This document shows positions 1-34,266 of a DNA stretch of 34,266 nucleotides, in pieces. Below the pieces are notes generated by a model. The model was not told the origin of the DNA. It did no database searches and saw only the letters and a list, made by a program, of their open reading frames with translations. Source of the DNA: Gemmatimonadaceae bacterium (lineage in GTDB: Bacteria; Gemmatimonadota; Gemmatimonadetes; Gemmatimonadales; Gemmatimonadaceae); NCBI GenBank assembly GCA_025453875.1, contig JALOPN010000014.1:1-34266 (forward strand), given 5' to 3'. The translations under genes were made by a program, and so were the position numbers. Each line of letters begins with the position of its first letter. Within the stretch, counting starts at the first letter, position 1.

Positions 1-59
1 CTTCCGGCGGACGCGATCTGCCTTGAGCCTCGCAGGCATGCGCTCTCCCTCTCGTTGCG

Positions 60-357
60 GTGCTTGACTCTATCACCCTCCACGAAAGTCTGGTAACTCC
101 AAAAGCCCTCGGCGCTGGTCGACCGGGCCGCATCGGGGGACGCGTTCGTCATCACCACGTCCGGAAAATCCATGGCGCGCCTCATGCCGCTGGCGGACGA
201 GCCCATGATCCGCCAGCCAGGACGCGGTCGCGGCCAGTGGCGCGTCAGCGAGGCATTCGACGCGCCACTGCCGCACGATGTCCTCGACGCGTTTGAAGGA
301 ACGCCGGCGGCGGCTCCGCCGCCTCGTCCCTCGCGCGCACGACCCAAGCGAGGCTGA
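60..357 (+). pseudogene. Phd/YefM-type (prevent-host-death) antitoxin, frame-disrupted
   Basis: N-terminal start-like segment VLDSITLHE is in the frame of position 60. The body SALVDRAASGDAFVITTSGKSMARLMPL...GQWRVSEAFDAPLPHDVLDAFEG is in the frame of position 172 and reads upstream to a TAA near 94-96. This matches the Phd-family pattern but needs a frame change between ~90 and 125. Confidence 0.6.
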
Positions 358-364
358 GCGTACC

Positions 365-737
365 GTGCGACTGCTGCTCGACACCCACGTGCTCATCTGG
401 TGGGACGCCGGCGAGCCGATCGCCCCGGCCGCCGCACGCGCCATTCAAACCGCCGATCAGGTGTTCGTGAGTGCGGCGTCCGCTTGGGAACTGGCGATCA
501 AGACGGCACTCGGCAAGGTGGTCACCTCGCGCGCCCTCGCCACCGTGATCGACGAGAACGGCTTCATCCGAACGGCCCGCGCGCGTGCGCCATACGGTCG
601 CGCTGAGCACGCTCCCCGCCCTGCATCGTGACCCCATCGATCGCCTGCTCATCGCGCAGGCGCAGAGCGAACAGCTCGCGCTGGTCACGCGCGATCCACT
701 TCTGCGACAGTATCGCACGAAGATGCTGCGTGCCTGA
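365..737 (+). pseudogene. PIN-domain (VapC-like) toxin, frame-disrupted
   Basis: VRLLLDTHVLIWWDAGEPIAP...VFVSAASAWELAIKTALGK in one frame; HTVALSTLPALHRDPIDRLLIAQAQSEQLALVTRDPLLRQYRTKMLRA* in another. The join falls around 566-592. Lies 7 nt after the antitoxin stop. Confidence 0.75.
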
Positions 738-768
738 ACGCGTTGCACCTCGCGCCACGGCACGCCGC

Positions 769-909
769 TCACCGCCCGCTCACCCCTCGCGCGTACGTCA
801 GCACCTCCACCAGCAGCGCCAGGATCGCGAGCGTCACCATGAGCCGCACCGCCCAGCGTGGTGGACCCGTCACCGGTGGCGGTGATGACGCCGGATCATT
901 GGTCGACAT
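769..909 (-). CDS. 46-aa single-TM small protein
   Basis: ATG at 909: MSTNDPASSPPPVTGPPRWAVRLMVTLAILALLVEVLTYARGVSGR*. Hydrophobic segment; absent from the supplied ORF track because of its length. Confidence 0.5.
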   Translation of the reverse strand: MSTNDPASSPPPVTGPPRWAVRLMVTLAILALLVEVLTYARGVSGR

Positions 910-949
910 GGCAACACCTCGGAGAACGACGCGGTGGCTCCCAAGCAAA

Positions 950-983
950 GCGCCCCGTCCCGGTGATGACCGAGACGGGGCGC
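950..983 (-). terminator. Terminator-like hairpin downstream of the 66-aa ORF
   Basis: GCGCCCCGTC (950-959) pairs perfectly with GACGGGGCGC (974-983). An inner CGGT/ACCG stem follows one mismatch. On the minus strand the stem is followed by TTTGCTT. Confidence 0.6.
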
Positions 984-999
984 GATGCGTTCGTGACGA

Positions 1000-1200
1000 T
1001 TACTTGAGATTCTTGAACGCCTTCGGGCCTTCGTAGATGTCCTTCATGAAAAGCAGCGCCGGAATCAGGAAGATCGCGATCTGGCCGAACGGTCCCACCG
1101 CGACGATGCCGCGGAAGACCATCGAGATCAACGAGAGGAAGATCTTCGTGAACGGCAGCAGGACCGACGTCGGATCGATCGGGAAGATGGCGTCGAACAT
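1000..1200 (-). CDS. 66-aa small membrane protein
   Basis: MFDAIFPIDPTSVLLPFTKIFLSLISMVFRGIVAVGPFGQIAIFLIPALLFMKDIYEGPKAFKNLK; strongly hydrophobic, followed by a terminator-like hairpin. Confidence 0.7.
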   Translation of the reverse strand: MFDAIFPIDPTSVLLPFTKIFLSLISMVFRGIVAVGPFGQIAIFLIPALLFMKDIYEGPKAFKNLK

Positions 1201-1308
1201 GTACGGACAGGCCTCCGAAGAGCGTCAACCACGAGGCGGGCCACTCCCGCCAACCGCGTCAGTGTAGCCAACGCCGGTCGGGGGAGCAAGCGTTCCGACC
1301 ACCCCCGG

Positions 1309-2598
1309 TCAGCGCGCCCACTTCTGCAGGTACTGCAGATCGTCCTCGTCCGCACGCGCCGTGTACACCGCGCCCTTGCCGAAGCCGACGACGCGCGTGC
1401 GCGGCGGGAACACGACCTGTCCCGTACGACGGCCCGTCGCATCGAACACGTCGTACCGCGGCGTCTTGTCGCTCGCCGCGCGATAGCGGCCCACCCAGAT
1501 CTCGCCGGTGGGGGTCGCGTAGACCTGCTGCCCCGCAAAGAGCGGCATCGTGGCGGGCCAAGTGCCCGGCTCCGGCGCGGTCACGGGGACGGCCTCGTTG
1601 CGCGCCGACGTCCCACCGGGTCCGACCGTCACGGAGCGCGCGAACGCGATCGGTGCATTCGCCGCCCGCTCGTCGCGCCACGCCTGCTTCTCGGCCTCGG
1701 TGACGCGAATCGGCGTCCCAGCCACGGCCGGGCCGCGCACCGGTGCGCCGAGTCCAGTCGCCGGATACACCTCCACGTGGTAATCGACGTGCCGCACCAC
1801 CACGACGCGACCATCCGGCAACACGGTCCATCCGTCCTCGGCGGCGAACGGCGTGACGCCGACGCGGATGTTCGTGTTGCCGCCCGACGCGTTTACTTGG
1901 GTATTCCCCTTGGGCACCTGCAACCATGCGACGGTATCGCCGCGCATGGTGCGGCGATCGGCGCGCATGACGGGGACGCTGTCCGCCGGCTTGGGCCCCT
2001 CAGGTGTGATGGTGACGGGCGAACCAGTGTAGTAGACGCGCCCCTGTGCATCGACTGCGCGCGTGCTGAGCATCTGCATCGGGCCACCACCCACCGACAT
2101 CACCATGCCGCCGGCGCGACCAGGCGCGCCCGACGGTGCGGGCCGTGCCGCAGGACGCGCCTCATCGGCACCCTCGGGCACCCACGTGCCGGCCGACGTT
2201 CCACCCGGGCCAAGCAAGAGAAAACGGGTATTGAGCGGATCAGCGATCAGCGTGCTGTCGCCCGGCAACGGCAGCGCCGATGACGGCATCTGGTACTCGT
2301 TCGGCCCCGAGCCTTCACGACCGACCCTGGTCGCGCGACCCGTCCGCAGATCGATGACCTGCACGAGCTTGTCGCGATTGTCGGTGGCCACCACGCGCCC
2401 GTCGGCCAGCTCGCGCACGCCACGCAGACTCGTGAACGGCTCGGTGTACTCCGCGAGAGGCTTGCTGAAGGTCCTGGTCGGAACAGTCTGGGCAAACGCC
2501 GGCGAGGCGAACGCGATGGTCAGCGTGAGACCGACGAGAGCGGGTGCCGCACGGTGCGGGCGAGACGTGACGCGCGAGACAGGCGAGTCGGAGGACAT
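1309..2598 (-). CDS. Exported beta-propeller-like protein of unknown function
   Basis: 445-aa ORF; internal Met at ~2598 precedes a signal-peptide-like region (LVGLTLTIAFASPAFAQ). Motifs such as LRGVRELADGRVVATDNRDKLVQVIDLRTG and REGSGPNEYQMPSSALPLPGDSTLIAD resemble 6-bladed beta-propeller proteins. Confidence 0.7.
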   Translation of the reverse strand: MSSDSPVSRVTSRPHRAAPALVGLTLTIAFASPAFAQTVPTRTFSKPLAEYTEPFTSLRGVRELADGRVVATDNRDKLVQVIDLRTGRATRVGREGSGPNEYQMPSSALPLPGDSTLIADPLNTRFLLLGPGGTSAGTWVPEGADEARPAARPAPSGAPGRAGGMVMSVGGGPMQMLSTRAVDAQGRVYYTGSPVTITPEGPKPADSVPVMRADRRTMRGDTVAWLQVPKGNTQVNASGGNTNIRVGVTPFAAEDGWTVLPDGRVVVVRHVDYHVEVYPATGLGAPVRGPAVAGTPIRVTEAEKQAWRDERAANAPIAFARSVTVGPGGTSARNEAVPVTAPEPGTWPATMPLFAGQQVYATPTGEIWVGRYRAASDKTPRYDVFDATGRRTGQVVFPPRTRVVGFGKGAVYTARADEDDLQYLQKWAR

Positions 2599-2703
2599 GG
2601 ACGGACGCGGGGTCGCTGGAGGGAGTGAAGCCGCGGCGTGGGCCAACGAGCCCGCGCGCCGCGGAGGTGTGAATAGGTCACGCCAACCCCCCTTCAGGTT
2701 GCC

Positions 2704-5700
2704 TCACGCCGCCCGTCGCCGCCAGCGCCAGGGCTTTCGCGGCGTGAGCCGCCGCCCCACCAGCAAGGGCGGGAGCAGGAACAATGCCGCCGCGGTGCCC
2801 ATCACCGTGCCGCCCGCCGTGGCCAGCGCAATCGCGCCGAACAAGGTCGTCGCATCCGTACCCACGCTCAGCGGCGCAAGACTCGCCAGCGCACTCAGCG
2901 TGACCAGCACGATCATGCCGCTTCGGTCGCTCGCCGCGCGCAACACATCGCCCGCGTGCAGCGCCCCAGAGCCGCCCCGCGCGAGCCGCGCGCGGCGCCG
3001 CACAAGCGCGGCGTCCACGAGCAGAATGGCCTGATTGACCGCGAGCCCCACCACGAGAATCACACCAACCGCCGCCTCGCGTCCGAAGGCCGACTTCGTG
3101 GCCCAGAACGCCGCGACCACGCCGGCCAGCGACAATGGCAACGACAGAAACACCATCGCCGAACCCCACACCGAGTCGAACACGAGCGCCACCGCCAGGA
3201 TCACGAGCGCGAGCCCCACACCGAACACCAGCCAGAGTCCCTTCGCGCTTTGGTCATCGCGATACCCCCACAGCGAGCCCGCATCCTTCACTTCGTAGCC
3301 CGGCGGCGTGGCTACCGTCGCGAGAAACGCATCGTAGGTGCGTTGTGCCAGACGCTGCGGACCGCGGAAATCGAAGTTGACGTGGCGGATGTACTGCTGA
3401 TCCTCGCGCGTGACGATGCTCAACGCTTCACGCGCGTCCACCACGGCGAGATCGGCGAGTCGCACCGGCGCACTCGTGGGCGTGGGCACGATCGCCTCGC
3501 GCAGCTCATCGAGCGTGCGATCACGCGCGCCGGCACTCTTCACCGTAACGGGCAGTTCATCACCATCGACCTCGAGCAGCAGACGCCCTACCGGCCCGCG
3601 CACTTCGCGCGCCACGGCCGCCGCGAAGTCCTGCGACGTGACCCCGTGCCGATGCAGCGCTTCCCGATCAGGCTCGAGGGTCACGGCGTAGCCACGCTCG
3701 TTCCCCCAGCCGCGCCCTGAGGTGATCGTGACATCGCGCACGCGCGCAATGAGTTCGAGACGCGCCTTGAGATCTTCGGCGAGCGCGGTGACGCCGCTGT
3801 ACGAATAGCCCGTCACGCGAATGCGAAACGCCACACTCGAGCCCCCGCCACCACCGGCGTAGAAGCCGGGTCCGTCGCCGCGCACCGAGATGTTCGCGCC
3901 GCCCACCAGCACGGCACGCTGGGTGAGCAGCTCCTCGAGTTCGAGCGGTACCGCTGTGAGCCCGCCCTCGCGCGTGAAGAGCACCTGCATGTACGCGCTC
4001 GTCATGTTGCCGTTGGTGACCACCTGCTCCACCTCCGGACGCCCGGTCACCAGCGCTTCGAACTCGCGCATCGCGCGATCGAGCGTTTCCGGATCGCTTC
4101 CCCGCGGGAAGGTGAGATTCACCGCGAGCGTCGTGCGTCGTTCACCCCAGCCGCCCCACGCCGAACGCGGCACCTTCTTGATGAACCCCCACGTCATGAT
4201 CGCAAGCAACACCGTGCTGCCAAGCACGGTCGCCCAGCGCCACCGCAGGAGACCGCGCAGCATGGCGCGATACACGCGACCGATCCGAGGCCAGCGCACC
4301 GGGCGCACCGCTGCACCACGTCCGAGCGCCGGCACCACGAAGAGCGCGGTGAGCACACTCCAGAGCAGCGCGAGCGCGAATGCCGCCGCGAACGGCACGA
4401 ACGCGGCGCGCGTATCGCCCTGCAGGTACAGGAACGGGAACAGCACTACCGCAGTCGTGAGCGTGGCGCCAATGATCGCGGGCGTGATGCGCCACGTCGC
4501 TTCGGCGCGACCGGTCGGTGTATCGGGCGCCGTCGCGAGGCGATTCACGACGACCAGGGCGTTCTGCACCAGAATGCCCACCCCCATGCCAAGGCCGGCG
4601 AGTGTGAGCAGGTTGGCCGGGATGTCGAGCAGGTAGAGCCCCAGCGCCGTGCCCGCAATCGCCACGGCCGTACTCCCCATTACCAATACAACGGCACGCG
4701 CGCGTCGCAGCATCACTGCCAGCACGAGCAGCACCGCCACGAACGCGATACCGCCACGACGCAGCAGGTCGGTGAGTTCCTTGTCGAGATCGATGCTTGC
4801 ATCCTGCGACACCCGATACTGCACACCGGGCGGCGCGACACGCTGCAGTTCATCCACGGCCGCGCGTGCTGCGATGGCGGTCTTGATGGCATCGGCGTTG
4901 GCATGTCGATACAGATGCACGGCCACGGCCGGCACGCCGTTGATGCGGAAGAAGCGCCCCTGCGCATCTTCTTCGGCACGAATGGTGGACAGTTCACTCA
5001 GACGGAACACACGACCGTCAGGCGCCGCGACGGGCAGTTGCGCCACCGCCTCCAGCGACTTCGGCTCATCACGCAGCGTCACCGACCGCTCGACACCATC
5101 CTTCACGTCACGTCCGAGCGACTGCACCACGCGCGCGCCGTTGAGCGTGGACGTGAGCAGTTGCGGTCCGAGATCAATGCGTCGCAGCAGCGCCGGGTCA
5201 TACGACACGGCGACGCCCAGATCACTGCCGCCGCGGTCCGCGACACTTGACACGCCGGGCACGGCGGACAGTCGCGGCGCCACCTGATCGAGCAGCAGTT
5301 TCTGCAGCGTGCCAGGCGTGTACGGCCCCGAGACCTCCACCTGCAGCAACGGCGGTTCTTCCAATCCCTCGGGGGTGTAGTTCGACACACTCGGTGGCGT
5401 CACCCCCGGCGGAAACTCGGCGCGCAACAGCTCGAGTCGTTCCAGAATGCCGAGCCGGGCGAGCTGCACATCGGCGTTCGCTTCGAGCTCGACGGTGATG
5501 TTCATACCGTTGTCGCGCGACTCACTCGTGGTGCGCTTCACGCCGCGCACCCCCTGCACCAGCGCCTCCACCGGCGAGGTGACGTACATCTCCATCACTT
5601 CGGCCGAGGCGCCGTTCCACGCCGAAGCCACGGTCAGGCGCGGCAACTCCACACTCGTGCGCGACGCCAGCGGCAGTCGCGTGAAGCCGATGGCGCCGGC

Positions 5701-5763
5701 CACGAGAATGGCCACACTCACGGCCCACACCACCGCCGGCCGATGCGTGGCGAAGCGGATCAC
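2704..5763 (-). CDS. Efflux RND transporter permease (second subunit)
   Basis: 1019 aa, AcrB/MdtB-like: MIRFATHRPAVVWAVSVAILVAGAIGFTRLPLASRTSVELPRLTVASAWNGASAEVMEMYVTSPVEALVQGVRGVKR. GTG start overlaps the upstream permease stop (GTGA). Confidence 0.93.
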   Translation of the reverse strand: MIRFATHRPAVVWAVSVAILVAGAIGFTRLPLASRTSVELPRLTVASAWNGASAEVMEMYVTSPVEALVQGVRGVKRTTSESRDNGMNITVELEANADVQLARLGILERLELLRAEFPPGVTPPSVSNYTPEGLEEPPLLQVEVSGPYTPGTLQKLLLDQVAPRLSAVPGVSSVADRGGSDLGVAVSYDPALLRRIDLGPQLLTSTLNGARVVQSLGRDVKDGVERSVTLRDEPKSLEAVAQLPVAAPDGRVFRLSELSTIRAEEDAQGRFFRINGVPAVAVHLYRHANADAIKTAIAARAAVDELQRVAPPGVQYRVSQDASIDLDKELTDLLRRGGIAFVAVLLVLAVMLRRARAVVLVMGSTAVAIAGTALGLYLLDIPANLLTLAGLGMGVGILVQNALVVVNRLATAPDTPTGRAEATWRITPAIIGATLTTAVVLFPFLYLQGDTRAAFVPFAAAFALALLWSVLTALFVVPALGRGAAVRPVRWPRIGRVYRAMLRGLLRWRWATVLGSTVLLAIMTWGFIKKVPRSAWGGWGERRTTLAVNLTFPRGSDPETLDRAMREFEALVTGRPEVEQVVTNGNMTSAYMQVLFTREGGLTAVPLELEELLTQRAVLVGGANISVRGDGPGFYAGGGGGSSVAFRIRVTGYSYSGVTALAEDLKARLELIARVRDVTITSGRGWGNERGYAVTLEPDREALHRHGVTSQDFAAAVAREVRGPVGRLLLEVDGDELPVTVKSAGARDRTLDELREAIVPTPTSAPVRLADLAVVDAREALSIVTREDQQYIRHVNFDFRGPQRLAQRTYDAFLATVATPPGYEVKDAGSLWGYRDDQSAKGLWLVFGVGLALVILAVALVFDSVWGSAMVFLSLPLSLAGVVAAFWATKSAFGREAAVGVILVVGLAVNQAILLVDAALVRRRARLARGGSGALHAGDVLRAASDRSGMIVLVTLSALASLAPLSVGTDATTLFGAIALATAGGTVMGTAAALFLLPPLLVGRRLTPRKPWRWRRRAA

Positions 5764-8700
5764 GCTTCGCTCCCCGCCACCATCGGCGCGATGCCCGCGT
5801 CGCGCAACGCACGCCGCGCTCGGCGCTTGTCGAGCGCGCGCTCCACCACCACGTACACCGTGGGCAGCAGGAAGAACGTCACCACAATGGCGCTGATCGC
5901 ACCACCGATGACCGCCGCCGCGAGCGGCTGATAGAGCGCACCGCCCGACCCGATGCCGAGCAGCAGTGGCAGCACGCCCGTGATGGTCGTGAGCGAGGTC
6001 ATCGTGATCGCGCGCAGACGCTGCCGACCACCGAGCAACACGGCCGTCTCCACATCGTGCCCCGCTTCACGAAAGCGGCGGATCGCGTCGAGCTTCACCA
6101 CCGCTTCGTTGTCGGCCATGCCGATCATGATCACGATGCCGATGATCGACACCGCGTTGAGTGACTGCCCGGTGAGCCAGAGAAAGATCACGCCACCGGC
6201 GGCGGCCAGCGGCACCGTACACATCACCACCATGGGAATGGTGAACGACGAGAACTCGCCTGCGAGCACGAGGAACACGAGCAGTACGGCGAGCACGCCC
6301 ACCAGCGCGAGCTGGTCGGACGTGCGACGGCGTTCGGTGTCGGCACCCGCCACCTGCCACGTCGCCGTGGCTGGCAGACCGAGCGCCGACATGCGCGCGA
6401 ATACTTCCGCACTCGCCTTCGCGGTGCCGCCGTCTTCGACCAGGCCTTCCACGATGCTCACCGGTCGCTGTCCCACGCGCACGACTTCGAGTGGCGCGCG
6501 CGTTTCGCGCACGTCGACGTACTCCGAGACCGCCACACCGCCCACGCGCGTGGCGAGTGCGGTGGCGAGGTCTTCGTTGCGCACCCCTTCGTATCGCACC
6601 GAGATGGGGGTGCGTCGATCGGTCTCGCGCAACTCGGAGCTCGCCACGCCACCGAGGCCACCCTGCAGTGCACTCGCCACCTGCGTTGGCGACACGCCCT
6701 GCATGGCCATGCGATCGCGACGCAACGACACCTCGATCACCGGTTGCGTGCCCGCGAACGCATCGCGCACGTCGGCCAGCGTGGGCACGGTGCGCATCAT
6801 CGCACGCACCGAATCGGCCCACTGCTGGGACTCGGCCAGCGACGCACCACTCACTTCGACGCGCACGAGGCGCCCTTCGCGTCCGATGAGTGAACCGAAC
6901 TCGGATTGACCCGCGAGATCGATCGCCAGCGCGCCCTGCGCGACGAGTTCCGGCGCGCCCGCGCGCAGTCGCTCGGCGAAGCGCGCGGCGCTCGTGCCAT
7001 CGGGCACCGGCACGATCAGCTGCGCCGTCGCAGATGAGCCCGGATTGGCTCCAGCGAGAATCTCTTCGTCGGTCGCGCGTCCGATGCGCGCATACACACC
7101 CACCGCGCCCAAGTTGCGGGCGGCCTCTTCGAGCGCCGTGATCGAACGCGTCGTCGCCTCGATGGCCGTACCTTCGGGCAACTGCACCTCGGCCACCAGC
7201 ACCCCTTCATCGACTCGCGGCAGCACTTCCTTGGGCAACGTGACGAACAGGAGCACCATGACGGCGAGCAGCGCCGCGCCACCGGCGAACACGGGCCCCG
7301 GGTGGCGCAGCGACCACTGCATGCCGTGCTCGTACCAATCCGCGAAGCGCGTACCGAAGGCATCGAGGCGCTGTCCCCACGGTCCCACCGCGCGCCGCAC
7401 GGGCGGTGCCGCCTGCAGCGCGGCTGCGCGGGCACGCCGCCCCACCATCATCACCGGCATGAGCGTGACCGCCAGCAGCAGCGACGCCGCGACCGTGGTC
7501 ACGACGCTCAGCGACAGATCACGAAACAGCGCCGCCGCGAGTCCCTGCACGAAGATGATCGGACCGAACACGAGCATCGTGGTGAGCGTGCCGGCGAGCA
7601 GCGGGCCCGACACTTCGTCAGTGCCTTCGATGGCGGCATCGATGAAGCCCACGCCCTCTTCGCGTTTGCGTCCCACGGCTTCGGCCACGACGATGGCCGT
7701 GTCCACCAACAGTCCGGTGCCGAGCGCGAGTCCACCGAGCGAGAGCACGTTGATGGTCACGTCGAGCAGCTGCAGCATCACGAGCGCGACGAGCACCGAC
7801 AGCGGGACGACCAGCCCGATCGCCATCGACACGCGCCAGTCGCGCAGGAACACCAGAATCATGAACAGCGACATCAGGCCACCGGCCACGATTTCCTGCC
7901 CCAGATTCGACAACGCGTCCACCACGAAGTCGGCCTGCGCGGCGACCACGGTGAGTTCGACGGCGGGAAACTCCTGCTCCAGCGAGGCGACGGCCTCCAT
8001 CATGCGGCGCGTCACCGAGACCGTGTTGGATCCGGCGTCCTTGTATACCACGAGGCCGATCGCTTCGCGTCCATCGAGTCGCGTGATGGTGAGCGGATCG
8101 GCCAGACGCGTGGTGACCGTCGCGATGTCGCGCAGCGCCACCGTGCTGCCGGCGGGGCCGACGGGCACGGCGAGAATCTCCTCGGGCGTGCGGAACTCGG
8201 TGAGTGCACGCACGGAGAAGCGGAACTGACCGCGACGCACGGTACCACCAGCGCCAGTCGCGTTCTGTGCCTTGATGGCCTGCGCCACATCCTCGGGCGT
8301 GAGCCCGAGCGCACGCAAGCGATCGGGATTCACTTCCACCTGAATCTGATCTTCGGGCGCCCCAACGACCGCCACCGACGCCACACCTTCGATCTGTTCG
8401 AGCCGACGCGCGAACACTTCTTCGGCGGTTCGCGAGAGGCCGCGCAGGTCGCCGACACCGAGTCCGGCACCCGTTTCCCCCAGGGTGCTGTCGCGCGCTG
8501 TGCGCTCGGTGGTCGTGGTGGCGCGCATGCCGAGCACGGCGATGGGCCGCTCGCCCGGATCGCTCGTGAGCAGCGTGGGACGTTCGGCGCGCTCGGGCAG
8601 TCTCCCGCGCGTCGCATCGAGTCGCTCGCGCACGTTGAGCACCGTCGTGCGCATGTCGGTGCCCCAATCGAAGCGCGCGGTGGTCGTGACTTCACCATTG

Positions 8701-8954
8701 CGACTGACCGAGCGCAGCTCGACGAGTCCCGGCGTAGCCGCGATTGCTTCTTCGATGGGCTCGGCCACGAAGCGTGACACTTCGGGCGCCGCCGCACCGG
8801 GGTAGTTCGTGCGAATCGTGAGGACAGGGAGCGTGACGTCCGGGAGGAGTGACACCGGCAGGCGACTGAGCGACACGCTGCCCAGCAGCACGACACCCAG
8901 GACCGCCGCGATGGTCGCGACCGGCCGTTGAACCGCAAAGCGAGGCAGTGACAT
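5760..8954 (-). CDS. Efflux RND transporter permease (first subunit)
   Basis: 1064 aa: MSLPRFAVQRPVATIAAVLGVVLLGSVSLSRLPVSLLPDVTLPVLTIRTNYPGAAAPEVSRFVAEPIEEAIAATPGLVELRSVSRNG; typical RND permease. Confidence 0.95.
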   Translation of the reverse strand: MSLPRFAVQRPVATIAAVLGVVLLGSVSLSRLPVSLLPDVTLPVLTIRTNYPGAAAPEVSRFVAEPIEEAIAATPGLVELRSVSRNGEVTTTARFDWGTDMRTTVLNVRERLDATRGRLPERAERPTLLTSDPGERPIAVLGMRATTTTERTARDSTLGETGAGLGVGDLRGLSRTAEEVFARRLEQIEGVASVAVVGAPEDQIQVEVNPDRLRALGLTPEDVAQAIKAQNATGAGGTVRRGQFRFSVRALTEFRTPEEILAVPVGPAGSTVALRDIATVTTRLADPLTITRLDGREAIGLVVYKDAGSNTVSVTRRMMEAVASLEQEFPAVELTVVAAQADFVVDALSNLGQEIVAGGLMSLFMILVFLRDWRVSMAIGLVVPLSVLVALVMLQLLDVTINVLSLGGLALGTGLLVDTAIVVAEAVGRKREEGVGFIDAAIEGTDEVSGPLLAGTLTTMLVFGPIIFVQGLAAALFRDLSLSVVTTVAASLLLAVTLMPVMMVGRRARAAALQAAPPVRRAVGPWGQRLDAFGTRFADWYEHGMQWSLRHPGPVFAGGAALLAVMVLLFVTLPKEVLPRVDEGVLVAEVQLPEGTAIEATTRSITALEEAARNLGAVGVYARIGRATDEEILAGANPGSSATAQLIVPVPDGTSAARFAERLRAGAPELVAQGALAIDLAGQSEFGSLIGREGRLVRVEVSGASLAESQQWADSVRAMMRTVPTLADVRDAFAGTQPVIEVSLRRDRMAMQGVSPTQVASALQGGLGGVASSELRETDRRTPISVRYEGVRNEDLATALATRVGGVAVSEYVDVRETRAPLEVVRVGQRPVSIVEGLVEDGGTAKASAEVFARMSALGLPATATWQVAGADTERRRTSDQLALVGVLAVLLVFLVLAGEFSSFTIPMVVMCTVPLAAAGGVIFLWLTGQSLNAVSIIGIVIMIGMADNEAVVKLDAIRRFREAGHDVETAVLLGGRQRLRAITMTSLTTITGVLPLLLGIGSGGALYQPLAAAVIGGAISAIVVTFFLLPTVYVVVERALDKRRARRALRDAGIAPMVAGSEA

Positions 8955-8969
8955 GCGCGCGGTCGCGAC

Positions 8970-10151
8970 TCAGTCGTTGCGCCGCGCGGGCAGCGCGGTG
9001 CCCGACGTTTCGCGCTCGCGCATGGCCGACACGGTCACCTTGGCGTCATGCGTGAGCGTGAGGTGCCCATCGACGATGACCTGATCACCGGGCTGCACGG
9101 GGATGAGCCCCGACGCCGAGTCCGGGAGCACTTCCGTCTCGACACCGTTCGAGCGCCCGGGCACGATGTACGTCCACTGCGCACGCCCGTCGCGCACCAC
9201 GAACACGAGTGGTCGCGTATCACGTTCGATGATGGCGCGCGTCGGGACGAGGCGACGACCGGGGAGGCGCTGCGCCTCGAGATCGACGTCGGCGTACATG
9301 CCGGGACGCAACACGCGTTCACCCGGCACGCGCACGATGACGCGACCGGTACGCTTGACGCTGTCCACGATGGGGAGGACCGCGTCGATGCGTCCGCGCA
9401 ACGCGCGACCCGGAATGGCGGCGCTTGTGATCATCGCTTCACCACCCACGCGAATGAGCGGGAGATCATCTTCGAGCACACGCGCTTCGATACGCACCGC
9501 GCTCACATCCACGATCGTGGCGAACGGCGAGCCAGCTCCGAGTCGTTCACCGGGCGCGAGGTCGAGACGATCGATGTAGCCATCGACCGGCGCCGTGATC
9601 ACGCTGCGCGCACGCTCCCAGCGCGCCTTCTCGAGGCGCACTTCGGCGGCGGCCATGCCGCTGCGAATGCGCAGCGCCTTGCGCTGCTCCTCGGTGGGGC
9701 CGATGCCCGTGACCAATGACTCCGGCATGAAGCTCTCGCGAAACGCCTGTTCGCGCTCATCGAGGGCGGCCTGCGCTTCGCGCACGGCCAGATCGAACGG
9801 AAACGGATCGAGCCGCACGAGGGGCTGGCCCTTGGTGACGCGTGCCCCCGAGCGCACGAGGACTTCGGCCACTGTCCCCCCCACATCGGCAGCCAGATCG
9901 ACGACGGCGTCACCGTACACATCACCGCGGGTCTTCACTCGCAGCACGAGATCGCCGTCGCGTGCCTCCTGGGCAACGACGGAGAGCGCGATCCCCGGGC
10001 GCGCGGCATCGGTGGTTCCGGCCGCCGCGTCGGCGGTCACGGCGGTGGAATCGCCGCCCTCTGCCGCGCCGTCGTCGGTGGCGGCGTTACAGGCACTACT
10101 GGCCAGAGCGGTCCAGAGCACGAGCAGGTGTCGCTGGCGAACTACGGGCAT
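8970..10151 (-). CDS. Efflux RND transporter periplasmic adaptor subunit (lipoprotein)
   Basis: Met at ~10151: MPVVRQRHLLVLWTALASSACNAATDDG (lipobox SSAC). Biotinyl-lipoyl-like ADVGGTVAEVLVRSGARVTKGQPLVRLDP and beta-barrel region match HlyD/MdtA-type adaptors. Confidence 0.92.
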   Translation of the reverse strand: MPVVRQRHLLVLWTALASSACNAATDDGAAEGGDSTAVTADAAAGTTDAARPGIALSVVAQEARDGDLVLRVKTRGDVYGDAVVDLAADVGGTVAEVLVRSGARVTKGQPLVRLDPFPFDLAVREAQAALDEREQAFRESFMPESLVTGIGPTEEQRKALRIRSGMAAAEVRLEKARWERARSVITAPVDGYIDRLDLAPGERLGAGSPFATIVDVSAVRIEARVLEDDLPLIRVGGEAMITSAAIPGRALRGRIDAVLPIVDSVKRTGRVIVRVPGERVLRPGMYADVDLEAQRLPGRRLVPTRAIIERDTRPLVFVVRDGRAQWTYIVPGRSNGVETEVLPDSASGLIPVQPGDQVIVDGHLTLTHDAKVTVSAMRERETSGTALPARRND

Positions 10152-10337
10152 GGCAGACGGGCGCTGGGGGGAGGTGAGGACGCGAGCGGTGCGGCAGGCA
10201 CCCGAGCGCTCGCGAAACACATGCAGCGTTAGTGGCGCGACCCGCTGCAATGGTTGCACGGGTCAGAAATGAACGCTCGTCACAGTACGCGGCAAGCGCG
10301 CGAGGGTTCCTACAGTCGAGCTCGCTTGGATTCCATT

Positions 10338-10367
10338 GCGCACGGCGCACACTTTTTGCACACCGTG
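10338..10367 (+). promoter_or_regulatory. Candidate operator, copy 1 of a shared GCRCAC-repeat element
   Basis: GCGCACGGCGCACACTTTTTGCACACCGTG matches the reverse complement of 12206-12235 at 24 of 30 positions, with the same spacing of GCRCAC units (7 and 13 nt). Confidence 0.55.
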
Positions 10368-10442
10368 CACACCAGTTCTGACGCGACCGCGGCGACGTTA
10401 CGGACGTGATGTGCACGCTTGCGACACGCGCCACTCGTCCCC

Positions 10443-10856
10443 ATGGTTGAGCATCTCGGCCCACCCGATGCCGTCCACGATGCCGTGCAGTTCGAAGTGT
10501 GGCTCGCCGAGCGCGAGCTGCTGTCGGCGGCCATGCAGTTGCGGGACCTGATCGGGCAATCGCCATCGCGCGCGCGGCTCGACGAGGCTCGCATCGGGTA
10601 TCAGGCCGCGTGGCTGCGGTTCATGGTGTCGCTGTGCAACCTGCCGCTGCCCGATCGACCGCCTGCGGTCGAACATGCGCTCGATGCCCTTCGCGCCGCA
10701 CACGCGCTGCGGTCGGATGGCATCCTCCCGGGACGCGATGCCGCGCCCCAGTCATCGTCGCCTGCCGAGGATTCCCGCCATGGACCGACGCGCCCCGCTC
10801 CCGAAGGCCACGAGCCACCCGCTGATCACCCTCCCGCTCCCCCCGAACATGCGTGA
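10443..10856 (+). CDS. Hypothetical protein (orphan)
   Basis: MVEHLGPPDAVHDAVQFEVWLAERELLSAAMQLRDLIGQSPSRARLDEARIGYQAAWLRFMVSLCNLPLPDRPPAVEHALDALRAAHALRSDG followed by a Pro-rich tail. Stop overlaps the start of the TPR gene. Alternative start at 10419. Confidence 0.55.
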   Translation: MVEHLGPPDAVHDAVQFEVWLAERELLSAAMQLRDLIGQSPSRARLDEARIGYQAAWLRFMVSLCNLPLPDRPPAVEHALDALRAAHALRSDGILPGRDAAPQSSSPAEDSRHGPTRPAPEGHEPPADHPPAPPEHA

Positions 10857-12006
10857 ACCGTTGCTGCCGATCGACGCCTACACCGTGGACATTGGCGACG
10901 AAAACCGCTGGCAGGGGCACCCGACACAGCCGCACGGGTGGTTCTCGGTCACGCACATCGCGTATCGGATGGTGATGTTGCCCCCGGAGCGTCGCGCGTG
11001 GTTCCTGGAGACGCTGCCGCTCGATGTGTTGCCGCAGGGTCCGCGTCGCCCCACGCACATCGATCACGAGGCGCCGGCGCCGACGCACCCCATGGCGATC
11101 GCCGCCGAACAGCTGCGCGTGATTGCGGAGGACATGGAACGCGACGGCTGCTTCGAGATGGCGTTCACGACGGTATCGTCGGCCGCGCGGCTGGTGAGCT
11201 TGCACGACGCCGGGGCAGCGCTTTCGGCGACCAACCACCTCGCGCGTATCACGCGTCAGCTGGGCGAGACGGCCGCCGCGGAGGAGATCTACACGTCGGT
11301 GGTGGAGGAGGCGAAGCGGCTGGGGCTGCGGTCGGTGGCGGGGTATCGTCCGGCGCAGAAATTCTACTACGAAGAAGCGCTGGACCTCGCCCCCGCAGGC
11401 TCAGCGCTGGAAGGCACCGCACGCTGGGGCCTGATGAACCATGCATTGGCGGTGCACTCGCTTCCGGATGCGCTCTTGCACGGCTGGCGCGCGTACGATC
11501 TGCTCGAGGGCGACGAGATGCGGGCCGGTATTCTCTCGAACCTCGCGTCCGTCGCCCACCGCGGCGGGTTTCTGGAAGCAGCCGTCGGCGGCTATCTCGG
11601 TGCCTTGCAGCTCGCTGAACCACCGCGCCTGTGGCTGAGCATCGCCGCGTCCGCTGGCGAGGCACTGGGAGACGCTCGACGCATCGATCGGCTGACCATG
11701 CTGGAGGCCGAGGGGCGGCCTCGTGCCTCGGCCGCCGGGCCATTCGAAGTGGCGCAGTGGCTGCTCGGCTTGGCTCGCGGCTGGCAGGCAGCTGGCGCGA
11801 TGGATGCTGCCTCCCGCTTCGCAACGGAGAGTCGCCATCTGGCGCAGCAACACGAGTTTCACGAAGTTGTCTATCGGGCAGACGCGCTCTTGAACGAGAC
11901 GGCGGCTGCGCCAGCCACCCGACAGGAGACGGCGGGATCCGCAGAAGCAGATCTGCCGTTCTCCGTTCGGGGCGGGCTGTTGCGTCTGGTCGAGCTCGGC
12001 GCGTGA
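10849..12006 (+). CDS. Tetratricopeptide-repeat-like protein
   Basis: From ATG 10849: MREPLLPIDAYTVDIGDENRWQGHPTQPHGWFSVTHIAYRMV... Helical repeats such as MAFTTVSSAARLVSLHDAGAALSATNHLARITRQLGETAAAEEIYTSVVEEAKRLG and MRAGILSNLASVAHRGGFLEAAVGGYLGALQLA look TPR-like. Confidence 0.7.
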   Translation: MREPLLPIDAYTVDIGDENRWQGHPTQPHGWFSVTHIAYRMVMLPPERRAWFLETLPLDVLPQGPRRPTHIDHEAPAPTHPMAIAAEQLRVIAEDMERDGCFEMAFTTVSSAARLVSLHDAGAALSATNHLARITRQLGETAAAEEIYTSVVEEAKRLGLRSVAGYRPAQKFYYEEALDLAPAGSALEGTARWGLMNHALAVHSLPDALLHGWRAYDLLEGDEMRAGILSNLASVAHRGGFLEAAVGGYLGALQLAEPPRLWLSIAASAGEALGDARRIDRLTMLEAEGRPRASAAGPFEVAQWLLGLARGWQAAGAMDAASRFATESRHLAQQHEFHEVVYRADALLNETAAAPATRQETAGSAEADLPFSVRGGLLRLVELGA

Positions 12007-12018
12007 GCGCCGTGTCGG

Positions 12019-12144
12019 TCAGGTCCAGGGCATCGTATCAGCCGACTTCGTCGGCTCGTCGACGCCGGTCGGCGAACCCGTGCAAGCGGCGAGCGCGAAG
12101 GAGCTGATCAGGGCGACGGCGAGAACTCGAATCGTACGCGACAT
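12019..12144 (-). CDS. 41-aa small lipoprotein
   Basis: ATG at 12144: MSRTIRVLAVALISSFALAACTGSPTGVDEPTKSADTMPWT*. Signal peptide plus LAAC lipobox leaves a ~21-residue mature peptide. Confidence 0.6.
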   Translation of the reverse strand: MSRTIRVLAVALISSFALAACTGSPTGVDEPTKSADTMPWT

Positions 12145-12205
12145 GGAGGGACTCCGGTTGAGGGTTGAGCAAGAGGATAGGCCCTTCCCAACGCCTCCGG
12201 GTGTC

Positions 12206-12235
12206 CGCCGTGTGCAACCGGTGTGCGCCGTGTGC
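12206..12235 (-). promoter_or_regulatory. Candidate operator, copy 2 of the shared GCRCAC-repeat element
   Basis: Minus strand GCACACGGCGCACACCGGTTGCACACGGCG. Plus strand shows CCGTGTGCAAC twice (12208-12218 and 12228-12238), 20 nt apart. Lies in the divergent region between the lipoprotein and HTH genes. Confidence 0.55.
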
Positions 12236-12252
12236 AACGAGTTTTCCCCGCC

Positions 12253-13134
12253 GTGCTGACCACCCGGCGGGTTTCGCTGCTCTTCGGCGATCGACTCGCC
12301 CACGCCCGCCTGCTCGAAGCGGTCCGCGGACACGCCGCGCTCTGGACCAGTGAGGACCCCGACGAAGTCGCGGACGCCGTGGCGACCTCTCACGACGAGG
12401 TCGCCACCGTCATTCTGTTTTCCCCGTCTCGGCATGCGGAAGGCATTCGCGCCGCCGAGATCATCCGCGCCGTCGCCCCCGACCACGCCATCGTCGGCTA
12501 CGTCGATCCGCGTACCATCAGTTCGCGCTTCATCCTCGAGACCGGCCGCGTCGCGCTCACCGACCTCGTCCTCCGCGACGTCGATGACTCGCGCGCCATT
12601 CTCTTGCGCGTCATTCAGAACGCCGCCCAGCGCGACCGCGCCCTGCGCATCGCACACGAGCTCTGCGACGGCCAACCGCGCGAAGTGCGCCTCGTCGTCC
12701 AGTTCATCTGCCGCCACCTCCGCGACACGCTCGACGCCACCAGCATCGCCGCCGGACTCGGACTGAATCGGCGCACGCTCTACCATCGGCTGGCGCAGGT
12801 CGGCAGCCCCGGACCGCGGGAACTCGTGGGGTGGTGTCGCGTCGCGTACGTCTGCTGGCAGCTCAGCCACGCCTCCGCCACCCTCGCCGACATCGCCACC
12901 CAGCTCGATGTGCCGGTCTGGCGAGGGCTCGCGTCGCTGCTGCGACGCTATCTCAACATGACCACCCGCGAGCTTCGCGAGAGCGACGCCTTCGCCATCG
13001 CGATCGATCGCTTTCGGGCCCAGTTCGTCGCCCCGATCAGCGACGACGCGACCCCACGCCCGATGCCCATGATCGGGACACCATTGCCACCGCGACCACC
13101 GATCGCCTTGCTCACGCCCGGCCCGCTCGGTTAG
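12253..13134 (+). CDS. AraC-type helix-turn-helix transcriptional regulator
   Basis: C-terminal [85 protein letters not shown] has two HTH-like helices. N-terminal half resembles a receiver-like fold. GTG at 12253 preferred over ATG at 12223, which sits inside the repeat element. Confidence 0.8.
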   Translation: MLTTRRVSLLFGDRLAHARLLEAVRGHAALWTSEDPDEVADAVATSHDEVATVILFSPSRHAEGIRAAEIIRAVAPDHAIVGYVDPRTISSRFILETGRVALTDLVLRDVDDSRAILLRVIQNAAQRDRALRIAHELCDGQPREVRLVVQFICRHLRDTLDATSIAAGLGLNRRTLYHRLAQVGSPGPRELVGWCRVAYVCWQLSHASATLADIATQLDVPVWRGLASLLRRYLNMTTRELRESDAFAIAIDRFRAQFVAPISDDATPRPMPMIGTPLPPRPPIALLTPGPLG

Positions 13135-13141
13135 TCTTCGG

Positions 13142-13160
13142 GGCTGTCCGTCGGACAGCC
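13142..13160. other. Perfect 8-bp inverted repeat upstream of the tRNA
   Basis: GGCTGTCC-GTC-GGACAGCC between the HTH gene stop and the tRNA start; no T tract. Confidence 0.5.
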
Positions 13161-13162
13161 AA

Positions 13163-13236
13163 GCGCGAGTAGCTCAGTTGGATAGAGCGTCGGCCTCCGG
13201 AGCCGAAGGTCACAGGTTCGAGTCCTGTCTCGCGCG
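13163..13236 (+). tRNA. tRNA-Arg (anticodon CCG)
   Basis: GCGCGAG-TA-GCTC-AGTTGGATA-GAGC-G-TCGGC-CTCCGGA-GCCGA-AGGTC-ACAGG-TTCGAGT-CCTGT-CTCGCGC-G folds as a 74-nt cloverleaf; CCA is not encoded. Confidence 0.96.
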
Positions 13237-13331
13237 TACGAGACTTTCGTCGTCGGGGCGCAGTCCGGGATTGACCGGAATCGGCGCGGCGCGTACGTTC
13301 GCCGCTCCCTCCCCCCATTTCCTTCGCGCGC

Positions 13332-14585
13332 GTGCACGTCGCCGAATTGAAGCGCAAGACGATCCAGGAGCTTCAGGCTCTGGCCGCCTCGCTTCACGTC
13401 ACCAACACCTCGGGCCTGCGCAAGCAGGACCTGATCTTTCGTATCGAGCAGGCGCTGCTCGATGCAGAAACCACGCTCTACGGCGAGGGCGTGCTCGAAG
13501 TGCTGCCCGAAGGCTACGGCTTTCTGCGCGCCCAGGATTTCAACTACCTCTACGGGCCCGACGACATCTACGTCTCTCCGTCGCAGGTCAAGCGCTTCGA
13601 TTTGCGCACCGGCGACACCGTCATGGGCGAGGTCCGCCCGCCGAAGGAAGGAGAGCGGTATCTGGCGTTGCTCAAGGTGGAGCGTATCAACGGACTCGAC
13701 CCCGAGATGGCGAAGCAACGAATCTCCTTCGACAACCTGTCACCGCGGTACCCCGATCAGCGCATTCGCCTCGAACACGAGGGCGGGGATGTCGCCTGCC
13801 GCCTGTGCGACATCATCGCTCCGCTCGGCAAGGGACAGCGCGGTCTCATCGTCGCCCCACCCAAGGCGGGCAAGACGATCCTGCTGCAGCAGGTGGCGAA
13901 CGCCATCGCCGTCAATCACCCCGAGGTGACGCTGATCATCCTGCTCATCGACGAGCGCCCCGAGGAAGTCACCGACATGCAGGCCAGTGTGCCATCGGCC
14001 GAAGTGATCGCCTCGACGTTCGACGAGCAGCCGGACCGGCACGTACAGGTCGCCGACATGGTCATCGAGAAGGCCAAGCGGCTGGTCGAAAGCGGCAAGG
14101 ATGTCGTCATTCTGCTCGATTCCATCACGCGACTCGGCCGTGCCCACAACGCCATCGCGCCGGCTGGCGGCAAGATCATGTCCGGCGGTGTCGAGGCGCA
14201 GGCACTGCAGAAGCCCAAGCGGTTCTTCGGCTCGGCGCGCAATGTGGCCGAGGGCGGCTCACTGACCATTCTCGCGACCGCGCTCATCGAAACCGGCTCG
14301 CGCATGGACGACGTGATCTTCGAGGAGTTCAAGGGCACGGGCAACATGGAGCTGGTCCTCGATCGCAAGATCGCCGACAAGCGCATCTTTCCGGCCATCG
14401 ACGTCAACAAGTCGGGCACGCGTCGCGAAGAACTGCTCATGACGCCGTTCGAACAGCAGCGCAGCTTCCTGCTCCGCTCGTTCATCAGCGAGATGCCCAG
14501 CGACGAAGCGATCCTGTTCCTCCTCAAGCGCATGGAGCGCACGAAGACGAACCAGGAGTTCTTCGACCGCATGCACGAGCCATGA
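13332..14585 (+). CDS. rho: Transcription termination factor Rho
   Basis: [23 protein letters not shown]...[35 protein letters not shown]...[22 protein letters not shown]...[15 protein letters not shown]...[25 protein letters not shown]; canonical Rho. Confidence 0.98.
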
Positions 14586-14601
14586 GCCGACGCGCGCACG
14601 C

Positions 14602-15093
14602 GTGACCACGCCGCGCACGCTCGCCATCGATTGGGGCGATCGACGCATCGGGCTCGCCGTCAGTGATGCCCTCGGGTTGCTCGCCACGCCCGTCGGTGTC
14701 GTGACGCGACGCACGGGCAAGCGACCGCCGATCGCCGAACTGCTGCGACAGGCCGACGCACTGGGCGCCGAAGCCATCGTGCTGGGGCTGCCGATCGATC
14801 CGGCCGGCGACGAAACCGACCGCTCACGCGAAGTGCGCGATGTGGCCGCGCGCATCGCCGCGCGCACGACGCGCCCCGTGCGGCTCGTTGACGAACGGTT
14901 CACGACGTCGGCGGCGCTGCGTACCGTGCGCGAGCAGGGTGGCAGTACACGCGGTCGCAAGGGCGATGTCGACGCGCTGGCCGCCGCGATTCTGCTGGAG
15001 CAGGTGCTGCAGGCCGCACGGGGCGGGATCGTGCTGGGGGAGGCCGTGGTGCCGGCGGCGCCGACACCCGCCAGCGAACCCGACGACGCATGA
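14602..15093 (+). CDS. ruvX: Putative Holliday junction resolvase / pre-16S rRNA nuclease (YqgF/RuvX family)
   Basis: LAIDWGDRRIGLAVSDALGLLATPVGVV...IVLGLPIDPAGDETDRSREVRDVAARI...VRLVDERFTTSAA...KGDVDALAAAILLEQVL. Confidence 0.92.
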   Translation: MTTPRTLAIDWGDRRIGLAVSDALGLLATPVGVVTRRTGKRPPIAELLRQADALGAEAIVLGLPIDPAGDETDRSREVRDVAARIAARTTRPVRLVDERFTTSAALRTVREQGGSTRGRKGDVDALAAAILLEQVLQAARGGIVLGEAVVPAAPTPASEPDDA

Positions 15094-16133
15094 CCGTGCA
15101 TCGCGCGCGTCTCGCACGCCTCGGTGCCGCCTGCGCCGGTCTCGCGCTCGCGGCCTGCGGTGGCAGCGAGCAACCGGTTCGGCTCACCGTTCCGGCCGGT
15201 GCGAGCTTCGCGCAAGTCGCCGATTCGCTGTCGGCACGCGGCCTCGTGGGGTCGACGCGACTCTTTCGCTGGTATGCGGCCGTTGGTGGACGCGATCGCG
15301 CGATCAAGGCCGGCACCTATCAGCTGTCGGCGTCGCAATCGTGGGGCGAGTTGCTCGACGCGCTGGTCGCCGGCCGCGGACTCGTGGTCACCGTCACGAT
15401 TCCCGAAGGCTTCGACTTGCGCCGCATCGTGCCGCGGCTCGCGCGAGCACTCGAGGTGCCCGAGGACTCCGTGCGCGCCGCCGTTGCCGACTCCACGTCG
15501 CGAGCGAGCCGTGGCATCAGTGCGCCCACGCTCGAAGGCTATCTGTTCCCCGATACGTACACGTTCCCGGCCGGCACCTCGGCGCGCGAGGCGGTGCGCA
15601 CCATGCTCGCGCGCTTCGACGCGATGTGGCGCCCCGAGTGGGATGCACGACTCACCGCGCTCGGCATCACGAAGCACGAAGCCGTCACCATGGCCGCGCT
15701 CGTCGAGAAGGAAGCGCGCGTTGCGAGCGAACGCCCGACCATCGCCGCCGTCTACTGGAATCGCGTACGCATCGGCATGCGCCTGCAAGCCGATCCCACG
15801 GTGCAGTACGCGTTGCCGGAGCATGTCGACCGTCTGCTCTTCGTGCACCTCGAGGTTGATTCGCCGTACAACACGTATCGCTACGACGGACTGCCGCCAG
15901 GGCCGATCGCGTCACCGGGAGCGGCAAGCCTCGAGGCGGCACTGCAGCCCGCCGACGTGCCGTATCTGTTCTTCGTGGCGCACCCCGACGGACATCACGA
16001 GTTCACGCGCACCTTCCAGGAGCACACCCGGGCCATCGCGATCGTGCGGCGCGAGGCGCGCCGGCGACAGGCGGCTGCGCGCGCGTCGGCTGCACCAACC
16101 ACCACGACATCACCCGGACAGCCCGATGCCTGA
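15090..16133 (+). CDS. mltG: Endolytic transglycosylase MltG-like
   Basis: VPAGASFAQVADSLSARGLV...LEGYLFPDTYTFPAGTSAREAVRTML...AALVEKEARVASERPTIAAVYWNRVRIGMRLQADPTVQYAL...SPYNTYRYDGLPPGPIASPGAASLEAALQPA. N-terminus has a lipobox (LAAC). Confidence 0.95.
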   Translation: MTVHRARLARLGAACAGLALAACGGSEQPVRLTVPAGASFAQVADSLSARGLVGSTRLFRWYAAVGGRDRAIKAGTYQLSASQSWGELLDALVAGRGLVVTVTIPEGFDLRRIVPRLARALEVPEDSVRAAVADSTSRASRGISAPTLEGYLFPDTYTFPAGTSAREAVRTMLARFDAMWRPEWDARLTALGITKHEAVTMAALVEKEARVASERPTIAAVYWNRVRIGMRLQADPTVQYALPEHVDRLLFVHLEVDSPYNTYRYDGLPPGPIASPGAASLEAALQPADVPYLFFVAHPDGHHEFTRTFQEHTRAIAIVRREARRRQAAARASAAPTTTTSPGQPDA

Positions 16134-16803
16134 GCGTGCACACGCGCGCTGGGCGCCGGATGCGGTACGGGATGCGATCCGCCTGATCGCGATCACCGAC
16201 GATCTGCGCGACGGCGTCGACGGTCTCGTGGCGCGAGCCACCGCAGCCGAACGCGGTGGTGCCACCATGGTGCAGGTACGATTCAAGGCGCTCACGTCCC
16301 GCGAACTGTTGCGCATCACGCGCGCCCTTGTGGGTGCACTGCAGATTCCGGTGGTCGTCAACGATCGGCTCGACATCGCCCTCGCCGCCGATGCCGCCGG
16401 CGTGCACGTCGGCATCACGGACCTGCCGGTTCGCATCGCACGCGCGCTGGCCCCCGAGCATTTCCTCATCGGTGCGTCCCTCACGCACGCGGGAGAGCTC
16501 ATCGAGTGCGATGACGCCGACTACGTGGGGGTGGGTCCGCTCTTCGGCACACCAAGCAAGCCGGACGCGTCGCCACCAACGGGGGTGCCGGGTGGCGTCG
16601 CACTGGCGCGCGCCGCCGCGCGCCCGGCCGTTGCCATTGGTGGCGTGGACGACTCCAACACGCAAGATATCGTGCAGGCCGGCTTCGATGGCGTCTCGGT
16701 GATTCGCGCGGTGCTCTCACAGCCCGATCCGGAAGTCGCCGCTCGCACGCTGCGCACGGCGGTGGAGCGCGGCGTGCACGCGCGTGCAGGGGTGTCGGCA
16801 TGA
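16126..16803 (+). CDS. thiE: Thiamine phosphate synthase
   Basis: From ATG 16126: RLIAITDDLRDGVDGLVARATAAERGGATMVQVRFKALTSREL...VVVNDRLDIALAADAAGVHVGITDLPVRIAR...IGASLTHAGEL...DYVGVGPLFGTPSKPDA...PAVAIGGVDDSNTQDIVQAGFDGVSVIRAV. Confidence 0.92.
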   Translation: MPERAHARWAPDAVRDAIRLIAITDDLRDGVDGLVARATAAERGGATMVQVRFKALTSRELLRITRALVGALQIPVVVNDRLDIALAADAAGVHVGITDLPVRIARALAPEHFLIGASLTHAGELIECDDADYVGVGPLFGTPSKPDASPPTGVPGGVALARAAARPAVAIGGVDDSNTQDIVQAGFDGVSVIRAVLSQPDPEVAARTLRTAVERGVHARAGVSA

Positions 16804-18074
16804 GTGCAGACCGACGCAATCCGCGACGCCGCCCGTCGTCGCGCTCCGCGCGGACGTCGGGGCATCGTGGACCGGCCGAACCGCCGCGAGTTCGCGACGG
16901 TGTCACCGGTCCCGACGTTGCCATCGTCGATGCGCGCGCGGCGCAGCGTCTCGGTCGCGGGCATCCATGGATTTTCCGCAGCGACGTCCTCGTGCGCCCA
17001 ACCGTCGACGCGGGCGTCGTGCACATGCGCACGGCCGAAGGACGCCCGCTCGGCGCCGCGTTGTGGAGCCCGGCCTCGGAGATTTCGCTGCGTCAGCTCA
17101 CCACCGATGCGCGGAGCACCATCGACGCGACCTGGTGGCACGCGCGACTTGGTGAGGCGATCACCCGGCGCGCCTCCGTCGCGCAGACCTCCTCGGCCTA
17201 CCGGCTCGTGCACGGTGAAGCCGATGGTCTGCCATCACTCGTGGTCGACCGCTACGATCGATGGCTCGTGGTGCAGCTGCTCTCCGCCGGACTCGCGGCG
17301 CACACGGACGCGATCGTGGCGTCGCTGCGCGCGCACCTCGAGCCAGACGGTATCCTGGCGCGTCATGACGTCGCGGTGCGCGAACGGGAGGGACTCACGC
17401 GCGACGTGTCGCTGCTGCATGGCGCCGTTCCCGATACGGTGCGTGTGCACGAGCATGGCGTGGCGTTCCTTGCCGCACCGTGGGAGGGACAGAAGACGGG
17501 GGCCTTTCTCGATCAACGCGAGAATCGCGCCCTGGTGGGACGCCTCGCGCGCGGACGAGCGCTCGATTGTTTCGCGTACCACGGTTCGTTCGCGTTGCAC
17601 CTCGCCCAGCGCGCGACCGAAGTGATCGCCCTCGACATCTCCGCACCAGCGCTGGCACGGGCGGCCGAGAACGCCTCGCTGAACGGCCTGACCAACGTGC
17701 GCACGCACGTCGGCGACGCGTTCGATGTCCTGCGCACGTGGCAGCGGGCGGGTGAGCGCTTCGACACCATCGTGGTCGATCCACCGGCGTTCGCGAAGTC
17801 GCGCGCCACGGTCGACGCGGCCTTGCGCGGCTACAAGGACATCAACTTGCGCGCGATGCGCCTGCTCGCCCCCGGAGGCCTGCTCTTCTCCGCGAGCTGC
17901 TCGCATCACGTCGGTCTGGGGATGTTCCTCGACATGCTGCGCGACGCGGCCGCTGATAGCGGACGACGTCTCGCCATTCGGGATGTCACGGGTCACGCGG
18001 TCGATCACCCCGAGGTGCTCACGATCCCGGAAACGAGCTACCTCAAGGGCGTACTGCTCGAAGCGCTCGACTGA
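16800..18074 (+). CDS. Class I SAM-dependent rRNA (cytosine-C5) methyltransferase, RlmI-like
   Basis: VDARAAQRLGRGHPWIFRSDVL (PUA-like), YRLVHGEADGLPSLVVDRYDRWLVVQ, KTGAFLDQRENRALVGRLARGRALDCFAYHGSFALHLA, FDTIVVDPPAFAKSRATVDAALRGYKDINLRAMRLLAPGGLLFSASCSHHV. Confidence 0.93.
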   Translation: MSADRRNPRRRPSSRSARTSGHRGPAEPPRVRDGVTGPDVAIVDARAAQRLGRGHPWIFRSDVLVRPTVDAGVVHMRTAEGRPLGAALWSPASEISLRQLTTDARSTIDATWWHARLGEAITRRASVAQTSSAYRLVHGEADGLPSLVVDRYDRWLVVQLLSAGLAAHTDAIVASLRAHLEPDGILARHDVAVREREGLTRDVSLLHGAVPDTVRVHEHGVAFLAAPWEGQKTGAFLDQRENRALVGRLARGRALDCFAYHGSFALHLAQRATEVIALDISAPALARAAENASLNGLTNVRTHVGDAFDVLRTWQRAGERFDTIVVDPPAFAKSRATVDAALRGYKDINLRAMRLLAPGGLLFSASCSHHVGLGMFLDMLRDAAADSGRRLAIRDVTGHAVDHPEVLTIPETSYLKGVLLEALD

Positions 18075-18087
18075 GGGCGCGTCGCAC

Positions 18088-19173
18088 ATGCGAGTCGCCG
18101 TCGAGGCGCAACAGCTGCGCCACGATCATCGCGGGATCGGCCGCTACGTGCGTCGTCTCCTGCCGGCGATGCTCGAGGAAGCCCCAACGCTGCAGATCAC
18201 GCTCGGCGTTCGCGCCGACGACATCGCCGCGATCGAGACGGAGTGTGCGGCGCTCGAGGCCGCCGGGCGCCTCCGGGTGGTGTCGCTCGACGCGTGGCGG
18301 CGGATGGACTGCGAGGTCGCGTGGTACCCGTGGAACTTCGTGCGAGTGCGGCCAGCAAGCGGCGCGATCGTGCCCACCCTGCACGACCTCGCGCCAATGC
18401 GTGGCGACATCGACGGTCGCTGGTGGAAGGTGCTCAAGCGGTGGCAGGCACGGCGGGCGTATCGTCACGCGGCATCGGTGGCCTCGGTCGTCATCACGGG
18501 CGCGCAGGAGGCGGCCGACGAGCTGGTGGCGCGATTGGGCATCGCGCGAACGCGCCTCGAGGTGGTGCCACACGCGGCCGACGAGTTCGCGACCATCGCC
18601 AATCCGGTCGCCGCCGACGCTCTGCTCACAACCCTCGGCGTCGACGGCCCGTTTGCGCTGGCGCTCGGCTCTCGCGAACGTCGCAAGAATCTCGGCGTGG
18701 TGTGGGACGCTTGCGACGCCCTGGCCAACGCCGGTGAGACGATGCCGCTCGTGCTCGCGGGCCGTGCGCGTGTGCCCCTCCCCGATCGGCCGTGGCTGCG
18801 ACGCGCGGGCTTCGTGAGCGATCCGGTGCTCGCGGCGCTCTACGCGCGAGCGACGGCCGTGATCGTACCCTCGCGCTACGAAGGGTTCGGGTTGCCGGTG
18901 CTCGAAGCGATGACGGCCGGCGGCGCGGTGGTGTGCGCGCGCGCGAGTACCCTGCCGGAGGTGGCGGGTGACGGTGCGCTGCTGTTCGACCCCGATGATG
19001 CGACGCAGCTCGTCACGCAGCTCCGTCGGCTGCGCGATGATTCGGCGTTCGAAGCCACGCTGCGGGCGGCGGCCCGACGGCGCGCCGCCTCGTACTCGTG
19101 GCGTCAGAGCGCTCAGGGCACGCTGCACGCCTTCGCGCGCGCGGCGGCGCAGGGACGACCTCAGACGCGCTGA
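18088..19173 (+). CDS. Glycosyltransferase family 1/4 (GT-B)
   Basis: MRVAVEAQQLRHDHRGIGRYVRRLLPAML...GSRERRKNLGVVWDACDAL...AALYARATAVIVPSRYEGFGLPVLEAMTAGGAVVCARASTLPEVAGDGALLFDPDD; characteristic GT1/GT4 C-terminus. Confidence 0.93.
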   Translation: MRVAVEAQQLRHDHRGIGRYVRRLLPAMLEEAPTLQITLGVRADDIAAIETECAALEAAGRLRVVSLDAWRRMDCEVAWYPWNFVRVRPASGAIVPTLHDLAPMRGDIDGRWWKVLKRWQARRAYRHAASVASVVITGAQEAADELVARLGIARTRLEVVPHAADEFATIANPVAADALLTTLGVDGPFALALGSRERRKNLGVVWDACDALANAGETMPLVLAGRARVPLPDRPWLRRAGFVSDPVLAALYARATAVIVPSRYEGFGLPVLEAMTAGGAVVCARASTLPEVAGDGALLFDPDDATQLVTQLRRLRDDSAFEATLRAAARRRAASYSWRQSAQGTLHAFARAAAQGRPQTR

Positions 19174-19979
19174 CAGCCGCCGCAGTAGTAAGTGGTGCGA
19201 CCGGCCTGCGCACGACTGCGAATGATTGCGCCGCAGCGGTCGCAGGGCTCGCCTGCGCGGTCGTAGACACGCCACGCCTCATCGTCGCCATCACCCAACG
19301 CGTACGTGTAGCCATCGTCGGTGGCGCGCGCGCCGTAGTAGCGCCGCGAGGGGGCCCGCTCGAGCACGAGGCGGGCCGCGTCGACGAGTCGTGCGACCCG
19401 CGTGTGTGAGAGGCGTGAGGCACGCGCCAGCGGGTGAATGGCGGCCTCCCAGAGCGCCTCGGCGGCGTAGATGTTGCCGAGACCAGCCACGACGCGCTGA
19501 TCGAGCAGCACCGGCTTGATGGGGCCGTGACGGCGCACGAGTGCGTCGTGCAGGTATTCCGCGGTCCACGCCTCGTCGAGTGGTTCCGGGCCGAGGGGCG
19601 GCACCACGGTTGCTCCGGGCGGATGCACCCGCACCACGGCGAAGGCGCGCCCATCCACGAGCGAGATGCGCGTGTGATCGTCGGTGAGCAGCGTCACGCG
19701 CCCGAGTCGCGGCGGTGGCAGCGTGACCGGTCCGATGGCCCAGTCGCCGGTCATCTTGAAGTGCACTTCGATGATGCGCGCATCGTCGAGTGTGAGCAGC
19801 TGGTACTTGGCGCGGCGCTCGATCTGCACCACGCGATGCCCTTCGAGCGACCGCGCGACATCATCGGGGAGCGCGCGTCGCGCGGAGGGATGATGCGTTC
19901 GGACCTCGGTGAGGACACGCTGCAGCAGCGCAGCGCGCAGCAGTTGTGTGGCGCGTTCGACTTCGGGAAGCTCAGGCAC
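19161..19979 (-). CDS. mutM: Formamidopyrimidine-DNA glycosylase / AP lyase
   Basis: GTG start gives (M)PELPEVERATQLLRAALLQRVLTEV...HFKMTGDWAIG...QRVVAGLGNIYAAEALWEAAIHPLARA and C-terminal zinc finger CDRCGAIIRSRAQAGRTTYYCGGCQRV. Stop overlaps the convergent glycosyltransferase stop. Confidence 0.95.
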   Translation of the reverse strand: MPELPEVERATQLLRAALLQRVLTEVRTHHPSARRALPDDVARSLEGHRVVQIERRAKYQLLTLDDARIIEVHFKMTGDWAIGPVTLPPPRLGRVTLLTDDHTRISLVDGRAFAVVRVHPPGATVVPPLGPEPLDEAWTAEYLHDALVRRHGPIKPVLLDQRVVAGLGNIYAAEALWEAAIHPLARASRLSHTRVARLVDAARLVLERAPSRRYYGARATDDGYTYALGDGDDEAWRVYDRAGEPCDRCGAIIRSRAQAGRTTYYCGGCQRV

Positions 19980-20097
19980 GTCGTGCTCGTGATGGGAATG
20001 GCGGCTTTTCGCAGAAACGTCGTGCGATTGTGCATCGTGCCCTTGCGCATTCGAGACATGCACCTAGTATTTGTCCACATCTATCCACAACCGGGGC

Positions 20098-20907
20098 ATG
20101 CCCTTCCAGAATCCGCGGTCGCTCAAGTACGAGTACGAGTTGTACGTCGAACGCGAGATCGAGGACTACAAGGACTCGATCCCGCGGAGCGCCATCCTCA
20201 AGATCGGGGATGAGGCGGTGGCCTCGCTCGCACGTCAGCCGCAGGTTGCGCTGACCGAGCTCCTGATCTGGCAGGAAGTGGATCGGATCATCTCACGGCG
20301 CCTGCGGCTCCCCACGTATCAGACCTGGCGTCGTCGCCGTCTGCGTGAGCTCGAGAAGTACCGTCGGCCGGAAACGTGGGGACTCGATCCCAACGCGGCC
20401 GTGTGTCGGGCGGTGGAGCACGCGCCCGATCGTCATGTGCTCATCGCGGGCACGACCGATGAAGCGCCCGCGCTGTATCTGGCCGCGAACGGCTGCGCGG
20501 TCACCGCGCTCGATCCGGCGGCCGACCTCATGCAGCGCGTGCTGGCGGCGGCACAGCAGGCGGGGCTGCACGATCGTGTGCGCACCTATCATGGCGATCT
20601 CGCCGCCTGGCACCCCGATGTGGAGTTGCACGCGGTCGTGTGTGGCGCGACCGCGCTCGCGCGGTTGTCGCCGGCCGACCGGGCCCGTGTGATCGATGTG
20701 CTGCAGAGTGCAACAGCCGACGGCGGGGTCCACCTCGTGGAAACGATCGCCGCCGGTGCGCAGGACGTCGGCAGCGACGGCACCCCCACGATCGTGATGT
20801 CGCTCGAGGAACTCGAGTCGCGGTATCGCGGGTGGAACGTGTCGCTCGAACGCACGCGCGAGAACGGCAGTCGCACCTTCCTCGCTCGCAAGGAAGCCGT
20901 CGCCTGA
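20098..20907 (+). CDS. SAM-dependent methyltransferase-like protein with unusual N-terminal domain
   Basis: MPFQNPRSLKYEYELYVEREIEDYKDSIPRSAILKIGDEAV... followed by a Rossmann-like VLIAGTTDEAPALYLAANGCAVTALDPAADLMQRVLAAAQQAGLHDRVRTYHGDLAAW. Confidence 0.7.
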   Translation: MPFQNPRSLKYEYELYVEREIEDYKDSIPRSAILKIGDEAVASLARQPQVALTELLIWQEVDRIISRRLRLPTYQTWRRRRLRELEKYRRPETWGLDPNAAVCRAVEHAPDRHVLIAGTTDEAPALYLAANGCAVTALDPAADLMQRVLAAAQQAGLHDRVRTYHGDLAAWHPDVELHAVVCGATALARLSPADRARVIDVLQSATADGGVHLVETIAAGAQDVGSDGTPTIVMSLEELESRYRGWNVSLERTRENGSRTFLARKEAVA

Positions 20908-21122
20908 AGTGGCGAGCGTGTCGAACCGACACGCCGTGCAGCACCGCAGGACGTCGCAGACTGACACACGGGCCCATCGCCGTCGATTGGCTGTTCGCAA
21001 GTCTTTTCGAAACAACCACTTGCGATATGACTCCCGGCGGCACGAAAGCTGCTCTCTGAGATGTCGATTCGCGTCCACCGTAGGGACGCTCTGCATTCTC
21101 AGAACCGGGTGGAGGACCGCCC

Positions 21123-21299
21123 ATGCGCAGCATTCGTCAGAAGACCAGCACCACCGATCGTGAACCGATCGGAATCGTCATTGCCGACGGCGGGGCGCCC
21201 GAAGCGGCCCCGCGATTCCTCGCCTACGTCTGGGGCCCGGTGCCCGACGACATCGAGCAGGAAGAACCCGAACTCGCCCTCGTTGGCGCGACCGCGTGA
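21123..21299 (+). CDS. 58-aa hypothetical protein
   Basis: ATG at 21123 preceded by GGTGGAGGACCGCCC (GGAGG RBS): MRSIRQKTSTTDREPIGIVIADGGAPEAAPRFLAYVWGPVPDDIEQEEPELALVGATA*. A strong terminator follows. Confidence 0.65.
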   Translation: MRSIRQKTSTTDREPIGIVIADGGAPEAAPRFLAYVWGPVPDDIEQEEPELALVGATA

Positions 21300-21331
21300 T
21301 CACACGCTGAAATCTCGGGGGCAGGAACGCG

Positions 21332-21361
21332 AAAGACGCCGGCAGACATGCCGGCGTCTTT
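21332..21361. terminator. Bidirectional intrinsic terminator
   Basis: AAAGACGCCGGCA-GACA-TGCCGGCGTCTTT: perfect 13-bp stem with 4-nt loop between convergent genes. Confidence 0.85.
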
Positions 21362-21401
21362 GCGTTCATGGGGACCAATGGTCCCCACGACGGGACTCGC
21401 C

Positions 21402-21734
21402 TTACGCGGCCGGAGCCGGCGCGGCCGGAGCCGCCGCAGCCTTGCGGCCACGCTTCGCGGTCTTCTTGCGACCAGCCTTCTTGGCCGTCTTCTTCGCGGC
21501 CTTCTTGCGACCAGCCTTCTTGGCCGTCTTCTTCGCGGCCTTCTTGGCGGTCTTCTTGCGACCGGCCTTCTTGGCCGTCTTGCGCGTCGCCTTCTTGGCC
21601 GTCTTGCGCGTGGCCTTCTTGGCGGTCTTCTTGCGCGTCGCCTTCTTCGCGGTCTTGCGGGTGGCCTTCTTGGCCGTCTTGCGCGTGGCCTTCTTGGCCG
21701 TCTTCTTGCGCGCGGACTTCTTGGCTGGAGCCAT
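21402..21734 (-). CDS. Histone H1-like Lys/Ala-rich repeat DNA-binding protein
   Basis: From internal Met: MAPAKKSARKKTAKKATRKTAKKATRKTAKKATRKKTAKKA... highly basic (K/R)KTAKKA repeats, Ala-Pro-rich end. Confidence 0.88.
   Translation of the reverse strand: MAPAKKSARKKTAKKATRKTAKKATRKTAKKATRKKTAKKATRKTAKKATRKTAKKAGRKKTAKKAAKKTAKKAGRKKAAKKTAKKAGRKKTAKRGRKAAAAPAAPAPAA
21450..21725. repeat. Coding tandem/degenerate repeats (ttcttggccgtc / ttcttgcg units)
   Basis: Repeated CTTCTTGGCCGTCTT and CTTGCGCGTCGCC blocks encode the KKTAKKATRK units. Confidence 0.85.
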
Positions 21735-21926
21735 GTGAATCAATCCTCACAAGGAGGGTGTGGGTACCCGGTCTCCCCCGGTGGAGACGCGAGTGTCGTG
21801 TCGGTCGCGTGAAGCGAGCTTCATGCGGTCCGCCACGCTGGTGTGCACATCACCGAGGACGTGCACACACAGTCTGTGCGAACGGTTGTCGGATGGACGT
21901 CGTGATGTCGCACGACGTCACGGAAT

Positions 21927-23303
21927 TCAGACCGCGTCGCTGAGGCTGGTGAAGGTGAAATCGCGAACCTTGAGTGGTGGAACGACAACGGCCTGACCTG
22001 GCCCGCCGCTCTCACTCGCACTGACACGCACCGGTGCTCCCATCATCTCGACGTTGTTGAGCATGAAGATGGGCGATTCGTTCCAGCGCAGATTCTTCAC
22101 GGCGCGCGTGATGCGTCCGTTTTCGATGAGGAAGGTGCCGTCGCGCGTGAGCCCCGTGTACAGGATCGTGCGGGGATCGACCGGACGGATGTACCACAGG
22201 CGAGTGACCAGCAGCCCACGTTCGGTGGATGCGATCATCTCGTCGAGTGTCGCCGAACCACCGAGCATGCGCAGCGACCCCTGAAACGCGGATGGCTCAG
22301 CACCCTTCTGCTGCGCCCACCAGCGATCGTACGCGAGGTTCTGCACCACGCCATTCTGAATCCACGTGATCTTGCGCGCCGGCAGACCGTCGCCGCCGAA
22401 CGTGCTGCCGTACGCTTCGCTGTCGAGTGGGTCGGAGAGCAGCGTCACGCGCTCATCGACGACCTTCTGACCGATCTTCGTGCCACCACCGGGCTTCGAG
22501 AAGAACGAGCGTCCTTCATCGGCGGCGCGCGCCTGCGCAGCCCCCGCAATGAGTTGCACGAGATTGCCCACCGCCGTGGGCTCGAGAATCACCGTGTAGC
22601 GGCCCGGTTCGACCGCCACCGGATTGCGCGACCGCTCCGCCTTCTCGATCGCGCGCGCGCCGAGCGCGGCCGGATCGATGCGCGACCAATCGTGCGACGT
22701 CGCACCCGCCCAGCCGGAGCCGGTCCCATCGGTGGTACGCACCGTGGTGGTGAGGGCAACCGCCGTCGACTCACTCCACGCGAACAATCCACGCGACGTC
22801 GCGACGGCCTGCGATCCGCCGTTCGCTTCGAGATAGCCCGTGGACACGAGTCCCGCCGCCGCCGCCCGATCGGTGATCGCGCGCACGGCCGCCGCGCGAT
22901 CGGCCGGCGAGAGCGCGGCCGTGGACGCGTCGTAGCCACCGGCCGGCGCGTACGTCTGCGGGCCGAGCTCGGGGAGCATTTCGGGATCGTCCGGGGCAAG
23001 TCGCGCCAGCGACTCGGCGCGCTTCACCACCGCGCGCAGCGACTCGTCGTCCACACGATTCGTGGTCGCGCTGCCGGCCTTCTTCCCGAACACGGCACGC
23101 ACCGTGATCGAGACGTTCGTGTTGTCGCCCGCCGTCGAGATCTGGTTCACCGCGAACCGCGTGTTCGCCGTGGACCCGGAGCTGACGTTGACGCGCATCT
23201 CGTCGGCCGTGGAGAAGCCGAGCACGCGCTTGCACAGCGCCTCGGCCTGCGCGCGCCCGAGATGCGCCGGCGCCGCGCCGAACAACGAACGGGGGCCGCT
23301 CAC
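21927..23303 (-). CDS. TldE/PmbA family protein
   Basis: LCKRVLGFSTADEMRVNVSSGSTANTRFAVNQISTAGDNTNVSITVRAVFGKK...GRYTVILEPTAVGNLVQLIAG...WYIRPVDPRTILYTGLTRDGTFLIENGRITRAVKNLRWNESPIFMLNNVEMMG. GTG at 23303 overlaps the TldD stop (GTGA). Confidence 0.92.
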   Translation of the reverse strand: MSGPRSLFGAAPAHLGRAQAEALCKRVLGFSTADEMRVNVSSGSTANTRFAVNQISTAGDNTNVSITVRAVFGKKAGSATTNRVDDESLRAVVKRAESLARLAPDDPEMLPELGPQTYAPAGGYDASTAALSPADRAAAVRAITDRAAAAGLVSTGYLEANGGSQAVATSRGLFAWSESTAVALTTTVRTTDGTGSGWAGATSHDWSRIDPAALGARAIEKAERSRNPVAVEPGRYTVILEPTAVGNLVQLIAGAAQARAADEGRSFFSKPGGGTKIGQKVVDERVTLLSDPLDSEAYGSTFGGDGLPARKITWIQNGVVQNLAYDRWWAQQKGAEPSAFQGSLRMLGGSATLDEMIASTERGLLVTRLWYIRPVDPRTILYTGLTRDGTFLIENGRITRAVKNLRWNESPIFMLNNVEMMGAPVRVSASESGGPGQAVVVPPLKVRDFTFTSLSDAV

Positions 23304-24949
23304 GACTGCCGCCCCGTGTTGATCACGTTGACCTGACGGTGCCGCGTGGGCGGGCACCCATGGCTCACCGCGTTCGACTGCGCAGGCTGTCCCTTGCCGT
23401 CACCGAAGGCGCCACCGAGCTCGTAGCTGCGACGTCCGCCGAGCATGTCCATGCTGTTCCAGAACTCGGGCGTCCGGATCTGGTAGGCCACGTCCTTGAG
23501 CATGCCCACGATCTTGCCGCCGCGAATCTCGTAGAACAGCTGCCCACCGAACTGCGCGTTGTAGCGCTGCTGATCGATGCTGAACGACCCGTCGCCCACG
23601 ATCGCGATGCCACGATCGGTGGCGGCAATGAGATCGTCCCACGAGAGATCACGCTCACCCGGCAGCAGCGACACGTTGGGCATGCGCTGGAACTGCACGT
23701 CGGCCCAGCTCTGCGCGTACGAGTTGCCGTGCGAGCGCACCTCGCGACCCTGCGACCGATACCAATCGGCCAGGTAGGGCGCCTGCTCGCGCGTCGTCTG
23801 GTAGTCGTTGAAGACGCCGTTCTTGATGATGAGGTACTCGTCGGGCTTCACGCCCTCATCGTCCCAGCCCACGGCGGCGAGCGAGCCGTCCTGCGACCGG
23901 TCGGCCTGCACGTTCATGAACTCGGGGCCGTACTTGAGCTTGCCAAGCACGGACTCGGGCGGCGAGACGAAACTCGTGCCCGCGTAGTTCGCCTCGAAGC
24001 CGAGCGCGCGATCGAGCTCGGTGGGGTGGGCGATGCTCTCGTGAATCGTGAGCCAGAGATGCGTGGGGTGGAGGATGAGGTCATACCGCCCCACATCCAC
24101 CGACTTCGCCTTGAGCTTCTCCTGCGCCTCGTTGGCCCAGCGCTCGGCGTTCACCACCAGATTCGCGTCGAGCACGTGCTCGTAACCGCGCCCCATGGGC
24201 TGAATGTCGGTGCTCTGCCGCGACTGGAAGTCGCCCGCCTGCACGTTCACCGCCTGGCACGTCATGCTCGGCTGCGCACGGTAGATCGTCTGCACCACGA
24301 ACGTGCCGTCCGTGGTGGCAAGCGTCTTTTCCTCGCGCAGGAAGAACATGCTCGAGTTGACGAACCCCATGCCGCGACCGCCGGGCTTGAGCACCTTGAG
24401 CGCCGCTTCATTGGCCTGCAGCAGCAGCCCCACCTGCTCTTCGATGGCGATATCGAACGGATCGATGCGCGCCGGCGACCGCCACGTGCCCTCGGGCGTC
24501 GGCGTGACCGCCGCGAGCTCCACCGGGCGACGCAACGCCGACCGATTGGCCTTCGCCTGCGCGACGGCCTGCTGCGCGACACGAATGACCTCGTCGCGGG
24601 TCAGCTCGTTGGTGGCGGCAAATCCCCACGCGCCGTCGACGAGCACGCGCACGCCGATCCCGAACGTCTCGTTATCGACCAGCCCCAACACACGCAGCTC
24701 GCGCGTGGAGACGTTGCGCACGTTGTTGCGGCTGATGCGCGCGTCGGCGTACGAGGCACCGGCCGACTTCGCGGCGTCGAGCGCCAGCAGCGCGAGCTCG
24801 CGAGAGACGGCATCAGCGACGCTGACGGGTGCCGCACCCTGCCGTTCGCTCGGCAAGGCGGCGAGCAGCGACGGCGTCGCCGCACTCAACCCGACGGCCG
24901 CAGCCGCCGCGGTGGACCCGTGAAGAAACTCGCGTCGAGAAAGGCTCAC
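23300..24949 (-). CDS. TldD family metalloprotease with twin-arginine signal
   Basis: GTG at 24949: (M)SLSRREFLHGSTAAAAAVGLSAATPSLLAALPSERQG; later LTIHESIAHPTELDRALGFEANYAGTSFV (HExxxH) typical of TldD. Confidence 0.92.
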   Translation of the reverse strand: MSLSRREFLHGSTAAAAAVGLSAATPSLLAALPSERQGAAPVSVADAVSRELALLALDAAKSAGASYADARISRNNVRNVSTRELRVLGLVDNETFGIGVRVLVDGAWGFAATNELTRDEVIRVAQQAVAQAKANRSALRRPVELAAVTPTPEGTWRSPARIDPFDIAIEEQVGLLLQANEAALKVLKPGGRGMGFVNSSMFFLREEKTLATTDGTFVVQTIYRAQPSMTCQAVNVQAGDFQSRQSTDIQPMGRGYEHVLDANLVVNAERWANEAQEKLKAKSVDVGRYDLILHPTHLWLTIHESIAHPTELDRALGFEANYAGTSFVSPPESVLGKLKYGPEFMNVQADRSQDGSLAAVGWDDEGVKPDEYLIIKNGVFNDYQTTREQAPYLADWYRSQGREVRSHGNSYAQSWADVQFQRMPNVSLLPGERDLSWDDLIAATDRGIAIVGDGSFSIDQQRYNAQFGGQLFYEIRGGKIVGMLKDVAYQIRTPEFWNSMDMLGGRRSYELGGAFGDGKGQPAQSNAVSHGCPPTRHRQVNVINTGRQS

Positions 24950-25195
24950 GCCGTACCCGAAGGGGTGGTGCGCCGGTCCCCATGTGGACAGTGCGCGCAA
25001 GTCGTTGTCATTGACGCGAATATACGTGTGGAGATTTCGGAAACGCAATAGCGCATATAAAGAACGCGCGCGAATAAGGTTTGCCACGCGCGTCACACGC
25101 AGCCCTACCACCGCTCACGACGCCATGCGAGCTTTGTCCTGCGTGCGTCGGTTGCCTCGGCGTGCGTGTCGATTCACTCCCCCGTCACCACACTC

Positions 25196-26221
25196 GTGAA
25201 AGCGCTCGTCAAGCCGTCCGCCGCACCCGGCCTCATTCTCGCCGACGTCCCCGTTCCGCAGATCCGCGACGACGAGGTCCTCATTCGTGTGCATCGCGCC
25301 GGCGTCTGCGGCACCGACGTGCACATCTACGAGTGGGATGCCTGGGCGCAGTCGCGCTGCCGCGCCCCGTTCGTCGTCGGCCACGAGTTCGCCGGCGAGG
25401 TCGTCGAGGTCGGCAAACTCGTCGAGTCCGTCCGGATCGGCGATCGCGTCACCGCCGAGGGGCACATCGTCGACGACCGCTCGATCTTCTCACGCACCGG
25501 CAACGCGCACGTCGACCCGTCCACCCGGATCATCGGCGTCGACCGCGACGGCTGCTTCGCCGAGTACATCGCCATGCCGGCTACCAACGTCTGGCACCTC
25601 GATGACGCGATCAACTACGAGATCGGCGGCATTCACGATCCCATGGGCAACGCGTTCCACACCGCGCTCACCGCCGACATTCCGGGCGCTGTGGTGCTCA
25701 TCACCGGCTGCGGACCGATCGGCGCATTCGCCGTCGGCATCTGCCGCGCCGCCGGCGCCGCGCGCATCATCGCGACCGACGTGAACCCCAAGCGCCTCGC
25801 GCTCGCCCGCACCATGGGCGCGCACGACGCCGTGCACCCCGACGAAGCGGCCGCGATCGTGCACGCGGCGACCGACGGGCACGGCGCCGACGTGGTGCTC
25901 GAAATGTCCGGCGTGCCGGCCGCTGTGCATCAGGCGTTCGCGCTCGCCCGCCCGGCGGGACGCGTCAACATGCTCGGCATCCCGTCACGCACCATCGACG
26001 TCGACTTCGCCAAGGAGATCATCTTCAAGGGGCTCACGATCTACGGCGTCGTGGGACGCCGCATGTACGACACGTGGCACCAGATGACCCGCTTCCTCCG
26101 CGCCGGCACGTTCGACCCCACGCCCGTCATCACGCATCGCCTCCCGCTCGACGCCGTCGACGAGGCGATGCATCTCATCAAGTCCGGCGAGGCCGGCAAG
26201 GTGATCTTCGAGATCGCCTGA
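25196..26221 (+). CDS. tdh: L-threonine 3-dehydrogenase
   Basis: GTG at 25196: (M)KALVKPSAAPGLILADVPVPQIRDDEVLIRVHRAGVCGTDVHIYEWDAWAQSRCRAPFVVGHEFAGEVVEVG...GIHDPMGNAFHTAL; followed by kbl. Upstream alternative start 25166. Confidence 0.95.
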   Translation: MKALVKPSAAPGLILADVPVPQIRDDEVLIRVHRAGVCGTDVHIYEWDAWAQSRCRAPFVVGHEFAGEVVEVGKLVESVRIGDRVTAEGHIVDDRSIFSRTGNAHVDPSTRIIGVDRDGCFAEYIAMPATNVWHLDDAINYEIGGIHDPMGNAFHTALTADIPGAVVLITGCGPIGAFAVGICRAAGAARIIATDVNPKRLALARTMGAHDAVHPDEAAAIVHAATDGHGADVVLEMSGVPAAVHQAFALARPAGRVNMLGIPSRTIDVDFAKEIIFKGLTIYGVVGRRMYDTWHQMTRFLRAGTFDPTPVITHRLPLDAVDEAMHLIKSGEAGKVIFEIA

Positions 26222-26242
26222 TCCGCTTTCACCGTTCCGTAC

Positions 26243-27448
26243 ATGCCCAACGCCGCCTTCACCGCCGACGCCGACGCACAGATCGCCCAGCTCAAGGCCG
26301 ATCGGGTCTACAAGCGCCTCAATCACCTCGAAGCCCCACAAGGCGCGCGCACCCGCATGGAGGGGCGCGGGGAGGTGATCGTGCTGTCGTCCAACAACTA
26401 CCTCGGCCTCGCCAATCACCCCGCCGTGGTCGACGCCGGCATCGACGCGCTGCGCCAGTACGGGGCGGGTACGGCCAGCGTGCGCTTCATCTGCGGCACC
26501 TTCACGTTGCACCGGACGCTCGAGACCGAACTGGCCGACCTCGTGGGCACCGAGGCGTCGCTCTCGTACGTGTCGGCGTGGAACGCCAACGAAGCGTTCA
26601 CCCCGACGCACGCGGGTCCGGACGACGTGGTGCTCTCCGACGAACTCAACCACGCGTCGATCATCGACTCGATCCGGCTCGCCAAGTCGATCACGAAGTG
26701 TCAGACGGGCGTCTACAAGCACGGCGACCTCGACGACCTCAGGGCCAAGCTCGACGCCGCGAAGGGCGCGCGCCGCCGCTTCATCTGGACCGATGGCGTC
26801 TTCTCCATGGAAGGGAGCATCGCGAAGCTGCCGGAGATCCTCGAGCTCGCGCGCCAGTACGATGCCGTCGTCATCATGGACGACTCGCACGCGACCGGCG
26901 TGCTGGGCGCCACCGGACGCGGTACGGCCGAACACTTCGGCGTGGTGGGCGAGGTCGATGTGATCACCTCCACGCTCGGCAAGGCGCTGGGTGGCGCGGC
27001 GGGTGGGTTCGTGGCCGGCGCGGAGTCGGTGGTGGATCTGCTCACGCAGCGCTCGCGCCCGCAGCTCTTTTCGAACGCGCTCCCGCCAACGGTCGCGGCG
27101 TCGTCGCTTGCGGCGGTACGCGTGTTGCGCGCCGAGCCGGCGCGTGTGCAACGACTGCGCGAGAACGCGGCGTGGTTTCGCAGCGCCATTCGTGAGGCGG
27201 GCTTCGCGCCGCTCGATGGCGAGACGCCCATCGTCCCGATCATCGTGGGGGAGACGGCGCTGGCGATCCGCATGAGCGAGCTGTTGCTCGACGAAGGCGT
27301 CTTCGTCACCGGCTTCGGCTTCCCGGTGGTTCCCAAGGGGCAGGCACGCGTGCGCTGTCAGGTCAGTGCCGATCACACGCGCGACGACCTCGAGCAGGTC
27401 GTGCGTGCGTTCCAGGTCGCCGGACGCAAGGCGGGGCTGCTGCGCTAG
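26243..27448 (+). CDS. kbl: Glycine C-acetyltransferase (2-amino-3-ketobutyrate CoA ligase)
   Basis: VIVLSSNNYLGLANHPAVVDAGIDALRQYGAGTASVRFICGTFTLHRTLETELADLVGTEASL...DDSHATGVLGATGRGTAEHFGV...TSTLGKALGGAAGGFVAG; AOS-family PLP enzyme adjacent to tdh. Confidence 0.95.
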   Translation: MPNAAFTADADAQIAQLKADRVYKRLNHLEAPQGARTRMEGRGEVIVLSSNNYLGLANHPAVVDAGIDALRQYGAGTASVRFICGTFTLHRTLETELADLVGTEASLSYVSAWNANEAFTPTHAGPDDVVLSDELNHASIIDSIRLAKSITKCQTGVYKHGDLDDLRAKLDAAKGARRRFIWTDGVFSMEGSIAKLPEILELARQYDAVVIMDDSHATGVLGATGRGTAEHFGVVGEVDVITSTLGKALGGAAGGFVAGAESVVDLLTQRSRPQLFSNALPPTVAASSLAAVRVLRAEPARVQRLRENAAWFRSAIREAGFAPLDGETPIVPIIVGETALAIRMSELLLDEGVFVTGFGFPVVPKGQARVRCQVSADHTRDDLEQVVRAFQVAGRKAGLLR

Positions 27449-27474
27449 CGCGGACGAGGCGTCAGCGCGACGGA

Positions 27475-27885
27475 TCAGATCGTCGCCACGAAGCGTAGCG
27501 GCCAGTCCACGGCCTTCGAGATGCCGATGCGCGGCGTGATGTGGACGGCGACGTCGGGGACGGGCGCTCCGCGCAGAATGCGCAGGGCGCTCCCGAACCC
27601 TTCCTCGCGCGTGACCGCGTTCACGCACCAGTGCAGGCCGTAGATGCGATAGACATACGCCACCCCAGGCGGGCCGAAGAGATGCCACGTCCGCGCGGTG
27701 CGGCCGGCCACGGCGTGACAGGCCGGATCATGTGGACCGAGATACGCTTCGGTCTCGACGATGACACCGCACACGTGCACGCCGGCGATCGTCGAGCATA
27801 ACCTCGCGCCCAACAACTCACGCGCGACGACGGCCGGATCACGGTTGTAGAACGTCGACGGCAGCGGCGGATCGAGTGGATGCAC
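27475..27885 (-). CDS. 3-methyladenine DNA glycosylase (AAG/MPG family), internally truncated
   Basis: PLPSTFYNRDPAVVARELLGARLCSTIAGVHVCGVIVETEAYLGPHDPACHAVAGRTARTWHLFGPPGVAYVYRIYGLHWCVNAVTREEGFGSALRILRGAPVPDVAVHITPRIGISKAVDWPLRFVATI. Both family ends are present; the usual GPGKL-QALGI segment is absent. Confidence 0.85.
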   Translation of the reverse strand: MHPLDPPLPSTFYNRDPAVVARELLGARLCSTIAGVHVCGVIVETEAYLGPHDPACHAVAGRTARTWHLFGPPGVAYVYRIYGLHWCVNAVTREEGFGSALRILRGAPVPDVAVHITPRIGISKAVDWPLRFVATI

Positions 27886-27891
27886 GATGCA

Positions 27892-27923
27892 ACGCGGCGC
27901 CCGGAGTGACCCGGGCGCCGCGT
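27892..27923 (-). terminator. Terminator-like hairpin downstream of the NYN gene
   Basis: ACGCGGCGCCCGG-AGTGAC-CCGGGCGCCGCGT: perfect 13-bp stem, 6-nt loop. Confidence 0.75.
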
Positions 27924-27929
27924 CTCACA

Positions 27930-30057
27930 TCACTTGGCCTTGGTGGCGCCAGCCGCACCCTTGCGGGCGGCTTTCTTCGCACCGCCCGCCTTCTTCGCGG
28001 GAGCCTTCGCCGCGGGCTTGGCTGCCGACTTGGCCGGTGCAGACTTCGCCGGTGCCGGCTTGCTCGGTGCCGGCTTGCTTGGTGCCGCCTTGGCTGGTGC
28101 TCGCTTGGCCGGCGCGGCCTTGGCGGGAGTCTCCTTCGCCGCCGATGCGGGCTTGGCGGGCTTGCCTGACGCCTTCGCGGGCGCCTTCTTCGCCCCACCG
28201 CGTCCCGCGGCCGGTGCGGTGGGCTCCGCCGCCGCCACGGTGGGCGCAGCGGGCGCCGGCGCGGTCGTCACCGGAGTCGCGGTCGGTGCCGACAACGCAC
28301 CACTCGGCGCCACGACGCCAACCATGAGCAGCTCCGGCGGCGGGCCGCCTGCCGAGCGTCCACCGCCGCGGGCCGGCGCGCGACCACGCGTCGACATGCC
28401 GCGAGGGGCCGCCTGTCCGGACGCGGCCAGCGCCGCCTTCTGCTCCTTCGCGAGCTGCGCTTCCTTCACGGCGATCTGTTCAGCGATCGACGCGGCTTCG
28501 AGCACACGTCCCACTTCGAAGGCGTCGCCGCGACGACGCAGATCGATCAGGTCGGCGTCGTGCGCGTCCTTGAGGATGCGCTCGAACATGCGCGCAGCCA
28601 GCGTCTCGCTGTCGCGGCCGAGCAGGGCAAACGCCTTCGCGCGCACCGCCTCGGACGTCGTGCTCGCTTCGCCGCTCACGAGTGCAGCGACCGAGCGCTG
28701 GACGAGGTCGAGCGCTTCGCGACGGCGTACGCGCCGGTGCGACCGCACCAACCGGTGCGACGGCTCCAACGGGGGCGACGGCTCCAACAGGGGCCACCGC
28801 ACCCACCGGCGCGACTGCTCCAACGGGCGCCACCGCACCAACCGGCGCGCCGCCCGTGGGACGACCGACCGGCTTCACGGCACCGACTGGCGCCACGGCA
28901 CCAACCGGCGCCACCGCGCCGAGCGGCGCACCGCCGCGGGCGGGCGACGTCGAGGCGGGCGGCGCAACCGGCGCGACCTCCGCGTCAGCCGTCGCGGTGG
29001 CGTCGTCGGCCGAGACATCGGCGGCGGCGCGCTCGGCGCCACCACGATCGTCGCGATCACGATCGCGATCGCGGTCGCGCCCGCGGCCACGACGGCCACG
29101 ACGACTGCGACGCTCTTCACGACCCTCGCGCTCATCGCGCGCACTCTCGCTCGTCGCCACCTCGGTGGTTTCGCGCACATCGGACGCGACTTCGATCGCG
29201 GCGGGCGTTCCACTCGGCAGTCCGATCTCGAGCTGACCGTTCTCGAGCTTGGTGACCGTGATGATCCCCTTCTGCTGCGCTTCCTGCACGAAGCGCGAGA
29301 ACTTCGACATGCCGAGGTTCTTCTCGTCGAACTGCGCGTCGATCTCCTGCATCACCTGCTTGAGGCGATCGGAGCGCATGACATCGCCGTTGCGCTTCAT
29401 GCGCTGCACCGCTTCGCCGACGAGTTCCCACGGGTCCCACCGCACCGCTTCCTCGTCGCTCGTGCGCACGAGTCCGGCGAGTGTGTTGTAGGAGTAGTAC
29501 TCGTCGCAGTTCATCACGAGCAGGTCGCTCGACGACTCGCGAATGCCCACGCCGATGACGTACTTGCCGTACTCCTTGAGCTTGATGACCATGCTCGAGA
29601 AGTCGGAGTCGCCCGAGAGCAGCACGAAGGTGCCGATCTCGGGACGCGTGAAGACGAGCTCGAGCGCGTCGATGGCGAGGCGAATATCGGTCGCGTTCTT
29701 CTTGGCCGAGCCGTAGGCGGGCGCGAAGATCAGATCGATGGACGCTTCGGTGAGCGGCACGATGTATTGCGGGTAGCGCCGCCAGTCGGCGTAGGCGCGA
29801 CGCACCGCGACCTTGCCCTTGATGATGTCCGACGAGAGGAGGTTGTTGAGCTCTCCCTGCAGGTCGGAGCGGATGCCCATCGTGACGTTGTCGAAATCGA
29901 TGAGCAACGCGGCGTTGGGGGCGTGCGGCGTGGGCGCGACGCCAAGTCCGCCAGACATGGACATGGCAGAGGGCGCGGGCGCAGCCGCCGGGCCGCGATG
30001 CAGCGGCGCCACCGGGCGACGCGGGGGCGCAGACGGGCGCATATGACGTGGGGACAT
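27930..30057 (-). pseudogene. NYN-domain (PIN-like) protein with OST-HTH/LOTUS-like regions and Lys/Ala-rich tail, apparent frameshift
   Basis: Frame A: NAALLIDFDNVTMGIRSDLQGELNNLL...LLSGDSDFSSMVIKLKEYGKYVIGVGIRESSSDLLVMNCDEYYSY... plus HTH-like region and GAVAPV repeats. Frame [73 protein letters not shown]... KKAPAKASGKPAKPA tail. Frames join around 28715-28740. Confidence 0.8.
28736..28932 (-). repeat. 18-nt tandem repeat encoding GAVAPV hexapeptides
   Basis: Plus-strand units GGTGCGACCGCACCAACC / GGTGCGACGGCTCCAACG / GGGGCGACGGCTCCAACA / GGGGCCACCGCACCCACC / GGCGCGACTGCTCCAACG / GGCGCCACCGCACCAACC, then an interruption, then more units. Confidence 0.9.
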
Positions 30058-30061
30058 GGAC

Positions 30062-31639
30062 TCAGGAGTACGGTGCGGAGAGGTCGAGCGCGATCGATCG
30101 CGCCAGCTCGCGTCGCCGGATCTTGCCGCTCCCCGACATGGGGAACGCATCGTAGAAGCGCACGAGGTCGGGAACCTTGTATTCGGCCATCACGTCCTTC
30201 GCGAACAGGATGATGTCCCGTCCGGTGATGACCGCGCCCTCGAGGGGCACGATGCACGCGCACACCTGCTCTCCCAACACATCGTGGGGGATGCCGATGA
30301 CGCAGACATCGTCGACCGCCGGGTGCGCGCGAAGCCGGTCTTCCACCTCGCGCGGATACACCTGGTATCCGCCGCGCGCGATGGTATCCCGACGGCGTCC
30401 GACGATCCGGACATAGCCGTCCTCATCGATGATGCCGAGATCACCGGTGAGGAAAAAGCCTTCCGGCGTGTGGACCTTGGCGGTCTCGGCCGGCATGCGC
30501 AGATAGCCGCGCATGAGATAGGGCCCGCGGACGGCGATTTCGCCAACCGCTTCGGGCCCGTGCAACACGCCGGTGACGACGTCGACCGCCATCACTTCGA
30601 CGCCATCGAGCGCGCGACCAACACTGGCCACGCGTCGCTCGTCCGTGTCGCTGAATCGCGTCAGCGTCACCGTCGGGCCGGTCTCGGTCAGCCCGTACGC
30701 CACGAGCACATCACACCACCCACGCACCCGCTGCACGAGGTCCTCCGCCACGTCGGTGCCGGCAATGACACCGGTCCGCAGCGACGACACGCGCGCCGCC
30801 GAGAAGGACGGCTCGCGCATGAGCAGTTGCCACATCGTGGGAACGCCGTGCAACACCGTCGCGCGATGCGATTCGATGAGGCGCAGCACTTCGCTTGCGT
30901 GAAACTGCGGCGTGACCACCACCGCCGCGCCCGCCGTGATCGTGCCAAGCAGGCTCGCAAATCCGAACACGGTGAAGAACGGCACCGGCGCCACCACCCG
31001 ATCGGCCGGCGACAGCGCCAGCACCTGCGCCGCCTGCGCCGCGTTGCCGAGCAGCGCGGCGTGACTCAGTCGCACGCCCTTGGGCTTGCCAGACGAACCG
31101 GACGTGTAGATGACCGCGAGATCATCGTCCGCCTCGGACGCGACCGCCGGCAACGGACGCCCCTGTCCCTTCGAGAGCAGATCCTCGAACTGGAAGATGC
31201 GGTCGTCGTACCAGAGGTCTTCCTCGCCAACCGTGACCACGTACTGCAGGTCGGGCAGATCGACGAGCAACTCTTCGAATCGCTGCAAGAAATCGACGTC
31301 GCCGAATCGCTCGATCGTGACGACGAGACTCGCTTCCGCATGCCGCAGCTGATAGCGCAACTCGTGCACGTTGAGCAGCGGACTCACCGGCACGATGGTG
31401 GCACCCAGCCGCGCGCACGCGATGGCCGTGATGAGCCACTCGACGCCGTTCGGCAGGTTGACCGCGATGCGATCATCCCGCTCGATGCCAAGGTCGGCGA
31501 ATGCGGCGGCGAGCGCGTCGGCACGCGTCGCCACCTGTTGGAACGACCAGGATTGTTCACGCCCCAGGACGACAAGGGCATCCGGGTGCTCCCGGACGCG
31601 CGACTCGAACTGGGTGGTGAGGGTCCACGAACTTGGCAT
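30062..31639 (-). CDS. Class I adenylate-forming enzyme / long-chain acyl-CoA synthetase-like
   Basis: AVIYTSGSSGKPKGVRLSHAALLGNAAQAAQVLAL, LVAYGLTETGPTVTLTRF, FFLTGDLGIIDEDGYVRIVGRRRDTIARGGYQVYPREVEDRLRAHPAVDDVCVIGIPHDVLGEQVCACIV, SGSGKIRRREL. Confidence 0.93.
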   Translation of the reverse strand: MPSSWTLTTQFESRVREHPDALVVLGREQSWSFQQVATRADALAAAFADLGIERDDRIAVNLPNGVEWLITAIACARLGATIVPVSPLLNVHELRYQLRHAEASLVVTIERFGDVDFLQRFEELLVDLPDLQYVVTVGEEDLWYDDRIFQFEDLLSKGQGRPLPAVASEADDDLAVIYTSGSSGKPKGVRLSHAALLGNAAQAAQVLALSPADRVVAPVPFFTVFGFASLLGTITAGAAVVVTPQFHASEVLRLIESHRATVLHGVPTMWQLLMREPSFSAARVSSLRTGVIAGTDVAEDLVQRVRGWCDVLVAYGLTETGPTVTLTRFSDTDERRVASVGRALDGVEVMAVDVVTGVLHGPEAVGEIAVRGPYLMRGYLRMPAETAKVHTPEGFFLTGDLGIIDEDGYVRIVGRRRDTIARGGYQVYPREVEDRLRAHPAVDDVCVIGIPHDVLGEQVCACIVPLEGAVITGRDIILFAKDVMAEYKVPDLVRFYDAFPMSGSGKIRRRELARSIALDLSAPYS

Positions 31640-31670
31640 TCCACTCCGGTCGGAAGGACGAACAACCGTG

Positions 31671-31678
31671 TAAATTAT
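31671..31678 (+). promoter_or_regulatory. Candidate -10 element for a leaderless transcript
   Basis: TAAATTAT lies 5 nt before ATG 31684 in an otherwise GC-rich region; no clear Shine-Dalgarno directly upstream of the ATG. Confidence 0.4.
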
Positions 31679-31683
31679 CGCCT

Positions 31684-33015
31684 ATGAACGAGATGCGGAA
31701 GCCAACCCCGCATGACGCGTCCGCTCCGTCCACCGGGAAACCGGGGGGTGGGGACGACCGTACGGCCCCCCACACGGCCCGCGCGCCCTTCCGGTCGCGC
31801 CTGTTCGCGATCCTGCTGCTCTTCGCCGTCGTTCCCTCGATACTCGTGACCACTGCCTGGCTGACGACCACGAGCCGCACCCTGCCGCTCATCGGGGCGA
31901 CATCGGCGTGGGACCGAGTGGGCGCGACGGGCGAACGGGTCATTTCTTCGCTCGCCGACGCCCCGCTGTCGCCGTCCCAGCGCGCCGCCCTCGATGCGCA
32001 CGAAGCCGAACTGCGGCAGTCCATCGCCATGGCGCGACGCTTCGGCTTCGTCATTCCACGCACCGTGCGGCTCATCGCGCTCGGCGCGGTCGTCCTCCTC
32101 GTGGGCGTGGCACTCGGCGCGTCGCGCGTGGCCGGTCACCTCGCCCGGCAGCTCAGTCGGCCACTCGACGAACTGGTCGGCTGGACCGGCCTCATTCGCT
32201 CCGGCGTCGCGCTCCCGGCCGCCCGCACGCCACGCGGCGCGCCGGAGTTCGAAGTCCTGCGCGCCGGCATGCGCACCATGGCCGACGAACTCGAGCTCGG
32301 ACGCCGCCGTGCGCTCGAAGCCGAGCGTGCCGAGGCGTTTCGTGAATCGGCCCGTCGCTTCGCGCACGAGCTCAAGAATCCGCTCACGCCCATTCGCTTC
32401 GCGATCGATCGCCTGCGCCGCACCGCCCCGGACACGTTGCATGACACCATCGATGTGCTCGCCGAAGAGGCCGGGCGCCTTGAAACGATGGCGCGCTCCT
32501 TCGCACAGTTCGGTCGCCTGCCCGATGGTCCCGCCGCCGATGTCGACGTGGGGGAGCTCGTCACACGCATCGCACACGCCACGGTGCCGGACACGATGAC
32601 ACTCACGCTCGACGTGTCCACCGCGCTCCCGCTCGTGCGTGGATATCACGACCCGCTCGTGCGGGCCGTGGGCAACGTGCTGCTCAACGCGGTCGAGGCC
32701 TGCGGTCACACCGGGGCCATCCACATCGCGGTGGAGCCCACCACGCTCGCCGCAGCACCGGCCGTGCGCATTGGCATTCGCGACACCGGTCCGGGCATTC
32801 CACCGGAGCGTCTCGCGCACATTTTCGATCCGTACGTCACCACCAAGCCCGGCGGCACGGGACTCGGCCTCGCCATCGCCCGACAAACCGTCGATGCGCA
32901 CGGTGGTGAGCTCACCGCGCATAGCACCCTCGGTGCGGGGACCGAGATCCGATTCGTCCTGCCGCTGACGCCGCTCGCTCGCCCATCCGCTTCCTCTTCC
33001 GGAGCGTTCTCGTGA
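31684..33015 (+). CDS. Membrane sensor histidine kinase, NtrY-like
   Basis: Two hydrophobic segments (LFAILLLFAVVPSILVTTAWL; LIALGAVVLLVGVALGA), HAMP-like LARQLSRPLDELV, H-box FAHELKNPLTPIRFAIDRLRR, HATPase boxes NVLLNAVEACG, IGIRDTGPGIPPERLAHIFDPYVTTKPGGTGLGLAIARQTVDAHGG. Confidence 0.94.
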   Translation: MNEMRKPTPHDASAPSTGKPGGGDDRTAPHTARAPFRSRLFAILLLFAVVPSILVTTAWLTTTSRTLPLIGATSAWDRVGATGERVISSLADAPLSPSQRAALDAHEAELRQSIAMARRFGFVIPRTVRLIALGAVVLLVGVALGASRVAGHLARQLSRPLDELVGWTGLIRSGVALPAARTPRGAPEFEVLRAGMRTMADELELGRRRALEAERAEAFRESARRFAHELKNPLTPIRFAIDRLRRTAPDTLHDTIDVLAEEAGRLETMARSFAQFGRLPDGPAADVDVGELVTRIAHATVPDTMTLTLDVSTALPLVRGYHDPLVRAVGNVLLNAVEACGHTGAIHIAVEPTTLAAAPAVRIGIRDTGPGIPPERLAHIFDPYVTTKPGGTGLGLAIARQTVDAHGGELTAHSTLGAGTEIRFVLPLTPLARPSASSSGAFS

Positions 33016-33578
33016 TATCCGCTCGCCTCACCGCGCTGCAACCGCCGTCACCGCCATCGCCACCGGGTGCGGGCGAACCTGCCACCGCGACGCCCTCGGA
33101 GGCCGTCGCGCCGACCGATGGTGCGGTCGACGGGACACAGAGCGACGCGCCCCGAGCCAGCGAGTTCACGATCCGCGTCGAAGACGGGGGAATCGTCATT
33201 GGCGATCCATCCGGCAACACGACCCCGCTCTCGCTCGATGCGTCCGACCTGATTCCGCCGCAGGTACCGGAGATCATTGGTCTCTCCTTCGCCGGACTCA
33301 TCGGCATCATCCTGGCGTTCCCGATCGGTCGCGCGATTGCGCGGTGGATCGATCGTCGCGGTCAGGTGCCCGCCGTCGATCCGCAACTCGCCAGCCGCCT
33401 CGCCGCCATCGAGCAAGCGGTCGATACCGTCGCCATCGAAGTCGAACGCATGGCGGAAGCCAATCGCTTCACGAGCCGGCTGTTGTCGGAACGCGTGGCC
33501 GCCCCCGACTTTGCCGCCTCGACGCGCGCGGCGGATCGGGCCATGAGCGAGGCGCGTCCGCCGTCGTCACAACCGTGA
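33012..33578 (+). CDS. Single-TM hypothetical protein between kinase and response regulator
   Basis: GTG start overlaps the kinase stop. Pro/Ala-rich N-terminus, IIGLSFAGLIGIILAFPIGRAIARWI TM segment, then a coiled-coil-like helix (LASRLAAIEQAVDTVAIEVERMAEANRFTSRLLSERV). Confidence 0.7.
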   Translation: MISARLTALQPPSPPSPPGAGEPATATPSEAVAPTDGAVDGTQSDAPRASEFTIRVEDGGIVIGDPSGNTTPLSLDASDLIPPQVPEIIGLSFAGLIGIILAFPIGRAIARWIDRRGQVPAVDPQLASRLAAIEQAVDTVAIEVERMAEANRFTSRLLSERVAAPDFAASTRAADRAMSEARPPSSQP

Positions 33579-33639
33579 GCATTGCCGTGATCATCCCGTC
33601 GGTCGAACTGTGTGCACACGGGCCCGCCGAGGAGCGCTC

Positions 33640-34266
33640 ATGCCGAGTGTGCTGATCGTCGACGACGAAGCCAACATCCGGCGCATGGTGGGCGCGTTGC
33701 TGGCCGCCGAGGGCTACGACGTGCATGACGCACCAGACGCCTTCGCCGGTCTCGCGCTGGCGGAGGCGCAGGATCCGGATCTCGCGCTGGTCGATCTCAT
33801 GATGCCGGGCGACCTCGATGGTCTCGGGTTGCTCGAACGCCTGCGGCAGCGGCGGCCCGACACGCCCGTCATCATGATGAGCGGGCGCGCCGCACTTACC
33901 GACGCCGTGCGCGCCACGCGGCTCGGCGCCTTCACCTTTCTCGAAAAGCCGCTCACACCCGAGAGTGTGCTGCTCGCGATCGCGTCGGCGCTCGAGCTCC
34001 GGCAGGCACGCCGAACCGCGCGTGCGCTCCGCGAAGACCTCGGCCTGTCCGCGGAAATGGTGGGCGATTCGCCGGCCATGCAGACGGTCAAGCGGCTCAT
34101 CGCGCAAGTCGGCCCGACCGACGCGCGCGTGCTCGTCACCGGTGAATCGGGCACCGGCAAGGAACTCGTGGCGGCCGCGCTGCACGCCGCGAGTCCGCGA
34201 CGGGAGCTGCCGTTCATTCGCGTGAACTGTGCGGCCATCCCGCGTGATCTTCTGGAAAGCGAGATG
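33640..34266 (+). CDS. Sigma-54-dependent NtrC-like response regulator (partial, runs off window)
   Basis: ATG 33640: MPSVLIVDDEANIRRMVGALLAAEGYDVHDAPDAFAGLALAEAQDPDLALVDLMMPG... then MVGDSPAMQTVKRLIAQVGPTDARVLVTGESGTGKELVAAALHAASPRRELPFIRVNCAAIPRDLLESEM (Walker A and GESGTGKE). Confidence 0.95.
   Translation, partial: MPSVLIVDDEANIRRMVGALLAAEGYDVHDAPDAFAGLALAEAQDPDLALVDLMMPGDLDGLGLLERLRQRRPDTPVIMMSGRAALTDAVRATRLGAFTFLEKPLTPESVLLAIASALELRQARRTARALREDLGLSAEMVGDSPAMQTVKRLIAQVGPTDARVLVTGESGTGKELVAAALHAASPRRELPFIRVNCAAIPRDLLESEM

Follow-up and report, generated by a model that had tools for sequence, protein, structure and literature searches.

Paired direct-repeat operators and a putative peptide-signalling module in the Gemmatimonadaceae

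Our analysis of a 34,266-nucleotide stretch of DNA from a Gemmatimonadaceae bacterium (hereafter the window) revealed two similar operator elements, one upstream of an operon encoding a TPR protein and the other between a small lipoprotein gene and the gene of an AraC-type regulator (Table 1). We consider it rather probable, though far from settled, that these parts form an autoregulated peptide-signalling module made up of paired operators, a Rap-like TPR receptor, a lipoprotein propeptide and a receiver-AraC regulator. The operator pair and the module are well supported by what was observed, namely the pair itself with its conservation and exclusivity, the gene trio, the lipobox-bearing precursor with its variable repeated motif, and the predicted folds, whereas secretion, binding and signalling are inferred.

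If the proposal is true, intracellular TPR-receptor peptide quorum sensing would reach outer-membrane-bearing bacteria as well, and the Gemmatimonadaceae, an abundant soil lineage that is poorly understood, would offer a peptide of six to seven residues as a signal open to testing and the operator pair as a reporter ready for use. A literature search, restricted to open-licence papers, found no description of such a system in Gemmatimonadota, and a literature search on AraC half-sites returned nothing specific.

Table 1. Positions and strands of the module's features in the window.
Feature	Position	Strand	Remarks
Operator A	10336..10372	+	Upstream of ORF1-TPR; kept upstream of ORF1 in G001, G002 and G004
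Operator A half-sites	10336-10352 TTGCGCACGGCGCACAC; 10356-10372 TTGCACACCGTGCACAC	+	20 bp period
Putative -10 element GACGTT	10394..10399	+	21 nt past operator A; inferred by eye
ORF1	10443..10856	+	137 aa; genus-specific; opens the TPR operon; no Pfam match
TPR protein	10849..12006	+	Start MREPL, from orthologue comparison; putative peptide receptor without HTH
Small lipoprotein, putative propeptide	12019..12144	-	MSRTIRVLAVALISSFALAACTGSPTGVDEPTKSADTMPWT; 41 aa; lipobox LAAC; C-terminal motif DTMPWT
Putative -10 element TATCCT, lipoprotein gene	12174..12179	-	21 nt past operator B; inferred by eye
Operator B	12201..12237	-	Upstream of the lipoprotein gene, just before the regulator gene
Operator B half-sites	12237-12221 TTGCACACGGCGCACAC; 12217-12201 TTGCACACGGCGGACAC	-	
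AraC-type regulator	12253..13134	+	Receiver-like N-terminal domain and HTH_18

The operator pair and its conservation

The first-pass annotation had aligned positions 10338-10367 of the plus strand with 12206-12235 of the minus strand and counted 24 matches over 30 positions, a count that proved exact. The similarity extends further: 30 positions agree over a length of 37, and about 31 over 40. The full element is 37 bp long and consists of a direct repeat of two 17 bp half-sites (TTGCRCACSGYGSACAC) with a period of 20 bp. When the upstream region was dinucleotide-shuffled 1,000 times, the maximum match was 27 for a 37-mer and 24 for a 30-mer, against 30 and 25 observed. Scanning the genome to which the window belongs (2.96 Mb) with a degenerate 37 bp pattern at three or fewer mismatches gave two matches, operators A and B only, and the reversed control pattern gave none in the same scan. 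This genome is an incomplete MAG (64% complete), and most of the relatives are also MAGs.

All four module-bearing members of the genus contain the double half-site at both promoters with the exact 20 bp period, and within each of the four genomes the two-site pattern is nearly exclusive. Among 60 relatives, the 37 bp pattern had matches in two sister species alone, at the orthologous promoters and nowhere else. The third, G001, which has the most drifted regulator, carries its own operator variant (TTGCCCGTGG..CACAC) at both promoters; the copies follow the variant of their own species. One further sister species of the same genus, G003, is without the module.

Both elements are of low complexity and rich in CAC, which would be in keeping with a chance resemblance or a mobile repeat. 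However, they are retained at both promoters in species whose regulators are 53-67% identical, they are absent elsewhere in the genome, and the shuffles stayed below the observed 37 bp match. A chance match or genomic repeat can hardly be entertained on these grounds and was rejected by conservation and exclusivity. Two of the three outcomes that would have refuted the annotation, a motif occurring at random throughout the genome and a lack of conservation in orthologous loci, were checked and neither was met, since the genome scans found no scattering and the motif is kept at both promoters in three sister species. We therefore judged the earlier regulatory reading, of one operator acting at this locus, to be supported, without binding data and with self-control of the regulator left open.

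In the aligned sequences, a hexamer resembling a -10 element could be seen by eye at a fixed 21 nt after the second half-site at both promoters. The ORF1 hexamers of the three sister species are CAGATT, GATGTT and CATAGT, all of the form xAnnnT, and those of the lipoprotein gene, at the same spacing, are TACTTG in G002 and G004 and TATCTG in G001 (all likewise assigned by eye). With this spacing the downstream half-site falls against the -35 position, as is expected for activation by an AraC-type protein.

Two gene assignments of the first-pass annotation were kept with revised boundaries. The second copy does stand before the AraC-type regulator, but 12253 is a better start for this gene than 12223, which places the copy 15-51 nt upstream. 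The tiny lipoprotein beginning at 12144 on the minus strand was refined to a coding sequence ending at 12019. The conserved orientation and spacing of operator B point at the lipoprotein promoter, an inference from sequence alone, and control of the regulator itself remains open.

In genus g23, the same two promoters possess a diverged cognate operator, TTKCCCAY N12 TTKCCCAY, and the closed genomes G026 and G095 of that genus contain exactly two perfect copies each, at those promoters. Across 48 peptide promoters, the best direct-repeat match was 9.15 out of 14 at a period of 20, with 5.5-6.9 out of 14 at the other periods from 12 to 33. Paired elements are visible in G012 too. The second operator, before the TPR gene, is clear only in genera g1, g23 and g9; in the NP and CxSGY groups (named after their precursor tails, below) no paired operator was detected before the TPR gene at the whole-element level, and the repeat is found only at the peptide promoter. 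As far as can be judged without binding experiments, the operator architecture is kept while its sequence changes between genera.

Extra perfect or near-perfect g23 sites (G103:C450, G112:C249 and G095) were considered as further regulon members and rejected, as they have no consistent downstream gene. Operator-like g23 sites outside the module were also seen in L142 (about position 1415), L143 (about 3182) and L141 (about 3307), and the genes downstream of them share no common theme.

The lipoprotein, the TPR protein and the regulator

Precursor length is 41 aa in the window and ranges roughly from 41 to 102 aa across the family. A hydrophobic, Sec-like N-terminal stretch and a lipobox were present in 48 of the 48 picked precursors. 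This count is biased, because the picker favoured ORFs with a lipobox; the fair count is that of a strict lipoprotein filter with controls, which recovered a minus-strand precursor within the gap at 40 of 47 loci versus 0-2 of 47 in five control regions. The lipobox implies signal peptidase II (SPII). In 45 of the 47 loci, the precursor stop lies 11-126 nt from the end of the TPR domain, and the distances of the other two stem from split HMM hits. No lipoprotein was found in the gap of the g16 loci G019a and G182, and none was recovered by the filter in G034b and some further G145b copies.

The C-terminal motif of the precursor is short, varies between lineages and often occurs in two to four tandem copies. 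By tail class, 25 of the 48 precursors are PW, 11 are NP and 12 are SGY, SGW or SGF; repeated 5-mers were found in 14. NP tails contain, for example, four copies of DFVNPNA (G015) or DYVNPLG (G009) and three of DFVNPHV (G029), and the NP unit is present four times in G181 and G180 and twice in G032 and G178. The copy number of a nearly identical unit varies from two to four within genus g29. Repeats of PW tails include APTLPW (four copies, G007), RPTIPW (three, G131), GGSQPWY (three, G034) and EVVPWF (two, G012). Outside the Gemmatimonadaceae, G345 has three copies of HNPDSGN. Precursors from different species of the window's genus share 80-88% identity (dN/dS about 0.06-0.24); the linker before DTxPW varies by indels and the end of the precursor is constant.

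We give about even chances to the wider proposal that these tails, in the classes PW, NP, CxSGY, CDxxNxNxC and HNPDSGN, belong to a widespread, lineage-diversified peptide-pheromone system of Gemmatimonadota, a phylum of Gram-negative type, in which a Rap-like TPR receptor and a separate receiver-AraC regulator would respond to the lipoprotein-borne peptide, with autoinduction of its gene via paired operators of 20 bp period. The lineage-variable motifs that contain Cys could be something other than linear pheromones. The Cys classes (CRSGY..GRC and CDxxNxNxCH) and the variable repeated cores resemble the diversity of core peptides, as would be expected if the product of the small gene matured into a secreted peptide, antimicrobial or modified (RiPP or bacteriocin), with a dedicated regulator and a TPR protein serving in immunity or regulation. 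We find this improbable: no maturation enzyme or exporter was seen to recur beside the trio in a partial examination of the flanks, the leader is a lipoprotein signal peptide, and the motifs are very short.

The TPR protein has 385 aa counted from position 10849, inside the 250-500 aa range of RRNPP receptors, and TPR_12 was matched in 11 of 13 family members. The AlphaFold model of an orthologue (L137) is all-helical, with TPR-like helix pairs (pLDDT 87.5). Foldseek matches of this model in the PDB included Rap of phage Phi3T with its pheromone (8rtc, E 8.8e-5), RapH-Spo0F (3q15) and RapF-ComA (3ulq). However, the top structural matches were eukaryotic LGN and designed TPRs, with Rap 32nd and below, so the likeness to Rap is compatible with the proposal and not specific. 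No homology to a known RRNPP receptor (Rap, Rgg, NprR, PlcR, PrgX or AimR) was found: Pfam returned generic TPR only, NCBIfam unrelated TPR models only, and a PDB profile search designed and eukaryotic TPRs.

The TPR protein of the window lacks about 14 residues near VAGY^RPAQ, within a TPR, which are present in three sister species (ALAGLGNLAMMRGN in G002). This gap is either a true deletion or an assembly fault.

HTH_18 was matched in the window regulator at E=1e-7, with 32.5-32.6 bits against a curated cut-off of 33.6 bits, and in 10 of 10 regulator homologues at E≤0.01 (best, 3e-15). The AlphaFold model of the regulator (pLDDT 83.9) has an alpha/beta N-domain with five strands, a helix between the domains and the AraC helices, and Foldseek matched the N-domain to StyR, FixJ and the CheY-like TadZ, indicating a receiver-like fold. 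The alignment, read by eye, shows no conserved phospho-acceptor Asp: at the end of strand 3 the window has VILFSPSR, and relatives have D, E or other residues. The regulator and the TPR protein are 51-69% identical between species of the genus. The direct repeats beside the regulator gene co-vary with it, an observation made without binding data.

Another member of the regulator's family, about 25% identical, is encoded at G000:C202:9323-10018, about 6 kb from a gene for an oligopeptide-binding protein (G000:C202:2523-3553). The same pairing was found in G002:C9 and G026:C1.

Synteny and spread of the module

The sister species share one gene order: Rho, regulator, lipoprotein, TPR protein, ORF1 and membrane-fusion protein (MFP) with an RND pump. 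In one of the three, Rho lies past the contig end. The window has a tRNA-Arg between the regulator and Rho.

An MFP gene and two RND genes stand immediately upstream in the window and in sister species, and the module might be an accessory regulator of these neighbouring efflux genes. However, MFP homologues flank the module in the window's genus only, being absent from the fetched flanks of other genera, and the MFP promoter showed no operator. We regard this explanation as very improbable; an efflux-linked role is largely refuted by the family-wide neighbourhoods, where the fetched flanks contain MFP in the window's genus alone.

Across the Gemmatimonadaceae, the genes recur in one order: a TPR protein, then a small lipoprotein encoded on the other strand, then an AraC-type regulator. 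A TPR profile search matched 67 of 179 Gemmatimonadaceae genomes at E≤1e-15, with about 56 strong orthologues. Wherever the contig extends far enough, the fetched orthologues have the regulator gene after the TPR gene and on its strand, except at G019b, a weaker second copy for which no regulator was found. A class-wide search gave weaker TPR matches (E 1e-20 to 1e-33) in families f2, f5, f7, f8 and f10. From these five families 20 loci were fetched, and the complete ordered trio, with a lipoprotein-like small ORF, was present in 8 of 8 f2, 3 of 3 f7 and 3 of 7 f8 loci. The regulator or the small ORF was not in reach at the remaining f8 loci, the f10 locus had no regulator, and the f5 locus had it on the other side. 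By these gene predictions, the trio is conserved through the Gemmatimonadaceae and, more distantly, class-wide.

The module adjoins rho in genera g1, g9, g23 and g13, but is not next to it in the flanks fetched for the NP group. A 6.7 kb contig (L103, G145:C221) contains three TPR copies, two regulators and one CLGGY..C precursor, an arrangement that is a local duplication of the module. In family f8 (G392, G354, G210 and relatives), there are up to four TPR homologues per large genome, and small lipoproteins ending in GSGG were seen at some of the loci examined.

Proposed mechanism and comparison with known systems

We propose that the adjacent AraC-type regulator binds both operators with their tandem half-sites, which would form a local autoregulatory circuit in which operator A drives the ORF1-TPR operon and operator B the divergent small lipoprotein gene. 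The lipoprotein would be exported through Sec, and its C-terminal motif (DTMPWT in the window, one to four tandem copies elsewhere) would be freed by proteolysis. An oligopeptide permease may then bring the freed peptide back into the cell, where it would bind to the TPR protein of the cytoplasm; this protein would control the receiver-AraC regulator as Rap controls ComA, by relief or support of its activity. Finally, the regulator would activate the peptide and receptor genes via the two operators, giving a positive loop. Operator binding, export, maturation, import, both contacts of the TPR protein and activation are each inferred.

The operator evidence fits equally well with plain autoregulation without cell-cell signalling, in which the regulator would control an envelope lipoprotein and a TPR scaffold jointly at the membrane, with the motif as a docking tag. 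The precursors do carry a lipobox, and binding of C-terminal tags by TPR domains is known from many proteins. However, no export signal is evident in the TPR protein, while the tail would lie outside the cytoplasm. Furthermore, a motif that is repeated identically two to four times in tandem and replaced from lineage to lineage is what propeptides typically show, and a docking tag would need neither. We regard plain autoregulation as unlikely, although it is not to be dismissed.

The peptide-signalling module that we prefer resembles Rap-Phr systems of Bacillota (RRNPPA; RapF-PhrF-ComA and Rap(Phi3T)) in its HTH-less TPR protein of about 400 aa, in the adjacent small exported precursor (export being inferred here) with a short C-terminal motif in one to four tandem copies, in the partner regulator with a receiver or receiver-like domain, and in the weak structural similarity of the TPR model to Rap. 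The Phr propeptides of Bacillus have one to four repeats (PMC11343458). In contrast to Rap-Phr, the module occurs in another phylum, one with an outer membrane; its precursor is a lipoprotein (SPII) whose gene is convergent with the receptor gene, its TPR protein has no sequence-family match to RRNPP receptors, and its regulator, of AraC type, is encoded within the locus itself. The usual site in RRNPP propeptides is that of SPI, whereas the precursor here has a lipobox.

RRNPP quorum sensing by TPR receptors and peptides has been described from Bacillota and framed on Firmicutes, and the RRNPP_detector survey covered Firmicutes and viruses only and required SPI-type signals (PMC10075063). The module is similar to the signature used there, with a precursor of 10-100 aa, a Sec-like N-terminus, a TPR protein of 250-500 aa and adjacent genes, and it satisfies four of the five published criteria (PMC10075063); the lipobox leaves the export criterion ambiguous. 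Since there is no homology to a named RRNPP family and RRNPP receptors are described from Bacillota, we describe the module as working like an RRNPP system and do not file it as a member.

AraC/XylS activators bind direct-repeat half-sites about 20-21 bp apart near -35. With them the module shares HTH_18 and two direct-repeat half-sites, their binding being inferred, about two helical turns apart beside the promoter, but the N-domain of its regulator is receiver-like and not a cupin sugar-binding domain. Enterococcal sex pheromones are derived from lipoproteins, with the pheromone lying within the signal sequence. The module is similar in that its signal peptide would come from a small lipoprotein gene, and differs in placing the variable motif at the extreme C-terminus.

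Genes for oligopeptide-binding proteins occur in each of the eight genomes checked; this is weak support because oligopeptide permeases are widespread. In G034, the gene for an oligopeptide-binding protein (G034:C1:1597064-1598137) was found about 2 kb downstream of the TPR/peptide/regulator module, a position that would suit peptide re-import.
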